64,000 nucleotides of DNA from Geminisphaera colitermitum TAV2 (GTDB lineage Bacteria > Verrucomicrobiota > Verrucomicrobiia > Opitutales > Opitutaceae): assembly GCF_000171235.2 (NCBI RefSeq), contig NZ_ABEA03000126.1:62001-126000 (forward strand), given 5' to 3'. A program made the translations under genes and the position numbers. Positions within the stretch are counted from its first letter, which is position 1. Each line of letters opens with the position of its first letter. Positions 1 to 64,000 of the stretch are shown here, piece after piece. Below the pieces are notes generated by a model, which had not been told where the DNA came from, did no database searches, and worked only from the letters and a program-made list of their open reading frames with translations.

Positions 1-34
1 AGTCCTTTGGTGCGCGCCACCCTCGTCGCCTGCC

Positions 35-823
35 CTAGAACACGCTGCGCACCAGGCCGCCGTCGATGCGCAGGGCGGCACCGTTGATGCCGGAGGCGAG
101 CGGGCTGCTCAGGAAGGCGGCGAAATGGGCGATCTCACGCGGGTCGATCAGCCGTTCGATAAGCGATGTGGGACGGTTCTCGCGCATGAAACGCCGCCCC
201 GCCTCTTCCAGCGACAAGCCGGGGAACAGGTCTTGCACGAATTTTGCCACGCCTTCGGTGAGTGTGGAGCCGGGCATGATCGTGTTGACCGTCACGCCGG
301 TGCTTTTGGTCAACTCGGCGAGGCTGCGGGAGAGCGAGAGTTGCATCGTCTTGGTGGCGGAGTAGTGCGGCATTTCGGGTGAGGGACTGACTGCGGCTTC
401 GCTGGCAATAAAAATGATCCGCCCGCTTTTTGCGTCCAGCATGCGCTTGAGATAGTGGCGGGAGAGGCGGACGCCGCTGAGGATGTTGACTTCAAAAATA
501 CGAAGCCAGTCGGCATCGGTTTCACCGAAAAAGCCAACGGGTTCGTAGATGCCGAGGTTGTTGATGAGGATGTCGGTGTCGGGGAATTGCGTGATGGTTT
601 GGGCCGTGCCGTCGGCGGTGCCGTTGTCGGCGACGAGGGGTTCCAGTGCGGCTCCGGGCACGTCAGCGTGGATCGTCGTGATGGCGGCATCCACGCTGGC
701 GGCGGAACGTCCGTTGATGATGACGCGGGCACCTTCACGAGCGAGGGCGCGGGCGATGGCGAGACCAATGCCGCCGGTTGAGGCCGTAACGAGCGCGAGT
801 TTGTTGGCGAGTTGGAGATCCAT
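35..823 (-). CDS. Short-chain dehydrogenase/reductase (SDR)
   Basis: A 262-residue classical SDR, expected to be a cytosolic NAD(P)-dependent oxidoreductase acting on a hydroxyl or keto group. The nucleotide-binding motif TASTGGIG lies at residues 13-20. The usual NNAG is NNLG at 88-91. The catalytic set is Ser141, Tyr154 and Lys158 (YSATK), and length is normal for the family. It is the last gene of a minus-strand run of glycosidase genes, 63 bases after the GH42-like gene, so a role in oxidising or reducing a released sugar is plausible. Substrate cannot be read from the sequence. Confidence 0.9.
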   Translation of the reverse strand: MDLQLANKLALVTASTGGIGLAIARALAREGARVIINGRSAASVDAAITTIHADVPGAALEPLVADNGTADGTAQTITQFPDTDILINNLGIYEPVGFFGETDADWLRIFEVNILSGVRLSRHYLKRMLDAKSGRIIFIASEAAVSPSPEMPHYSATKTMQLSLSRSLAELTKSTGVTVNTIMPGSTLTEGVAKFVQDLFPGLSLEEAGRRFMRENRPTSLIERLIDPREIAHFAAFLSSPLASGINGAALRIDGGLVRSVF

Positions 824-886
824 GGTGGCGTGGTGACAGTGTCGTCACACTCGCTCATCCGAAAGCTCTTCGCAAACGCTTCCGAT

Positions 887-2977
887 TCAGAAGCGCAAAT
901 CGAAGTGTACCGTGTTGCCTTCAAACACGGCCACGAACCGGTTGTCCGCATACACCACGACGCCGCACGGCGCATAGGCGTGGCATCCCGCCCGCTCTGC
1001 GAGCATCCTGAGAAATGTGGCGTCCAGAACAGGCTCGCCGCTGTAAATCACTTTGCGCGCGCGGGGAGCAAGCTCCCCCTCGGGCTTCCTCGCTGCGACC
1101 GACACCGTGCCGTCCGGATAGGTTTTCAAAATCTCCTGTTTGGCCCGTGGTATCACGATCAGTCGGGGAAGCGGATTGGCGGGCGTCTCATTCCCATCAG
1201 TCGCCGGCAGCACCTCCCGGACTCTGAAGCCGGTGAGTTTGGTAATGTTCTCAAGCGAAAATCCATCCTCGATATTTCGTCCGGCCATGCCGTTCGTGTC
1301 CTCCGCGCAGATTCCCGCCGCATACATCCACAGCACCGTCGCATCAGGGCGAAGACACGGCTCGATGCGCGCCCAGTGCGGGCCTGTTACAAAGAACGCG
1401 TTTAAACACACGACCAGCCGGTATTGCCCCAGCTCCATGTCCCGCAAATCCGCCAGTCGAAAAACATCCACCGGCATCCCGCACAGATGAAGCTCGCGCA
1501 ACAAGTCGATGTACAGCGCCTGATGCAACGGAGAATCACGCTTCTCCCCGCAACGCACATGGGCGGGGACCCATTCGTCAACCACCACCAGAATTTCCGC
1601 CACGCTATGGCGTGGCAGCGCGCGCAGCTTGGTGGCGACATGTTCCATCGTGGCGATCTCCGCCATAATTTCCGGCGAGTCATACCAACCGCCTCCAAGG
1701 TCCATCCACCAGAAGTTTGAGCCATGGGAAAGGTTCTTGGCGAATTCACGCCAAAGGACCGAACGTGTATCCAGAAAACCACGGCAATTGGATTTCGGCG
1801 CAAGGTGCGTGGCGATGTCGATTTCGTCCATCCAGAGTTTTTTCCGATTTACCGATTGCGCAATGCCCAGCACGCCACCGGGCTCGCCGGGAGCGTTGCG
1901 CCGGTAGGATTTTGGCGCGGCGAAAAAATCGATATGAGGCGAGGCCAGCAGCCGGTCGTAGCCCAGCCAGCCGCTGGACGCGGCGTTGTCGCATTCCAAC
2001 ACGTAACCATAAAAGCACCCGACCGCCTTCCCTCCGGTCTGCGCTTTGACGATCCTGCCGAAGTGCTCAATGGCGTTCACATTCACGTCGGTGCAAAACA
2101 GATCGTAGTCCACGCACACACGATCACCGGGACGCGCGCGCATAAGCTCGCGCAACGAATCCGATCGCCCCTGCCGTGCCTCAGGCGGAGGCGGCTCCGC
2201 GATGCCGCGTCCTGACTCGTCATGCCCCAGAGAGGCCGCCCCCCATGCCTGGCGCAGTGCGCGAAGTGTTCCGTAGCGGGCCAGCCCCCAGTCGAAAAAA
2301 GCCCGCCGGTTGACGAGTCCCCAGTCGCCGAGTTTACCGCTGGAACGTCCCCAAAAACACGTTTCCCCCGCGGCACCGTAGGCAATATGATAACCGGGAA
2401 TCCTGTCCGCATACGGTCCGGTCTCAATGTGGCGTATGATGCGCGCCAGAGCCTCGCCAGCGTCAGCCAGCCAGCGGGCGGAGGAGAAACTCTGCAAGGC
2501 GATCACGCCGCCGATGTTGGGGCGATCATCTTGAAAACCGAACGTGTTGCCGTAACCGGCGGACGATTCGTAGCCCAGAATGTCGTGTGACGCGGTTCCC
2601 ACCAGCCGCTGGATTTCGGCGTCGTCGCGTGGTCCCTCATGATAAACGAATACATCCTCGGGATGAGCGGAACACCAGTCCAGCGGAACGTTGAGCTTGA
2701 TGCGTGGAATGTAGTGGTTTTCCGGATTTTTTGAGAAAACCGAACGGAGCACCCGGTCGGTCAGCCGGTAGTCATACGCATCCACGCCCACCCATCCGGT
2801 GAACAGGATTGAGCTGAACACACGGATGCCGGCGCGGGCAAACGCCTCCTGAATATTTTCGAAGCGCTCAAAGTCCGTCGCAAAAAGCACCGGATTCCCA
2901 TCAGCTCCGATTCGCGGTGGATCGTAGCAGTAGCCGAGTTTGGACCAGAAAACGGATGATTCACTGAGCAGCTTCAT
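887..2977 (-). CDS. GH42-like putative glycoside hydrolase
   Basis: A 696-residue protein without a clear signal peptide. It resembles beta-galactosidase-like (GH42-related) TIM-barrel proteins of Verrucomicrobiota and Planctomycetota. It opens with a hydrolase-type segment (FWSKLGYCYDPPR) and has two candidate catalytic Glu contexts, GAAGETCFWG mid-protein and WMDEIDIATH later. A Rossmann-like trimerisation-type region (ILVVVDEWVP onward) and a small C-terminal beta domain follow. Family assignment is by general resemblance only, so substrate is unknown. It follows the clan-A glycosidase gene by 52 bases, and that gap contains a 17-base C run on the mRNA strand. No Shine-Dalgarno sequence precedes the ATG. 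Confidence 0.7.
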   Translation of the reverse strand: MKLLSESSVFWSKLGYCYDPPRIGADGNPVLFATDFERFENIQEAFARAGIRVFSSILFTGWVGVDAYDYRLTDRVLRSVFSKNPENHYIPRIKLNVPLDWCSAHPEDVFVYHEGPRDDAEIQRLVGTASHDILGYESSAGYGNTFGFQDDRPNIGGVIALQSFSSARWLADAGEALARIIRHIETGPYADRIPGYHIAYGAAGETCFWGRSSGKLGDWGLVNRRAFFDWGLARYGTLRALRQAWGAASLGHDESGRGIAEPPPPEARQGRSDSLRELMRARPGDRVCVDYDLFCTDVNVNAIEHFGRIVKAQTGGKAVGCFYGYVLECDNAASSGWLGYDRLLASPHIDFFAAPKSYRRNAPGEPGGVLGIAQSVNRKKLWMDEIDIATHLAPKSNCRGFLDTRSVLWREFAKNLSHGSNFWWMDLGGGWYDSPEIMAEIATMEHVATKLRALPRHSVAEILVVVDEWVPAHVRCGEKRDSPLHQALYIDLLRELHLCGMPVDVFRLADLRDMELGQYRLVVCLNAFFVTGPHWARIEPCLRPDATVLWMYAAGICAEDTNGMAGRNIEDGFSLENITKLTGFRVREVLPATDGNETPANPLPRLIVIPRAKQEILKTYPDGTVSVAARKPEGELAPRARKVIYSGEPVLDATFLRMLAERAGCHAYAPCGVVVYADNRFVAVFEGNTVHFDLRF

Positions 2978-2996
2978 CGTCTGTCATGCGGATGCC

Positions 2997-3013
2997 GGGG
3001 GGGGGGGGGGGGG
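2997..3013 (-). repeat. C17 tract in operon gap (mRNA strand)
   Basis: Seventeen G on the plus strand, read as C in the minus-strand transcript. It begins 16 bases after the stop of the upstream glycosidase gene and ends 19 bases before the start of the GH42-like gene. Confidence 0.95.
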
Positions 3014-3029
3014 AGGTGCGCGGATATGT

Positions 3030-5795
3030 TCATCGGACAAAATAAACAGGCGTCGCCGTCAGCACTGTCCGTCCACCGGTTACTTGTAGCGTATTTCCCA
3101 TGACATCGAAAACCTTCACTCCCGGCGGCACCGTGACCGTGTGCGCCTTGCCATCGTAACTCCACAGCACGGTGACGGACGCACCTTGTTGATCCTCAAG
3201 AAATGCGTAAGCATCCACGCCTGGCTCGGGTTCGCTGCGACCCAGGCAACGGGCTCCATCGGTCAGGCTGGCAAGGACGGCGCGGGCGGCCATCGCAGGC
3301 ATGAGCGAACGGTCAGACTCCGTTGCCGACCACGACACGGGGTACGTGTGATATTCGTTGTAGAGCGAGTAGTAGAAAAACCGCTCAATCCCGGTTGCGC
3401 GCTGGACAATGTCGAAGCGCACGATCTGCGCCATCTGGTTTATGACGAGGGGCAGTGTCTGTTCGTCGGCCCCATACCAGCGGTACAACTCACCGGGGCC
3501 CCCCTCGGTATTCCAGATTGGTTTTTTCGTGCCGATGGCCGCCATCATCGTATCAAAGCGTTTTACGATTTCGAAGGGCTTGGCCTTGGGTCCGCCATAG
3601 AGCGCCATGTCGTAGTTATGCACGGAGAGGACATCGAAACGATCAGGCCCGGCGGCGCGCAACACGCTTGAGGTCCACTCGTCCCCCATATTGCTGTGCG
3701 CAACCGAATTGCAGCCGACAATCAGTGCGTGCCCGTTGACCGCCTTTGCCGCCGTGAACGCCGTGTTTTGCAACTGCGCAAACTGCTCCGGCGTGCCGGG
3801 AAAAAATCCTTTGGCCCACGGCTCGTTCCAAACCTCCCAGTAATCAATGCGCCCTTTGTAGTGCGACACCGTCCGGGTCACATATTGCTCCCACTTTGCG
3901 AGCGCGTTGTCACCGTCGGGCATGTTGTAAACAGACTTCGAGCCCAGCGTCGCACGCGGCTTGCTGCTGATCCATGACGGTGCTCCATCCAGCATCCCCA
4001 AAATTTGGATACCAGCGGCACGCGCAGCGTTCACGCCCCGGTCTTCAAATTCAAACACGCCCGGCTTCGCTTCCACGTAGCGCCATTTGGTGACGTTGGT
4101 GCAATCGTGCAGGCGCACCCAGCGCGCACCTGTCGCGCGTGCGATGGCAATCAGTTCCGGTGTAAGCGCCGTGTGCACGCCAAAGTAGGATTTTTCGGGG
4201 GCAATCTCACGCGGGCGTGGCAGCCGGGCAAATACAAGCTCGGCGTCGGCGGACAATCGTGTGCCATCCTTCGCAATCAGGCGCGCCGTTGCCTTGAATA
4301 AACCTCGTGGCTGCTCCCGGTCCGGTTCGAGCGCCAGTTGCAGTGACACGTCTCTCCGCCCGGCGAGCTTGGAGTCTGCGATGTTTGTCACGACTGGCAC
4401 ATCTGGCATCGTCTGCGTGCGTCCGGTGATGGAATCGATCGACATCTGAACTCGCGCTCCCGATGGCACCATGCCTTGCGTGCCGACATCGCCGGCCGCA
4501 GCGACATTGATCTCAAGCGGGATGTTCTCTCCGTCAAAAACGATGTGACCGGGGCGTGGCACGCGCAGGCTCAACTCGCATAGGAACGGGGCTGCGCCTG
4601 CGTATCCATCCGATGGCGTGGTTCGCTCTTCCACCATCGCGCCGTCGCACCAAAGCGTCGTGGCACCGCGTGTCGGCTGGATGCGCAGCAGCAACCGCGT
4701 CCGCTCTGCATAGGGCAGCGGCACCGTCGTCGAAAATCGTTTCCACTCCGGCCCCGGTTGCACGGTGATGGCGCTGCCATGCATACCTTCGAATTCCAGT
4801 TGAACGGGCGTGGGCTTGGATGCCTTCAACCAGATCGACGCCGTGTGCGGGCGGTTGTGATTAAAGGTGAAGAACGGTGAATGGAAACGCACCGCCCGCG
4901 CGTCCGGGATGTCGAACCGCAGGGAGGCGTTTCCGACAACCGCGTTACCTGGCGTTTTGTCCACGACAGGACGGGGATCGACGAAGTCGCTTTTGATGGC
5001 GGATTCCATGTATTGGTATTCGTGATACCTGGCTTGCCAGCCGCCGGTGAGTCCGGTTTCAAACGAGCCGCTGGCGATCAGGTTGCCTGTGCGGGGAGCA
5101 ACATCGGATGCGGTTACGCTGCCCGCCTCCTCGACGCGTGCGTCGTCGAGCCAGATGGTCCGCCGGTGTTCACCCGCGCCTTGCACGAGCAGGGCAAAAA
5201 ACGCGGGCGCATCTTCCGTCACCGATCCGGTCAGTGTGTACATTCTCCATTCGGGACTGAGCAAAACGCGTTTGGTAAAATAGCGACGGTAGGGCGGTTT
5301 GGCCTGCCTCATGCGCAGTTCCACCACCGTGCCCATGTCCGCCGAACGCATCCAGAGGGTGGCGCGATATGCCTTGTCCTTGCGGACATTGAAGCGGGTG
5401 ACGAATTGCAACCAGCCGTTTTGAATCGACTGGATGTCGATGCGTTGCGTCCGGGCTCCGTTGCGGGTGGCATCCTCGTCGGCGCTGTATTCGGCCACAA
5501 GCTCCGCCCAGTGGGAGTTGTCCTCCCAGCCCTTTGCGATAACACCGGTGACGTGGTTGCCCGGCCGCGGTTTTTCCTGCGCGCTTCGTTTGACGGCCGG
5601 GTGGTACGGAGGCTCAAAGCCACCGTTGACGAGCAGGTTGCCCGGCGTGTCCGCAGATTTCTGCACGAGGCCGTCCGAACGATTGTCCTGCGCGACCAGT
5701 TTACCGCCTCCAATCGCCAGCACGCCACAGCCGAGCAGGATGGCATGGAGGAGGCGGCGCGTACGGCGGACACGGATTGCAACGAGGTTCGTCAT
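3030..5795 (-). CDS. Secreted clan GH-A glycosidase (GH39-like) with two N-terminal CBM-like domains
   Basis: A 921-residue exported enzyme. A basic N-terminus and hydrophobic stretch (about residues 10-35) form a signal peptide. Two jelly-roll domains of CBM4/9 (CenC) type follow, about 50-225 and 235-395, each opening with an NLLVNGGFE or NLIASGSFE motif. After an immunoglobulin-like linker comes a TIM barrel from about 535. The acid/base is probably Glu658 in EVWNEPW and the nucleophile Glu764 in WNTEGG, matching the GH39/GH5-like clan-A pattern. Substrate is probably a plant or microbial polysaccharide side chain. The mRNA immediately before the ATG is C/T-rich and ends in CCTCC rather than a Shine-Dalgarno sequence. 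It lies 53 bases after the LamG/PEP-CTERM gene in the same operon. Confidence 0.82.
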   Translation of the reverse strand: MTNLVAIRVRRTRRLLHAILLGCGVLAIGGGKLVAQDNRSDGLVQKSADTPGNLLVNGGFEPPYHPAVKRSAQEKPRPGNHVTGVIAKGWEDNSHWAELVAEYSADEDATRNGARTQRIDIQSIQNGWLQFVTRFNVRKDKAYRATLWMRSADMGTVVELRMRQAKPPYRRYFTKRVLLSPEWRMYTLTGSVTEDAPAFFALLVQGAGEHRRTIWLDDARVEEAGSVTASDVAPRTGNLIASGSFETGLTGGWQARYHEYQYMESAIKSDFVDPRPVVDKTPGNAVVGNASLRFDIPDARAVRFHSPFFTFNHNRPHTASIWLKASKPTPVQLEFEGMHGSAITVQPGPEWKRFSTTVPLPYAERTRLLLRIQPTRGATTLWCDGAMVEERTTPSDGYAGAAPFLCELSLRVPRPGHIVFDGENIPLEINVAAAGDVGTQGMVPSGARVQMSIDSITGRTQTMPDVPVVTNIADSKLAGRRDVSLQLALEPDREQPRGLFKATARLIAKDGTRLSADAELVFARLPRPREIAPEKSYFGVHTALTPELIAIARATGARWVRLHDCTNVTKWRYVEAKPGVFEFEDRGVNAARAAGIQILGMLDGAPSWISSKPRATLGSKSVYNMPDGDNALAKWEQYVTRTVSHYKGRIDYWEVWNEPWAKGFFPGTPEQFAQLQNTAFTAAKAVNGHALIVGCNSVAHSNMGDEWTSSVLRAAGPDRFDVLSVHNYDMALYGGPKAKPFEIVKRFDTMMAAIGTKKPIWNTEGGPGELYRWYGADEQTLPLVINQMAQIVRFDIVQRATGIERFFYYSLYNEYHTYPVSWSATESDRSLMPAMAARAVLASLTDGARCLGRSEPEPGVDAYAFLEDQQGASVTVLWSYDGKAHTVTVPPGVKVFDVMGNTLQVTGGRTVLTATPVYFVR

Positions 5796-5848
5796 GGAGG
5801 GGGGGAGGGATGGGATACGAGATAAAGAGAGGGCGAGGATTGCGAAAT

Positions 5849-6751
5849 TCAGGAGCGACGGCGGTGGATGAAAACATGTCCGGCGATGGCGGCAAGAAGC
5901 CCGGTCAGGCCGGCCAGGGCGGCTGATGCCGAGGCTTCGGGGACGATTGCCAAGTCGGCGTTGCGCAGAGTCTGAAGTTCACCGAGTGAGAGCGCTCCCG
6001 ATGCGTCGGCAGCGGAACCGTAGATTCGCAGGTTGTCGATCAGGCCGTCGTAGGAGCGTATGTTGCTGTTCCATAACCCACCTACGCCCAGCCCCGCGGC
6101 TCCGCTGCTGCTGATTACGCCGGCATCAAATGTTTTGGTGCCCGCGAGCGAAACCTGACTGGCGGCGTCCGTTCCAGTGCCACCAACGTAGAACAGGGCT
6201 CTTTTTGCCTCCGCATCGTAAGTGACCGCGAAGAAAATCCAGACACCGGTTGCCGAATAACCGCTCACCGCCGTGTTACTCCCGTTCACATACAACTGCA
6301 AATTTCCTGACGTCGTGGTTTGCAGGGTCACTCCATTCGTGCCGCCAAAATCGAGGATTCTGGCACCGTCTCCGATACTCTCGGTTTTAAGCCAGCCTTG
6401 AATGGTCATGGATTTCAGGTTGTTGAGGTCCGTGGCGATGGAGGGAGCGTTGGTCATGTTGACTGCTGCCCGCCCTCCGGTCCTGGCGCTCGTGGCGGTG
6501 TTGTTGAACGTGAAATCACCGGCCAGCCCGGAGGGACCGCCGAGGGTTGCTCCACTGCCGTGCAGATCGGTGGCAGTGGAACTCGAATTGTAGAAGGTGA
6601 GCGACGAGGTGTTCGATCCCGTGCTCCGCGTTGTGGTACCGGTGTCGTCAAACTTGAATTCGAGAATAGGCGTGGAGGCGGCTATTCCCGTGAAGGTGAA
6701 CAGACTGGATACAAGGATGAGCGAGGCGGTTGTCAGGTGTGTTTTGTTCAT
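5849..6751 (-). CDS. LamG-domain protein with PEP-CTERM-like sorting tail
   Basis: A 300-residue secreted protein. It starts at the ATG giving MNKTHLTT and a typical signal peptide; the longer upstream reading lacks one. The body is a concanavalin/LamG-like beta sandwich (LEFKFDD near the start, WIFFAVTYD and GLIDNLRIYG later), often carbohydrate-binding. The C-terminus has VPEAS, a hydrophobic helix and a basic HRRRS end, a variant of the PEP-CTERM signal processed by exosortases. It sits between the pseudopilin and the glycosidase gene and is likely displayed on the cell surface or in an exopolymer. No exosortase is in the window. Confidence 0.85.
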   Translation of the reverse strand: MNKTHLTTASLILVSSLFTFTGIAASTPILEFKFDDTGTTTRSTGSNTSSLTFYNSSSTATDLHGSGATLGGPSGLAGDFTFNNTATSARTGGRAAVNMTNAPSIATDLNNLKSMTIQGWLKTESIGDGARILDFGGTNGVTLQTTTSGNLQLYVNGSNTAVSGYSATGVWIFFAVTYDAEAKRALFYVGGTGTDAASQVSLAGTKTFDAGVISSSGAAGLGVGGLWNSNIRSYDGLIDNLRIYGSAADASGALSLGELQTLRNADLAIVPEASASAALAGLTGLLAAIAGHVFIHRRRS

Positions 6752-6891
6752 TTTTGTGCAGGCGGTTGGACGATTCGTGTGTGTGCGGGGGAGATGCGGT
6801 GCCTCGGATGAGACACGACTTGGCGGACGGCAGGGAAAACTCCCTGCCAAAGTGAAATAAAGGGACCGGAGATTAGTATATGTGTGGAGGC

Positions 6892-6908
6892 GGGGGGGGG
6901 GGGGGGGG
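6892..6908 (-). repeat. C17 tract after pseudopilin stop (mRNA strand)
   Basis: Seventeen G on the plus strand, C in the transcript. It begins three bases after the pseudopilin stop codon and lies 140 bases before the LamG/PEP-CTERM start. Confidence 0.95.
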
Positions 6909-6911
6909 CGA

Positions 6912-7625
6912 TTACTGCGTTTCCACATGCCAGTCGAAGTACAACACGTTGAGTTTGTTGCGATGACTTGGCGGCGACTGGGTGAGCGCACTGACATTGA
7001 GTGCGTGTCGCGGACGTTTGCTGGCGTATCGGTCGCAAATCGCCCATTGCCGGGAGAGGGGCAGATAACCGGCCAGCTCAACGAGGTCCATCGGGCTGGT
7101 GCGGCGTTCGTTGCCAGACGTGGCTCCTGTATCGCCCCACGGGCTTACCCAAGTGCCGGTTGGCTCCGCCTCTTCGTTCGACAGGGCTTGGTTGGCGGTG
7201 AAGTGATACTTTCGCTCCGGATCTTTGCCTATGGCGGCGCAAATGAACGAGTCCGCGTAGAGCTCTTTTCCCGTGAGTTCGTAGCTCAGATAAGGGGCCA
7301 CATGTGCGAGCAGGCCATAATGTCCCTTCGCCACAGAGGAGGCTTGTGACCAGCCTGTGGGGCCAGGCAGACGCCCGTTGTGGTCGTTGGTGTAGAGCTG
7401 AATGCCTATGCCAAAACCGCGCAATGTCGCTGCGCATTTGGTTTGTTTGGCGAGACTGCGAACCTGCCCGATCGCCCCCAGCGTGATCGCAGAAAGGATG
7501 CCGATGATGGCGATGACTGTCAGCAGTTCGATCAGCGTGAATCCTCCGATTCGCAGGTAATGCGTGGAATGGCACCCAGACTGAGGAAAGCTGGAAGAAT
7601 GATTGGGGGCGCTTTTAGAAGGCAT
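6912..7625 (-). CDS. Pseudopilin-like protein (prepilin-type methylation motif)
   Basis: A 237-residue protein. The ATG at 7625 is preferred because it gives a short basic leader before the prepilin motif [17 protein letters not shown], with the expected Gly at -1 and Glu at +5. The globular part keeps the LRG...YTNDHNGRLP pattern of the verrucomicrobial/planctomycete family with an H-X9-DG-type C-terminus. Here the terminal motif is YFDWHVETQ, with Trp where Gly is usual. Role inferred: an inner-membrane or surface pseudopilin linked to type II secretion or a pilus-like fibre. It is first in the operon and divergent from a LacI gene. Confidence 0.85.
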   Translation of the reverse strand: MPSKSAPNHSSSFPQSGCHSTHYLRIGGFTLIELLTVIAIIGILSAITLGAIGQVRSLAKQTKCAATLRGFGIGIQLYTNDHNGRLPGPTGWSQASSVAKGHYGLLAHVAPYLSYELTGKELYADSFICAAIGKDPERKYHFTANQALSNEEAEPTGTWVSPWGDTGATSGNERRTSPMDLVELAGYLPLSRQWAICDRYASKRPRHALNVSALTQSPPSHRNKLNVLYFDWHVETQ

Positions 7626-7686
7626 GGTTACGACATTGCACGACAGGCTTGCGTTGCGCCAAGGCAATCATCGTGCTTGCCGATGC
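7626..7686. promoter_or_regulatory. Divergent promoter/operator gap between LacI and glycosidase operon
   Basis: A 61-base gap between divergent starts must contain promoters for both directions and probably the operator of the adjacent LacI-type regulator. Only weak dyads are visible (for example CACGAC ... ATCGTG), so no operator is named. Confidence 0.5.
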
Positions 7687-8706
7687 ATGAAAGATGTCTC
7701 GCCTCCCCCCACCATGCAGGATGTCGCCCGTGCGGCCGGCGTGCACCAGACCACCGTGTCTCGTGTCCTGCGCAATGATCCGCGCATCACCGCCGAAGTG
7801 CAGCAACGCGTGCGCGCCGCCGCCGAGGCTGTCGGTTACGTGCCCAATCCCCTCCTCTCCGCGCTCGGCACGCTGCGTCGCCAGCGCGCCGCCGCCGCCA
7901 ACCAGATGGCGCTCGCCTACGTGCTCCGTGCCGACGCCACACACCGCACCGTCGGCGCGCACGTCGCGGGCGCACGCGAGGCCGCCGCGCGGCGCGGCTA
8001 CAAACTCGAAGAGTTCGTCCTCGACGACGATCTGCGCGAGGAGCGTCTCAACCAAATCCTCACCGCCCGCAACATCCTCGGCGTCATCCTCGGCCCTCTG
8101 CCCGAGGCGCATGGGCACTTCACGCTCGACTGGACGCAGTTCTGCGCCGTGGCCATCGAGTATTCGTTTAGCGAACCGGCTTTCGACCGCGTCGTCACCG
8201 ACAGCTACGCGACGATGAACACCGTCCTCGCGCAGTGCCTGCGTCGCGGACTCGGGCGCGTCGGCATCGTGCTCGCGCAGGTCGTGGACGAGCGCAACGA
8301 AGGTTTGCTCTGCGCCGCCCATGCCCTCGCCGTGCGGCGCGAACGCAAACTCGCCAATCTGCCGCCGCTCATCCTTCCCGAGTGGAATGCGGACGTATTC
8401 GAAAACTGGATGCACAAGGCGCGTCCCAGGGTCATCGTGTCGTCCAACACGTTCCTGCCGCAGATCGAGGTATGGTTGCGGAAATCAAAACTCCGCGTCC
8501 CGCGCGACATCGGCCTCGTCAACCTCAACGTCAATCCCGACATCCAGCCGCACGCCGGCATTTGCCAGGACGCCCCCGCTATCGGCGCGATGGCCACGCG
8601 GCTCGTCATCGACAAGATGAACCAAAACGAACGCGGCATCCCCGCCAGTCGCGTCACCATTCTCACTGAAGGCCGCTGGTGTGAGGGCAGCACGCTGCCT
8701 GTATGA
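7687..8706 (+). CDS. LacI-family transcriptional regulator
   Basis: A 339-residue regulator starting at MKDVSPPPT. The helix-turn-helix is MQDVARAAGVHQTTVSRVL at about 10-28, with the hinge helix region after QRVRAAAEAVGYVPNP. The C-terminal periplasmic-binding-like domain binds an inducer, normally a sugar. A longer in-frame start exists at 7603 but would overlap the divergent pseudopilin gene. Because it is divergent from the 35-7625 operon it probably controls that operon and itself. It converges with the GH43-like gene. Confidence 0.92.
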   Translation: MKDVSPPPTMQDVARAAGVHQTTVSRVLRNDPRITAEVQQRVRAAAEAVGYVPNPLLSALGTLRRQRAAAANQMALAYVLRADATHRTVGAHVAGAREAAARRGYKLEEFVLDDDLREERLNQILTARNILGVILGPLPEAHGHFTLDWTQFCAVAIEYSFSEPAFDRVVTDSYATMNTVLAQCLRRGLGRVGIVLAQVVDERNEGLLCAAHALAVRRERKLANLPPLILPEWNADVFENWMHKARPRVIVSSNTFLPQIEVWLRKSKLRVPRDIGLVNLNVNPDIQPHAGICQDAPAIGAMATRLVIDKMNQNERGIPASRVTILTEGRWCEGSTLPV

Positions 8707-8732
8707 CCGCGCGACGCTCTTTGTCTGCTCTT

Positions 8733-9851
8733 TTATCGCAACGGCGCGACGAGGTTCCAGGTGTTGGCCGCGTTGCGGAAACCGCCGGGGCCGTCCGCCG
8801 CCGCCGCGAAAAAGTGCGTCGGTTTCCCATCCTGAAACAATAACTGCGGACGCTCCAGCGAACCGAGCGTGCCGCGTGTGCCGTCGTCCCAGTCGAGCGT
8901 GCGCGAATACGCCTGCGCAACCGGCGCGACCTCCCACGCAATGCCGTCCTCCGACCAGCCGTGGACGCCGCCATGATACTCGGGCGTGAACTCGCCCGCG
9001 AGGTCCTTGGCCAGCATCTCGAAACACGTGCCGTTGTGCCACACAAACGGGTCTTCGAGCGTACCGCCGTCGTGGAATCGCATCACGGGTTCGTCGCAGA
9101 GACGTTCGAACCGCGCGCCCAGCCAGTTGCCATCACGCGGCGCCTCGGCGCGACTCACGCCAAGACGGCAGCCATCGGGCGTGTTGCTCCGATAGTAAAG
9201 ATAGAGCGAGCCGTCGGGGGCGAGGCAGGGCGCCGGATTGGTGGTGATGCTCGCATCCCAGCGTCCGGGGCGCGGCATCAGGATGGGAGCGTCACCACGT
9301 ATCCATGGACCCATGACAGAGCTCGACACCGCCAGGCCGATGCGGATGCCGGCGTAGGATTCCTTGACCTGCGCCTGCGCTTGCGCGGTGGGGGCGCGCA
9401 GGGAGGCGGCATCGGCCCGCGTGCCGCGAAACGTCGAGCCGATGTAAAACAACAAAAATTTCCCTCCGTGGCGGAGCACGGTCGGATTGTGCGTCATGCG
9501 CCCGTCCCAGCGGGCTTCGCCACGGTCGGGCAGCACGACTTCGCGCATGACATACGGACCTTCGGGACGGCTGGCGTCGGCGCGGACGATTTCCGAATAC
9601 AACGGATAACCTTCAAAGAACGGCAGCGACTTCGGCCAGCGCGCGGCGAAGAGATGAAACCGCCCGTCGTCGTCCGCCACCGGACTGCCGCACCAGATCC
9701 AGTAGTCCGGATCGGCCAGCGCAGGCTGGCGGCACGCCGGGAGCAGGCGCGTGCTGAAAGGAGTAATCCCGGGCGCGACAGGAAAGGCGCAGGGGGGGGG
9801 GACTACAGACGGTGTGGCGGATGGAGCCAAAACAGACGATGGCGGCAGCAT
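8733..9851 (-). CDS. Five-bladed beta-propeller glycosidase, GH43/GH117-like
   Basis: A 372-residue protein without a signal peptide. It has the repeats of a five-bladed propeller hydrolase: DPDYWIWCGSPV with a candidate catalytic Asp, WDGRMTHNPTVL, DASITTNPAPCL, LEDPFVWHNG and LGSLERPQLL. These fit GH43, GH117 or related sucrase-like families that cut exo-type linkages; exact family and substrate are uncertain. The N-terminal 50 residues are Pro-rich and contain a 10-base C run (9792-9801, G on plus) encoding VVPPPC. A length change there would shift the frame of the whole enzyme unless an internal start is used. Confidence 0.75.
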   Translation of the reverse strand: MLPPSSVLAPSATPSVVPPPCAFPVAPGITPFSTRLLPACRQPALADPDYWIWCGSPVADDDGRFHLFAARWPKSLPFFEGYPLYSEIVRADASRPEGPYVMREVVLPDRGEARWDGRMTHNPTVLRHGGKFLLFYIGSTFRGTRADAASLRAPTAQAQAQVKESYAGIRIGLAVSSSVMGPWIRGDAPILMPRPGRWDASITTNPAPCLAPDGSLYLYYRSNTPDGCRLGVSRAEAPRDGNWLGARFERLCDEPVMRFHDGGTLEDPFVWHNGTCFEMLAKDLAGEFTPEYHGGVHGWSEDGIAWEVAPVAQAYSRTLDWDDGTRGTLGSLERPQLLFQDGKPTHFFAAAADGPGGFRNAANTWNLVAPLR

Positions 9852-9933
9852 GGCTGCAGTCGCTACGCTGTCGGCTTCGGATCGGCGACGTCCCCCTTAT
9901 GCTTGCCGATGCAGTGTGGCGGGGAACGTGATG

Positions 9934-10692
9934 TCAGCCCCGTTCCATGCGTTCCAACAGGCGGTGGAGCAACGCAGTCGCGTCCGGCACGGCGGACGGA
10001 GTGCGGGCGAGAATCACGTCGGCAGTCTGCACGTGAGGGGGGAGGGGGGGGGGGGAGGCCGGGATGGCGGAAGTGGCGGGAGTCAGTTCGTCGGCGCAAT
10101 TTTGACAAATGCGCGCCACGGCGGGCTCGTCCATTTCGAGATGAAATTGCAGGCCGAGCACACGGGCGTTGCCATCGCCCGGCAAGCTGAGCGCGAAGGC
10201 TTGGTTGCGGCAGGCTTCGTTCGATGCCAGCAGCACCGCGCCCGGCGGCAGGTCAAAGGTGTCGCCGTGCCAGTGGAACACCAGCGATTCGCCGGGCGGA
10301 AAGGAGAGAGGATGCGGGGCAGTGCCTTTGCCCGTGTCGGCGGCGCGCACAGGGAACCAGCCGATTTCGCGCTCGTGGTTTTGATAAACGCGACCGCCAA
10401 GCACGTCGGCAATGAGTTGCGCGCCGAGGCACACGCCGAACACGCGCGCACCGGCGTCGATGCGGGCGCGAATGGCGCGTTTTTCATCACGGAGCCAGGG
10501 ATGGTCGCGGTATTGGTAAATATTCATCGGGCCGCCCATCACGATCAGCCAGTCGCAGGCGGAGGCGGCGAGATCGGGCAGTTCGCCGGCGTAAAAACGC
10601 GTCACGGTGAGACGGTGGCCGCGGGCGCGCAGCCACGGTTCGATCAAACCGAGGCCTTCAAATGGGACGTGCTGAAACCAGTGAACGTGCAT
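9934..10692 (-). CDS. Class I glutamine amidotransferase-like protein
   Basis: A 252-residue stand-alone class I (triad) amidotransferase related to the GMP synthase glutaminase domain. The nucleophile is Cys88 in GVCLGAQ, and the remaining triad members are His184 and Glu186 in QFHLE. Such proteins hydrolyse glutamine, or gamma-glutamyl compounds, to supply ammonia or degrade conjugates; the acceptor is unknown. A 12-base C run (mRNA strand) at 10044-10055 encodes Pro residues in a C-terminal tail after the triad, so slippage would alter only the last roughly 40 residues. The downstream GH43-like gene is 82 bases away. Confidence 0.87.
   Translation of the reverse strand: MHVHWFQHVPFEGLGLIEPWLRARGHRLTVTRFYAGELPDLAASACDWLIVMGGPMNIYQYRDHPWLRDEKRAIRARIDAGARVFGVCLGAQLIADVLGGRVYQNHEREIGWFPVRAADTGKGTAPHPLSFPPGESLVFHWHGDTFDLPPGAVLLASNEACRNQAFALSLPGDGNARVLGLQFHLEMDEPAVARICQNCADELTPATSAIPASPPPLPPHVQTADVILARTPSAVPDATALLHRLLERMERG
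10044..10055 (-). repeat. C12 tract in amidotransferase C-terminal linker
   Basis: Twelve G on plus, C in the coding strand, encoding part of PPPLPPH after the catalytic core. Confidence 0.95.
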
Positions 10693-10765
10693 GGGCGGAA
10701 GTGTGGGTGAAATACGCGAGGACAGCAGGAAACGCGCCGCCGGGGCGATGGTTTTCAGCGGGTTG

Positions 10766-10940
10766 GGGAGGTTCTAAAAATACGTTTTTGAACAGCAAAG
10801 TCGCCAAGGCGCAAAGGAAGAAAAATTCCAAATTATTTATCAATTAACAAAATACAAATGAGATATAAAATTCAAAGCGCTTTACTCTGATCTTTGCGTC
10901 TTTGCGTCTTCGCTGTTTTCTTCAATTTTTAAAACCTCCC
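10766..10940. repeat. 175-bp imperfect palindrome (intergenic, MITE-like)
   Basis: Outer arms GGGAGGTTCTAAAAAT (10766) and ATTTTTAAAACCTCCC (ending 10940) are inverted copies with one mismatch. Inside them AACAGCAAAGTCGCCAAGG (10791) mirrors TTTGCGTCTTCGCTGTT (10901-10917), followed by an AT-rich centre. It fills most of the 326-base gap between the divergent amidotransferase and MoxR genes. No protein is encoded; the remainder shows nothing recognisable. Confidence 0.8.
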
Positions 10941-11018
10941 GTTGGTTTTGGTTTGGATCGGATTAAAAGCGTTGAGCGGAGGGCGGGCAACGTTGAGCGT
11001 GGGCGCCTGTTTCCCGCC

Positions 11019-11996
11019 ATGTCGTCGTCACCTCTCGAACATTTCAGCGCCACGCTTGCCGCCGCCCGGGCGGAAATCGGCAAGGTCATCATCGGCCAGC
11101 AGGCCGTCGTGGACCTCGCGCTCATCACGCTCCTTGCCCGCCAGCACGCGCTCATCGAAGGCGTGCCGGGCATCGCCAAAACCCTGCTCGTGCGCACGCT
11201 CGGGCATGTGCTCGGCGTGCCGAGCGGACGCGTGCAGTTCACGCCCGATCTCATGCCCGCCGACATCACGGGCACCAACGTGTTCAACCTGCAAACCAAC
11301 TCGTTCACGCTCGTGCGCGGTCCGGTGTTCACCACGTTTTTGCTCGGCGACGAAATCAATCGCGCCCCGGCCAAGACGCAGGCCGCGCTGCTTCAGGCGA
11401 TGCAGGAGCGCACCGTGACGATTGACCGCGACACGCACGCGCTCGACGACAATTTCACCGTCTTCGCCACGCAAAATCCCGCCGACTCCGAGGGCACGTA
11501 TCCACTGCCCGAGGCGCAGAAGGACCGGTTCATGCTCAAAATCCAGATGGAGCCCCCGGCGCGCGACGACGAACTGGCGCTCGCCCGCCGCATGATCGGG
11601 CTCGACGGCGCGACTTCGCCGGAGTCCGCGCTGGCGGGCGGTGCGGTGCGCGTGGTGCTCGCTCCGGGCGAACTGACCGCGCTGCGCGGTGCGCTCGACG
11701 CCGTGACGCTGCGCGATGAGTTGATCGCCTACATCGTGGATCTCGTGCGCGCCACGCGCAGCCACGAGAGCGTGCTGGTGGGCGCGGGGCCGCGCGCCAC
11801 GCAGGCGCTGCTGCTCGCCAGCCGCGCGCGTGCCGCCATCGATGGACGCGATTTCGTGACGCCCGACGACGCCCGGGGCCTCGCCGCCGCGGTGCTGGGA
11901 CACCGGTTGGTATTGCGTCCGGAGTTTGAGATCGAGGGTCTGACCATCGACGAAGTGCTGGCGCGGATACTGGAGCAGGTGGCGGTGCCAAGGTGA
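11019..11996 (+). CDS. MoxR-type AAA+ ATPase
   Basis: A 325-residue MoxR-family ATPase, starting at MSSSPLEHF. Walker A is EGVPGIAKT at 47-55, Walker B is LLGDEIN at 108-114 with Asp111 and Glu112. The sensor region QNPADSEGTYPLPEAQKDRF is typical of the family. MoxR proteins act as chaperone-like ATPases paired with von Willebrand-type DUF58 partners, which is exactly the next gene. The cluster continues with SpoIIM and RDD membrane proteins, a conserved arrangement in many bacteria. Cytosolic, with the substrate complex unknown. Confidence 0.95.
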   Translation: MSSSPLEHFSATLAAARAEIGKVIIGQQAVVDLALITLLARQHALIEGVPGIAKTLLVRTLGHVLGVPSGRVQFTPDLMPADITGTNVFNLQTNSFTLVRGPVFTTFLLGDEINRAPAKTQAALLQAMQERTVTIDRDTHALDDNFTVFATQNPADSEGTYPLPEAQKDRFMLKIQMEPPARDDELALARRMIGLDGATSPESALAGGAVRVVLAPGELTALRGALDAVTLRDELIAYIVDLVRATRSHESVLVGAGPRATQALLLASRARAAIDGRDFVTPDDARGLAAAVLGHRLVLRPEFEIEGLTIDEVLARILEQVAVPR

Positions 11997-12039
11997 TGGG
12001 CAAAACAACAAAAATCCCATGACATTAACATTTGCAAGT

Positions 12040-12224
12040 GGCGCGGCAGTGCCTGGGACCGCCGGCATCCTGCCGGCAGATGATGCGAAGCGTCGTTGGG
12101 TCGGCATCAAAAGTGGCGCGGGCGTCTTGCCCGCATCGGAACAGAATGCGGGCGGGACGCCCGCGCCACTTTGCCATCAGCACGATGCCGGCAGGATGCC
12201 GGCGCTCCCAGGCGCGGCTGCGCC
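12040..12224. repeat. Nested GC-rich palindromes (REP-like)
   Basis: Between the MoxR and DUF58 genes. GCCGGCATCCTGCCGGC (12061-12077) is mirrored by ATGCCGGCAGGATGCCGGC (12185-12203), itself inside outer arms around GCCTGGGA and TCCCAGGC. Nested inside are AAAGTGGCGCGGGCGTCTT (12110) and a mirror ending GCGCCACTTT. The whole can fold into one branched structure or several hairpins. Confidence 0.85.
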
Positions 12225-12242
12225 ATTGTGAAAATCGTTGCG

Positions 12243-13685
12243 ATGAATTCTTCTTCGACACATTCCGCTTTCGCCATTCGCACCACCTTTGTTCCGGCCC
12301 TGACCCTGCTGTGGCTGGTGGGCGGGGCGGCGGGGCTGGCGGTGGCGGGGGCGTTCTGGCCGGCGGCGCAGGCGGCGTGGCTGATCGCCCTTGGCGGCAT
12401 CGTGGCCTTCGCGGTGGGCGACCTGCTCTACTCATTGGGTATCGCCAGCGGCACTACGCCGCGCGTGACTGCTCCGGCGGTGGTGCGGTTTTCCAAGGAT
12501 GCGCCGGGCGACATTCCGCTGACGTTTTGTTGCGATCACGTCGGCGAAGCCCCGCCTGCCGCGCCGCGACGGTTGCGCTTTGCGCTCGGACTGTCTGGGG
12601 CGTCGTTCGTGGAAACGCAGCCGGAGTTGCTTGTCGAGTTGCCCGCAGACGCGAGGGCGGCGCGGGTGGACTGGACGTGCACCCCGACGCGGCGCGGACG
12701 TTATGCGGAGGGATTGCTGGCGTGCTGCGAAATGGTTTCGCGGCTCGGCCTGTGGCGGCTGCGCACGCGGCAGTCGGTGGCATGTGAGCTGCGCGTGTAT
12801 CCCAATCTGTTTTCGGAACGCCGTTCGCTGGCGGCACTGTTCCTCAATCGCGGTCAGGCGGGGCTCAAGGTGCAGCGCACGGTGGGGCGCGGGCGCGAAT
12901 TTGAAAAACTCCGCGACTACCTGCCCGGCGACAGTTTCGACGAGGTGCATTGGAAGGCCACGGCCAAGCGCGGGCGCGTCATCACCAAGGTGTTCCAGGC
13001 CGAGCGCACGCAGGAGGTTTATGCGGTGATCGACCTTTCGCGTCTGAGCGGACGCGAGCTTGCGCACGAGGACGGGGGGGGGGGGGGGGGGGAGGGACGG
13101 CGTCAGAGGGTGTTGACGGTGCTGGAGCGTTACCTGACGTCGGCGCTTGTGCTCATGCTCGCGGCGCGCCAGCAGGGGGACCGGTTCGGGCTGGTGGCCT
13201 ACGATGACCAGGTGCGCGTGTTCATCCGGGCGGGCAATGGCAGCGCGCACTACGCGGCGTGCCGGGAGGCGGTTTGCACGCTGGCGTCGAGCGAGGCGAC
13301 GCCCGACATGGCGGAACTGACGCGGCATCTGCGCACGGAGTTGCGCACGCGGGCGCTGCTGGTGTTTTTGTCGGATTTGAGCGACCCGGTGCTGGCCGAG
13401 GATTTTGTGCGGCAGGGGCCATTGCTGGCGCGACGGCATCTTGTCATGGTGAATCAACTACGCACGCCGGGCGTGGCGCGGCTCTTCACGGGCGGGCCGG
13501 TGGCGGCGGGCGACGACGGAGCGGTGTATGCGCGGCTGGCGGGGCATCTGCGCTGGGCCGAGGCGCAGTCGCTGGCGCGCCGGTTGAAGCCGGCGGGGAT
13601 CACGGCGGCGTTGCTGGAAAACGAAGAACTGGCGGCACAGGTGGTGGCCCAGTACATGAGCGTCAAACGGAGGCAGATTCTGTGA
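12243..13685 (+). CDS. DUF58 domain membrane protein
   Basis: A 480-residue partner of MoxR. The start MNSSSTHS is chosen because upstream codons fall in the palindromic repeat; a GTG at 12228 is also possible. Two N-terminal membrane segments (about 20-60) precede a beta-rich region and the DUF58/vWA-like part, recognised by GREFEKLRDYLPGDSFDEVHWKATA. A 19-base G run at 13074-13092 encodes a poly-Gly stretch near residue 278, within the vWA-like domain rather than a terminal tail. A length change there would truncate the protein. The stop overlaps the SpoIIM start by four bases, implying translational coupling. Confidence 0.9.
   Translation: MNSSSTHSAFAIRTTFVPALTLLWLVGGAAGLAVAGAFWPAAQAAWLIALGGIVAFAVGDLLYSLGIASGTTPRVTAPAVVRFSKDAPGDIPLTFCCDHVGEAPPAAPRRLRFALGLSGASFVETQPELLVELPADARAARVDWTCTPTRRGRYAEGLLACCEMVSRLGLWRLRTRQSVACELRVYPNLFSERRSLAALFLNRGQAGLKVQRTVGRGREFEKLRDYLPGDSFDEVHWKATAKRGRVITKVFQAERTQEVYAVIDLSRLSGRELAHEDGGGGGGEGRRQRVLTVLERYLTSALVLMLAARQQGDRFGLVAYDDQVRVFIRAGNGSAHYAACREAVCTLASSEATPDMAELTRHLRTELRTRALLVFLSDLSDPVLAEDFVRQGPLLARRHLVMVNQLRTPGVARLFTGGPVAAGDDGAVYARLAGHLRWAEAQSLARRLKPAGITAALLENEELAAQVVAQYMSVKRRQIL
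13074..13092 (+). repeat. G19 tract inside DUF58 gene
   Basis: Nineteen G in the coding strand, the longest homopolymer in the window, encoding Gly residues between DLSRLSGRELAHED and EGRRQRVLTV. Confidence 0.95.
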
Positions 13686-14764
13686 TCGTCAATCTCGACA
13701 AGTTCATCGCCGCCGAGAGGCCCGGCTGGGAACGGCTCGACGCCATCCTCGCCGAGTTGGCGCGCGATCCGTGGCGTCGGCTCACGCTGGCGGAGGCGTG
13801 CGAATTGGAGCGGCTTTATCAGCGGGCGTCCGCCGATCTGGCGCGGCTGGCCACGTTTTCGGCGGAGCCGGAGGCGCGGCGTTATCTGGAAAATCTCGTG
13901 GCGCGTGGTCATGCGGAGATTCACAGTGCGCGTACCGGAGGCGGGAGGAGCGGCGGGCGGGGCGGGAGGTTGCGTCCGTGGCGGTGGCTGGCGCGTTCGC
14001 TGCCGCAGGCGTTTCGGCGGAGGGGGCAGGCGTTTGTGCTGGCGCTGGTGTTGATGCTGGGAGGCGCGGTGTTTGGCGGCGCGGCAGTGGCGTTCGATCC
14101 GGAGGCGAAGGAGGTCATCATGCCGTTTTCGCATTTGCTCGACGATCCCGCCAAACGGGTGGCGGAGGAGGAGCGGAAGGCGCGGACGGGGAGGGGCGAC
14201 GATCTCGCAGACCACCGCACGATGTTTGCCGGTCAGCTCATGACGCACAATACGCGGGTGACGATTTTTCTGATGGCGTTGGGCATGACGTGGGGCGCGG
14301 GCACGGTGGTGTTGTTGTTTTACAATGGGGTGATCCTCGGAGCGGTGGTCGTGGATTATGTGCTGGCGGGGCAGACGTCGTTTCTTGCGGGTTGGTTGCT
14401 GCCGCACGGCGCGGTCGAGATTCCAGCGATGCTGATCGGCGGGCAGGCGGGGCTTGTATTGGCCGGAGCATTACTGGGGCGCGGCCAGCGCGAGCGGCTG
14501 GCCGCGCGGATGCGCGCGGTGGCGCCGGATTTGGTGACGCTGTGTTTCGGCGCCGGCTTGCTGCTGGTGTGGGCGGGCGTGGTGGAGTCGTTTTTGTCGC
14601 AGTATCACGAGCCGGTGCTGCCTTACGCGGTGAAGATCGCGTTTGGCGTGGTGGAACTGGTGGTGCTGGTTGGCTGGTTGGGTTTCGGAGGACGAAAGCA
14701 CGGAGACGTTAGTCCCGGAGTGGTCGCGTCAAAATCCAGGCTCTCAAACCTTAACCGCGAATGA
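13682..14764 (+). CDS. SpoIIM-like (stage II sporulation M family) membrane protein
   Basis: A 360-residue membrane protein with a GTG start overlapping the DUF58 stop (GTGA). The N-terminal cytosolic part (WERLDAILAELARD, LYQRASADLARL) is the usual helical region. It is followed by several hydrophobic helices and the conserved MTHNTRVTIFLMALGMTWG core with the GVILGAVVVDY and LLPHGAVEIPAM segments. The family is widespread in non-sporulating bacteria beside MoxR and RDD genes, and its function is unresolved. The last roughly 25 residues read into repeat-derived sequence, so the natural C-terminus may be shorter in relatives. Confidence 0.88.
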   Translation: MIVNLDKFIAAERPGWERLDAILAELARDPWRRLTLAEACELERLYQRASADLARLATFSAEPEARRYLENLVARGHAEIHSARTGGGRSGGRGGRLRPWRWLARSLPQAFRRRGQAFVLALVLMLGGAVFGGAAVAFDPEAKEVIMPFSHLLDDPAKRVAEEERKARTGRGDDLADHRTMFAGQLMTHNTRVTIFLMALGMTWGAGTVVLLFYNGVILGAVVVDYVLAGQTSFLAGWLLPHGAVEIPAMLIGGQAGLVLAGALLGRGQRERLAARMRAVAPDLVTLCFGAGLLLVWAGVVESFLSQYHEPVLPYAVKIAFGVVELVVLVGWLGFGGRKHGDVSPGVVASKSRLSNLNRE

Positions 14765-14850
14765 ACGCGAATCGACGCGAATAAAACCAATGAATTCCGA
14801 GTTCGATAGTTATTCTTTATTCGTGATCATTCGCGCGTATTCGCGGTTAA
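14751..14850. repeat. Inverted CGCGAAT minisatellite pair
   Basis: Left arm TTAACCGCGAATGAACGCGA then two further CGCGAAT units (period about 10). The right arm is ATTCGCGCGTATTCGCGGTTAA ending at 14850. The arms can pair across a loop of roughly 30 bases. The left arm overlaps the 3-prime end of the SpoIIM-like gene. Confidence 0.85.
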
Positions 14851-14887
14851 AAAAGATCGGCGAGAACAAAGGTAAAAGGATGATTGT

Positions 14888-15694
14888 ATGAGTTTATTGG
14901 TTACAGATGAAGAAAGGGAGACGGGGGAGAGGCGGGCGGTGTGGCGGGTGCGCACGCCGGAGGGCGCGGTGTTTTCCTACCGTCTGGCGAGCCCGTTGCT
15001 GCGGCTGGTGGCGTTGCTGGTGGACTGGATGACGGTGATGGCGGTCTGGTCGATGGCGGCCACGGCGATCAAGGTGTTGCACATCGTGAGCGCGGACTTG
15101 GCGATGGCGGTGAACGTGATCGGTTACTTCGTGCTGTCGCTGGGTTACGACATGGCTTGCGAATGGCGCTGGCGGGGGCAGACGCTGGGCAAGCGCCTGC
15201 TGCGGTTGCGCGTGGTGGATGCTGGCGGGTTACGACTGACGTTTCCGCAGATCGTGCTGCGCAATCTGCTGCGGGTGGTGGATGGGTTGCCCATTGGTTA
15301 TGGCGTGGGTGCGGCGGCGGCGTGGTTCAGCCCTCGCGGGCAGCGGTTGGGTGACTTGGCGGCGGGGACGCTGGTGGTTTACGAGGCGGCGGAGACGGCG
15401 CCGGATTTGCAGATGCTGGCGGCGTTGGGGGGCAAGTTTAACAGTTTGCGCGAGCATCCTCAGGTGGTCGCGCGGTTGCGTCAGGTGGTGACGCCGCCGG
15501 AGGCGAGGGCGGCATGGCGGGCGCTGGCCGGACGCGATCAGTTGGAACCGGCGGCGCGGCTGGCGTTGTTTGCAACGCTGGCGGCGCATTTCAAGTCACT
15601 GACTCCGATCCCGCCCGAGGCGGTGGATGGCATGGCCGACGAGCAGTTCGTGCGCAACGTGGTGGATGTGCTGTTCATTACGCGCGGAGCGTAG
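14888..15694 (+). CDS. RDD family membrane protein
   Basis: A 268-residue RDD protein. The N-terminal segment FSYRLASPLLRLVALLVDW begins the first membrane helix with the hallmark Arg and Asp (LRLVALLVDW). A second helix pair and the WRWRGQTLGKRLLRLRVVD motif follow, and the third RDD-type element is QRLGDLAAGTLVVYE. The remaining roughly 100 residues are a helical cytosolic extension. It completes the MoxR-DUF58-SpoIIM-RDD set. Function of the family is poorly known; transport or envelope-complex roles are proposed. It converges with the GH10 gene 22 bases away. Confidence 0.92.
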   Translation: MSLLVTDEERETGERRAVWRVRTPEGAVFSYRLASPLLRLVALLVDWMTVMAVWSMAATAIKVLHIVSADLAMAVNVIGYFVLSLGYDMACEWRWRGQTLGKRLLRLRVVDAGGLRLTFPQIVLRNLLRVVDGLPIGYGVGAAAAWFSPRGQRLGDLAAGTLVVYEAAETAPDLQMLAALGGKFNSLREHPQVVARLRQVVTPPEARAAWRALAGRDQLEPAARLALFATLAAHFKSLTPIPPEAVDGMADEQFVRNVVDVLFITRGA

Positions 15695-15716
15695 CGCGTT
15701 GATGGAGGAGTGAGTT

Positions 15717-17054
15717 TTACAGGTGGATGCGTTGTTCGGCGGTTTTCCCGGCTTCGAGTGTAATCGAGGATTGGATACCAGAATCAACGTTCCCGGATTC
15801 CGTGCGGATGACGTAGGAGCCGTGGAAACCACGGAAGCGGAAGCAGCCGTCGGCGTCGGTGACGCCTTCGGCCTGCGTGCGCCATTCGTGGCGGATGAGG
15901 TTTTGCAAGACGCGGTAGGATGGTTTGGGGCGCATGTCTTCGAAGAGCAGGCCGGAATAGACTTTGTTCTCACCGGGGGCAGCGCCGCCATCGGGAAGAT
16001 TCCACCAGGTGATGCTATCGACGGTCGGGTGGCTGAACCAGAGGCGGTAAAAATTGCGGGCGACAATGGCTTGGGCTTCGAGTCCTTCGGGAGAGTTTCC
16101 GGGCGAGGTGAGCGTGATTTCGCTGACATGCAGCGGCAGTTCGAAGCGGGCGTAGTGGTCAAGGGCGTTGAGCAGAATCTTGGGTGTGTAGATTTGGCCG
16201 GCGAGCACCTTGGCGAGATCGGTGTCGGAGAAGAAATGGAACTGGAGCCCAATGCCGCCGACACGCCGTTTGGTGGAGCGGAGACGTTCCAGCAAATGCG
16301 TGAGGTCTCCCATTTTGTTTGTCCAACCGTCTATCTCGTCCGGCGTCCAGGCGGGCGTGATTTCGTTGACGTCGAACCGGACGTCGGAGGGGAAATGCGT
16401 TGCGGCCCAATCAAAGGATTTTCCTTCGTAATCGTCCTGCATGCGAATCCCGCGAGGCGTCCGGTCATAGAACGCCACCGGCTCGTTGAGCACATCCCAG
16501 CGCTTGATGCGGCCGCCGTAGCGGGTGGCGATTTCCGCGATGCGCTTTTCCCACAAGGGCGCGGCTTTGTCGGGCTCCTCGGGGAGCCAGTCTGGGACGG
16601 ACCATTTGCGGAAATTCCAGACGAGGGTGTGGCCGTGCATGCGCAGGCCGCGCTCTTCGCAGAATTTCACGGTTTTGTCGGGCGGGGGGCGACGGGCAAT
16701 GGGCACGCTGTGAATGCCAAAGCGTGGCCGGCCTTGTTCGGGTTCGAGCGTGCGCCAATAAAAGGGAATCGTCGCGCCGTTGAAGAGTGCGCAAAACGCT
16801 TCCTCGTATTTGCGGTTAAGCTCATCCAGCGGGTAACCATCGAGCTTGAAAAGGTTGGCCCCGAAGTGAAATGGCGAGTCGTGCTGGCTGACACGGACTT
16901 TGACGCCGGGCATGGGTTTTCCAGTAAAATCCATCGTGCGAATGACGGCGTCGCTTTGGCGGTTGCGCCGGATGCCTTCGTCGATGCGGGACTGGAGGCC
17001 GGGATCGGACCAGAATTTCTGGTATTCGGTGGAGACAAGGGTGTTGGTGTTCAT
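15717..17054 (-). CDS. GH10 endo-1,4-beta-xylanase-like enzyme
   Basis: A 445-residue GH10 protein. The start MNTNTLVS is chosen because longer readings overlap the divergent LacI gene. GH10 landmarks are HFGANLFK near 63, MHGHTLVWN at 139-147, acid/base Glu191 in WDVLNEP and nucleophile Glu312 in LPLHVSEITL. The last roughly 70 residues (VTDADGCFRFRGFHGSYVI) form a small CarboxypepD-like beta domain. No clear signal peptide is seen, so it may act inside the cell or by another export route. It is divergent from a LacI gene whose upstream gap contains a 17-bp palindrome, suggesting xylo-oligosaccharide control (inference). Confidence 0.9.
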   Translation of the reverse strand: MNTNTLVSTEYQKFWSDPGLQSRIDEGIRRNRQSDAVIRTMDFTGKPMPGVKVRVSQHDSPFHFGANLFKLDGYPLDELNRKYEEAFCALFNGATIPFYWRTLEPEQGRPRFGIHSVPIARRPPPDKTVKFCEERGLRMHGHTLVWNFRKWSVPDWLPEEPDKAAPLWEKRIAEIATRYGGRIKRWDVLNEPVAFYDRTPRGIRMQDDYEGKSFDWAATHFPSDVRFDVNEITPAWTPDEIDGWTNKMGDLTHLLERLRSTKRRVGGIGLQFHFFSDTDLAKVLAGQIYTPKILLNALDHYARFELPLHVSEITLTSPGNSPEGLEAQAIVARNFYRLWFSHPTVDSITWWNLPDGGAAPGENKVYSGLLFEDMRPKPSYRVLQNLIRHEWRTQAEGVTDADGCFRFRGFHGSYVIRTESGNVDSGIQSSITLEAGKTAEQRIHL

Positions 17055-17120
17055 GGCTGATGAAGAAAACGACGAGGCTGGCATCTTGCCGGCATTCCGC
17101 ACTTGTGCGACGCGGATGGT

Positions 17121-17137
17121 AATACAACGGTTGCATT
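17121..17137. promoter_or_regulatory. Operator-like 17-bp palindrome
   Basis: AATACAACGGTTGCATT has arms of 8 around a single G, with 7 of 8 positions symmetric. It lies one base before the chosen GTG start of the LacI gene and 67 bases from the divergent GH10 start. Position and shape fit a LacI-family operator acting on both genes. Confidence 0.6.
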
Positions 17138-17138
17138 T

Positions 17139-18158
17139 GTGCCGCCGCCTCTTCGTCAAATCGCCGCCCGGCTGGGGTTGTCCGCCTCGACAGTTTCCCG
17201 TGCTTTGCATCAGGACCCGCGTGTGTGCCGTGTAACGGTGGAACGGGTACAAGCGGCGTTGAAGCAGGCAGGCTATCAGCTTGATCCGGTGGTTTCGGCG
17301 GGCATGTCCAAAATCCGTCAGCGGATTTTTTATCGGGAAACGCTCGCGTGGTGCGGAGATTGTCCGGAGGAAACGATGCCGTGGCTGGCGTCTTTTTTTC
17401 AATCCGTGGAGAGTTATGGAACGCGGCTGGGTTATGCGGTGGAGCGTTTTCATTTCAAGCAGGGGACTCCGCGGGAGTTGGCGCGGCTGGCGGCGATTTG
17501 GCGGGCGCGCGGCATTCGCGGTGTGTTGCTGGGGCCATTTCGCAAGGGGCGGGCGGAGTTGGTTTTTCCGTGGGAGGGTTTTGCGTGGGTGTCGATCGGG
17601 CATGCGTTGGATACACCGACGTTGCATTCGGTGGGACGCGATTATGCAACCGACATCAAGACCGCTCTCGACTGGCTGGAGTCGCGCGGAAGCCGCCGTC
17701 CTTGCTTCGTTCTGGACCCGGGAGTGGGGCATCTTTTCAGGCGGCCAATGCTGGAAGCCGCGTTGCTGTATTATCACGAAATCAAGCCAAGGCCGCGCGA
17801 GCCGTTTTACGAAATTGATCCAAAGCAGCCGGACGCGTTTACGCGGTGGTTCCGTGCGAATCGGCCCGACGGAGTGATTTTGCCTCGGGAGTTGAGCGAG
17901 CCATTGCGCCAGATGACTGCGGCGCTGGAGGGGCTGCCGCGAGTGTTGCTTTCAGCATCGGAGACACGCGGCGTTCCGTATTTTACCGCCCGTTACGAGG
18001 TGATCGGACAGGCTGCCGTCAACTTGATGCATCGCCTGCTGATCAACCGCGAGTTTGGCCTCCCGGCCTATAAACAAACGGTGGCGTTGAACTCGATGCT
18101 GTTCACTGACGAAGAGGATGCTGCCGCCGCCCCGGAATCACTTTCTGCTGTATCGTGA
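17139..18158 (+). CDS. LacI-family transcriptional regulator
   Basis: A 339-residue regulator. GTG at 17139 is chosen because it gives the family-typical MPPPLRQIAARLGLSASTVSRAL start; a TTG at 17103 is possible but would include the operator-like palindrome in the coding region. The helix-turn-helix occupies about 4-24 and the hinge AALKQAGYQLDP follows. The inducer-binding part ends TVALNSMLFTD. It is divergent from the GH10 xylanase gene, its likely target, and 63 bases upstream of a second LacI gene. Confidence 0.88.
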   Translation: MPPPLRQIAARLGLSASTVSRALHQDPRVCRVTVERVQAALKQAGYQLDPVVSAGMSKIRQRIFYRETLAWCGDCPEETMPWLASFFQSVESYGTRLGYAVERFHFKQGTPRELARLAAIWRARGIRGVLLGPFRKGRAELVFPWEGFAWVSIGHALDTPTLHSVGRDYATDIKTALDWLESRGSRRPCFVLDPGVGHLFRRPMLEAALLYYHEIKPRPREPFYEIDPKQPDAFTRWFRANRPDGVILPRELSEPLRQMTAALEGLPRVLLSASETRGVPYFTARYEVIGQAAVNLMHRLLINREFGLPAYKQTVALNSMLFTDEEDAAAAPESLSAVS

Positions 18159-18221
18159 TTTTCCCTCGTTGCGGGATTCCGATTGCCTCCCGCTGCGAGC
18201 GCGAATTGTAGTCTTTCCGGC

Positions 18222-19274
18222 ATGACCCCCCCCCGCCGAATCACTCAGAAGGATATTGCCCGGGCTGCCCGGCTCACCCCTGCGGCGGTCTCCCTCGCCC
18301 TGCGCAACGACCCAAGCATTCCGCCCCGCACTTGCGCCCGCGTGCAAAGGCTGGCGGCCAAGCTTGGTTACGCGCCCGATCCGATGTTGGGCGCATTGTC
18401 GCGTTATCGGCTGCGAACCAATCCCGTCGGTTTCCATGGAAATCTGGCCTGGCTGGCCTCGACCACCGCCGACTTCGACTGGCGGCAGATTCCGCATTTT
18501 GTGGAATACGTCGAGGGGGCCCGCGAGCAGGCCGTGCGCCACGGTTATAATTTGGCCATCCTCGATCTGACGGAGGCGGAAGGCTCCTGGCGGCGGGTCG
18601 GCGATGTCGCTATCGCCCGCGGCGTTCATGGTCTGCTGCTTTGTCCGCAACCGTATCCCGATGCCAGCATTTCCGGTCTGCATTGGGACAAGTTCTCCGT
18701 CGTTACTTTTGGATACAGCCTCAAGAATCCCGATCTGCATTCGGTCGCGCCGGCCCATTATCAGGCGACGCTTGATACAATGGAGCGGCTCCACGCCCTG
18801 GGTTATCGGAGAATCGGATTTGCCACGATTCGCAGTCACGACCAGCGCACGAATCATAACTTTCTCGCGGGCTATCTCGCGGTCAGGACGCTTCTCGGGC
18901 TTCCCGAGATTCCGCCCTATTTGGGTGAACACTGGTGGACCGAGGAAGCGTTGCGTGACTGGATTTCGAATCAGTGGCTGGATGCGGTTCTTACCTGCGA
19001 TGTGCGGTTCAATCGTTGCATTGAACAGTGGCGTCTGCCTGTGCCGCATCGTCTTGGTGTCGCCTGCCCGATGTTGCCTTCTGCCAGCAGCGGGCTGACC
19101 GGGATGCTGGAGGACAACCGGCGCATCGGTGCGGCCGCCGTGAATATGCTCGTCGCGATGATCCAGCGTAATGAGCGTGGCGTGCCCGGACATCCGCAAC
19201 GTCTTCTCATTCCGGGTTCGTGGCATCAGGGGACGACCCTGCGCAGGATTTCTCCTCCTGTCCGGGTCACTTAA
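18222..19274 (+). CDS. LacI-family transcriptional regulator with C9 run at codons 2-4
   Basis: A 350-residue regulator with the motif ITQKDIARAARLTPAAVSLAL at about 7-27 and a hinge AKLGYAPDPMLGALSRYR. The effector domain ends RLLIPGSWHQGTTL, as in other Opitutaceae-type LacI proteins. The start ATGACC runs straight into nine C (18226-18234), so any slippage would abolish translation at codon 3. It lies in tandem after another LacI gene and 56 bases before the 2-hydroxyacid dehydrogenase, with which it may be cotranscribed. Confidence 0.9.
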   Translation: MTPPRRITQKDIARAARLTPAAVSLALRNDPSIPPRTCARVQRLAAKLGYAPDPMLGALSRYRLRTNPVGFHGNLAWLASTTADFDWRQIPHFVEYVEGAREQAVRHGYNLAILDLTEAEGSWRRVGDVAIARGVHGLLLCPQPYPDASISGLHWDKFSVVTFGYSLKNPDLHSVAPAHYQATLDTMERLHALGYRRIGFATIRSHDQRTNHNFLAGYLAVRTLLGLPEIPPYLGEHWWTEEALRDWISNQWLDAVLTCDVRFNRCIEQWRLPVPHRLGVACPMLPSASSGLTGMLEDNRRIGAAAVNMLVAMIQRNERGVPGHPQRLLIPGSWHQGTTLRRISPPVRVT

Positions 19275-19330
19275 TTTATCAAGTAACGCGGCGGTTGTTA
19301 CTCGCGGATATTCGGGCGCAAGATGACGTC

Positions 19331-20395
19331 ATGCCCGCTATCCCGCTTGTCGAAGACTATTGCCCGCCGCGACCTTCGGTTCACGCCGCGACATCGCGCA
19401 TCCTCTTTGCCTTGGATCGCAGTGAGTGGGAACGGTTTTTTCCAAAAGGAGCCGCGGGCCTCGCGGCCAGTGGCCGGGCGGACTATTGCGATGTCGGGAC
19501 ACTGGCGGAGGCCGCTGTCTGGCGGGAGCAAATCTTGCGTATCCGTCCAAGCATTATCGTCAGCGCATGGCGCACGCCCGCCATCACGGACGAACTGACG
19601 CGCGCCGCAGGGGGACCCGTTGACTACGTTTGTCACGTCGCCGGTTCGGTGCGCCAACTCGTGACACGCGCCCAGATCGAAGCCGGTTTGATCGTCAGCA
19701 ACTGGGGTTCGCTCGTCGCTCCGATCGTGGCGGAACACACCTTGCTTCTCGTGCTCGCCGGACTGCGCAATTTGCCTGCGTGGCGTGGCGTTCTTGGCTG
19801 GCCCGATCATCTGCGCCGCGAACGACTCACGACGCGTTGCCTGCGTGGCAAGCGCGTTGCCATCCATGGTTTCGGCGCGATTGCACGCGAACTCATCGCG
19901 CTATTGAACCCGTTTGGCGTGTCGATCCACGCCTACTCGTCCGGCGTGCCCCTTTCCTTCATGCAAGAATACGGCGTGCACGCGGCGTCCTCGCTCGAAG
20001 GGCTTTGCGCTGGGGCCGACGTGTTTGTCACCTGCGAAGCTCTCACGCCTGCCACGCACGGCGTGATCGACGCAAAGGTTCTTGCCCGGCTGCCGGAGGG
20101 CGCGGTTTTCGTCAACGTGGGCCGCGGTCGGCTGGTGGACGAACATGCGCTCCTGCGCATTGCTCGCGAAAAACACCTGCGCGTCGCCAGCGACGTATTT
20201 GTTAACGAACCCATTGCGCCGGACTCCCCTTTTGTCGGCCTGCCCGATGCGCTGATTTCGCCTCACATCGGCGGTCCGACCGACGACTTGTATCCAATGT
20301 GTGGTGACTACGCTCTCGCCAACGTGAACCGCCATCTGGCGGGACAAGCGATTGAGTCGCTGGTGACTCTCACCGCCTACGATCGCTCAACCTAA
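19331..20395 (+). CDS. D-isomer-specific 2-hydroxyacid dehydrogenase
   Basis: A 354-residue NAD(P)-dependent dehydrogenase. The Rossmann motif is VAIHGFGAIAREL at about 176-188. Catalytic features are Arg in VNVGRGRLVDE near 266, Glu293 in FVNEP and His312 in SPHIGG. The start MPAIPLVED avoids overlap with the LacI gene. The family reduces 2-keto acids or oxidises 2-hydroxy acids (phosphoglycerate, glyoxylate, formate-like); this member's substrate is unknown. Its stop codon is followed without any spacer by a 14-base C run, and the PEP-CTERM gene begins 116 bases later. Confidence 0.9.
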   Translation: MPAIPLVEDYCPPRPSVHAATSRILFALDRSEWERFFPKGAAGLAASGRADYCDVGTLAEAAVWREQILRIRPSIIVSAWRTPAITDELTRAAGGPVDYVCHVAGSVRQLVTRAQIEAGLIVSNWGSLVAPIVAEHTLLLVLAGLRNLPAWRGVLGWPDHLRRERLTTRCLRGKRVAIHGFGAIARELIALLNPFGVSIHAYSSGVPLSFMQEYGVHAASSLEGLCAGADVFVTCEALTPATHGVIDAKVLARLPEGAVFVNVGRGRLVDEHALLRIAREKHLRVASDVFVNEPIAPDSPFVGLPDALISPHIGGPTDDLYPMCGDYALANVNRHLAGQAIESLVTLTAYDRST

Positions 20396-20409
20396 CCCCC
20401 CCCCCCCCC
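20396..20409 (+). repeat. C14 tract immediately after a stop codon
   Basis: Fourteen C starting on the base after the dehydrogenase TAA. Confidence 0.95.
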
Positions 20410-20511
20410 GCTGCCAACAACAATACACCAAACGTTGTCATTATTTTTCAACTACACGCTCAAACATCAGCCACCGATCCATAATCAACTCACCATCAAC
20501 CACCACCCGAC

Positions 20512-21891
20512 ATGAAAGCACAAAAACTCCTCCCGCCTGCCCTCCTGCCTCTGCTCCTCATCGCCTCGGCGATTTGCCTCTCCGCAACCACTTATCAGTG
20601 GAATAATGATGCCACCTCCTCCAACTGGAGCACTGTCACCAATTGGTCACCAAACGGCACGCCCGGCGAAGGCGACACCATCAGTACGCCGATCAAAGCT
20701 GGTGCTGCCTTAGTCAATGTAGATGTGTCCGTTCATGGCATGGACATTGGCTCTGGATGGACACTTCGTGGCACTGGTGGGACGGAGAAAACACTGACAA
20801 TTGGTGAAGGCGGGTTGATCAAATCTGGTTCGGGCACGCTGCTCATCCGGAATGATGGTTCCGCTTCAAGCATCACCTTCAACGTCATCACCAGTTCCAT
20901 CACCGTGAGCGATGGCTCCCTCTCTTTCGGTTCTGGCACCAACCCGCTTTCCTCCCTGAACGTCTCAGGCACAACGACCGTCGGTGCCTCCGGAACGCTC
21001 CCCCTATACGTTCTCGATGCTAATCTGGCGGGCGGATTGGAGAATGACGGTGTTGTCGGACTTAACGCGGGCCCCGACGCCAGCACAACCGTGCTCACCG
21101 TCGGCGGCATCACGGGCAGCGGTGAGATTCGTGTAGGCTCTGCCGCCAGCACAAGAAAGTCCACGCTCATCGTCTCCCTCGCTGCGGGGGAAAAAACATT
21201 CGCCGGAAAAATCATAAATGGCGGCACCGGCACCACGCTCACTCTGGAGAAAAATGGCGCAGGCACCCAAATCCTCTCCGGCAATACTAACACCTACAGC
21301 GGCGGCACAACCATCGACAAAGGCTCGCTTCTCGTTGCCAACACCAGCGGCAGCGGAGTCGGCACCGGCGCGGTTGCGGTGAAAAACGACGCCACCTTTG
21401 GCGGCACCGGAATCGTCGCCCTTGCAGCAGGCAACGCGATCACAGTCGAGTCCGGCGGCACCTTGCTCGGCGGCGATGGCGCCTCGCTCACAGGCGTTCT
21501 CACCATTGCCAACGACGTCACACTCCAGACCGGTTCCACAATCCGCCTGACCTTTGGAGCCGGAGGCACCCACTCGTCCATCGCCCGCACCGGCGGCACT
21601 TGGAACTTTGCCAACGACCAGTCCATCTTCTTCGACAACATCAACGACGGCGCGCAAACCGGAGTCGTTTATACCGGCATCATCACCGGCCTTGCCGCCG
21701 ATCCCGGTGTATCCGGTTGGACGATTGCCAACGCTGGCTGGACAGGCATTTTCTCTTACGCCAACGGTTCGGTCAGCGTCGTGTTGAGCACCGCCATTCC
21801 CGAGCCAGCTTCCATTGCAACCCTTCTCGCCGCCGCCGCCGTGCTTGCCACATGCTGCATCTGCCGCCGCCGCCGCCACTCCATCCGTTAA
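20512..21891 (+). CDS. PEP-CTERM protein with autotransporter-like beta-strand repeats
   Basis: A 459-residue exported protein. A signal peptide (MKAQKLLPPALLPLLLIA) is followed by a beta-helix-like body rich in Gly, Thr and Ser, with the autotransporter-associated motifs KNGAGTQILSGNTNTYSGG and TTIDKGSLLVANTSGSGVG. The C-terminus has IPEPASIATLLAAAAVL and a basic CRRRRHSIR end, the PEP-CTERM exosortase signal. It is probably a surface-displayed or matrix protein. It is followed after 40 bases by a pseudopilin gene and then a heparinase-like gene, the same order as elsewhere in the window. Confidence 0.9.
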   Translation: MKAQKLLPPALLPLLLIASAICLSATTYQWNNDATSSNWSTVTNWSPNGTPGEGDTISTPIKAGAALVNVDVSVHGMDIGSGWTLRGTGGTEKTLTIGEGGLIKSGSGTLLIRNDGSASSITFNVITSSITVSDGSLSFGSGTNPLSSLNVSGTTTVGASGTLPLYVLDANLAGGLENDGVVGLNAGPDASTTVLTVGGITGSGEIRVGSAASTRKSTLIVSLAAGEKTFAGKIINGGTGTTLTLEKNGAGTQILSGNTNTYSGGTTIDKGSLLVANTSGSGVGTGAVAVKNDATFGGTGIVALAAGNAITVESGGTLLGGDGASLTGVLTIANDVTLQTGSTIRLTFGAGGTHSSIARTGGTWNFANDQSIFFDNINDGAQTGVVYTGIITGLAADPGVSGWTIANAGWTGIFSYANGSVSVVLSTAIPEPASIATLLAAAAVLATCCICRRRRHSIR

Positions 21892-21912
21892 ACAAGCAAC
21901 TCATCATCCCCT

Positions 21913-21926
21913 CCCCCCCCCCCCCC
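21913..21926 (+). repeat. C14 tract 5 bases before pseudopilin ATG
   Basis: Fourteen C, 21 bases after the PEP-CTERM stop and ending five bases before the next ATG, where a Shine-Dalgarno sequence would normally sit. Confidence 0.95.
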
Positions 21927-21931
21927 GCGTC

Positions 21932-22585
21932 ATGTTGCACCCCACTTCACGCTCCATTCGAGGATTCACACTGATCGAATTACTCACGGTCGTCGCCATC
22001 ATCGGCATCCTCAGCGCCATCCTGCTGGTGACGCTCGGCAAGGCGCGCTCCATGGCGGATCGCGCCTCCACGACCGCCAGCCTTCGCTCCACCGGACTCG
22101 CCATCGCAGCCTACTCGATGGACGACCGCCAAGGCCGTCTTCCCGGCAATCTCAACATCGGCCAGCATCCATATTACTCCACAAACACCACGACAAAATA
22201 CCTCAGTAAACACCTCTATCGCTATTTCAGTGATCCCGAACCGACTGCCACACCCCGCCTCTCCTCCGGCCTCGGCAACCGAGCCTACGAACGTCAACGC
22301 ACGGCACTGAACATGGGCTTCGACACGGTTGCTTACATGGTTCCCACACAAATCGGCGTCGGCACGAACAAGTATGATTATCCCTTCGGTGATCCCAACA
22401 AAACTGAGATCAACTCCATGCCGATGTCACAACTTACCCACTACAACCCAAGTCAAAACTGGGCATTGACGGAGGCCGACAAAAAGAACCGCACAGGCAA
22501 TACCTACCTCCCCGAACCTTCACTCGGAAACATTCGCATGACACTCTACTTCGACTGGCACGTCGCCCCCGTGAAAGTGCAATAA
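21932..22585 (+). CDS. Pseudopilin-like protein
   Basis: A 217-residue protein. MLHPTSRSIR is a short basic leader before [17 protein letters not shown] with Gly at -1 and Glu at +5. The conserved LRSTGLAIAAYSMDDRQGRLP follows, and the C-terminus ends TLYFDWHVAPVKVQ, a DWH variant of the usual DGH motif shared with the pseudopilin at 6912-7625. It lies between a PEP-CTERM gene and a heparinase-like gene, with 14-base C runs on both sides, so all three appear to form one operon. Confidence 0.87.
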   Translation: MLHPTSRSIRGFTLIELLTVVAIIGILSAILLVTLGKARSMADRASTTASLRSTGLAIAAYSMDDRQGRLPGNLNIGQHPYYSTNTTTKYLSKHLYRYFSDPEPTATPRLSSGLGNRAYERQRTALNMGFDTVAYMVPTQIGVGTNKYDYPFGDPNKTEINSMPMSQLTHYNPSQNWALTEADKKNRTGNTYLPEPSLGNIRMTLYFDWHVAPVKVQ

Positions 22586-22610
22586 CCCATCAATTTTCTC
22601 GCGCTCCCCT

Positions 22611-22624
22611 CCCCCCCCCCCCCC
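22611..22624 (+). repeat. C14 tract between pseudopilin and lyase genes
   Basis: Fourteen C starting 26 bases after the pseudopilin stop and ending 36 bases before the lyase ATG. Confidence 0.95.
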
Positions 22625-22660
22625 TCTCCCGCACGAACGTATCCATTTTCTTATTACGAC

Positions 22661-24922
22661 ATGTCAACTCTCCGCTTGTATTCACTATTCATGACAGCAG
22701 GCATTTTTCTGACTACGCTTTCTGCGATAGCAGCCCCTTCCGCCAAAGAAAACCTCGCTGCCCTGCACCTTGGCGAATTCGCGCTCTCGCCGGACAAAAT
22801 CGGCGTCCACCCACGCCTCTTCACCGACGCCGCCAAAATCGAAGCCGCCAAAAAACAGCACCGCGACGATCCGACGTTTTTTGCCCCTTACCTGCCCACC
22901 CCCCCCTTCGGCAAAGTGCTTTTGGATACGGCCACCCTGCCGCGCCAACAGCAGATTATTTTCGACCTCTGCCACGTCGCCGCCGCCTGGCGCGTCACTG
23001 GTGACGAAGCCCTGCGCAAACACCTGCTGCAAGACTGGGCACCCGCGCTCGAAAACTACCAAACCATCGTCACCAAGAACCTCGGAGGCGGTCAGGGACT
23101 CACCGCCGGGCACGTCCTCCTCGGACTCGCCTTTGCCTACGACACCCTGCACGGCGCCTTCGATCCCGACTTCGAAGCCCTCCTGCGCAAAACCCTCATT
23201 GCCCAAGCCGCGCAACTTCACGCGGACCTCATCTGGCGCACGAGTTTTTCCTACGAACAAAACCACCTCATCATCCCCGTATGCGGCCTCGCCACCGCCG
23301 CGCTCGCCGTCGCGGACGAACACCCGGCGGCGCGCGACTGGGGCGTGTTTTCCCAAAACCTCGCCAAGCGCTGCCTCGCCGCCATTGCGCACGACGGCTG
23401 GTTTTTTGAAGGCACCTCCTACTGGAGCTACACCATGCAATTCCCCGCCGCCTACGCGCTCGCCCTCAAAGAGTCCACCGGACGCGACCTCTTTACCGAG
23501 CCCCCCTTTCGCGACGCCGCCCTGTTTCTCGCCCACATGTTTCTGCCCAATCCGCGCTTCGTTTTTGATTTCGGCGACTGGGGCCCCCGCACCAACGGCG
23601 ACGGCGTCACTGCCCAAAAAGGCTACGAACTCCCCTGGCACACCCTCAAAAGCGGCGTGAAACACTTCCCCGTCATGGCGATCTTGCAGAGCACGCAAGA
23701 CCCCTTTCTCGCCGCCTTCATTGCCCGCCAGAAAAAAGCGCGCGCCGACATCAACATCCCCATCGACTCCGCCTTCAGCATTCTCTGGCAGGAAAAACCC
23801 TTTCCCGCCGACGCCGAGCAAGGCTACACCACGCGCCCGCCGTATCATTATTTCAATGACATGGACATCCTTCACTGGCGCTCCGACTGGTCCGATCCCG
23901 ACGCCACCGCCCTCGCATTCAAATCCGGTCCCCCCGCCGGACACCGCGTCGGGGAACTCCTCCCCAATCACCCCGAATGGAAACCCTCGCTCGGCCACGC
24001 GCACCCCGACGCCGGCTCCTTCCTCCTCTTTGCCAAAGGCGTTTTTCTTGCCAACGACACCGGCTACACCGGCAAAAAAGAAACCGCCGATCACAACTCC
24101 ATTCTCATCGACGGCGTTGGTCAGGCACGTGGCGGCACGCCCTGGGGAACCTTCCCGATAAAAAACTACCCCAAATACAACAAAATCCAACTTCGTGATA
24201 CATGGCTCACCCCGCGCGTAGCCGCCGCCACCGCGGTTTTTGCCGATGCCTACGACGTGCCGGATTTTGCGATGGAGCGCGTCAACCGCCACCTCATGCT
24301 CATTCAAGGACGCTTCCTCGTCATCCTCGACGACCTTCGCTCCGCCAAACCGCACACCTACCAATTCCGCCTCCACGGAGACCGCGAGCCAGTCGCCCTC
24401 GACGAACGCCGCGTGCTCTTCCAAAACGGTCCCGCGCAACTCGTGCTCCACTCGCTGGGGACCGTCGCCAAACGCACCATTGCCCCCACCATCGTCGAAA
24501 CGGAACTCTACCCGCAAAAACCATCACGTCCACAACGTCGCGGCTTTCACATTGCCCTCGATTCGCCCAAGACGGAAAACCATCTCTTTGTCACCGCCGC
24601 CTGCATACAGAGCGGTAGTGAATCTCCCGATACCTTCACTGCCGTGCAGGAATCCCCCGGACGCCTGCGCCTTTCAGACGGAAAACAAACCTGTGTGGTC
24701 TGGCTCGGCGAATCCGCCGGACTCGAAGGGAGCTTCGCATATGCGCTGTTGGATTCCCATGGCGTCCCCGTCACTGTCGGACTGAACGGAAAAAATCTGT
24801 CTGACGATCGCCTGTCCATTCGGATGGAAACTTCAGGTGCGGCCGAATTTACTCTGGACCAATCCGGCGTATGGAAGCCGGTTACGGACGGGCAATCCGC
24901 TGGAGTCATCCAGACAAGATGA
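22661..24922 (+). CDS. Heparinase II/III-like polysaccharide lyase
   Basis: A 753-residue exported protein. The signal peptide ends near AIAA-PSAKEN. An alpha/alpha toroid (about 40-400) contains VHPRLFTDAAKI, WRTSFSYEQNHLIIP and GWFFEGTSYWSYTMQFP. The C-terminal beta-sandwich of the heparinase II/III family has GHAHPDAGSFLLFAKG and TADHNSILIDGVGQ, whose His and Tyr/Asn residues usually serve metal binding and catalysis. Such lyases cleave uronic-acid polysaccharides (glycosaminoglycans, alginate or similar) by beta-elimination. Substrate cannot be assigned. It ends a PEP-CTERM/pseudopilin/lyase operon. Confidence 0.88.
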   Translation: MSTLRLYSLFMTAGIFLTTLSAIAAPSAKENLAALHLGEFALSPDKIGVHPRLFTDAAKIEAAKKQHRDDPTFFAPYLPTPPFGKVLLDTATLPRQQQIIFDLCHVAAAWRVTGDEALRKHLLQDWAPALENYQTIVTKNLGGGQGLTAGHVLLGLAFAYDTLHGAFDPDFEALLRKTLIAQAAQLHADLIWRTSFSYEQNHLIIPVCGLATAALAVADEHPAARDWGVFSQNLAKRCLAAIAHDGWFFEGTSYWSYTMQFPAAYALALKESTGRDLFTEPPFRDAALFLAHMFLPNPRFVFDFGDWGPRTNGDGVTAQKGYELPWHTLKSGVKHFPVMAILQSTQDPFLAAFIARQKKARADINIPIDSAFSILWQEKPFPADAEQGYTTRPPYHYFNDMDILHWRSDWSDPDATALAFKSGPPAGHRVGELLPNHPEWKPSLGHAHPDAGSFLLFAKGVFLANDTGYTGKKETADHNSILIDGVGQARGGTPWGTFPIKNYPKYNKIQLRDTWLTPRVAAATAVFADAYDVPDFAMERVNRHLMLIQGRFLVILDDLRSAKPHTYQFRLHGDREPVALDERRVLFQNGPAQLVLHSLGTVAKRTIAPTIVETELYPQKPSRPQRRGFHIALDSPKTENHLFVTAACIQSGSESPDTFTAVQESPGRLRLSDGKQTCVVWLGESAGLEGSFAYALLDSHGVPVTVGLNGKNLSDDRLSIRMETSGAAEFTLDQSGVWKPVTDGQSAGVIQTR

Positions 24923-24936
24923 GTCGGATTGCGTCA

Positions 24937-25190
24937 TTAGAGCATTTACAATTGAGATGTAGCCGTCGCCCTAACGGTAGGGAGGCCTTTGTGCCCTCTG
25001 TCGAGGGCAGCCCTTCGGGCCATCGTCTTCGGCGATGCCATCTCCGCGCTGCTGCGCTCCGTCCGAGGCCTCCGAAACCACGCTCCATCTACCTATGAAT
25101 TTCGCATCTTCACACTACGCACGGCGGAGGCCTCGGAGAGGCCTCCCTACCAGGTATCAAATGGCTACAGCTTAAATGAAATTGCTCTAA
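24937..25190. repeat. MITE-like interspersed element, copy 1
   Basis: Terminal inverted repeats TTAGAGCA and TGCTCTAA bound the element, with further mirrored blocks TGTAGCC/GGCTACA and GGTAGGGAGGCC/GGCCTCCCTACC. Between them is a hairpin-rich block (about 24988-25063) and a roughly 50-base core flanked by inverted GAGGCCTCCG. It lies in the gap between the convergent lyase and hisC genes (24923-25275); nothing else is seen there. Confidence 0.85.
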
Positions 25191-25275
25191 AACATCCTGC
25201 AGGCGCGAATCGTGCGGGATCTCCAGGCGCATTCTTAGGCGACGGGCGATGAGGGATTTGGAGAACATCCGTTGC

Positions 25276-26376
25276 CTACGGTTGCAGGACGGCGCCGAGT
25301 CCGCGGAGGAGACGGGTGTTTTGCTCTGTAGTGCCTACGGTGATACGTATCCAGTCGGGCAGGCCGTAGCCGGCGACGGGACGAACGATCACGCCCCGGC
25401 TCTGGAGTTCGGCAAAGACACGGGCGCCGTGACCGGTCTTCGCAAGGATGAAATTGGCGTGGCTGGGCACGGTTTCGATGCCGAGTTCGCGCAGTCCGGC
25501 GGCGATTTGCGCGAGGCCGGCGCGGTTGCTGGCGAGGCTGCGGGTCACGAAATCGTGGTCGTCGAGCGCGGCTTCGGCGGCGGCGAGCCCGATGGCGTTG
25601 ACGTTGAAGGGCTGGCGCACGCGGTTGAGCAGCGAGGCGAGTTCGGCGCTGCAATAACCGTAGCCCACACGCAGCGAGGCGAGGCCGTAGATTTTGGAAA
25701 AGGTGCGCAGTCCAATGACGTGACGGCCTTCGGCAATGAGGGGGCGGAGGTCGGCCACGTAATCGCCTTCGAGAAATTCGGCGTAGGCTTCGTCGAGCAC
25801 GAGGACGACGTGGGGGGGGAGGGCGCGGGCAAAGGCGAGCAGGTCAGCGGCGGGGGTGGCGGTGCCGGTGGGGTTGTTGGGGCTGGCCACAAAGACGAGC
25901 TTCGTGCGCGGGGTGATCGCGGCGGCGAGCGCGGGGAGGTCGTGGGTGTGGTTGACGAGGGGAACTTCCACGGGGCGCGCGCCAAAGAGGAGGGCAACGA
26001 GTTTGTAAACGATGAAGGCGGGGTTGCCCATGACGACTTCATCGCCGGGGCGGAGAAAGAGGTGCCCAAGAAGTTCGAGGAGTTCGTTGGAGCCGTTGCC
26101 GACGACAAACTGGGCGGGCGGCAGTCCGTGGCGGGCGGAGAGTTTGTTGCGGAGGGAGATGCAGCCGCCGTCGGGGTAGAGTTCGGCGTGCCGGAGGGCG
26201 GCGGTGGCGGCGGCGACGGCGCGGGGCGAGGGGCCGAGGGCGTTTTCGTTGGAGGCGAGTTTGATGATGGTCGCCGGGTCGAGGCCGAGTTCGCGGGCGA
26301 CGTCTTCTATGGGTTTTCCGGGTTCGTAGGTGGGTTGGGTGAGGACGGTCGGATTGACGAGGTCGGTGAGTTTCAT
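25276..26376 (-). CDS. hisC: Histidinol-phosphate aminotransferase
   Basis: A 366-residue fold-type I PLP aminotransferase converting imidazole-acetol phosphate and glutamate to histidinol phosphate. HisC features are KLASNENALGPSP at 39-51, YPDGG, NGSNELLEL, the SPNNPTG motif at 165-171, DEAY at 195-198 and the PLP lysine Lys228 in RTFSKIYGLASLRVGYG. The C-terminal RPVAGYGLPDWIRITVG is also typical. It is alone on the minus strand, with no other his gene beside it, so it could also serve aromatic amino acid transamination as in some HisC proteins. Confidence 0.93.
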   Translation of the reverse strand: MKLTDLVNPTVLTQPTYEPGKPIEDVARELGLDPATIIKLASNENALGPSPRAVAAATAALRHAELYPDGGCISLRNKLSARHGLPPAQFVVGNGSNELLELLGHLFLRPGDEVVMGNPAFIVYKLVALLFGARPVEVPLVNHTHDLPALAAAITPRTKLVFVASPNNPTGTATPAADLLAFARALPPHVVLVLDEAYAEFLEGDYVADLRPLIAEGRHVIGLRTFSKIYGLASLRVGYGYCSAELASLLNRVRQPFNVNAIGLAAAEAALDDHDFVTRSLASNRAGLAQIAAGLRELGIETVPSHANFILAKTGHGARVFAELQSRGVIVRPVAGYGLPDWIRITVGTTEQNTRLLRGLGAVLQP

Positions 26377-26478
26377 GTGCGGGGAGAATGGAAGAGGGGG
26401 AGGCGGGGGGATGGGAAGAAGGAAAGCGAGGGGGGGGGTTGGCTTGACGCGATGTGTGAGGCGTTAATCGTGCGGGGC

Positions 26479-28884
26479 ATGGTTTTGTTTTTTCGATGTG
26501 TTGCCTCGCTGGTGCTGGTGTGCGGGTTGCTGCTGCCGTTGGACGGACGGGGGCAGGGGGCGGGGTTTGATACGGGGATGGGAATCGAGCGTTTGGCGGA
26601 GGTGATGCCGGAGGTCGGGCAGCCGGTGTGGTTGCGGCTGCGCGGGATGCATTCGTCGCCGGTGGCTGTGGAACTGGCACCGGCGCGGGAGGCGCGGCGG
26701 GCGGCGCTGGCGGAGTTGCAGGCGAAGGGCTACCGGCTGGTGGCGTTTGTGCGCTGGGGAAACAAGTCGTGGGCGGAGGGGGTGCGGGAAGAGGGCAGGG
26801 GGCCGCGGACGCCGGTGGATTTGCGGGAGGTTTTTGCGCGGTGCCAGAGGCTGGCGGCGGCTTACGGGGATCGGATTGATTTTTGGGAGATCGAGAACGA
26901 GCCCGATATCGGGTTTCTCGCGGAGAATGCGGAGACTTATGCGGCGTTTTTCAAGGCGGCTGCGCTGGGCGTGCGCAGCGGGTTGCGAGAGATCGGGGTG
27001 AGCGAGGGACGGGTGGTCATGGCTCCGATGGCGCTGCCGCCGGGTCCGTATTTCCAGCGGTTGCTCGACTGCGATGTGCTGAGCTACACGGATGCGTTTA
27101 ACTACCATTACTACGGTTACGCGGAGGATTTTGCAGGGGTTTACCGGCAGTTTGAGGCGGCGGTTTCCCGGAAAGTTGAAAAGCTGAAATCTGAAAATCT
27201 GAAATTAGTTGGCGCGTGGGACTGGCAGGGACGTCCGGCGGGGCCGTGGGGGAAAGGGCTGAAGGCTGAAGGGCTGAAGGCTGAAAGAGCAGATCATTCC
27301 AAGCAACTGCCGGTGTTGTTGACCGAATATGGTTACGGGTTGCTCGATCAGGTGCAGCGGAATTCGGTCGAGGGGCGGGTGCGCCAGTGGGCTTGGTTTC
27401 GTGAGGTGGAGCGGCAGGTGCGGGTGCTTAAAATCGAGGGGCCGATGGCGTTTTACCTCATGCCTTATTATGAGCGGGGAATAAATGAGTTTGGGCTTTG
27501 GATGCGGGGGGGGGATGGCGTGGCGTTTGTTCCGAGGGATTTCGGGGCGACCAAGGCGGAGCCGTGGATGCGTCGGATCGGGGCGCGCACGGAGGCGATG
27601 GTGGCATCACCGGCGCTGGCCTGGCTTTGGGAGCGGGCGTTGGATCGGGGGCGGGGTCGGGATTGGCAACAAAAGCGCGGGTCGTCGCGGTCGTGGGTGG
27701 TGACGGCGTCGGCGTCAGAAGCGGCTTCGCCGATGGTGATCGACTTCGTGCCGTCGGCGGGCGGTGGTTTGACTCAGGTCAAGGACTTTGGCGGCTATCT
27801 GGTGCAGGAGTCGGCGGCGCATGGCGCGGAAGGGGAGGGGGGGGGAGGAGGGGCGTTTCGCGGCGAGGGCAGGCTGGTGGTTTACAATTTTAGCGATCGA
27901 CCGGTGTGGGGTGAGTTGCGGTTGCCGGAGGAGTTGCGCGTAGTGGGCGGGGGGGGGGGGGCGCGAAGTGGGGCGGGACGGGTGGTGTCGGTATTGCTGG
28001 CGTCGGGCGAACGGCGCGAGATCGCGGTCGAGGTCATGATAACGCGGCGTGATTTTGCGGGGCGCGAGGTCGAGGTGGTGTTTTGGGAAAAGCTAAAAAC
28101 TGAAAAGCTAAAAGCTGAAATTCAGGCGGCGAATCCGGGTTCGGATGCGGGCGTGGCGCGGTGGCGGACGACGTTGTATCCGAATCCTTCAAAAATGGCG
28201 TGGGTGACGCGGATGGATTTTGCGTTTGGCAAGGCGGAGGCGGACGAGGCACGGGCGCGGTTGCTGGTGCGTCCGCTGGCCGTGGGGGAGCCGGTCATGA
28301 GGCCGCAGCCAGACGCGGGCGCGGGCGGGGGGCGTTGGCTGACGACGGACGGCGTGCGGGTCGAGGAGGTCACGGATGATGCGGATGGGTCGATCGTGTG
28401 GCGTTTCCATGTGGAAAAATTTCCGCCCAATCCGGTGCGCCCGGCGATGGTCGAGTTGCCGCTGCCGCGCGAGGTGCCTTTTGGTGACGATGATCTGGTG
28501 GCGTTCAATTACCGGCGGGTGGTTCCGGGGTCCGAGGCGGGGGTGCCTGCGGCGGCGCGTTTGCGTCCCGACGATTCCGATTCGCGAATGAGGCCCGTGT
28601 CGGGAGAATTTGGTGACATGATGGAGATGTATTTCCGGACGGAGAACGGGAATCTGTTTTCGTCCGCGTTTCGGCTGACGGTGAGGCCGGAATGGAAAAG
28701 CTGCGTGCTGCCGAAGCGGGCGTTGACCCCGGCGTTTTGGGGACGCTCGGAACTGCCTTGGCGCTTTGCGGACAACCGGCCGGTGTCGTTGGTGTTTTTC
28801 CTGCGTCCCACGAGTCTGCCCGCGGTGTTCGAAGTGCGTCACGCGGAGTTGGGCCGGTGGATGCTGGCGGCTGGGGCGCGGTAG
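26479..28884 (+). CDS. Secreted clan-A glycosidase-like protein with minisatellite-derived inserts
   Basis: An 801-residue protein. ATG 26479 is chosen because it gives the signal peptide MVLFFRCVASLVLVCGLLL; an in-frame ATG at 26452 is possible. A TIM barrel follows, with candidate acid/base Glu141 in FWEIENEPD and nucleophile Glu283 in LLTEYGYG, as in GH39-like clan-A enzymes. Between them are two low-complexity inserts (KVEKLKSENLKL and KGLKAEGLKAER) built of A/G-rich tandem repeats. A third occurs near residue 536 (EKLKTEKLKAE). Three G runs (9, 9 and 13 bases) encode Gly. The C-terminal half is beta-rich and unassigned. A 9-base G run precedes the gene (26430-26438). Confidence 0.78.
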   Translation: MVLFFRCVASLVLVCGLLLPLDGRGQGAGFDTGMGIERLAEVMPEVGQPVWLRLRGMHSSPVAVELAPAREARRAALAELQAKGYRLVAFVRWGNKSWAEGVREEGRGPRTPVDLREVFARCQRLAAAYGDRIDFWEIENEPDIGFLAENAETYAAFFKAAALGVRSGLREIGVSEGRVVMAPMALPPGPYFQRLLDCDVLSYTDAFNYHYYGYAEDFAGVYRQFEAAVSRKVEKLKSENLKLVGAWDWQGRPAGPWGKGLKAEGLKAERADHSKQLPVLLTEYGYGLLDQVQRNSVEGRVRQWAWFREVERQVRVLKIEGPMAFYLMPYYERGINEFGLWMRGGDGVAFVPRDFGATKAEPWMRRIGARTEAMVASPALAWLWERALDRGRGRDWQQKRGSSRSWVVTASASEAASPMVIDFVPSAGGGLTQVKDFGGYLVQESAAHGAEGEGGGGGAFRGEGRLVVYNFSDRPVWGELRLPEELRVVGGGGGARSGAGRVVSVLLASGERREIAVEVMITRRDFAGREVEVVFWEKLKTEKLKAEIQAANPGSDAGVARWRTTLYPNPSKMAWVTRMDFAFGKAEADEARARLLVRPLAVGEPVMRPQPDAGAGGGRWLTTDGVRVEEVTDDADGSIVWRFHVEKFPPNPVRPAMVELPLPREVPFGDDDLVAFNYRRVVPGSEAGVPAAARLRPDDSDSRMRPVSGEFGDMMEMYFRTENGNLFSSAFRLTVRPEWKSCVLPKRALTPAFWGRSELPWRFADNRPVSLVFFLRPTSLPAVFEVRHAELGRWMLAAGAR
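27173..27209 (+). repeat. In-frame TGAAAATC/TGAAATC minisatellite in glycosidase gene
   Basis: Repeats of AAGCTGAAATC-like units encode EKLKSENLKL, in a predicted loop of the TIM barrel. It is paired with a similar block at 27255-27286. Confidence 0.8.
27255..27286 (+). repeat. In-frame GGCTGAAG minisatellite in glycosidase gene
   Basis: Four GGCTGAA-type units encode GLKAEGLKAER, 46 bases after the previous block. Confidence 0.85.
27949..27961 (+). repeat. G13 tract inside glycosidase gene
   Basis: Thirteen G in the coding strand encode Gly in RVVGGGGGARSG; smaller 9-base G runs lie at 27506 and 27837. Confidence 0.95.
28088..28123 (+). repeat. Third in-frame AAGCTAAAA minisatellite in the same gene
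   Basis: AAAGCTAAAAACTGAAAAGC and following units encode EKLKTEKLKAE in the beta-rich C-terminal half. Confidence 0.8.
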
Positions 28885-29119
28885 CACTTGGGGGGGGGAT
28901 GGATTGGATACAAAATCAGGCGTTTGCCGGACTGGGCGGTTCGAGGCGATGCTGGTAACATCTTGCTGTTTTGTTTTTTGAATTTCCGCCTGACCTGGTG
29001 CTGGTCACTGGGCCTCGTCGGATAACAGCATGGGAAATGCGATGAGTCAGGTTGGGGCGGTTTTACATGTTTTCCCCGCAACAAACCGGCTTTTCGCCAG
29101 CGTAAGCAAACGCCCTTGC

Positions 29120-29165
29120 AACCGCCCGTTTCGCAGGAAACTGCGAGGCGGGCGGTTTTGTTTTT
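29120..29165 (+). terminator. Rho-independent-type terminator
   Basis: AACCGCCCG pairs with CGGGCGGTT around an inner TTTCGCAGG...CTGCGA hairpin, followed on the plus strand by TTGTTTTT. It lies 236 bases after the glycosidase stop. The gap 28885-29317 otherwise holds a 9-base G run and an inverted repeat. Confidence 0.7.
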
Positions 29166-29180
29166 GGTATAGCTTGGCTG

Positions 29181-29250
29181 CGCTCACACGAAGACACGCA
29201 GGCACGAAGAAAAAACGGCAGGCTGACGGCTTCGTGCTTTCATGTGAGCT
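29181..29250. repeat. Inverted CACGAAG repeat pair
   Basis: CGCTCACACGAAGACACGCA with GGCACGAAG on the left mirrors CTTCGTGCTTTCATGTGAGC on the right, across about 20 bases. Confidence 0.8.
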
Positions 29251-29317
29251 CATGAGAAAACCAAACGCACCGTCTTTGGGGATAATGTCCACGCCTGCCC
29301 GCAATTTGGCGGCGGGC

Positions 29318-30205
29318 TCAGGCCAAACGACGCCAAAAGGCAAAAACGAGACCGGCAATCGCGACGAGAACGACACAGGTGGACGGCTCGGGAATGCTGG
29401 GCGTCTCCAGCGTGGCCGTGAGCACAAAGTTATCGATGCTCAGGGCTTGTTCAATACCGCCGATGTCGCGATCCACCCAGCGCAGCCAGAAGGTTTGCCC
29501 GTTGGCAATGGCCAGGCCGGTAATGCTGGAAGAAATGATCTTCGAGTAGTCCGGAGTGGTGATTTTGTCGTTTCCGACATAGGCGAAATTATTGGTGCCA
29601 ACTTGGAGAGCGTTTCCATCAAGGGCATTGTGATCCACCCAAGTGGCGGCAGTATCCGCGAGCGAAGTCGCATCCAGCGAGTATTGGAAATCGAAACCAT
29701 CCCCGGTTCCCGGATTAGCCTGCCATTGCTGGAGAAGATAGCTGATGTCGAGGGCGGTAATGGTCTTCCCTGTGTTGTTGGTAAAGGATACGCCAATAGC
29801 GGTAAAACCGGTGTTGGACGCTGTGGTATCGGAGCCGCCTTTGTTGGTGTAGCGGATGGTTCCCAACGCGCCATCCGATCCGCCGGAACGGAACAGGTAA
29901 AGCGCATAGGTGCTGTTGCGATAGCCGTCCTGACCTTCTCCGGTAGTTGACCTGGCCAGTGTCGGTGCGACTCCGTTGACGAAGGCATGCCAGTTGGCAA
30001 TGGTCGTACCGTTTGCCCAATTATTGTTTGCAGCCGTGGCAATGGAGACACCCGGATTTTCCGCCTCTGAAAAATTCTGCGTGTAGCCGCCCGTTCCCGT
30101 CAGGGAGACTTGAGCGCGCATGATGCTGAACCCTGCGGCGAGTGTGGATAAAAGTGCGACGAGAACACGAGTGGAGCGTGCGGATTTATTGGCGATTAAG
30201 TTCAT
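29318..30205 (-). CDS. PEP-CTERM sorting domain protein
   Basis: A 295-residue exported protein. The start MNLIANKSARST gives a signal peptide ending near MRAQVSL. The body is a beta-rich domain (TGGYTQNFSE, FDFQYSLDAT, FWLRWVDRDIGGIEQALSIDNF) resembling extracellular lamin-tail or nuclease-associated modules of PEP-CTERM proteins. The C-terminus has SIPEPSTCVVLVAIAGLVFAF and a basic RRLA end. It is divergent from the second heparinase-like gene across a 202-base gap that contains an operator-like palindrome. Confidence 0.88.
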   Translation of the reverse strand: MNLIANKSARSTRVLVALLSTLAAGFSIMRAQVSLTGTGGYTQNFSEAENPGVSIATAANNNWANGTTIANWHAFVNGVAPTLARSTTGEGQDGYRNSTYALYLFRSGGSDGALGTIRYTNKGGSDTTASNTGFTAIGVSFTNNTGKTITALDISYLLQQWQANPGTGDGFDFQYSLDATSLADTAATWVDHNALDGNALQVGTNNFAYVGNDKITTPDYSKIISSSITGLAIANGQTFWLRWVDRDIGGIEQALSIDNFVLTATLETPSIPEPSTCVVLVAIAGLVFAFWRRLA

Positions 30206-30290
30206 GGATGGTATTTGTTGGAGTTGACGGACAAGTAGCCCAAACCGGTCGCGATCCTCCGTCTTGCTGACACAGGCGCAATCGCTGCGA

Positions 30291-30308
30291 CATTTATACA
30301 AATGAATG
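30291..30308. promoter_or_regulatory. Operator-like palindrome CATTTAT-ACAA-ATGAATG
   Basis: An 18-bp near-palindrome in the divergent gap between a PEP-CTERM gene and a lyase gene. It matches 15 of 18 positions with the site at 34863-34880 upstream of the pseudopilin gene. The adjacent LacI gene at 32995-34056 is the likely binder. Confidence 0.55.
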
Positions 30309-30407
30309 CGTCAGGCCACGCGTGGAAACAGGCACGGCTCCGGGCTCTTCAACTGTATAAACGCAAAAGCTGTCGCGGCACGGGATCGGCACGCCTTTCC
30401 TTGATCC

Positions 30408-32972
30408 ATGCGTATCCTGTTATCCGCGACACTTGTCACCGTTCTCGCTTGCCTGCCCGTTTCCAATGTCTCTGGCGAATCCAGCCATGCGGAGCCCTTC
30501 GTCCCGGAAGTGAGATTGTCCGATGGCACTCCCGCCGGAGAGGCAACCATCGTGGCGGCGGGACTGGATGCTTTTGGCGCGACGCGGGATTCGCCTCACG
30601 CGAAACGTGAGCGCGTGAGTGTGTCGGGACAGCCTTTTGGGAATGCGTGGCGGGTCGCCGTTCTGGAAAAACCGGAGCGTCCGCCGCACGTGCAGTTGCG
30701 CGCCGTGCTGCCGAAGGCAGTAAAAAAAACGGATGCCCTTTACGTGACATTCTGGTTGCGGGCGGTCGGGCCTGGCGAGGCGGCGGTCGAGTTGTTGTTC
30801 GAACAATCCGGACCGCCGTATTTGAAAAGCGCAGTGCTGCCGGTAAAGGCGGGCAAGGACTGGAAGCGCGTAGAACTGGCCTTCAACCCCAAGGCCGATT
30901 ACGCGGCGGGAGACTCTCAGGTGGCGTTGCGGCTTGGCTACGGGAAGCAAGTGGTGGAGGTAGGCGGTTTTACCGTGCTCAATTTTGGAGATCGGGTGTC
31001 GTTTCGCCGGCTCCCGGCTCCACAACTCGGTCGCGAGGCGGAAGAGGCCGCAGCCAGGGCGAAGCCAAGTGTGTTGCCGCCGCAGGATCTTGGCCGGATC
31101 GCTGAAATCGCCGGATGGATGAGGGAGGTGGAAGCGAAAAGCGGCAGCCCGGTGTTTTACACGCCTCCGTTTTCGAATCGTGTTTTTTGGGATGAGATCG
31201 CGCGTCAGCGTCCGGCGCGGGAACTGTTTGAGGCGGCGGAGCGCGAGTCCGCTTTGCCGGTTCCGGAATTGACGGAGGCACTCTTCGACGAATTCAGGAA
31301 ATCAGGGCAACGCGACTCTTACGAAAAACCGTTCGCGGCTCGGACGGAGCGCCTCGGGTATTTTTTGTTTGCCGAAGGCTGGGCCAATGACGGCCGGTAT
31401 CTCCCGGCGCTGGAACGTGAACTGGCCGCAATTTTAGAGGAGCCGACGTGGTGCGCACCAGCCCACGCCATCAATCGCAAGGACTGGAATGATGCGCGGG
31501 ATTTTGTCGATCTGGCCGCGGCGGCGCGGGCGTGGAACCTGGCGACGGTGGACTTTCTGCTTGGCCCGCGTCTGGCTCCCGCCACGCGGGCGCGGATTCG
31601 CCATGAAGTGAGGGAGAGAGTGTTTGCCTCTTACCTCGAACGCATCCGCAAGGGGAACCGGCTTGGTTTCTGGTGGATGGGCGCGACCAACAACTGGGTG
31701 GCGGTCTGCCATGCCGGGGTGCTGGGGGCGGCGCTTCTTCTTGAGGAGGACGCGGCGGCGCGCGCCGAGTTCGCGGCGGCGTTCGAGGCTTGCACGCCTA
31801 CCTTCATCGCGGGGTTTGGTGAGGATGGATTCTGCCATGAGGGGATCGGCTACTGGACGTATGGCTATGGACATTACACAATGGCGGCGGAGTTGCTCCG
31901 CCTAAACACGGGGGACCACGTCGATTTGCTGGCGGGCGGCAAGCAGCGGTTGATCGGCACGTTAGACGTCCGGTGGCGGGTGGCCCCCGGAGTGTATCCA
32001 TATTTTGGTGACGTGGGCCGGCAGGCGGGCGCACCATCCTGGTTGCATGATTTCGCGACGTTGCGCTATCGCGACAGGGGAGGAATCACGGGGCCAGTGA
32101 TGACGGGCATGATGGTGTCGCAGCATGGACTGGGAGCGCATCTTTACGTGACGTCGTTCGACGTCGCGCTGCCTCGTCCAGCGTCTGGAAGCGCGGAGGC
32201 GGCGGCGTTGCGGGCGGAGCAGCCTGGCTTGCGCGGATGGTTTCCCGATGGAGGCGCGCTCGTGGTGCGGCGGAGCGCGGCATTGAAGTCTGCGGGGCTT
32301 TCAGCTGCGTTCAAGGGCGGCCACAACGGTCAGCCGCACAATCATAACGATTTAGGGTCGTTCATGGTCGTTTGCGATGGCGATGTGGTGGTTAACGAAC
32401 TCGGCAGCGATGTGTACGTGCGCGATACGTTTGGCCCCAAGCGTTACACGAGCGGGTTGATGAATTCGCTTGGGCATCCAGTGCCGCGTGTGGCGGGTCG
32501 TCTCCAGCTCACAGGGAAGGAAGCGCGGGCGGTGACGGTGCGCACGGAGTTTGCCGCCGATGACAATGGGCGCGATGTATGGGTAATCGACCTGACGAGC
32601 GCCTATGAGGTGGCGAAACTGGAGCGGTTGACGCGGACGTTTATTTTTGAACGTGCGGAGGGAGGTCGGCTGGAGATCGTGGATCGGGTGAAATTTCGAG
32701 ATGGAGCGGAGGCACAGGCTTTCGAGAGCGCATTGATCCTGCGTCATTCACAACGAACGGAACATCTGGGTAAGGAGGGGGTGCGAGTATGGGGGGAGCG
32801 CGCGGCGGTGGATGTCACATGGAGCGCAGGCGACAGGAAACTGGTTGCCCTCGAGGAACCAGTCCATGGCATCGTGCCAGACCAGCCAGCGATTGGCCGG
32901 CGCCTGGGCATCGCATTTTCCGAACCCGTAATTGAAGGGGAAATACGGATGATCTTCGTGCCTGCGATGTAG
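30408..32972 (+). CDS. Heparinase II/III-like polysaccharide lyase with N-terminal CBM-like domain
   Basis: An 854-residue exported enzyme. A signal peptide (MRILLSATLVTVLACLPVS) leads to a CBM-like beta sandwich (about 45-200; YVTFWLRAVGPGEAAVELLFE). An alpha/alpha toroid follows (about 270-540) with GFWWMGATNNWVAVCHAG and GFCHEGIGYWTYGYGHYTM. The heparinase II/III C-terminal beta domain carries GGHNGQPHNHNDLGSFMV, the usual His-rich catalytic/metal-binding segment. It should cleave an acidic polysaccharide by beta-elimination. It shares an operator-like motif with the PEP-CTERM and pseudopilin genes nearby and converges with the LacI gene. Confidence 0.88.
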   Translation: MRILLSATLVTVLACLPVSNVSGESSHAEPFVPEVRLSDGTPAGEATIVAAGLDAFGATRDSPHAKRERVSVSGQPFGNAWRVAVLEKPERPPHVQLRAVLPKAVKKTDALYVTFWLRAVGPGEAAVELLFEQSGPPYLKSAVLPVKAGKDWKRVELAFNPKADYAAGDSQVALRLGYGKQVVEVGGFTVLNFGDRVSFRRLPAPQLGREAEEAAARAKPSVLPPQDLGRIAEIAGWMREVEAKSGSPVFYTPPFSNRVFWDEIARQRPARELFEAAERESALPVPELTEALFDEFRKSGQRDSYEKPFAARTERLGYFLFAEGWANDGRYLPALERELAAILEEPTWCAPAHAINRKDWNDARDFVDLAAAARAWNLATVDFLLGPRLAPATRARIRHEVRERVFASYLERIRKGNRLGFWWMGATNNWVAVCHAGVLGAALLLEEDAAARAEFAAAFEACTPTFIAGFGEDGFCHEGIGYWTYGYGHYTMAAELLRLNTGDHVDLLAGGKQRLIGTLDVRWRVAPGVYPYFGDVGRQAGAPSWLHDFATLRYRDRGGITGPVMTGMMVSQHGLGAHLYVTSFDVALPRPASGSAEAAALRAEQPGLRGWFPDGGALVVRRSAALKSAGLSAAFKGGHNGQPHNHNDLGSFMVVCDGDVVVNELGSDVYVRDTFGPKRYTSGLMNSLGHPVPRVAGRLQLTGKEARAVTVRTEFAADDNGRDVWVIDLTSAYEVAKLERLTRTFIFERAEGGRLEIVDRVKFRDGAEAQAFESALILRHSQRTEHLGKEGVRVWGERAAVDVTWSAGDRKLVALEEPVHGIVPDQPAIGRRLGIAFSEPVIEGEIRMIFVPAM

Positions 32973-32994
32973 GGGGCGAAGCCTGATTATCGGG

Positions 32995-34056
32995 CTACCC
33001 GACAGGCGGGGGAGCGGAAACCGGGAGGTGCCGCAGGGTCTCTCCATCGGACCAGATACCTTCGACGAGCAGGCAGGATTGTTGCCGGGGGACGCCGGTC
33101 TCGAAGCGGTGAATCATGTCCACGACAAACTCCACGGCCTTGGCTCCGATGCCCCGAGGATTTTCGGAAAGGCCGGAGAGGGGAGCGTTGGTTTCGGCAA
33201 GGGAGAGTGACGCAAAACCGGTGTCATGCGGGACGGATACACCGGCTTCCTTCAGCCAGTCGTCAATGCGCAGCCACAGGGAAATAACGACATCGGGATG
33301 GTGGCGGCGAAACCAGCGCATGAATTGGTCGCGGGAGAGTTGCGGCTTGATAAGCGGGGGAACTTGCCGGGCGGCGGGGAGGCGGCGTTGTTCGCTCCAA
33401 AAGGCTGCTGACCAGTTGTGATCGGAGCGTTCGTCGCTTTCTTCCATGAGCGCGAGCCCAGGACGGCGGTAGCCGAGGGCGAGGAGTTTTCTGAAGAGGG
33501 TTTCCATAGCGCGAAACTGGTGCCAAGTGACGAGGTGGAGCCGAGGTTCGACGAGGCTATAGCCAATGGCGATGGCGGAAAAATGTTCGAAGGGAAAGTC
33601 GATGCGGGTGTTGGGTTCGGGCTGGGGAGCGACGAGGATGCCGGGGATGTTGCGGGCGCGGAGGATGGCGGCCAGCCGGGTGCTGTTCATATCGGACGCG
33701 TGCAGACAGTGATCTTCAAGGCGGTATCCGAGTTCGGTGGCGCGGGTCAGGGCACCTTCGTGGTAGGCGGTAAAAACGGGAGAACGTTTCCATGTGCGGC
33801 CATCGGCGTCGTTGGAGAGCCATGCGAGGGTGGCGCGGTGTTCGGGAGGGCGGATGCGTTTACGATAGGAGGATAGGCCGGAGAGATAGGGGTCGGGGGT
33901 GTAGCCGAGTTTCCCTGCCGCTTCATGGACAAGCGCAATTGTTTCCGGTTTGATGGCGGGATGGTGGCGCAGCGCGAGCGAGACGGTAGCTTGGGTGACG
34001 CCTGCCGCGCGGGCGATGTCCTTTTGGGTCGGGCGATTGCTGCTGGAGGCATCCAC
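32995..34056 (-). CDS. LacI-family transcriptional regulator
   Basis: A 353-residue regulator with PTQKDIARAAGVTQATVSLAL at about 9-29 and hinge AGKLGYTPDPYLSGLSSYR. The effector domain ends SCLLVEGIWSDGETL. It sits between the lyase gene (convergent) and the pseudopilin gene (same strand, 61 bases upstream). The two palindromes at 30291 and 34863 flank this region and are its best candidate sites, making a small regulon of PEP-CTERM, lyase and pseudopilin genes (inference). Confidence 0.9.
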   Translation of the reverse strand: MDASSSNRPTQKDIARAAGVTQATVSLALRHHPAIKPETIALVHEAAGKLGYTPDPYLSGLSSYRKRIRPPEHRATLAWLSNDADGRTWKRSPVFTAYHEGALTRATELGYRLEDHCLHASDMNSTRLAAILRARNIPGILVAPQPEPNTRIDFPFEHFSAIAIGYSLVEPRLHLVTWHQFRAMETLFRKLLALGYRRPGLALMEESDERSDHNWSAAFWSEQRRLPAARQVPPLIKPQLSRDQFMRWFRRHHPDVVISLWLRIDDWLKEAGVSVPHDTGFASLSLAETNAPLSGLSENPRGIGAKAVEFVVDMIHRFETGVPRQQSCLLVEGIWSDGETLRHLPVSAPPPVG

Positions 34057-34117
34057 ACTACAGAGGATGGTGCTTCAACAATGTCAGGCAAGCACCCCGA
34101 TGAAACCAGACTGAAAC

Positions 34118-34816
34118 TTATTCGAGAATTTTCCAGAGGAGGGGAACCACTCCGTCTTTTTTCTCGAATGCGGCCAAAGGCAACCGAGCCGTATGACCAT
34201 CAAAGAAAACGAGGTTCGCTTTGTCACCGTGCCGGTAGGCAATGGTCTGGCCTTCGTATTTTTCCTCGCCGCTCCAGAGTGAGCCCTTCACGAGAACCTG
34301 CCAGTCGAGCGCATCCACAAAAGCCATCGTTTGAGAAGGACGAGCCACCGTGCTCATGGTACCTCCGCGCACATAACCGGGCACGCCATCCCCCTGACCG
34401 CGAAAATTCTCAACGTTGGCACCGTAGGTGTAGTCGTTGGGGTTGCCTCTGGAGAGAGCGGTGGGGCAGTGAAGAGCTTTGGAAAGCAAATCCTTGGTTC
34501 CGTTTCCTGAGCGAGTTTTCGGAAAATAAGCCAGAAAATCCGAATTTTCGTACCAGAGGACGCGTGTTGTCCCCGTGCTGGAATCATTCATTAGAACGGG
34601 AACATAACTTCCCCGGTGATCGTTGGCGTAGCTGATGCTGGCCAACTGAATCTGGCGAAGGTTGCTGGCACATTGGACGGCGCGGGCAGATTCGCGGACT
34701 TTGCCGACAGTCGGAATCAGAATCGCCGTCAAGATGCCGATGATGGCGATAACCGTGAGCAATTCGATCAACGTGAAGGCAGTCCGAAAATCTTTACGAA
34801 ACAAACGGGGTTTCAT
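34118..34816 (-). CDS. Pseudopilin-like protein with Ala at -1
   Basis: A 232-residue protein starting at ATG 34816 ([10 protein letters not shown]). The methylation motif is [17 protein letters not shown], with Ala rather than Gly before the processed Phe. The conserved [22 protein letters not shown] and a C-terminal [12 protein letters not shown] (canonical DGH) follow. A GGTGCTT/AAGCACC hairpin lies just after its stop. An operator-like palindrome lies 47 bases upstream of the start. It belongs to the LacI/lyase/PEP-CTERM group around it. Confidence 0.87.
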
Positions 34817-34862
34817 CAACGGACGCTTTCAGGCCAAAACCCCCGGCAGGCAAGTCCTCCTG

Positions 34863-34880
34863 CATTCATACAAATAAACG
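34863..34880. promoter_or_regulatory. Operator-like palindrome CATTCAT-ACAA-ATAAACG
   Basis: Second copy of the motif found at 30291-30308, upstream of the pseudopilin gene. Arms CATTCAT and ATAAACG are inverted with two mismatches. Confidence 0.55.
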
Positions 34881-34954
34881 TTATCGTCGCGCTCCGCGGC
34901 GTGCGTCCGGCGACGGGGATGGGGACGGGGACGTTCCATTCGGGGTTCTTCATG

Positions 34955-34997
34955 GAAAAAAAGGCCCGCATCTTGGTGGATGCGGGGCTTTGATTTT
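34955..34997. terminator. Bidirectional terminator-like hairpin
   Basis: An A run, GGCCCGCATC, a short loop, GATGCGGGGCT and a T-rich tail. On the minus strand it gives GC stem then seven T, about 60 bases after the mutB stop, so it probably ends the mutA-mutB transcript. Confidence 0.8.
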
Positions 34998-35004
34998 TTC
35001 GGAT

Positions 35005-35050
35005 GGGCGGCGCGGTGCGCCGTCTGGCGGGTCGGGAGACCCGCCCTCCG
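35005..35050. repeat. Tandem GC palindromes
   Basis: GGCGCGGTGCGCC followed by GGCGGGTCGGGAGACCCGCC, between the terminator and the mutB stop; REP-like. Confidence 0.65.
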
Positions 35051-35056
35051 ATGATA

Positions 35057-37252
35057 TTACGCCTTGGCGGGGGTGAGGCGTTCGAGGAGGAGGTCGAGGA
35101 CTTTTTCGGAGGACTGGGTGATTACTGTGCCGGGGCCAAAGATGGCGGCGGCTCCGTTCTTGAAGAGATAATCGTAGTCCTGCGCTGGGATCACTCCGCC
35201 GCAAACCAAGAGGATGTCTTCGCGGCCTAGTTTTTTGAGTTCGTCGCGGAGTTGCGGGAGGAGGGTTTTGTGTCCGGCGGCCAGCGAGCTCATGGCTACG
35301 GCGTGAACGTCGTTCTCCACGGCTTGCTTGGCGGCTTCGGCGGGCGTCTGGAAGAGCGCGCCGATGTCGATGTCGAAGCCGAGGTCGGCCATCGCAGTCG
35401 CAACAACCTTGGCGCCGCGGTCGTGGCCGTCTTGTCCGAGTTTGGCAATGAGGAGGCGGGGGCGACGGCCTTCGAGTTTTTCGAACTTGGCGATTTTTTG
35501 TTTGATGGAGTCCACGGTTTTGCTGTTGCCGAATTCTTTGCCGTATACGCCCGAAATGGAGCGGATTTGGGCTTGGTAGCGTCCAAAGTGGGTTTCAAGG
35601 GCGCTGGAGATTTCTCCGAGGGAGGCGCGGGCTTTGGCGGCAGCAACGGCGAGTTCGAGGAGGTTGCCTTTGCCGGTCTTGGCGCATTCGGAGAGGGCGG
35701 CGAGGGCGGCAGTGCAGGCGGCGTTGTCGCGTTCGGCTCGGAGTTGTTTGAGGCGTTTGATCTGGGATTCGCGGACGGCGGTGTTGTCCACTTCGAGGAT
35801 GTCGAGGGCGTCTTCGTGCGCGAGGCGGTGTTTGTTGAGGCCAACAATGGTTTCTTTGCCGGAGTCGATTTTGGCCTGGCGGCGGGCGCTGGCTTCTTCG
35901 ATGCGGAGTTTGGGTATGCCGGCTTCAATGGCTTTGGTCATGCCGCCCATTTTTTCGACTTCGTCGAGGTGAACGCGGGCTTTTTGGAGGAGTTCTTCGG
36001 TGAGGCGTTCAACGTAGTAGCTGCCTGCCCAGGGGTCGACGACGTTGCAGACGCCGGTTTCTTGCTGGAGGTGGAGTTGGGTGTTGCGCGCGATGCGGGC
36101 GGAGAAGTCCGTGGGCAGGGCGATGGCTTCGTCGAGGGCGTTGGTGTGGAGGGACTGGGTGTGGCCGCAAACGGAGGCGAGGGCTTCGAGGCAGGTGCGG
36201 GCGACGTTGTTGAAGGGGTCTTGTTCGGTGAGCGACCAGCCGGAGGTTTGCGAGTGGGTGCGGAGGGCGCGGGATTTGGGGTTTTTCGGGTTGAAGCGTC
36301 CCACGATTTCGGACCAGAGGGTGCGGGCGGCACGCATTTTGGCGACTTCCATGAAGTAGTTTTTGCCGATGGCCCAGAAGAAGGAGAGGCGGGGGGCAAA
36401 GGCGTCGATGTCAATGCCTGCGGCTACGCCGGTTTTGAGGTATTCGAGTCCGTCGGCGAGGGTGTAGGCGAGTTCGAGGTCGGCGGTGGCTCCGGCTTCT
36501 TGCATGTGGTAGCCAGAGATGGAGATCGAGTTGAACTTGGGCATGTTCTTCGAGGTGTATTCGAAGATGTCCGCAATGATCTTCATCGAGGGCGTGGGGG
36601 GGTAAATGTAGGTGTTGCGCACCATGAACTCTTTCAAGATGTCGTTCTGAATGGTGCCTGCGAGTTCGGGGAGGGTGGCGCCTTGTTCGAGGGCGGCGAC
36701 GATGTAGAAGGAAAGAACGGGTAATACTGCGCCGTTCATGGTCATGGAGACGGAGACTTTGTTGAGGGGGATGCCGTCAAAGAGGGTCTTCATGTCCATG
36801 ATGGAGTCGATGGCGACTCCGGCTTTGCCGACGTCGCCGACGACGCGGGGGTGGTCGGAGTCGTAGCCGCGGTGGGTGGCTAGGTCGAAGGCTACGGAGA
36901 GTCCGGCCTGGCCTGCGGCGAGGTTGCGTTTGTAGAAGGCGTTGGATTCTTCAGCCGTGGAGAAGCCGGCGTATTGGCGGATGGTCCAGGGTTTGGCGAC
37001 ATACATGGTGGCGTAGGGGCCGCGGGTGAACGGGGCTATGCCGGGCATGGTGTCGAGGACGGGGGGGGGGGGGAGGTCAGCAGCGGTGTAGGCGGGTTTG
37101 ACCGGGATTTGTTCGTAGGTCTGCCAGGTGTCGGCGTCGGTCGCAGCGGCGGGGGGGGGGGGGGGGGCGTCTTTGGCGCAGGTGCAGGCGCAGGCGGCGG
37201 GTTTGTCGTCGTAGGCGATTTTGGTGAAGTCGGGTGTGGAAGTGATGCTCAT
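35057..37252 (-). CDS. mutB: Methylmalonyl-CoA mutase, large (catalytic) subunit
   Basis: A 731-residue adenosylcobalamin-dependent mutase interconverting succinyl-CoA and (R)-methylmalonyl-CoA. The TIM-barrel domain (about 75-570) has [22 protein letters not shown] and the conserved [12 protein letters not shown]. The C-terminal B12-binding domain has the base-off motif DGHDRG at 608-613, SSLAAGH and GGVIPAQD. Partner of mutA. The N-terminal 65 residues are an unusual Cys/Pro/Ala-rich leader interrupted by two C runs (C17 at 37151-37167, C13 at 37061-37073) encoding Pro. At present lengths the frame is open, but any single-base change in either would abolish the enzyme. Confidence 0.96.
37061..37073 (-). 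repeat. C13 tract in mutB leader
   Basis: Thirteen G on plus, encoding Pro in [10 protein letters not shown] near residue 62. Confidence 0.95.
37151..37167 (-). repeat. C17 tract in mutB leader
   Basis: Seventeen G on plus, encoding Pro in [11 protein letters not shown] near residue 31. Confidence 0.95.
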
Positions 37253-37274
37253 GTGCGGATCAGTTGTTTGGGCC

Positions 37275-37378
37275 GGTAGGGAGGCCTCTCCGAGGTCTCC
37301 GTTGGGCGTGGTTGGTTGATGCGATTTATATTGGGTGTTCGGCGCGTGGTGCGGAGGCCTCGGAGAGGCCTCCCTACC
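37275..37378. repeat. MITE-like element, short copy 3, between mutA and mutB
   Basis: GGTAGGGAGGCCTCTCCGAG and its mirror end CTCGGAGAGGCCTCCCTACC flank a roughly 50-base core related to the core of copies 1 and 2. The hairpin-rich block and the outer TTAGAGC ends are missing. It would form a long hairpin in the mutA-mutB transcript. Confidence 0.85.
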
Positions 37379-37399
37379 GTGTTGCGCATTCTTAATTTG

Positions 37400-39379
37400 T
37401 TAGAGGGCGCCGGTTTTTTTGAGGAGGGCGCTGAGGAGGCCGTAAACGTTGGAGCGGATGTGGAGGAATTCGTCCACTCCGGCTTCTTTGAATTGGGCCA
37501 CGAGGGTTTCGTCGGCAGGGAGGCCGGCGAGCATCACGGTGGTGTTGGGCGCAGCGGCTTTGACGGCCTTGGCAAAGGGCGGGACGAGGGCCGGATAGGT
37601 GTCGTCTGTGGAGCAGATGACGGTGATGGGTGCGCCGGATTTGACGGCGGCAGCGGCGGCGGCTTCAGGGGTGTCGAAGCTTTCTTTCATGAGGCATTCG
37701 AAACCGGCGGTGGCTACGAAGCCGGCAGAGAAGTCGGCGCGCATTTTGTGCTGAATGACGGGGCCCATCTTGGCGAAGAAGATTTGCGGGGCTTTGCCGG
37801 TCTTTTGTTTGTGAGCGGCAGAGGCGGCGCGGAGGGCTTCGAATTGCGAGGCGGCGCGGGCAAAGGTGATCGGTTTGATCGCGTCAACTTTCGCAGCGTT
37901 GCAGGCGGTGGCTTTGGCGTCGGCGGTCTTGGTGCAGCAGGCGGCGGGCGCGAGCGGCGTTTCCTTGAGGTTGGGGAAGAGGTTGGTGCCGATGATGCCG
38001 GAGCGGCGTTTGGCAATGGCGTCGAGTTTGTCGGCGGCGGCTTTGGCAACGAGGTCTTGCGGGTAGCCAGCGCGGAGGGCGGCGGCGTGTCCGCCTTTTT
38101 GTTCGATGTCTTGGAAGAGGGTCCAGGCTTTGCGGCCGAGTTCGTCGGTGAGTTTTTCAACGTACCAGGAGCCGCCTGCGGGGTCGGCAACTTGGGTGAA
38201 GCTGAATTCTTCGGCGAGGAGGGTGTGGACGTTGCGGGCAATGCGACGCGAGAAGGTGTCGGTCTTGCCGGAGAGTTCGTCGAAGGGTGCGATGTTGAGG
38301 CTGTCCACGCCGCCGAGGACGGCGGAGAGGGCTTCGGTGGTGACGCGAAGCATGTTCACGTTGGGGTCGAGGCGGGTTTTGTTCCACCAACTGGTGGTGG
38401 CGTGAACGGCGGCTTTGGCGGCGAGTTCGGGCGCGGCTCCAAAGGCGGTGAGGACGCGGGTCCAGAGGGGGCGGAGGGCGCGGAATTTGGCGACTTCGGT
38501 GAAGAATTGCGGGCCGATGGCGAGGGTGAAGCGGATGCGGGCAGCAGCGGTCTCAATGGCGACGCCGCGTTTGAGGAGGGCGCGGAGGTAGTCGGTCGCA
38601 GAACTGAGCGCGAGGGCGAGTTCTTGCACGGCGGTCGCTCCGGCGTGGCCCCAGGGGGCGGCGTTGACGCTGATGGTCTTGAGCGTGGAGGGGGGGGGGG
38701 GAGCGTCCTTGGTCCAGGCGGCGAGGGCGTCGTAGAGTTTTTCGAGGTCGGCGGGAAGGGCTCCGGAGGCGGCCCAGTGGGCGAGGGGGTCGGCGGCGAT
38801 GGAGCCGGTGAGTTTGGCCGGGTCGATGCCTTGGTCGGCGGCGAGCGCGAGGTAATCGGCGGCGAGGCGGGTGGCGTCGGGGCTGGGGGCAATGTGCACG
38901 GGGATGTGCGCGAGGGAGACGCCAGCGAGTGCGGTGGCGAGGTCGGCTTTGGTTGCGATGTCGAGGCCGCAGCAGGGGCAGGCGGCGGAGGTGGTGAGGG
39001 AGACGCTGTCCTGGCCGTTGTTGAGGGCGTCGAGGAGGGTGGTGTTAAATTCGGCGGGGGTGGGGGCAAAGAGGTCTTGGGCGAATTCCCAAGGTTGGTC
39101 TTTGTAGCCTTTGGCGCGGGTGCCGCGGAGGTAGGGGGCCTGGCCGGGGGCGGTGTTGAGGGCCGGAATGCCGGCGAGGTCGGAGCGCGTGTAGAGCGGC
39201 TGGAGGGCGATGCCTTCAGGCGTGCGGGTCACGAGTTTTTTCTCGAAGGGAACGCCTTTGAGTTCGGCTTCGACGACTTTTTTCCAGCGGGCGTAGGCGG
39301 CTTGGAGGGCGTCGTCGGGCGAGGGCGATGCGGTTGCGGTGTCTGCGGCGGCAGTGGCGGTGTCTTTCACGGTGGTCAC
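37400..39379 (-). CDS. mutA: Methylmalonyl-CoA mutase, small subunit
   Basis: A 659-residue homologue of the mutase barrel and B12 domain that acts as the non-catalytic partner of mutB. The barrel core is clear (LYTRSDLAGIPALNTAPG, PWEFAQDLF, VTTEALSAVLGG). The C-terminal domain lacks DxHxxG and has only KMGPVIQHKMRADF, as expected for the small subunit. A 12-base C run (38690-38701, G on plus) encodes Pro in KDAPPPPSTL near residue 228. A Cys-rich stretch (PAACCTKTADAKATAC) lies in the interdomain linker. It is first in the operon, 147 bases before mutB, with the hairpin element between. Confidence 0.94.
   Translation of the reverse strand: MTTVKDTATAAADTATASPSPDDALQAAYARWKKVVEAELKGVPFEKKLVTRTPEGIALQPLYTRSDLAGIPALNTAPGQAPYLRGTRAKGYKDQPWEFAQDLFAPTPAEFNTTLLDALNNGQDSVSLTTSAACPCCGLDIATKADLATALAGVSLAHIPVHIAPSPDATRLAADYLALAADQGIDPAKLTGSIAADPLAHWAASGALPADLEKLYDALAAWTKDAPPPPSTLKTISVNAAPWGHAGATAVQELALALSSATDYLRALLKRGVAIETAAARIRFTLAIGPQFFTEVAKFRALRPLWTRVLTAFGAAPELAAKAAVHATTSWWNKTRLDPNVNMLRVTTEALSAVLGGVDSLNIAPFDELSGKTDTFSRRIARNVHTLLAEEFSFTQVADPAGGSWYVEKLTDELGRKAWTLFQDIEQKGGHAAALRAGYPQDLVAKAAADKLDAIAKRRSGIIGTNLFPNLKETPLAPAACCTKTADAKATACNAAKVDAIKPITFARAASQFEALRAASAAHKQKTGKAPQIFFAKMGPVIQHKMRADFSAGFVATAGFECLMKESFDTPEAAAAAAVKSGAPITVICSTDDTYPALVPPFAKAVKAAAPNTTVMLAGLPADETLVAQFKEAGVDEFLHIRSNVYGLLSALLKKTGAL
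38690..38701 (-). repeat. C12 tract inside mutA
   Basis: Twelve G on plus, Pro codons within the barrel domain. Confidence 0.95.
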
Positions 39380-39593
39380 AGTTTTTTAGTTGTGAAGAGC
39401 GAGTTGTGGATTGGTCAGGGTGAAGGAAGATCTTCTAATAATAGACTAACTGTTCGCAGTCTTGAGGTGCTCCGCAGATTTTGCCAAGAAATGACTGCCG
39501 TGGGGCAAGCCATGCGAAGCAGGACGGTTTTCGATAAGACATACTGAACATCGCGCTTGGCAAGAGGCCCGCGCACTTATTCTCTGACACCTT
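39380..39593. promoter_or_regulatory. Divergent promoter region mutA / epimerase
   Basis: A 214-base gap between divergent starts of the propionate genes. A dyad AGACT-N10-AGTCT is visible near 39446. It presumably holds promoters in both directions; no convincing riboswitch was recognised. Confidence 0.5.
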
Positions 39594-40001
39594 ATGATTA
39601 CCAGAATTGACCACCTCGGTATCGCCGTTCGTTCGCTCGACGACGCTGTCAAATACTACGAAGAAGCCCTCGGGCTGAAGTGCGAACACCGCGAGGTGGT
39701 GGAATCCCAGAAAGTCTCCACGGCTTTCTTCCACTGCGGCGAGGTTCACATCGAGTTGCTGGAGCCGACGTCCCCGGACAGCCCGATCGCCAAATTTTTG
39801 GAGAAAAATCCCAACGGCGGTGTTCACCACGTTGCTTTTGCCACGGACAACATCACCGACCAGCTCGGCAAGGCCTCTGGCGCAGGCGTGAAACTTATTC
39901 ACGAGGTGCCCTTCGAGGGCGCGGCGGGCAAACTCGTTGCCTTCCTCCATCCTAAATCTACGCACGGCGTGCTGACCGAGCTCTGCATGCCCAAGCCCTG
40001 A
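39594..40001 (+). CDS. mce: Methylmalonyl-CoA epimerase
   Basis: A 135-residue glyoxalase/VOC-fold metalloenzyme that interconverts (R)- and (S)-methylmalonyl-CoA, linking the mutase to the carboxyltransferase. The metal ligands follow the family: His7 in RIDHLGIAV, Gln in VVESQKVSTAFF, His in NGGVHHVAF and Glu in VLTELCMP near the end. Length is normal. It begins a plus-strand propionate operon and is followed by a strong terminator-like hairpin, so the carboxyltransferase may have its own promoter or depend on read-through. Confidence 0.96.
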   Translation: MITRIDHLGIAVRSLDDAVKYYEEALGLKCEHREVVESQKVSTAFFHCGEVHIELLEPTSPDSPIAKFLEKNPNGGVHHVAFATDNITDQLGKASGAGVKLIHEVPFEGAAGKLVAFLHPKSTHGVLTELCMPKP

Positions 40002-40012
40002 CTTGAAAACTT

Positions 40013-40056
40013 CCGCCCCGCCGCGCTTACCGAGTGTTGCGGGGCGGGGTTTTTTG
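40013..40056 (+). terminator. Intrinsic terminator after epimerase gene
   Basis: CCGCCCCGC pairs with GCGGGGCGG, then GGTTTTTTT. It starts 12 bases after the stop. Confidence 0.88.
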
Positions 40057-40124
40057 GACAAACCAGACCAGCCGGCTCACTACCGCATCCTAACCCGCAA
40101 CCTCAACCTAGATAATTTTTCATT

Positions 40125-41678
40125 ATGGCAATCGACCCCGCACTGCTGGAACGACTCCGTAAACATCGCGAAATCGCCCTCAACGGCGGTGGCGCGGACA
40201 AACTCGCGGCGCGCCGCGCCAAGGGCCTGCTCACGGCTCGCGACCGCATCGACGCGCTCTTCACGCCCGGCACCTTTATGGAGTCCGGCATGCACGCGCA
40301 GCACCAAGCCACGCACTTCGGCATGGCTGACAAAGTGCTCCCCTGCGACGGCGTCATCACTGGTGTTGGCCACATTGATGGCCGCCCCGTGGCCGCTTAC
40401 GCCCAAGACTTTACGGTCGGCGGCGGATCGCTCGGCCAAATCCACGCCAAGAAAATTTGCGACGCCATGGAATACGCCATGGAAGCCGGCATGCCCGTCA
40501 TCGGCATCAACGACTCCGGCGGCGCGCGCATTCAAGAAGGCGACGACGCCCTCTCCGGTTACGGCCAAATCTTCTTCAAGAACGTGCTCCTCTCCGGTGT
40601 CGTTCCCCAGATTTCCATCATCGCCGGCCCCTGCGCCGGTGGTGCGGCCTATTCGCCCGCGCTGACGGACTTCATCATCATGACGAAGAAGAACGCCCAG
40701 ATGTTCATCTGCGGCCCCGACGTCATCAAGGCCGCCACCGGCGCCACCGTCACCATGGACGAAGTCGGCTCGGCCCAGGCCCACGCCTCCGTCTCGGGCA
40801 ACATCCACTTCATCGCCGAGGACGGCCCCGATGCCTTCCGCATCGCCCGCAAACTCCTCTCGTTCCTCCCGTCCAACAACATCATGGACCCCCCGCACCA
40901 GCCGACGCCCTCCATCTCGCTGGAACCGGACCCGCGGATGAACGAACTTGTGCCCGCCGACCCGAAGGCTCCCTTCGACGTGCACAAGGTCATCAGCTAC
41001 CTCGTGGACGAAGGCGACTTCCTCGAAGTGCAGCGCGACTTCGCCAAGAACATCGTCGTCGGATTTGGCCGCATCCAAGGCATCGTCGTCGGCATTATCG
41101 CTAACCAGCCCGCGTTCAAAGCCGGCTGCCTCGACATTGACTCCTCGGACAAAGCCGCCCGCTTCATCCGTTTCGCCAACATCTTCAACATTCCGATCGT
41201 CAACCTCGTTGACGTCCCCGGCTTCATGCCCGGCGTGGCCCAGGAACGCGGCGGCATCATCCGCCACGGCGCCAAGATGCTCTTCGCTTACGCTGCCGCC
41301 ACTGTGCCGAAGATCACCGTCATCATGCGCAAAGCCTATGGCGGTGCCTACCTCGCCATGTGCTCGCGCGACCTCGGAGCCGACCTCGTTTACGCCTGGC
41401 CCTGCGCCGAGATCGCCGTCATGGGTGCCGAAGGCGCGGCCAACGTTCTCTTCAAAAAAGAAATCTCCGCCGCCGCTGATCCGAAGGCCAAGGCCGCCGA
41501 ACTCGCCGCCGAATACCGCGAAAAATTCGCCTCGCCCTACGAAGCCGCCAGCAAGGCCATGATCACCGACATCATCGAACCGGCGCAGACCCGCGCCGTC
41601 GTCTCGATGGCCCTGCGCAACACGCTCAGCAAACGCGAGACCCGTCCGCCCAAGAAGCACGGCAACATCCCGCTCTAA
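40125..41678 (+). CDS. mmdA: Acyl-CoA carboxyltransferase (methylmalonyl-CoA decarboxylase alpha / transcarboxylase 12S type)
   Basis: A 517-residue carboxyltransferase of the MmdA/PccB/12S family. It moves the carboxyl of methylmalonyl-CoA to or from biotin, yielding propionyl-CoA. The two crotonase-like halves are recognisable. The N half has GINDSGGARIQEG and the oxyanion segment GPCAGGAAYSPA. The C half has DVPGFMPGVAQERGGIIRHGAKMLFAYA and KAYGGAYLAM. No biotin or biotin carboxylase domain is fused. The neighbours (OadG-like, biotin carrier, OadB-type pump, 5S-type subunit) point to a sodium-pumping decarboxylase, a transcarboxylase, or both. Confidence 0.94.
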   Translation: MAIDPALLERLRKHREIALNGGGADKLAARRAKGLLTARDRIDALFTPGTFMESGMHAQHQATHFGMADKVLPCDGVITGVGHIDGRPVAAYAQDFTVGGGSLGQIHAKKICDAMEYAMEAGMPVIGINDSGGARIQEGDDALSGYGQIFFKNVLLSGVVPQISIIAGPCAGGAAYSPALTDFIIMTKKNAQMFICGPDVIKAATGATVTMDEVGSAQAHASVSGNIHFIAEDGPDAFRIARKLLSFLPSNNIMDPPHQPTPSISLEPDPRMNELVPADPKAPFDVHKVISYLVDEGDFLEVQRDFAKNIVVGFGRIQGIVVGIIANQPAFKAGCLDIDSSDKAARFIRFANIFNIPIVNLVDVPGFMPGVAQERGGIIRHGAKMLFAYAAATVPKITVIMRKAYGGAYLAMCSRDLGADLVYAWPCAEIAVMGAEGAANVLFKKEISAAADPKAKAAELAAEYREKFASPYEAASKAMITDIIEPAQTRAVVSMALRNTLSKRETRPPKKHGNIPL

Positions 41679-41681
41679 CGG

Positions 41682-41834
41682 AAATTAAGAATTAAGAATT
41701 AAAAATTAAGAATGGCCGGTCATTGGAACACCACAAGGGCACCGGGAGCCTCCCTCCCCCCCCCTCCCCTTCTCTCCAACACCGAATCCAATCTCTTAAC
41801 CCAATTCTTAATTCTTAATTCTTAATTTTTAATT
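41682..41834. repeat. Inverted AATTAAG minisatellite pair around a C-rich centre
   Basis: Left arm AAATTAAGAATTAAGAATTA (period 7) and right arm CAATTCTTAATTCTTAATTC are mirror images about 85 bases apart. The centre includes a 9-base C run (41756-41764). It fills the gap between mmdA and the OadG-like gene. Confidence 0.88.
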
Positions 41835-41840
41835 CATCCA

Positions 41841-42290
41841 ATGCTTACCACACTCACATTCGCAGCCGCCTCCGGCTCACGGACCGCGCCTGAACCGCTC
41901 TTTGGCAACCAGTGGCTCGCTCTCGCTGTCATTTTGGCGGGCGTGGCGGTGTTCATCGCCCTCGTGGCCATCGCTGGCCGCATCCTGGCTGCAACGCATC
42001 CTGACGACGCCAAGGTCAAGAAAGTCGCCGAGCGCGCTGCCGCCGCTAGCGGAACCACGCAGTCCGTCGGGGCTGCTGCCGCCGCCTTGGCCGCGCCCGA
42101 GACCATCGGAGGCATCGCCCCCGAAATCCTTGCGGCCATCTCGGCTGCTGTCGTCACCGTTGTCGGCCACAATGCCAGCATCGTCGGCGTGCAGCCCGTG
42201 AAGCCCAAGCCTCTCTCCGTCGAGATGCTCATGCAGCAATGGTCCATCGAAGGCCGCCGCCAGATCTACTCGTCGCACCAATTCCGTTAA
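41841..42290 (+). CDS. OadG-family gamma/delta subunit of a sodium-pumping decarboxylase
   Basis: A 149-residue single-span membrane protein. A hydrophobic helix (WLALAVILAGVAVFIALVAIAG, about 24-46) precedes an Ala-rich linker and a C-terminal segment WSIEGRRQIYSSHQFR, matching the W..EGR...SSH tail found in OadG/MmdD relatives. Such subunits anchor the carboxyltransferase to the OadB-type pump. Placement between the carboxyltransferase and biotin carrier genes agrees with this role. Confidence 0.85.
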   Translation: MLTTLTFAAASGSRTAPEPLFGNQWLALAVILAGVAVFIALVAIAGRILAATHPDDAKVKKVAERAAAASGTTQSVGAAAAALAAPETIGGIAPEILAAISAAVVTVVGHNASIVGVQPVKPKPLSVEMLMQQWSIEGRRQIYSSHQFR

Positions 42291-42382
42291 ATTCTCGTCC
42301 GTCAGCATCAACCACACACACTCATCCGGCCGGCTTCCTCCGCATGCGCGACCGGATTCAACCTTAACTCACCACATTTCGC

Positions 42383-42787
42383 ATGAACAAAAAACTCCGC
42401 GTCACCGTTGAAGGAAAAGCCTACGAAGTCCTCGTCGAGATCCTCGAAGAGGGCAAACCGTCCGCCGCTCCGGCCCCCGCTCCCGCAGCCGCGCCCGCTC
42501 CTGCCGCCTCCGCTCCTGTAGCGGCCCCTGCCGCCGCTCCCGCCGCCGCCAAGGCCGCCGCTCCCGCGGCTGGCGCAGGCGACGTGCCCAGCCCGCTCGC
42601 CGGCAAGCTCGTCTCGATCGACGTCAAAGTCGGTCAGGCCGTCAACGAAGGCGACCAAGTGGCCACCATCGAAGCCATGAAGATGAACACCTACATCTTC
42701 GCGCCCCACGCGGGCAAAGTCACCACCGTCTTCGCCAATCCCGGCGACGGCGTCGAGGAAGGCGCTCCCCTCCTCCGCATCGAATAA
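42383..42787 (+). CDS. mmdC: Biotin carboxyl carrier protein of the decarboxylase/transcarboxylase
   Basis: A 134-residue carrier. The N-terminal beta hairpin (KKLRVTVEGKAYEVLVEIL) is followed by an Ala/Pro hinge (about 26-66) and a biotinyl domain (67-134) with the biotinylation site Lys100 in EAMKMN. It shuttles carboxyl groups between the 12S/MmdA-type and 5S-type transferases and the membrane pump. Lys100 must be modified by the biotin ligase encoded at 44983-45800, which appears split in this sequence. Confidence 0.95.
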   Translation: MNKKLRVTVEGKAYEVLVEILEEGKPSAAPAPAPAAAPAPAASAPVAAPAAAPAAAKAAAPAAGAGDVPSPLAGKLVSIDVKVGQAVNEGDQVATIEAMKMNTYIFAPHAGKVTTVFANPGDGVEEGAPLLRIE

Positions 42788-43079
42788 CAATCCGATGCTC
42801 CGCGAACGAGAGGCGCACAGTCCGGCTCGCCTCCCGCTTCGCAGATCGAACACACGCGCCTCCCTGCCGACCGGGGGACGCGTGCCAGCCGGACCCACCT
42901 GCCACGAAGCGCTCCTGAACAAGTCCGGCCGGGCGTTCCAAGTTTGAAATCCAGGGCTCCTGCCCTGCGCCGTGCGGCCCGGCTGCTATCCGCCGCCGCC
43001 GCCTTTTGTATCCGAATCCTAATTACGATCGCCGCCGTCCTGTCCCGGGGCTCAGGCCCTGAACACCCAACGCATCACC
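42788..43079. other. Intergenic stretch without recognised gene
   Basis: 292 bases between the biotin carrier and the small membrane ORF. GC-rich, with short dyads near 42930-42975; no protein, tRNA or clear terminator was recognised. Confidence 0.5.
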
Positions 43080-43211
43080 ATGACCACTGCCTTATCCACC
43101 TCCATCACCACCGCGCTCATCGTGGCCGCCGTCGGCTCCGTTGTCGCGATGGGCGTGGCCCTCCTGATCAAACTCCTCTTTCTCGGCATTCGAAAATTCG
43201 GGAAAAAGTAA
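43080..43211 (+). CDS. 43-residue membrane protein, probable OadG-related small subunit
   Basis: A tiny ORF with one hydrophobic helix (TTALIVAAVGSVVAMGVALLIKLLFLG) and a basic tail IRKFGKK. It lies between the biotin carrier and the OadB-type pump genes, the position where very small OadG-related transporter subunits occur in other sodium-pumping decarboxylase operons. Length and topology fit that group; the assignment is by context and hydrophobicity, with no catalytic motif to check. Confidence 0.65.
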   Translation: MTTALSTSITTALIVAAVGSVVAMGVALLIKLLFLGIRKFGKK

Positions 43212-43343
43212 AACATCACGACAACACGCATACGTATTCACATATCGCATACGCAACCGCCGACCGGCCCTGCCTCTCACCTGCCGCTTTTGTCCGACAT
43301 CTGACCCGCTGACCGCAAAGCGCCTGACCACCGCTACCGCTCC

Positions 43344-44648
43344 ATGACATTTCAAAACATTCTCGATATATTCCAAGGCGTCACGACTCTCATTGAGTCC
43401 CCCACGCCCATCCTGATCGCCCGGATCGGACTGATTTTCCTCGGCATGCTGCTTGTTTACCTCGGCAAGAAAGGCACGCTCGAACCCCTCCTCATGATCC
43501 CGATGGGCCTGGCCATGTGTGCGGTCAATGCCGGCGTCCTCTTCCTCGACCCCACCACTGCCGGCCACATCGTGCACGGCAGCGCCGCGCTGGCCGACCC
43601 CGTTGCCCAGCAGCAACTCGCCGACACGGCCGCCGCCGGCCAGATGCACGGCACCCTCTTCATGTCGCCCCTCGTCGAGGACCCCAGCCGCCTCATGGGG
43701 CTCATGCAGATCGATTTCCTCCAGCCGATTTTCAACTTCGCGTTCAGCAACAACCTCATCGCCTGTCTCGTGTTCATGGGCATCGGCGTTCTGCTCGACG
43801 TTGGCTTCGTTCTGGCAAGGCCCTTCCTCAGCATCACGATGGCTCTCTTCTGTGAACTCGGCACCATCGTCACCTTCCCCATCGCGGTCGCCATGGGCTT
43901 CACCTATGGCGAAGCCGCCTCCATCGCCCTCGTCGGCGGCGCGGACGGTCCCATGGTTCTCTTTGCCTCGCTCTCCCTGGCCAAGGATCTTCTCGTTCCC
44001 ATCACGGTCATCGCCTACCTCTACCTCGGCCTTGTTTACGGCGGTTATCCGTATCTCATCCGCGCCTTGATTCCGGCCAAGCTCCGCGGCCTGCGCATGC
44101 CCGCCCGCCCGATCACAAAAATCACTTCTGGCGAAAAACTCGCCTTCGCCGTCGTCGCCTGCACCGTGCTCTGCCTGCTGTTTCCCTCCGCCGCGCCGCT
44201 CTTTTTCTCCCTCTTCCTTGGCGTCGCCGTCCGCGAAGCCGGCTTGAAGGTGTTCTCCAGCATGATCGAAAACGTGCTCCTCTACGGCGCCACGATGTTC
44301 CTCGGCCTGCTCCTCGGCATCCTCTGCGAAGCCGCCACCATCCTCAACCCCAAGGTCATTCTCCTCCTCATCCTCGGCATCCTCGCCCTCCTCCTCTCCG
44401 GTGTGGGCGGCATCATTGGCGGTTATTGCGCTTACTTCTTTAGCGGACGCAAAATCAACCCCGTCATCGGCATCGCCGGCGTGAGTTGCGTGCCCACCAC
44501 CGCCAAGGTGGCGCAAAAGGAAGTCAGCCATGTCACTCCCGACGTGATCGTCCTCCCCGAGGCCCTCGGCGCCAACATCTCCGGCGTCATCACCACGGCC
44601 ATCCTTACCGGCATCTATGTGACGCTTGTCCCACTGCTCTCGCAGTGA
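43344..44648 (+). CDS. Sodium-translocating decarboxylase beta subunit (OadB/MmdB type)
   Basis: A 434-residue polytopic membrane protein that decarboxylates carboxybiotin and exports sodium ions. Family landmarks are LIARIGLIFLGMLLVYLG, the NFAFSNNLIACLVFMGIGVLLD helix, the essential-Asp segment GGADGPM (Asp201) and the C-terminal GIAGVSCVPTTAKVAQK followed by LPEALGANISGVITTAIL. About ten membrane segments are visible. The stop overlaps the next small membrane ORF by four bases. Confidence 0.95.
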   Translation: MTFQNILDIFQGVTTLIESPTPILIARIGLIFLGMLLVYLGKKGTLEPLLMIPMGLAMCAVNAGVLFLDPTTAGHIVHGSAALADPVAQQQLADTAAAGQMHGTLFMSPLVEDPSRLMGLMQIDFLQPIFNFAFSNNLIACLVFMGIGVLLDVGFVLARPFLSITMALFCELGTIVTFPIAVAMGFTYGEAASIALVGGADGPMVLFASLSLAKDLLVPITVIAYLYLGLVYGGYPYLIRALIPAKLRGLRMPARPITKITSGEKLAFAVVACTVLCLLFPSAAPLFFSLFLGVAVREAGLKVFSSMIENVLLYGATMFLGLLLGILCEAATILNPKVILLLILGILALLLSGVGGIIGGYCAYFFSGRKINPVIGIAGVSCVPTTAKVAQKEVSHVTPDVIVLPEALGANISGVITTAILTGIYVTLVPLLSQ

Positions 44649-44986
44649 GTCATGCGGACGCAGGCCAAGACCGCCTGACAAACGTGAACGCCTTCCGCAC
44701 CAACTCCACCGCCTGGATCATCGGCATCACTGCCGCGGTGGGCGGGGCATTGATGGTGCGATTGGTCAGCCCTGCGCTCGCGCCCGACCATGCCCGTCTG
44801 GCGGCGGTCATCTCGGTTGCCGGACACCTGCTGGCCCTCATCGGGCTCGCCACGATCTGCATCGGCGTCAGCCGTCGCCTGAAACGCGAAAACGCCCGCG
44901 ACGCCGCAGCGGCAGCGGGCGACTCCGAAGCAGGGGAAACGCTCGTCGTCCCCGAAATCACCCCGCCCAAGCGCCCCGAAAAATGA
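44645..44986 (+). CDS. Small two-helix membrane protein, unknown function
   Basis: A 113-residue protein. GTG at 44645 overlaps the OadB stop (GTGA); a GTG at 44684 is an alternative. Two hydrophobic segments (AWIIGITAAVGGALMVRLV and AAVISVAGHLLALIGLATIC) are followed by a charged tail. Its own stop overlaps the biotin ligase ATG (ATGA), so three genes are translationally chained. No family is recognised. Context suggests an accessory subunit of the sodium pump or simply a coupled passenger. Confidence 0.65.
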   Translation: MSHADAGQDRLTNVNAFRTNSTAWIIGITAAVGGALMVRLVSPALAPDHARLAAVISVAGHLLALIGLATICIGVSRRLKRENARDAAAAAGDSEAGETLVVPEITPPKRPEK

Positions 44987-45513
44987 CATCGCTTGTCGCA
45001 GCCCCTCCCTCTCCGCCCTCAGTGACGCTCGATGGCTGGACGCTCCACACCGCCGCCACCGTCCCGTCCACCAACCCCATTGCCGGCAAACAATTCTCCG
45101 CCTGGCACGCCCTCCGCGCCCTCACGCAAACCGCCTCCTACGGACGTACCGGACGCTCCTGGACCTCCGACCCCGGCGGACTCTGGCTCTCGGCCAATCT
45201 CCCCTGTCCTGCGACCACCCCCGCCGAACGCGCCCGCTGGGCCATCCTGCCGCTTGCCGCTGGCTGGGCCGTGATCGACGCCCTCACCGCGCTTGGCGTT
45301 ACCGGCCTCCGCCTTCGCTGGCCCAACGACATCATGACCGGCTCGCGCAAACTCGCCGGCCTCCTCGTCGAGCGCTTCACCCCCGACACCGTCACCGTCG
45401 GCATCGGCCTCAACCTCACCAACTCCCCCGAACACGCGCACCCCGCCCTTGCCGGCACCACCGCCCGGCTGGCCGACTTGCTGTTTCCCTCCCCCCCCCC
45501 CCCGAGCAAATGA
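44983..45513 (+). CDS. birA: Biotin--protein ligase, catalytic part (frame broken at C13 tract)
   Basis: A 176-residue N-terminal portion of a biotin--[acetyl-CoA carboxylase] ligase, which activates biotin to biotinyl-AMP and attaches it to the carrier lysine. Seen motifs: VPSTNPIAG, QTASYGRTGRSW and GGLWLS (biotin-binding loop, variant of GRGRRGR), LRWPNDIM, KLAGLLVE and VGIGLNL. The frame ends at SPPPPSK just after a run of 13 C (45491-45503). The missing C-terminal domain follows in the next frame at 45510. Fourteen (or eleven) C would fuse both into a protein of about 272 residues, normal for the family. Confidence 0.85.
   Translation: MTSLVAAPPSPPSVTLDGWTLHTAATVPSTNPIAGKQFSAWHALRALTQTASYGRTGRSWTSDPGGLWLSANLPCPATTPAERARWAILPLAAGWAVIDALTALGVTGLRLRWPNDIMTGSRKLAGLLVERFTPDTVTVGIGLNLTNSPEHAHPALAGTTARLADLLFPSPPPPSK
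45491..45503 (+). repeat. C13 tract splitting birA
   Basis: Thirteen C at the domain junction of the biotin ligase; one added C restores a continuous frame. Confidence 0.95.
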
Positions 45514-45800
45514 CGCGCCTCTTGCTCGCCGCCCTCCGCCGCGCGCACACGACCATCCTCGAACACGGATTCGCCCCCATCGCCGACGCCCTCAACGCCA
45601 CTTGGTCGCTCAACCCCCGCCGCGTCCGCATCACCCTTGCTCCCGCGCTTGGCGGCGCCACGCACGAAGGCCATTTTCACGGCGTTGATGACACCGGACG
45701 CTTGCGACTCACCTTTGACGGCGAAACCACGCCCCGTTACTACGAAGCCACCCAGATCGAACTCCTCCGCGAACAACCGGACCCAGCCAGACAATGCTGA
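45510..45800 (+). CDS. birA: Biotin--protein ligase, C-terminal part
   Basis: A 96-residue ORF whose ATG overlaps the stop of the catalytic part (ATGA). Its sequence matches the end of the ligase: LLLAALRRAHTTILEHGF (helix after the catalytic core), ALNATWSLNPRRVRITL and the SH3-like domain HFHGVDDTGRLRLTFDG ending YEATQIELLRE. It could be made as a separate coupled polypeptide, be joined by slippage, or be an assembly artefact of homopolymer length. Confidence 0.8.
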   Translation: MTRLLLAALRRAHTTILEHGFAPIADALNATWSLNPRRVRITLAPALGGATHEGHFHGVDDTGRLRLTFDGETTPRYYEATQIELLREQPDPARQC

Positions 45801-46005
45801 TTAAAATGCCTGTTTTGTGCTACCGCACCTTTTTCCAATGTTGAGAGGCAATCCAAACGCAGTCCAACTGCCATTTCCCGCTTGTATTTCGAATCATTCC
45901 CGCTGATCTCAAAATCTTCCAAAATCTCTCAAATTCTCTCAAAAACTTTCACTCCGCCCTCTAAACCCTGACTCCCTGAACGCTAAACTCTTCGCCCAAC
46001 CCGCC

Positions 46006-47532
46006 ATGTCCACGACCAAAACCACCACCAAGCCCTCGCCCGTTGTCTTCAACAACACCGTCCTCCGCGACGGACACCAATCGCTGGCCGCCACGCGCAT
46101 GACCACCGCGCAGATGCTGCCCGCTCTCGCCGACCTCGACGCCATGGGCTTCGGCGCCCTCGAAACCTGGGGCGGCGCCACCATCGACTCCGGCCTCCGC
46201 TTCCTCGACGAATTTCCCTTCGACCGCCTCGACGCCATCAAGAAGGGCACACCGAAGACCCCGCACATGATGCTCCTCCGCGGCCAGAACATCGTGCAAT
46301 ACGAGAACTTCCCGGACGACGTCGTCGAAACCTTCGTCAAAATGTCCGCCAAGCACGGCATGGACATCTTCCGCATCTTCGACGCCCTCAACGACCCCCG
46401 CAACATCCAGACCGCCGTCAAAGCCGTCATCGCCGCTGGCAAGCACGCTCAAGGCGTCATCTGCTACACCACCTCGCCCGTCCACAACGTCGAAGGCTTC
46501 ATCAAACTCGGCCTCGAACTCGAAAAGATGGGCTGCCACTCCATCTGTCTCAAAGACATGGCCGGCCTCGTCCCCCCCGCTGACGCCGCCGCCATCATCG
46601 GCGGACTCAAGGCCAAGGTAAAAATCCCCGTCATCCTCCACACACACGAAACCGCCGGACTCGGCATCCCCACTTACCTGGCCGCCGTCAACGCGGGCGT
46701 TGACGCCATCGACTGCTCCATCACGCCCTTTGCCAACGGTACCGCCCAACCGGATACACTCCTCATGATGGCCGTCCTTCAGGGCAACCCGCGCCAGCCC
46801 AACTACGACAAGGAACGCCTCGCCAAACTCCGCACCCACTTCGAAAAAGTTTACGGCGAACTCAGCAAATTCACCGGGCGCAAAAACGAAGTCATCGACG
46901 TTGACACCCTCACCTACCAGGTCCCCGGCGGCATGTTGTCCAACTTCCGCACCCAGCTCAAAGACCTCAACATGGAGGACCGCTTCGAGGAAGTCTTCGC
47001 CGAGATTCCCGTCGTTCGCAAAGCCCTTGGCTGGATTCCCCTCGTCACGCCCACTTCGCAAATCGTCGGCACGCAAGCCGTGCTCAACGTGAAGTTTGGA
47101 CGCTGGAAAAACTTCGCCCCCGCCGCGATGGACATCGCCCTTGGTTACTACGGACGCACTCCTGCGCCCGTCGATCCCGAGGTGCAGGCCCTTGCCGCCA
47201 AGAACACCGGCAAACCTGTCATCACCTGCCGTCCCGCCGATCTCAAGAAACCGCGCATGGCCGAACTCAAGGCCGAACTCCGCAAGGCCGGTCTCCCCGA
47301 CGACGACGAACACGCCGTGATTCACGCCATGTTCCCCATGCAGTTGAAGGAGCACTACGACCGCAAAAAAGCCCCCCCCCCCCCCCCCGCTGCCGCGCCT
47401 GTCACGGTCTCCACGCCCGCGCCCGCTGTGAAACCCGCCGCCATTCCGGCTGTTCTTCCCACCGGAGCCACCCGTTACGCTCTTACGGTCAACAGCCACC
47501 GAGTCGAAGTCGTGGTCGAAGAACTCTCCTAA
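46006..47532 (+). CDS. Transcarboxylase 5S / OadA-type carboxyltransferase
   Basis: A 508-residue biotin-dependent carboxyltransferase of the pyruvate/oxaloacetate branch. The DRE-TIM barrel has NTVLRDGHQSL (Asp22), Lys183 in CLKDMAGL (the carbamylated metal ligand of the family), and His212 and His214 in LHTHETAG. The second domain has YQVPGGMLSNF. After a 17-base C run (47372-47388) the tail ends ATRYALTVNSHRVEVVVEEL and stops, where OadA proteins continue into a biotinyl domain. It therefore needs the separate carrier at 42383-42787. It would transfer carboxyl between carboxybiotin and pyruvate/oxaloacetate. Confidence 0.9.
   Translation: MSTTKTTTKPSPVVFNNTVLRDGHQSLAATRMTTAQMLPALADLDAMGFGALETWGGATIDSGLRFLDEFPFDRLDAIKKGTPKTPHMMLLRGQNIVQYENFPDDVVETFVKMSAKHGMDIFRIFDALNDPRNIQTAVKAVIAAGKHAQGVICYTTSPVHNVEGFIKLGLELEKMGCHSICLKDMAGLVPPADAAAIIGGLKAKVKIPVILHTHETAGLGIPTYLAAVNAGVDAIDCSITPFANGTAQPDTLLMMAVLQGNPRQPNYDKERLAKLRTHFEKVYGELSKFTGRKNEVIDVDTLTYQVPGGMLSNFRTQLKDLNMEDRFEEVFAEIPVVRKALGWIPLVTPTSQIVGTQAVLNVKFGRWKNFAPAAMDIALGYYGRTPAPVDPEVQALAAKNTGKPVITCRPADLKKPRMAELKAELRKAGLPDDDEHAVIHAMFPMQLKEHYDRKKAPPPPPAAAPVTVSTPAPAVKPAAIPAVLPTGATRYALTVNSHRVEVVVEELS
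47372..47388 (+). repeat. C17 tract in 5S-subunit linker
   Basis: Seventeen C encode Pro in [12 protein letters not shown] near residue 458, before the short C-terminal beta segment. Confidence 0.95.
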
Positions 47533-47540
47533 AACAAAGA

Positions 47541-47704
47541 ATTCACCACAGAGACACCGAGGCACAGAGGGCAACTCACAGAGGAGTTGCCCACGAAACA
47601 CACGAAAACCAAACCATCGGCCTCCTGCTTTTTTTTGCCGTGTATTTCATAGGCAAAAAGCTCCGTGGGTTCGATCTCTGTGTCTCCGTGTCTCTGTGGT
47701 GAAT
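47541..47704. repeat. Inverted CACAGAGACAC repeat pair
   Basis: Left arm ATTCACCACAGAGACACCGA and right arm GTCTCCGTGTCTCTGTGGTG mirror each other about 100 bases apart. An inner perfect hairpin GGGCAACTC-ACAGAG-GAGTTGCCC starts at 47570. It occupies the gap before purB; similar ACCACAGAGACAC repeats are common intergenic elements in several phyla. Confidence 0.88.
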
Positions 47705-47760
47705 CTATAATCCTTTTTGTTTTGGCGGCGGGGGCGTTTGCCGTTTGGAAATGAGGGCAC

Positions 47761-49182
47761 ATGTCCACCATTCCCAACGTCCTCGCCGAACGCTACGCCT
47801 CGCCACTCATCAAAGACCTCTGGTCCCCCGCCGGACGCATCGCGCTGGAACGCGATTACTGGATCGCCGTCATGAAGGCCCAGCGCGACCTCGGCCTCCC
47901 GATCCCCGCAAAAACCATCGCCGACTACGAACGCGTTAAAAACCAGATCGACCTCGCCAGCATTGACGCCCGCGAACGCGTCACCCTTCACGACGTCAAG
48001 GCGCGCATCGAAGAGTTCAACGGCCTCGCCGGACACGAATCCATTCACCTCGGCCTTACCTCGCGCGACCTCACTGAAAACGTCGAACAACTCCAAATCG
48101 CCCGCTCCCTCGCCGTCGTCCGCCTCAAGACCGCCGCCGCCCTCGTCAAACTCTCCCGCCGCGCCCGGCAATACCGCGACCTCATGATTACGGGTCGTAC
48201 CCACAACGTCCCCGCGCAACCCACCACCCTCGGCAAACGCTTCGCCATGTCGGGTCAGGAACTCCTCGCCGCCTTCACCCGTATCGACGAACTCACTACG
48301 CGCTATCCCGTGCGCGGACTCAAGGGCGCGGTTGGCACGCAACTCGACCAGCTCACCCTCTTTGCCGGCGACGCCGCCAAGGTCGCCCGCCTCGAAGCCC
48401 GCGTGCTCAAGCACCTCGGCTTTCACGTCTCGCTCTTTGCCGTCGGGCAGGTTTACCCGCGCTCGCTCGACTTCGAAGTCGTGTCCGCCCTCCACCAGAC
48501 CGGAGCCGCCGCTTCCAGCTTCGCCACCACGCTCCGCCTCATGGCCGGGCAAGGACTCCTCACTGAAGGCTTCCAAAAAGGCCAGGTCGGCTCCTCCGCC
48601 ATGCCGCACAAGGTCAACGCCCGCAACTGCGAGCGCATCTGCGGCTTCTCCACCATACTCTCCGGTTACGTGACCATGACCGGCGCTCTCGCCGGCGACC
48701 AGTGGAACGAAGGCGACGTCTCCTGCTCCGTCGTCCGCCGCGTGGCCCTGCCCGACGCCTTTTACGCCATCGACGGCCTCCTCGAAACCCTCCTCGCCGT
48801 GCTCAACCAGATGGACGTTTTTGAAGCCGCCATCGCCGCCGAAAACGAGCGCCAACTCCCCTTCCTTGCCACCACCACGATCATGATGGAGGCCGTCAAG
48901 GCTGGCGCCGGACGCGAGACCGCGCACGCCGCCATCAAGGAGCACGCTCTGGCAGCCGCCCGTGCCATTCGTACCGGAAAAGGCGATACCGACCTCGTGA
49001 ACCTCCTCTCCGCCGACGCCCGGCTCGGCCTCACGCGCGCCAGGCTCAGTGCCATCCTTGCCGACGCCAAACGCTTCGTCGGCGCCGCCCCGCAGCAAGT
49101 GGACACCTTTGTCCGCACCGTGGCCGCCATCGCCAAAAAAGTAAAAGGCGCCGCCCGCTACGAACCCGGCAAACTCCTGTAA
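47761..49182 (+). CDS. purB: Adenylosuccinate lyase
   Basis: A 473-residue member of the fumarase/aspartase superfamily that splits SAICAR and adenylosuccinate in purine synthesis, in the cytosol. Landmarks are TSRDLTENV at 100-108, the general acid/base region GRTHNVPAQ (His148) and the signature loop GSSAMPHKVN at 277-286. One of the few genes here with a plausible purine-rich leader (GAGGGCAC) before the ATG. It has no evident functional link with its neighbours. Confidence 0.95.
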   Translation: MSTIPNVLAERYASPLIKDLWSPAGRIALERDYWIAVMKAQRDLGLPIPAKTIADYERVKNQIDLASIDARERVTLHDVKARIEEFNGLAGHESIHLGLTSRDLTENVEQLQIARSLAVVRLKTAAALVKLSRRARQYRDLMITGRTHNVPAQPTTLGKRFAMSGQELLAAFTRIDELTTRYPVRGLKGAVGTQLDQLTLFAGDAAKVARLEARVLKHLGFHVSLFAVGQVYPRSLDFEVVSALHQTGAAASSFATTLRLMAGQGLLTEGFQKGQVGSSAMPHKVNARNCERICGFSTILSGYVTMTGALAGDQWNEGDVSCSVVRRVALPDAFYAIDGLLETLLAVLNQMDVFEAAIAAENERQLPFLATTTIMMEAVKAGAGRETAHAAIKEHALAAARAIRTGKGDTDLVNLLSADARLGLTRARLSAILADAKRFVGAAPQQVDTFVRTVAAIAKKVKGAARYEPGKLL

Positions 49183-49402
49183 CCGCCAGTCACAATGGGG
49201 GGGGCCGGAGAACCTGCCCCTCCGCCTCCCGCATTTCCTTCCACCCCCGTCGAGTTTTCGCCTGTCACTTGCGTTTTTTGCAAAGCGAGACTCTCTCTTC
49301 TCCCGACTCATGAAAACCACCACGTTCCTACTCCTGCCTCCGCCGCACCCGCCACCGTTGTATCCTGTAAAAAACTACACCGGAAATTGACGCCCGCTGG
49401 TG

Positions 49403-51832
49403 ATGCGTTTCCTGCTGCTGCAAATCTTTGCCTGGATTCCCGCCTCGTGCCTGTGTTTGCACCTGTGCCAGTCCTCCGCGCAAGCGGTCCCGTCGGACAC
49501 CGCACCTCCACCCGTCACCCTCCAGCCGCTCGACATCCATGCCTCGCGTGCCTGGGACTTGATGCCTCAGCCCCCCACCGGGCTCTTTCACGAGGAACCC
49601 ACCTCCGCCACCGCCTACGCCGGAGCCTTCCTTGAAGAGCAGGACATCACCAGTCTCGCGCAACTCGCCCCCTATACCCCCGGCGTCTTCATCGCCGAAA
49701 AATCTCCCGCCAACACCGTCTTCAACATCCGCGGCATCTCCAGCGAAGGCGGCGACCCGCGCGGAGCCAACCGCATCGGCATTTTTCAGGACGGCGTACC
49801 GCTCAACCGCGTGCCCGCGGGCGGCGTCGCCCTCTTCGACATGGAAAGCGTCGCCGTGCTGCGCGGCCCGCAACCCACGCTCTTCGCACGCGGCGCCGAA
49901 GCCGGGGCCATCTCGCTCGTCCAAAACAAACCCGTGGATGCCAACACCGGCAGCCTCACTGTCGGCGCGGGCAACTACGACGAATTTACCACCACCGGCT
50001 TCGCCAACGTATCGCTTATCCCCGGACAACTCTTTGCCCGCGTCGCCTTCACGCGCACCGTGCGCGACGGCTACACCGACAACGTCGCCGACGACTCCGA
50101 CCTCAACGGACGCGACACCGCCGCCCTGCGCGGCTCCCTCCGCTGGCAGCCCGGCTCCCGCACCACTCTCGACCTCATCGCCAACTGGCAGCACGACACC
50201 CCCCCGGCCACCGGTTTCAAAAGCAACTCCATCCCTCCGACCGGGGGCGAAACCAGCCCCTTCACCTTTGCCGAGCTTAACCGCGGACGCGACCTCACCG
50301 TGGACCGTACCCTGAAAGGCATTACCGGCATCATCACTCACCAACCTGCCCCCGACTGGAAAATCACCAGCACCACCGCCTGGCGCGAGTTCGACTCCAC
50401 CGACAACTACGACGCCGACGGCTCCCGTCTCAACCTCATCGAACTCACGGACAACTCCACCGGACGCCAGTTCAGTCAGGAATTTCGTCTCCGTTACGAC
50501 GATGCCGGCGTCACTCCCTTCAGTGGCTCCGCCGGCCTTGGCTACTTTTATGAAGAGGGCAAACAACGCCTCACGCTCCACTCCGACGAGCGCGCCATGT
50601 GGCCCTTCCTTTCCCCCGGGCTCCGCGATCAACTGACCGCCCTCGGCGTCCCCTCCGCCTTGCTCAACGCCGCGCTGCCGCCCACCGATCCCACCGTGCC
50701 AGTCAACAACCTGCCCGCCTCGCTGGCACTCTTCAACAATCCCGCCCTGCCGCCCGAGCTTCGCCAGCTTGCGCTCCTGGCCGGAGCCCCGCTCAACCCG
50801 TCCAATCCCGAAACAAGTATCACGTCCAACACTACAAATGCCGTCGATCTCGTGCTCGACGGGACTTGGCGCGCCAGCGACCGCCTGCGCTTCACCGCCG
50901 GACTTCGCGGCACCTTCGAGCACATTACATCCGGCTACGAAGTGGAAAACGCCGCCACGCCCTCGACCCTCGGCTTCATTCTCGGAGCAACCCCCAACGC
51001 CATTTTCCCGCCGACCAATGGACAACTCGAAGCCAGCGACAGCTCCTTTTCTTGGGCGGGCCGCGTCGCGGGCGAATACGATTTCACACGTGCGATCACC
51101 GGCTACGCCTCCGTCTCGCGCGGGCGGCGTCCCTCCGGGATCGTCCTCACCGCCGACGCCATCACTCCCTTCGCGGAGGAGGTCGTTTGGAATTACGAAG
51201 CCGGCTTCAAAGGTGCTCTCCTGCGCAACCGCGTGCTCTGGAGCGCCTCGGTATTTTATTACGACTACAGCCATTTCCAGAGCATGGCTCCTGCTCCCGG
51301 CAATCCCTTCCTCTTCGTCGTCACCGACGCCGGCAACGCCACCGGACGTGGAGCCGAATTTTCCCTCCAGGGTCGCATCACCGACCATCTCAGCGTTTTC
51401 GCCGTTTACAGTTTCACGGACGTCACCTTCGACGCGACCGATTCCGACGGTAATCCCCAGCCCAATGCCGGCTACACCACGCGACTCACCCCAAGGAACA
51501 CCTTTTCCCTCGGCGCCACCTGGTTGATCCCGGTCGATGGCGGCAGTGCGTTTTTCGTGTCACCGGTTTATCAATACAAATCAAGCGTTTACTTCAATGA
51601 CAACAATGCCCTCTTCAACTACAGCCTGCATCAAGGCGGTTTCGGACTCATGAACCTGCGCGCCGGCTGGCGTTCTCCGCGCGGCCGCTGGGTGGTGACG
51701 CTCTACGTGGACAACCTCTTCGACAAGGACTACCTCCTCGATGCCGGCAACCTTGGAGCCTTTTACGATCTGCCCACCTTCGTCGCCGGCCCCCCGCGCC
51801 TCTACGGCGCGCAGGTCACGGTGCGGTTTTAG
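49403..51832 (+). CDS. TonB-dependent outer-membrane receptor
   Basis: An 809-residue outer-membrane transporter; ATG 49403 is preferred over the adjacent GTG 49400. The signal peptide ends near SSAQA. The plug domain (about 60-180) has TPGVFIAEKSPANTVFNIRG, GIFQDGVPLNRV and DMESVAVLRGPQPTLFARGAEAGAI. The 22-strand barrel follows and ends in LYGAQVTVRF with a terminal Phe, as outer-membrane proteins do. It would import a ligand too large for porins (siderophore, cobalamin or oligosaccharide) using TonB energy. It ends 5 bases from the convergent fucosidase gene; a shared substrate is possible but not shown. Confidence 0.92.
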   Translation: MRFLLLQIFAWIPASCLCLHLCQSSAQAVPSDTAPPPVTLQPLDIHASRAWDLMPQPPTGLFHEEPTSATAYAGAFLEEQDITSLAQLAPYTPGVFIAEKSPANTVFNIRGISSEGGDPRGANRIGIFQDGVPLNRVPAGGVALFDMESVAVLRGPQPTLFARGAEAGAISLVQNKPVDANTGSLTVGAGNYDEFTTTGFANVSLIPGQLFARVAFTRTVRDGYTDNVADDSDLNGRDTAALRGSLRWQPGSRTTLDLIANWQHDTPPATGFKSNSIPPTGGETSPFTFAELNRGRDLTVDRTLKGITGIITHQPAPDWKITSTTAWREFDSTDNYDADGSRLNLIELTDNSTGRQFSQEFRLRYDDAGVTPFSGSAGLGYFYEEGKQRLTLHSDERAMWPFLSPGLRDQLTALGVPSALLNAALPPTDPTVPVNNLPASLALFNNPALPPELRQLALLAGAPLNPSNPETSITSNTTNAVDLVLDGTWRASDRLRFTAGLRGTFEHITSGYEVENAATPSTLGFILGATPNAIFPPTNGQLEASDSSFSWAGRVAGEYDFTRAITGYASVSRGRRPSGIVLTADAITPFAEEVVWNYEAGFKGALLRNRVLWSASVFYYDYSHFQSMAPAPGNPFLFVVTDAGNATGRGAEFSLQGRITDHLSVFAVYSFTDVTFDATDSDGNPQPNAGYTTRLTPRNTFSLGATWLIPVDGGSAFFVSPVYQYKSSVYFNDNNALFNYSLHQGGFGLMNLRAGWRSPRGRWVVTLYVDNLFDKDYLLDAGNLGAFYDLPTFVAGPPRLYGAQVTVRF

Positions 51833-51837
51833 GCGGA

Positions 51838-53184
51838 TCATCGCTCAAGCAGATCGGACGCCGCCCCATCGCTTGGGGCGACGGGAGGTGCAACCGGCAG
51901 CGCACTCAAATCCTCAAACTCCAGCTTCACGACGAGCACCGTGTTCGCGTGTTCATTGACCGGCAGACCACGCAGGCGCAGGCAACGCGTCTGGTCCGCG
52001 TGTTCCGACGGCACCATGTCGATCTCCCACGCCACCGGCCCGCCTGTGTTGAGCAACGTTGCCCGCCGTGGAGCGATCGCCAGTGGTTTGAGTTTCACGC
52101 CCGAATGTTCCGGGTCGCGGTACAGGTGGACATAGAGCGTATTGCCTTTTCCGCTACCGCTGCGCGTGAGCAGCACGTTGCGATTATCCGTCAGGTGCGA
52201 CGCAGGCGCCACACCATCGAATGCCTCCCGCATCCTGCGATACCATTTGCCGATCCGACGCAAAATTGCGACCGTCTCCGCCGGGATCGTGCCGTCGGGA
52301 CGCGGCCCGATGTTGAGCAGATAGTTGGCATCACGCGCCAGAAACTTATCGATGCTTCGTAGCAAGTGCCGGTCCGTGTAATAATCCTCGTCCACGCGCC
52401 AGCCCCATGCCTCGCGTCCGATTGACTGGCATGCCTCCGTGCGCCGGGCGAAGTGCAGGCAACCGTCCATGTCATCGTAATCGCGCTCCGGAGTGCCGAA
52501 ATCGCCCTCGTCGTAACCGCGATCATTCACCACGGCCAGCGGCTGCAATTTGCGGATCATGGCGTTGACCGACGGGTCGATGTGTTTGTCCACATTCATG
52601 TCCCACCAGATGCCGTGGATCGTCCCGTAGTTCGTGCACAACTCGCGCACTTGCGCCTTCAGATAGCCCACATAACGCGCCAGGTCCGGTTCATCTCCGG
52701 CCTGCGGCGGGAGTTCGTGGTGACGTCCCTGATTCGGATAATTCTTCTGATGCCAGTCCGCCACCGAGTAGTAAAGACACAGCGGCATTCCGCGCCGGTG
52801 GCATGCGTCTGCGAACTCCCGCACGATGTCGCGCCCGAACGGCGTGTTCATCGTGTTGTAATCGGTGGTATCCGTTTTCCAGAGACAAAACCCGTCGTGA
52901 TGTTTGGTCGTGAGGCACACGTAGCCCGCGTCCATTTCCTCCGCGAGATCGAGCCATGCCTCGGGATCGAAGCGGGTGGGATTCCATTGCCTGGCGAGTT
53001 TTTCGTATTCGCTGCGTGGCACGCGTCGCCGCCACTGTTCCTGTTCGTGCCAGCCATTGATGGCGTAGAGCCCCCAATGCAAAAACAGCCCAAGCCGCCG
53101 TTGAAACCACCAGTCGCGCCCATCGCCAAACCGGGGCGCGAGGGCAGGGGAGGGGGGGGGGGGGGGGGGCGCTGATTGCGGCAT
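51838..53184 (-). CDS. Alpha-L-fucosidase, GH29
   Basis: A 448-residue retaining alpha-L-fucosidase. The catalytic barrel has RLGLFLHWGLYAINGWHEQ, LTTKHHDGFCLW and the nucleophile Asp195 in GIWWDMNVD; DANYLLNIGPRPDG is typical of GH29. ATG 53184 is chosen; a GTG at 53229 is in frame. An 18-base C run (53152-53169, G on plus) starts five codons after this ATG and encodes Pro 6-11, so its length decides whether the enzyme is made. No signal peptide follows the Pro run. The GntR-type regulator gene lies just upstream on the same strand. Confidence 0.93.
   Translation of the reverse strand: MPQSAPPPPPPSPALAPRFGDGRDWWFQRRLGLFLHWGLYAINGWHEQEQWRRRVPRSEYEKLARQWNPTRFDPEAWLDLAEEMDAGYVCLTTKHHDGFCLWKTDTTDYNTMNTPFGRDIVREFADACHRRGMPLCLYYSVADWHQKNYPNQGRHHELPPQAGDEPDLARYVGYLKAQVRELCTNYGTIHGIWWDMNVDKHIDPSVNAMIRKLQPLAVVNDRGYDEGDFGTPERDYDDMDGCLHFARRTEACQSIGREAWGWRVDEDYYTDRHLLRSIDKFLARDANYLLNIGPRPDGTIPAETVAILRRIGKWYRRMREAFDGVAPASHLTDNRNVLLTRSGSGKGNTLYVHLYRDPEHSGVKLKPLAIAPRRATLLNTGGPVAWEIDMVPSEHADQTRCLRLRGLPVNEHANTVLVVKLEFEDLSALPVAPPVAPSDGAASDLLER
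53152..53169 (-). repeat. C18 tract at codons 5-11 of fucosidase gene
   Basis: Eighteen G on plus, C in the coding strand, near the very start of the frame. Confidence 0.95.
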
Positions 53185-53238
53185 ATTGCTGGAGGAAGGC
53201 AAAGGAGGGAGTGCGATGGATGTAGTCACGGAAAAAGA

Positions 53239-54780
53239 TCAGATGGTTGGATTCGATTGTGAGCGTTGCCGCAAGTAAGACCTCCCGAACTGCACGGCTT
53301 GATCCACGGCCTCCTCGACCGAGACGTGGTCGAGCAGCGCGTGCCACAGCTCGTTGTTGAGGACGTTGATCGTCAGGTAAAACAACTCCGCCGTCGGCAG
53401 GTGCAACGGTTCCGAACGCGCCAGCGCCTCCGCCAGCCACACCCGGTCGCAGGCCATCGGGGGAGCGTCCCCGGCGGGGAGCGACACCGGGATGTTGCCC
53501 GTCCGCGCAAACTCCCGCTGCGCCTCCTCTCCCAGCAGATAATTCAAAAACCGGACGCACTCCGCCGGATGTTGTGAGTCGCGGTTCACCGCTCCCACCA
53601 TCGGCCACAAAAACAGCGAATCGTCCGTGCAGAGCGACGGGACGTATTCAAATTCAAACGACAGCTTCGATTCGGAGAACAGCCACGCATCCACGCTATG
53701 ACTCAGGAACAGCGGCGCCTGCCCGTTCACGAATGCCTCGCGTCCCTCGCGGCTCAACGCGCTCCTCTGTCCCGGCCCGCGCCGGCTCTGGCGGCAGAGC
53801 GCCATCGCCGCCTCCGCCGCCGCCAGGAATTCCCTTCCCGCCCCTTTTGCCACTTTCGCTCCCCCCCCCCCCTCTGCGGTCAGCGAAAAATACAAGCGCA
53901 AGTGCCGCGCCCCGATCAACGTCACCGGTTGCTGCACCGACACCGGGCGCGGGTCAAAGCCCTGCCGTTCCAGCAACGGCGCCGCCGTGCGCAAGTACGC
54001 GAGTTGCCCCTCAAACGTGCGGAACGCCGGCGCCGGAACCCCGCAGCGCCGCAGCAATTCGCGGTTGGAAAACACGTAGTTGCTCCGGTAATACAGCGGC
54101 AGCAATCCTTGCTCCGTGCAGCGGGCCGCCATCTCGGGCGGAGCGTAGTTGCGCAAGTCCAGCAAATGGTCCTCGTCCCCCGCCCATTGTGCGTTCCAGC
54201 CGAGCCGTTCGTAAGCGTCGAGTTCGTGGGTGGAGTCCTCGGGGTCCGGAACAAAAACCATTTCGGCGCGGTTGTGGGGGTACCGTTCTCCGAACTTCCC
54301 CACCAGTCCCTCCCATAGCGGGCGCTGAAAGTCCGTATGACTCTCGGTTCCAAACCGGAAACAACTATCGAATGGCGATTGCGCCGCGCCCCGGCGCACC
54401 CTGTTTTTGGTTCTTCGGCCGCTTCCCCATTTACCCGGTTTCGCGGCGTGGTTGTGCGTGGCGATTGTCTCGTCGTCGTCGCCTTTGCCTGTCGCATTCG
54501 CCACGAACACTCCGGCGCGTGGCTTGCTGTAAAGCAGACCGTCCGCGACCAATTCCGTCACTGCCCGTTGCGCCGTGACGAGCGACACGCCGAGATGCCC
54601 GGCCAGTTCGCGCATGGGCGGCAAGCGCGTGTGTGCCGGCTGTTCGGATACAGAATCAGCGAGCAGTTTTTTGATGAACGGCTGCTTGCCTGGCCCGTTG
54701 CCCACCGGTCCTGAGCGTGCGGCGCGGCGTGCGGTCAGCGAATGCGTAAAAGAACGGGTTGTGTCGGCCTGGCGGGTCAT
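53239..54780 (-). CDS. GntR-type regulator fused to a solute-binding-like domain
   Basis: A 513-residue protein. An Arg/Gly-rich N-terminus leads to a GntR winged helix (about 33-95) with LPPMRELAGHLGVSLVTAQRAVTEL. The rest (about 130-510) resembles family 1 extracellular sugar-binding proteins of ABC importers (LWEGLVGKFGERYP, FVNGQAPLFLSHSVDAWLF, LFLWPMVGAVNRDSQHPAECVRFLNYLLG), here cytosolic because there is no signal peptide. It probably senses a sugar and represses or activates the adjacent fucosidase and/or the divergent PEP-CTERM operon. A 12-base G run in the coding strand (53861-53872) encodes Gly near residue 304. Confidence 0.85.
   Translation of the reverse strand: MTRQADTTRSFTHSLTARRAARSGPVGNGPGKQPFIKKLLADSVSEQPAHTRLPPMRELAGHLGVSLVTAQRAVTELVADGLLYSKPRAGVFVANATGKGDDDETIATHNHAAKPGKWGSGRRTKNRVRRGAAQSPFDSCFRFGTESHTDFQRPLWEGLVGKFGERYPHNRAEMVFVPDPEDSTHELDAYERLGWNAQWAGDEDHLLDLRNYAPPEMAARCTEQGLLPLYYRSNYVFSNRELLRRCGVPAPAFRTFEGQLAYLRTAAPLLERQGFDPRPVSVQQPVTLIGARHLRLYFSLTAEGGGGAKVAKGAGREFLAAAEAAMALCRQSRRGPGQRSALSREGREAFVNGQAPLFLSHSVDAWLFSESKLSFEFEYVPSLCTDDSLFLWPMVGAVNRDSQHPAECVRFLNYLLGEEAQREFARTGNIPVSLPAGDAPPMACDRVWLAEALARSEPLHLPTAELFYLTINVLNNELWHALLDHVSVEEAVDQAVQFGRSYLRQRSQSNPTI
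53861..53872 (-). repeat. G12 tract (coding strand) in GntR-fusion gene
   Basis: Twelve C on plus, Gly codons in TAEGGGGAKVAKG. Confidence 0.95.
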
Positions 54781-54791
54781 AGTGTGAATGA

Positions 54792-54896
54792 AACAGGAAA
54801 CTGTTATACTTTATGCCAGTCTCAACCATTAAATGAGGCCAGGGCTAAAATTTCCTGTTGACTGGAATAAAATCGCTGTTTTGCTTTCTGTTATAC
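54792..54896. promoter_or_regulatory. Repeated operator-like words in GntR / PEP-CTERM divergent gap
   Basis: AACAGGAAA (54792-54800) recurs inverted as TTTCCTGTT (54851-54859), and CTGTTATAC occurs twice (54801-54809 and 54888-54896). The arrangement in the divergent gap fits binding sites for the GntR-type regulator. Confidence 0.5.
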
Positions 54897-54968
54897 AACA
54901 AAATCGACATATCCCATATTCGCCGTTTTTGCCGTAGCCTCATCCACCCAACCCAACAAAAAATCGCC

Positions 54969-55868
54969 ATGAACACATCGCTCAAAACCATCACCTGCCT
55001 CGCCGCGTTCGCCCTCGGAGCCTCCGCCACCCAAGCCCAATACACCCTCATCAACGAAACCTTCTCCGATGGCGCTCGCAACGGCGCCGGTCGCGCCACC
55101 GAGTGGTGGGCGATTTTGAATAACGGAACAAGCAATGCCGTCGTAACGAAGACCGAATTCGGCGGCACTCATGCGTTGGAATTTTACGGCAGTTCATCCC
55201 AGACAACCCTCATTGCCACCTTTGCTCCCGTCACCCTCTCCAAAGCGGATGACTACGTGAGAATCTCCGCCCAGACGCGATACGATACTAATGTTGTCAC
55301 CGGGTTCGGTGCCAACACCGGTCCGCTCCTCGGTCTCTATAATGCCGGTTCCACTTTTCAGGATGCCGACTTCTTCACTCCCAGCGGTGCCCCTGGCGCT
55401 CTCACCGATGACATCGGCTACAAGGCAACGAAGTTTGCCGCAGTCGACGCGGCGGACGTCAAAATTTACAAGCAAGCCCCGTTTTCCGGCTCCTTTTTTA
55501 ACTGGGCGGGAACCGCATTGACGCTGGAAAGCGGCCAAAACTCAGGTGCCGTTCTTGCCAAGAGCACGATCTACACGACCACGCTCACCTTGAAACTTGC
55601 AGCCAATCTGACCGATCTCGAAATCACTTACGAAATCGAAGGCGGCGGCATATCTCATACGGCAATCGCCACTATTGCGGCTGATACGTTCACTTTCAAC
55701 GAAGCCCTCATTGGCGTCTTCAGCGGCCAGGCTGCGAATAACATACGCGCCCACATGAGCAACATCGTCGTGACCACGAATGTTCCTGAACCGACGACTG
55801 TTGCCATGCTCATCGGAGCCGCCAGCCTCATCCCGCTGGCCCTGCGTTTCCGCCATTCGCGCCACTGA
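54969..55868 (+). CDS. PEP-CTERM sorting domain protein
   Basis: A 299-residue exported protein starting at [20 protein letters not shown] (signal peptide ending ATQAQ). The beta-rich body opens [12 protein letters not shown] and contains [15 protein letters not shown], resembling the LamG-like or laminin-G-type PEP-CTERM family also present at 62288. The C-terminus is [21 protein letters not shown] with a basic RFRHSRH end. First gene of a plus-strand operon (PEP-CTERM, pseudopilin, CBM protein, large glycosidase). Confidence 0.88.
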
Positions 55869-55889
55869 CATTATCATTAGCCCTCCCCT

Positions 55890-55902
55890 CCCCCCCCCCC
55901 CC
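55890..55902 (+). repeat. C13 tract after PEP-CTERM stop
   Basis: Thirteen C starting 22 bases after the stop and ending 69 bases before the pseudopilin ATG. Confidence 0.95.
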
Positions 55903-55971
55903 TGCTTCCCCGACAACTCCCGCTCTTTTTCCCCGCCGGTTTATCCTCCTTGTTTCCGATCCTCGATCCCC

Positions 55972-56706
55972 ATGAAAAAACCACTATCCGCCACCGCGTT
56001 TACCCTCATCGAATTGCTCACCGTTATCGCGATCATTGGCATTCTTGCGGCGATCATCATCCCCACCGTTGGCAAAGTCCGCGAATCCGCACGCACCGCG
56101 CAATGCGTCAGCAACCTCCGACAGCTCGCCCTCGCCTCGCAAGCCTACGGCGCGGACAACAAGGACACCATCGTTCCTTGGCGCATCAACAGTACCGCGC
56201 CCTATTGGACGACCAGCCTTGCTCCCTACGTTGGCGTGAAAAAACCACCGAGCGGAGACGTGGAGAACTCCGTCTTCATGTGCCCCGTGGTAAAGCCCAA
56301 CATGAATTCCGGGGCCACGCCAACCGATGGAGTTACAACTCCGGCCTACACCTACTACAGGGAGGATCGCATCTTCACCCGCTACACCATCAACCTCCAC
56401 ATCACCGATGGCGGCGGCACATGGGAGCGGATCAGCGCGAAGTATTCGCAGATTGAACATCCGACCAAAACCTACCTTTTCCTTGATCTCTTTGGCGGTA
56501 ACGGCGGTGGCCGCTGGATGAACTCCTACCTCGCTTATCCACACAAGGAAAAGCTCAACGTTGCCTTTGTTGACGGACATGTGGCGTCCAAAAACAAAAC
56601 CCAGATGGACTACTATAGCAGCAGAGCCGACCACGTCTTCTGGCGCGGTTTTCTGTGGGGCGGCAATGGCGTTACTACTCTCACTCTCGACGAACCCAAC
56701 CCATAA
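55972..56706 (+). CDS. Pseudopilin-like protein with Ala at -1
   Basis: A 244-residue protein with a very short leader MKKPLSATA before [16 protein letters not shown], so Ala replaces Gly at -1. [23 protein letters not shown] is the conserved family segment, and [15 protein letters not shown] near the end is the canonical H-X9-DG-type motif. It follows a PEP-CTERM gene and precedes a secreted CBM-like protein by 15 bases. Confidence 0.88.
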
Positions 56707-56721
56707 CATCTCTCAAAATAC

Positions 56722-57324
56722 ATGCGCATCACCACATCCACGCTCCTCGCCATCCTGATCGCCCCGGCCCTCGCCCTTGCGACCCCCGCCGCATCCGCCC
56801 AGGACACGAACACCAAACCTCAAAACCTCCTCCGCAACGGCAACCTTGCCAGCGGTTCAGGAGAACAAACTCCCGGATGGAACTTTTCCAAATGGACCCT
56901 CAAACCCGATTCGCCCCTCGTCGAACGCGGCATTGCCGAAGATACCGACGGCACGCGTTTTCTGCGCCTTGCCCTGCCCGCCGCAGGCAACGCGCACGTC
57001 TGGTTTCAGCAGGAAATCGCCGCCGAGGGAGGCTCGACCTACCTGCTCACTTTTAAATATCGCGGCACCCGTCAAAAACCGGAGGACGGCCCCGATGGTT
57101 GGGCAAGCCTCCCTTGCGGAATCTATTTTTACGACGTGAGCAACAAATGGCTCGGTTTTGAACGAGTGCAGGACCTCAAGTTCACCAAGGACTGGACTCC
57201 GCACACCGTCAAAGTCACGGCTCCTGACAACGCCACTCGCATCGGTGTTCGCCTCGCGATTGAGACAACGATTGCCTGCGAAGTGAACTTCACCGATGTC
57301 GTCCTCATCCTGAAGGGCGAATAA
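56722..57324 (+). CDS. Secreted CBM4/9-like carbohydrate-binding protein
   Basis: A 200-residue protein with signal peptide MRITTSTLLAILIAPALALA and cleavage near ASA-QD. The remainder is one jelly-roll domain of CenC/CBM4-9 type (NLLRNGNLASGSGEQTPGW near the start, AHVWFQQEIAAEGGSTYLL, WTPHTVKVTAPDNATRIGVRL). It has no catalytic module. It probably binds polysaccharide for the large glycosidase encoded next. A 14-base C run begins 7 bases after its stop. Confidence 0.8.
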   Translation: MRITTSTLLAILIAPALALATPAASAQDTNTKPQNLLRNGNLASGSGEQTPGWNFSKWTLKPDSPLVERGIAEDTDGTRFLRLALPAAGNAHVWFQQEIAAEGGSTYLLTFKYRGTRQKPEDGPDGWASLPCGIYFYDVSNKWLGFERVQDLKFTKDWTPHTVKVTAPDNATRIGVRLAIETTIACEVNFTDVVLILKGE

Positions 57325-57331
57325 CACGCCG

Positions 57332-57345
57332 CCCCCCCCCCCCCC
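57332..57345 (+). repeat. C14 tract after CBM gene stop
   Basis: Fourteen C starting 8 bases after the stop codon, just before MITE-like copy 2. Confidence 0.95.
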
Positions 57346-57363
57346 TCCCGCGCTCTCCCAAAC

Positions 57364-57599
57364 TGTAGCCATTTAATACCTGGTAGGGAGGCCTCTCCGA
57401 GGCCTCCGAAACCACGCTCCAACCACCTATGAATTTCGAATTTTCTCAGCACGCACGGCGGAGGCCTCGGACGGAGCGCAGCAGCGCGCAGATGGCATCG
57501 CCGCCGCAGGCGATGGCCCGAAGGGCTGCCCTCGGCAGAGGGCACAAAGGCCTCCCTACCATTAAGACAACGGATGCCTCTCAACTTATGTCGCTCTAA
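57364..57599. repeat. MITE-like interspersed element, copy 2 (inverted)
   Basis: Read on the minus strand this matches copy 1: TTAGAGCG end, TTGAGA, GGTAGGGAGGCC, the hairpin-rich block, then GGCCTCCCTACC and GGCTACA. The core between the inverted GAGGCCTCCG arms is in the opposite orientation relative to the rest. It occupies the gap before the large glycosidase gene. Confidence 0.85.
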
Positions 57600-57620
57600 A
57601 TCCGCACCATCCACTCCCGC

Positions 57621-60600
57621 ATGAACTCTGCTCGCTACTCTCGCGCCCTCATTGCGCTCCTTTTCGGTCTTCAAATCCTCCCAGCCACCGCCGGAACCGC
57701 CTCCCTCCTTCATCTCTACCCCGATTCCACCACGGCAGCCAACCCGCTCCTCCCCGCCGTCCCGCCCGTTCCCGGAGGCAGCGCCGGACTCTGCATGGCT
57801 GTCGAAACGCGATTCGCCTACGACCTCGCCCCACTCATTGCCTTCCCCGCCGGCGCAGGCCGTCTCGAAGTTGACCTGCGCGACAACGCCCGCCGTGCCG
57901 CGAAAAACGTCCTCACGCTCATTGACGGTTCCCGCAAACTCACGCTCCAGTTCTCCAGCGCAGCCGACAACCGTACGCCCCAACTCGTGCTCGAAAACCT
58001 GGCCGACAACCCCAAAAACACCTCCCCGACAACCTCTCTCGGCCAACCTTGGGGTGATGCCTGGACACACCTTGCAATCGAGTGGACAGCCGACGGCCAA
58101 CTCACCTGCCGCGTGGCCGGCCGCCCTCCCGTGACAATTTCCCTCGCCGCCGGATTTTCCCCCAAACGCCTCGAACTCGAAACCTGGCACATTGACCAAC
58201 TCACACTCACGGGCGACGCCACCTTCCGCCTTGATTGGGAAACCGGATACGCCGCCACCCTCGACCTCAACTCCGCATCCCCCCCCCCCTCCCCCTCGGC
58301 CACTCCTGTTGTCCGACTCCTCGGCTTCGACACCTACGCCATCAACTCCGCCCCAGCTAAACGCGACTCCCCCACCGTCCAACTCCTCAACCCCACCGAC
58401 CGCGAACGCACCGTTACATTTGACTTCACCCTCCACGGCGAAGTCGGCCCCGCCTCCACCGCCCCCATCCAATGGACGCAAACACTCACCGCTCCCGCCC
58501 GCTCCGAAACCCTCGCGCCCATCACATTGCCCGCGCCGCTCGCCAGCGACGTTTACCACCTGAAAATCCACACCACCGGCCTCGCCTCCTCCGCCGCCAA
58601 CCCCGACACCACAACCACAACCGCCGAACTCGACACCGAGAAACACTTCTTCCACGCCGCCCGCCGCACCACCGAACCCGCAGGCACGCCCAAGTTCGGC
58701 CTCCACGATGCCGATAACCGCCTCTTCGGTTCCTGGCCTGACGCCCTCGGCCTCGACTTCGCCCACGTTTACGCACACTGGGGCTACACCGTCGGCCCCG
58801 CCTGGGTGCGCGACAACAACGGCGACTACGGCATCGACCCCGACACACCATCCGCCGAGTGGAATTGGCCCCCTCGCGTGGACTGGCTCCTCGGCCAGCA
58901 CCTCACCACCTACGTCAGCCTCCAGTCCGAGCCATTCCTCCCTTGGATGCGTGAACGCGCTTATCCCAAACAAAAATTCAAAAAATACGTCTGGGGCGAC
59001 CGCGGCGGTTTTCCGAAACTCGACCGTTACCGCCAGTTTGTCCGTGCCTTTGCCACCCGTTACCAAGGCCGCGTCCACCACTACGAAGTCGAAAACGAAC
59101 CCAACGCCGGTGGCGACAACGGCATCCCGCCCGCCGATTACGCCCTCATCTCCCGCGCCGTGTTTGAAGAAGTTCGCGCCGTTGATCCCGCGGCCCGCGT
59201 TTACGGCATTTGCGGCACTGGCAATTTCGTCCCTTGGATGCGCGAAGTCTTTGCCGCCGGTGGAGCCGACTACATGGACGCCGTCGCCATCCACACCTAC
59301 GTCACCCCGCAACTCCCCGAAGCCGCCAATCTCCCGCAAAAACTCGATGAAGTCCGCGACATCATTGCCAAAAGCACCCGCCCCAACCTCTCCATTCTCA
59401 ACTCCGAAACCGGCACCTACGTCGCCCTCCGGGAAAATGTTGACCGCCCCATCCCGCCCGAACGCCTCGCGCAACTCATCAAAGATGGATTCCCCTCGCT
59501 GACCGTCCCCACCGGCTGGCCCAACCACGCCCTCACCGAACGCGAAGGCGCGCTCTCCATCGTTCGCAACGCCACCTACAACTTCCTCGCCGGTGCCGAA
59601 CGCTTCACCTTTTTCGGCTGGAACCTCCACTGGCCCGCAATCGACTGGGCCACGGGCGGCGCGCGCCACTCAGGCGGCGGCAGCGACGGCTTCGCCCTCA
59701 TCTCCGCCACCAAGGACGGAGTCCGCACGCCCAGCCAGCACACCCTCGCCATCGGTGTTCTCACCGCGCAACTCGAAGGCGCGCTCCACCAACGCGGACG
59801 CGCCATCGACAACGCCGGCGTCCTCGGCGGCGTGTTCCCCAAACAAAATGGCGGCGAAGTCGCCGTCCTCTGGTCCGGCATGGGCAAACGCAGTATCCTA
59901 TTGGAAACTACATCGCCCGGTGCCGAACTCGTCACCCTGTTTGGCCAGACCAGCAACCTCTCCGGCAATACCCATGCCATCGAACTCGGTGACGAACCCA
60001 TTTACCTGCACACCGCCCGCCCCGGCATCCGCGTGATGTCCTCCCCCGTCATCAATCTCCGGCAGGAAACCCGCGAACCCGGACGCACCGAAATCAGCTT
60101 CACCCTCGTCAACCGCAACCGTTCGGGAGCGGGATCGGGATCGACAACAAAACCTTGGGCGGACCGGGTGGAAATCCCCCCGCAACAAGGCTGGCGCTTC
60201 GAACCCGCCACGCTTGCGTTTAACCTTGCCCCCGGCAAACGCACCCAACTCGCCTTCACCGCCATCGCCCCCGTTGCATCCGGTGCAACCACAAACGCCG
60301 GCCAGCGAAGCTTTGTCATCGACGCCATCACGCGTCTCTCCGATGGCACGCGTTTTACATTCCCCATCGTGCTCGAAGCCCGGCCGACCGCGCGTTTATC
60401 ACCGCTGCCAGCCAGTCTCTCCCAAACACCAACCGAGGCATCCGCCGCCGCCCTTGCGGCGTGGCAACCTGCGGACGGCGAACTCCGCATCGACACTCCC
60501 GACCAAGTTGCTGTTGGACGTCCTCCCAAACTCACTTCCATTCAGGAGGAACAATTTTGGGCTGGCCCCGCGGAACTCTCCGCCCGTGTAAAACTCGGCT

Positions 60601-61103
60601 ACGACCGCGACGGCCTCCTCGTTTATGTGGATGTGACTGATGCCAACGTCCGTCTCCCCCAACGCTGGCCCGACGTGCGCGGTTCGGTGGTCGAATTATT
60701 TTTCGATTTTCGTCCGCTTGAGCAAACCGCAGGTTCGCCTGCTTACGGCAAAGGCGTTTACCAGGTAGTGCTTCGCCCCGCCCTCCAGTCCGGTGACACC
60801 GTCGAAATCTGGAATGCTTCAAAACAGAATGGTATCCTTGAAAGCACGACTGCGATCGGCGCTCCGCGGACCGGCGGTTACTGGGTTGCCTTTCGCATTC
60901 CGTGGGCGTCAACCGGATTGCCGTTTGATCCAGCGACAGGTGCGCCGACGCGCGGTTTCGGTTTTGATGTGGCAGTGGATGCTCCGTTTCCCGCTGACGC
61001 GCACGCATCGCGCGCGGACCAGCGCAAAAGCCAGATCGTCCTCTTTGGCACCGCCTCCAACAACGTCAGCACCTCCGGTTTCGGCTTCGTGGTTCCGAGA
61101 TAA
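57621..61103 (+). CDS. Large secreted clan-A glycosidase with C-terminal CBM9-like domain
   Basis: An 1160-residue exported enzyme; the signal peptide spans about 1-25. Residues 30-215 form a LamG-like sandwich. A linker with a 9-base C run (58279-58287) follows, then an Ig-like region (230-345). The TIM barrel (about 355-700) has acid/base Glu493 in YEVENEPN and nucleophile Glu596 in LNSETGTY, a GH39-like pattern. The C-terminal 200 residues (VKLGYDRDGLLVYVDVTDANV, VELFFDFRP, IPWAST) resemble CBM9 or related sugar-binding domains. It probably attacks a complex plant or gut polysaccharide. It converges with a LacI gene 10 bases away. Confidence 0.83.
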   Translation: MNSARYSRALIALLFGLQILPATAGTASLLHLYPDSTTAANPLLPAVPPVPGGSAGLCMAVETRFAYDLAPLIAFPAGAGRLEVDLRDNARRAAKNVLTLIDGSRKLTLQFSSAADNRTPQLVLENLADNPKNTSPTTSLGQPWGDAWTHLAIEWTADGQLTCRVAGRPPVTISLAAGFSPKRLELETWHIDQLTLTGDATFRLDWETGYAATLDLNSASPPPSPSATPVVRLLGFDTYAINSAPAKRDSPTVQLLNPTDRERTVTFDFTLHGEVGPASTAPIQWTQTLTAPARSETLAPITLPAPLASDVYHLKIHTTGLASSAANPDTTTTTAELDTEKHFFHAARRTTEPAGTPKFGLHDADNRLFGSWPDALGLDFAHVYAHWGYTVGPAWVRDNNGDYGIDPDTPSAEWNWPPRVDWLLGQHLTTYVSLQSEPFLPWMRERAYPKQKFKKYVWGDRGGFPKLDRYRQFVRAFATRYQGRVHHYEVENEPNAGGDNGIPPADYALISRAVFEEVRAVDPAARVYGICGTGNFVPWMREVFAAGGADYMDAVAIHTYVTPQLPEAANLPQKLDEVRDIIAKSTRPNLSILNSETGTYVALRENVDRPIPPERLAQLIKDGFPSLTVPTGWPNHALTEREGALSIVRNATYNFLAGAERFTFFGWNLHWPAIDWATGGARHSGGGSDGFALISATKDGVRTPSQHTLAIGVLTAQLEGALHQRGRAIDNAGVLGGVFPKQNGGEVAVLWSGMGKRSILLETTSPGAELVTLFGQTSNLSGNTHAIELGDEPIYLHTARPGIRVMSSPVINLRQETREPGRTEISFTLVNRNRSGAGSGSTTKPWADRVEIPPQQGWRFEPATLAFNLAPGKRTQLAFTAIAPVASGATTNAGQRSFVIDAITRLSDGTRFTFPIVLEARPTARLSPLPASLSQTPTEASAAALAAWQPADGELRIDTPDQVAVGRPPKLTSIQEEQFWAGPAELSARVKLGYDRDGLLVYVDVTDANVRLPQRWPDVRGSVVELFFDFRPLEQTAGSPAYGKGVYQVVLRPALQSGDTVEIWNASKQNGILESTTAIGAPRTGGYWVAFRIPWASTGLPFDPATGAPTRGFGFDVAVDAPFPADAHASRADQRKSQIVLFGTASNNVSTSGFGFVVPR

Positions 61104-61113
61104 GATAACCTGC

Positions 61114-62166
61114 TCATGACCGAATCTCGTTCGGTCCCGGTGCCGTCCGTCCATCCACCCACGAGCACTCGACGAAAACCGTTTTCGGTTTGGCGGGCAG
61201 ACCGAGTTGGTTGGCGTTGATTTGCTCGACCACGAGATCGAGCGCCGCCGCGCCGATGTCGGGACGATGCTCGTCCACGCCGGCAAACAACGGGTCCTCA
61301 ATGTGCAGCAACGCGAACCCGCAATCCTCCGGCACGCGAACTCCCCCCGCCTGCAACCAGTCGCAAACCTGACGAAACGAGAGGACAACGTCGGGCCGTT
61401 GCTTGCGCATCCATGCCAGCACCGTTTCCGGACGCCAGTCGTCGGTCACCAGCGGCGGCACAACCTGCCTCGCGGGCAGGCCGCGCTGTTCGAGCAACGC
61501 GCCCGCCAGCCAGAGTCCTGCCACTCGTTTGTGATTATCCGTCGGCAATGCCAGACCGATTCGTTTGTAGCCGAGCCGCGCAAGTTCGCGCCATGCCACA
61601 TGGATCGCGTTTACGTAGTGGGCGCAGGCTCGATGTAATCTTACACTTGGCAAGGCCAGCGCCGCGCACGATGCCGCTGCGAAACCTGACCACCCCAGAT
61701 CAACGATCAACTCGGCGTTGACCAGTGGTGCCACCAACACGCCGCGAATCCCGCGTGCTCGCAAAATCTCGCCGAGCCGGTGTCCGTTCATGCCCGGCGC
61801 GGTGAACCAAAATTCCTCAATGCGATAACCCAATTCCCGAGCGCGCGCCGTTGCTCCTGCGTGGAAAGCCACGCTTGCCGGGTTGTTTCGCCATCCCGTT
61901 GCTGTCGGGTGCGTGGTGATCCATGCCACGGTTTCCTCGGCTGTTTTCGACACACGACTTTGCCGCAAGCGCGCCATCAATTGCGACACCATCGGGTCGG
62001 GACGATAACCGAGTTGGGTCGCGATGCGTTTGATGCGTTGGCGCGTGAGCGACGGGATTGACGGATCATTGCGCAATGAGCGCGACACCGTCATCTGGCT
62101 CACTTTGGCCTTTTCGGCCACGGTTGCCATCGTCACGCGCATTTCGCGGGCGACGGTATATGTCAT
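61114..62166 (-). CDS. LacI-family transcriptional regulator
   Basis: A 350-residue regulator starting at MTYTVAREMR. The helix-turn-helix is VTMATVAEKAKVSQMTVSRSL at about 11-31, with hinge IATQLGYRPDPMVSQLMARLR. The effector domain ends KTVFVECSWVDGRTA. The mRNA leader next to the ATG is C-rich (two runs of C separated by T) and lacks a Shine-Dalgarno sequence. A perfect 17-bp palindrome 22 bases upstream is a likely autoregulatory operator shared with the divergent PEP-CTERM gene. Confidence 0.9.
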   Translation of the reverse strand: MTYTVAREMRVTMATVAEKAKVSQMTVSRSLRNDPSIPSLTRQRIKRIATQLGYRPDPMVSQLMARLRQSRVSKTAEETVAWITTHPTATGWRNNPASVAFHAGATARARELGYRIEEFWFTAPGMNGHRLGEILRARGIRGVLVAPLVNAELIVDLGWSGFAAASCAALALPSVRLHRACAHYVNAIHVAWRELARLGYKRIGLALPTDNHKRVAGLWLAGALLEQRGLPARQVVPPLVTDDWRPETVLAWMRKQRPDVVLSFRQVCDWLQAGGVRVPEDCGFALLHIEDPLFAGVDEHRPDIGAAALDLVVEQINANQLGLPAKPKTVFVECSWVDGRTAPGPNEIRS

Positions 62167-62187
62167 GGAGGGGGAGGGGGGGCGTTT

Positions 62188-62204
62188 CACGTTAGGCTAA
62201 CGTG
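62188..62204. promoter_or_regulatory. Perfect 17-bp palindrome, probable LacI operator
   Basis: CACGTTAGGCTAACGTG has two perfect 8-base arms around one G. It lies between the LacI start (62166) and the divergent PEP-CTERM start (62288). Confidence 0.7.
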
Positions 62205-62287
62205 ACGTGGCGCTTCCCGTTCGGCAAGTCTGCTGACAGTGCTGCCAACCGTTATCCGATCCTGAACCCAAACCGTTTCAATCAGCC

Positions 62288-63226
62288 ATGAACATCACAC
62301 GCATGACAAGCCACCTGTCCCATCGCCTGCTCCCCGCCACCGTTGCAACTGTGCTTGCAATCCTGACTCTCCCCTTTGTCGCCAACACTGCTGCCGCGCG
62401 TTCGATTTTCGACGATGACTTTGTCGGGGTAAGCACCAACGGCGGCACCGACGTTCAATCCCTCAACGCTACCGGTTGGTATTTTCACAATAGCAATGCG
62501 GGAGGCACGACATGGACTGTAAACAGCGCTCCCGCAGCCTCCACGGCGCTGAACGGCAATGTGCTTCGCAATCCGGCAGGCACAGCCGCCAACACTTCAG
62601 CGATGAAGCAATTCACCGCTGTTATCCTGTCCGAAGTCGGAGATTCCATCACTGTTTCGTTCGACCTCTGGAGCACTGTTTCCACCACGCAGACGCTTCA
62701 AGTCGGCCTCTTTGACGTCGGTTCGAAAATCACAGGAAACATCTATGCGCCTGCCGCCACGACGCCCAATCCCGTATTCGAGAAAACAGGCTATGCTTAC
62801 TCGCAAGCCTTCACTCTCAACACGGCAACCTATGCCGTCAAAAATGGACCGAATAATGTCACTGGCAAAACAGGCAGCAGTGGTGCCATCACCGGGGCGG
62901 CACTCTCTGCATCAACGGATCACCACATCGAATTCACGCTGACCATGACCGATACCGGTTTGAAATTATCCACGATTTTCGACACCAAACCAATGTCAGA
63001 CTATACTGTCGAAAGCGTGGCAGGAAGTAGTGTAAGAGTGGATACGCTCTGGCTATACACCGGGGGACTTCCGAATGGCACTCAGGTCAATTTCGACAAC
63101 ATCACTCTTACGACCAATGTCAGCGTCGTTCCCGAACCTGCCACCGCCGCCATGCTTACCGGGATTTCCATGCTCATCCTCGCCTTGGCCGCCTCTTTTC
63201 GCCATCGCCGTTTTTCGGCCCGTTGA
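62288..63226 (+). CDS. PEP-CTERM sorting domain protein
   Basis: A 312-residue exported protein. The signal peptide covers about 1-38 (LLPATVATVLAILTLPFVANTAAA). The body (IFDDDFVGVSTNGGTDV, TGWYFHNSNAGGTTWTVNS, VNFDNITLTTNV) is a LamG-like beta sandwich of the PEP-CTERM type. The C-terminus is VVPEPATAAMLTGISMLILAL with a basic RHRRFSAR end. Followed by a pseudopilin gene, as in the other cassettes, and likely controlled by the divergent LacI protein. Confidence 0.88.
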   Translation: MNITRMTSHLSHRLLPATVATVLAILTLPFVANTAAARSIFDDDFVGVSTNGGTDVQSLNATGWYFHNSNAGGTTWTVNSAPAASTALNGNVLRNPAGTAANTSAMKQFTAVILSEVGDSITVSFDLWSTVSTTQTLQVGLFDVGSKITGNIYAPAATTPNPVFEKTGYAYSQAFTLNTATYAVKNGPNNVTGKTGSSGAITGAALSASTDHHIEFTLTMTDTGLKLSTIFDTKPMSDYTVESVAGSSVRVDTLWLYTGGLPNGTQVNFDNITLTTNVSVVPEPATAAMLTGISMLILALAASFRHRRFSAR

Positions 63227-63351
63227 GCTAGGTATTGCGTGATTCACCCGCATACGAATTGAGCAACAATGAACGCCCCCAAAACCACATCGCCACCTGT
63301 TCCCCTCATCGAGTTGGTGCATTCTCGTAGCTGCGAACATACGCTTGGAGC

Positions 63352-64000
63352 CATGCGTTCGCAGCATCGCGCCTTCACCCTCATCGAACTCCTCACGGTG
63401 ATCGCCATCATCGGCATTCTCGCGGCGATCATTATCCCGGTGACAGGAAAAGTCCGGCACTCAGCCAAGCTTGCCCGCTGCCTTGCCAACCATCGCCAGA
63501 TCGCTGCCGCCTACCTGATGGACATCAATGACAATCGCGGACGCTTGCGTTACTTTCCGGCTGGCGACGAAAACGAATCCGGTTCCGGTGTCGGTTCCGG
63601 CACCATGTCTGGAGACAACCGCTCGCTCCCAAGCTCCATTGAGACTAATCTGAAGCCCGCCCACCTCACCATTTACCTGAAAGCCTACGGTCTCAAACAA
63701 GCCACCTTTGTCCCTTCGTATCAAGAAATCCCCTACCGTCACCAGACCGTCTGGTATTGTCCTGTTTCTCCCGACAGGGTTGGCAACAGTTCGATCACCG
63801 GCCACGGCTGTACCTACTACTATTACAACCTTGGAAAACATATCAACGTGACCGACCGCGCAGTTACTATCGATCAAGTTAGCGATTACCTGAGTCGTGA
63901 ACCCTTCCTGCGCGACTACTATGGTAATCACGAAGACCCCTCCAAAAACTACGCCTTTGTCGGCGCCACCCGTTACAAGACCGTTTACGCTTATCTCGAC
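63352..64000 (+). CDS. Pseudopilin-like protein, cut by window edge
   Basis: At least 216 residues with no stop before the window ends. ATG 63352 gives [23 protein letters not shown], again with Ala at -1; an upstream ATG at 63269 is out of frame. LARCLANHRQIAAAYLMDINDNRGRLRYF is the conserved family segment. Later it has Tyr-rich CTYYYYNLGKHINV. The H-X9-DG end is beyond the edge. It follows the PEP-CTERM gene by 125 bases. Confidence 0.85.

Follow-up and report, generated by a model that had tools for sequence, protein, structure and literature searches.

A biotin ligase gene split at a run of 13 C in Geminisphaera colitermitum TAV2, a genome rich in long C/G homopolymers

The window analysed here, a 64,000-nucleotide stretch of the genome of Geminisphaera colitermitum TAV2, a termite-gut-type bacterium, contains a biotin protein ligase gene that is broken at a homopolymer of 13 C residues, which raises the question of whether the run is a selected switch, an incidental lesion or an error in the assembled sequence. 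The first-pass annotation had proposed that tract length could switch the sodium-pumping propionate module in whose operon the ligase lies.

The homopolymer (45491-45503, plus strand) follows a T at 45490 in the upstream context CCCT, which is typical of TAV2 tracts. The first open reading frame (ORF; 44983-45513, plus strand, 176 aa) ends with a TGA stop at 45511-45513, and the second (45510-45800, plus strand, 96 aa) begins with an ATG at 45510-45512, such that stop and start overlap as ATGA. The proposed split exactly at C13, with its ATGA overlap, was thus confirmed from the sequence and its ORFs. The 5’ piece carries the motifs GRTGRSW, RWPNDI and KLAGLLVE for biotin binding and catalysis, as well as the catalytic-domain signature of biotin protein ligases, matching TIGR00121 (birA_ligase; E-value 2.7e-23, model positions 3-135 of 235) and Pfam BPL_LplA_LipB (E-value 2.9e-8). 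The C-terminal domain is absent from this catalytic chain and is encoded in another frame. There, the 3’ piece displays weak similarity to ligase C-terminal regions (PRK06955, E-value 1.7e-4; BPL_C, E-value 0.015, a match below the cut-off). Within the 96-aa piece, the BPL_C match does not start until residue 37, so the end of the catalytic region is probably encoded there as well. Hence, of the suggested division into a catalytic and a C-terminal half, the two pieces stand and the clean domain boundary does not. Changing the run from 13 C to 14 or 11 joins the frames into a product of 272 aa, as predicted, compared with 273 aa in strain TAV5, and the length and base composition of C13 are typical of slippage sites. 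As in a contingency locus, repeat length sets the frame here, with C13 located exactly at the frame break.

TAV5, a same-genus genome (G001) for which the published account gives a chromosome of 7,317,842 bases (PMC4358385), served as the reference for ortholog comparisons. Its ligase ortholog is a single intact ORF of 273 aa from the ATG, passes the TIGR00121 cut-off (90.9 versus 83.1 bits), and has ordinary sequence at the tract site; the C run is thus absent from TAV5, the sole relative compared at the base level. Since the TAV5 ortholog is continuous, the two TAV2 pieces represent one gene. The upstream part is 80% identical to TAV5 over 147 codons with a dN/dS of 0.23, and the downstream part is 64% identical over 87 codons with a dN/dS of 0.35. 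Judged from these ratios, purifying selection is still acting on both halves, and the downstream half is estimated to have been constrained through most of the time since divergence from TAV5. Because both halves are constrained, the break should be recent, reversible or a miscall.

Second biotin ligases were found in 12 of the 57 genomes searched, TAV2 included, and coordinate comparison places an OAD_beta gene next to the second ligase in nine of these 12 (TAV2 and eight relatives). Nine second-ligase homologs in relatives, including that of TAV5, align with most of the TIGR00121 model in one frame with no stops, and among the copies seen whole the gene is broken only in TAV2, at the homopolymer. 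The neighbourhood in the window is of the same kind as in relatives and consists, all on the plus strand, of a carboxyltransferase subunit (40125-41678; PF01039, E-value 2.9e-183), a biotin carrier protein that is the probable ligase substrate (42383-42787; PF00364, E-value 3.7e-17), the beta subunit of a Na+-transporting decarboxylase immediately upstream of the ligase (OAD_beta, 43344-44648; PF03977, E-value 2.7e-106), and an HMGL-like/PYC_OADA carboxyltransferase subunit assigned by profile matches (46006-47532). Given the recurrent adjacency to OAD_beta and the shared neighbours, it is a fair inference that the ligase is dedicated to its module. The split gene therefore looks like a second biotin ligase serving a methylmalonyl-CoA decarboxylase-like operon, and the first-pass link between the ligase and the operon of its biotin carrier holds. 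Searching the TAV2 genome for another full-length birA, as had been envisaged, returned an intact, HTH-bearing copy at G000:C207, encoding a BirA of 395 aa with HTH_11, BPL and BPL_C domains, which is one half of what the first-pass annotation had said would refute its proposal. The gene beside it is nadC-like, as named from its sequence, and contains the longest run seen (23 bases, G000:C207:69762-69784). This run is in frame and coincides with 21 bases that are extra relative to TAV5.

The C13 run has a great deal of company. C/G runs of at least 12 bases number 1,165 in the TAV2 genome (5.67 Mb), versus five in TAV5 and 0-28 in other relatives, and the next-highest count in a sample of 388 Verrucomicrobiota genomes is 89; the runners-up in this sample, G380 and G121, have 80-89 long C/G runs. 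Base-level analyses covered 1.27 Mb of the 5.67 Mb of TAV2 and about 0.8 Mb of TAV5. In the 1.27 Mb, assuming independent bases, 411 runs of at least 9 were seen versus 42 expected, 263 of at least 12 versus 1.2 expected, and 222 of at least 13 versus 0.4 expected. C13 is thus far above chance for independent bases, yet ordinary within the TAV2 genome. C/G run lengths form an extended shoulder between about 8 and 17, whereas A/T runs end at 10, and di- to hexanucleotide repeats display no clear excess in TAV2 over TAV5. Examples of long C/G runs in the window are found at 2997-3013, 13074-13092, 37151-37167, 47372-47388 and 53152-53169, and housekeeping genes, such as nadC and those of both methylmalonyl-CoA mutase subunits, also carry long runs. 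Tracts are therefore not confined to a few loci, as would be expected of contingency loci, but are spread genome-wide. Other strains were sought by a genome-contig scan, which may omit the window’s own genome, and the sole match was to a distant Pseudoalteromonas.

A T precedes 83% of the C runs of at least 12, versus 28% of runs of three; the two bases ahead of this T are usually C, and no conserved motif was found around the tracts beyond this CCCT context. The ortholog-flanked tracts mostly have their C on the coding strand. In 17 alignments with TAV5, by our own count, seven tracts replace sequence without net length change, eight show a net gain and two a net loss. Slippage explains the net gains; the replacement cases suggest that C has taken the place of interruptions in C-rich stretches, slippage-linked (dislocation) substitution being one conceivable route. 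Simple expansion does not predict replacement, and these seven of 17 tracts therefore weaken an account based on slippage expansion.

The correctness of the assembled tract lengths was assessed by frame and placement. Of the 17 tracts of at least 12 bases that are flanked on each side by orthologous protein, 15 are in frame against TAV5 ORFs, at lengths of up to 23 bases, versus the one third expected by chance (P = 4.5e-6). The two exceptions are the split ligase and a thiamine-phosphate-synthase-like gene. In the latter, the frame is lost relative to the TAV5 ortholog at a run of 13 (G000:C110:6698-6710). Among shorter runs, one of 9 (G000:C220:1797-1805) puts a regulator gene out of frame; the TAV5 counterpart of this gene has periplasmic-binding-like and AraC-type HTH domains. 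Four further tracts in neighbouring propionate genes are all in frame. Around the ligase, the ortholog frame test places in frame a C17 at 47372-47388 in the HMGL-like subunit gene, a C12 on the coding strand (38690-38701, minus strand) of a methylmalonyl-CoA mutase subunit gene (37400-39379), and a C13 on the coding strand (37061-37073, minus strand) of the adjoining mutase subunit gene, with another C17 at 37151-37167. That 15 of 17 tracts are in frame indicates that assembled lengths are mostly right and that frame is selected. When the ortholog comparison was repeated with trimmed genes, 13 tracts of at least 12 were in frame and one was shifted; the ligase was not scored as shifted in this set. 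A frame caller based on codon usage placed 54% of tracts of at least 12 in frame, and an earlier version 67%; this caller has an error of its own of about 10% on short runs and crosses gene junctions, and the ortholog test was therefore preferred.

Within conserved genes, runs of at least 9 fall inside in 17 cases and at the edges in 52, compared with 83 and 94 for control runs of 5-6. This depletion of interiors has an odds ratio of 0.37 (P = 0.0015; P = 0.046 for runs of at least 12). In addition, a run of at least 8 is located at 10 of 64 complete-contig ends, versus 0.9% of random windows (17 times chance). Together, the in-frame excess, the interior depletion and the contig-end runs favour real tracts of mostly correct length. 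The residual error rate is high enough to make a single-site miscall at the ligase a serious alternative. The in-frame excess rules out an artefact in which C is inserted in random numbers. The frame test is blind to an artefact that overwrites bases at constant length; the depletion in conserved interiors argues against it.

Mismatch repair was considered as a source of the runs. The MutL C-terminal domain is present in 16 of 17 near-complete genomes searched, with the TAV2 assembly as the exception, where contig C11 ends within the proline-rich linker of mutL (G000:C11:39797-40871). The missing domain may be an assembly gap; downstream of mutL, synteny offers no guide, in that the TAV5 neighbour gene has no match in the TAV2 assembly. 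MutS is intact in TAV2 (G000:C222:1060-3627). It is encoded by a single frame of 904 codons and matches its model in two stretches, with low similarity around model positions 372-404. The general microsatellite change of a mismatch-repair mutator was not found, since the excess is restricted to C/G mononucleotide runs, and general mismatch-repair loss was rejected as a sufficient cause given the lack of clear excess among longer repeat units. Tentatively, and with more doubt than confidence, we suggest that a mutational process peculiar to this lineage and operating on CCCT-flanked, C-rich stretches could have made the approximately 1,165 tracts, partly by base replacement, and that these would be unstable and would stochastically switch or truncate many proteins, central enzymes included, in individual cells.

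For the ligase itself, we give roughly even credence to the explanation that the broken gene is an incidental, mutation-driven slippage site caught out of register and not a selected switch. A stretch within a variable segment of this operon-dedicated gene would have turned into pure poly-C in the TAV2 lineage, as at more than 1,000 other sites. Poly-C/G tracts elsewhere change length often by strand slippage, and C13 would be expected to do likewise. On this view, the assembly would have captured the run while it was out of register, so that the catalytic fragment is truncated and the second ORF is unlikely to be translated. With the main BirA intact, the cell could bear the loss of the ligase, and slippage would readily reverse the break. 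We infer, then, that C13 is unstable, the break reversible, loss of the ligase tolerated and the assembled length of 13 correct. A sequencing or assembly miscall, in which the true run length differs and the gene is intact, is a substantial possibility, although we consider it short of even. Calling the length of long C/G runs is difficult, as the excess of contig ends at such runs attests, and a miscall rate on the order of two in 17 would explain the ligase break without any biology. Both ligase halves are constrained, and the thiamine-phosphate-synthase-like gene, which holds the other out-of-frame tract of at least 12, is also unlikely to be dispensable. The calls appear generally good, however, with comparable tracts of up to 23 bases nearly all in frame.

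The incidental slippage site also has to be weighed against readings in which the break has a function or is final. It is very unlikely that C13 is a selected contingency locus whose length toggles the dedicated ligase and hence the sodium-pumping propionate module, as first proposed. Length and composition fit phase variation, the ligase is operon-dedicated and its downstream half is constrained, but the TAV5 ortholog has no tract, an intact BirA is encoded elsewhere, and comparable, mostly in-frame runs abound, housekeeping genes included, and the proposal is not supported. The tract probably slips, and phase variation in that weak sense is possible. We regard as highly improbable a fixed pseudogene, in which ligase function is gone for good and the gene decays under cover of the main BirA: the frame is broken and a backup exists, but no other lesion was found in the gene, both halves are constrained, the neighbouring operon genes are intact, and the neighbours that bear tracts are in frame. 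We assign the lowest probability to expression of the gene as it stands, be it as a two-chain ligase through re-initiation at ATGA or as a full-length product through transcriptional or ribosomal slippage on C13. The overlap and the intact downstream ORF are in keeping with it, whereas inspection shows just GAG before the second ATG and poly-C offers no Shine-Dalgarno sequence, the gene is a single ORF in TAV5 and other relatives, and the break lies ahead of the final portion of the catalytic region.

Taken alone, the broken ligase would be a lesion that the cell can tolerate, given its backup gene. What the break exposed is the genome richest in long C/G homopolymers among the sampled members of its phylum, and this genome-wide excess is of more interest than the break. 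If the runs are real and unstable, TAV2 would be a natural case for studying the forces that promote and restrain the growth of homopolymers, the means by which a bacterium copes with slippage sites in such a large number of genes, and a possible part played by MutL loss. TAV5, of the same genus and almost run-free, is a ready control.

The TAV2 gene resembles the Group I (mono-functional, no HTH) biotin ligases located by decarboxylase operons in having the TIGR00121/PF03099 region, no HTH and adjacency to OAD_beta; unlike the copies of relatives, it is broken at a homopolymer. With the poly-G/C contingency genes of Campylobacter, Helicobacter and Neisseria it has in common a long intragenic C/G run whose length flips the frame, whereas TAV2 runs of at least 12 number about 1,165, are mostly in frame and, in ortholog-flanked genes, are chiefly coding-strand C. 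Mismatch-repair-deficient mutators have unstable mononucleotide runs, and in TAV2 G/C runs are likewise affected and the MutL C-terminal domain is missing from the assembly; TAV2 differs in that dinucleotide and longer microsatellites, as well as A/T runs, are unexpanded, MutS is intact and mutL is cut by a contig end. Within the same phylum, long homopolymers have been proposed to serve phase variation in Akkermansia muciniphila, in which 17 genes have runs over 8 (PMC3048395). TAV2 shares such long homopolymers and has well over a thousand of them.
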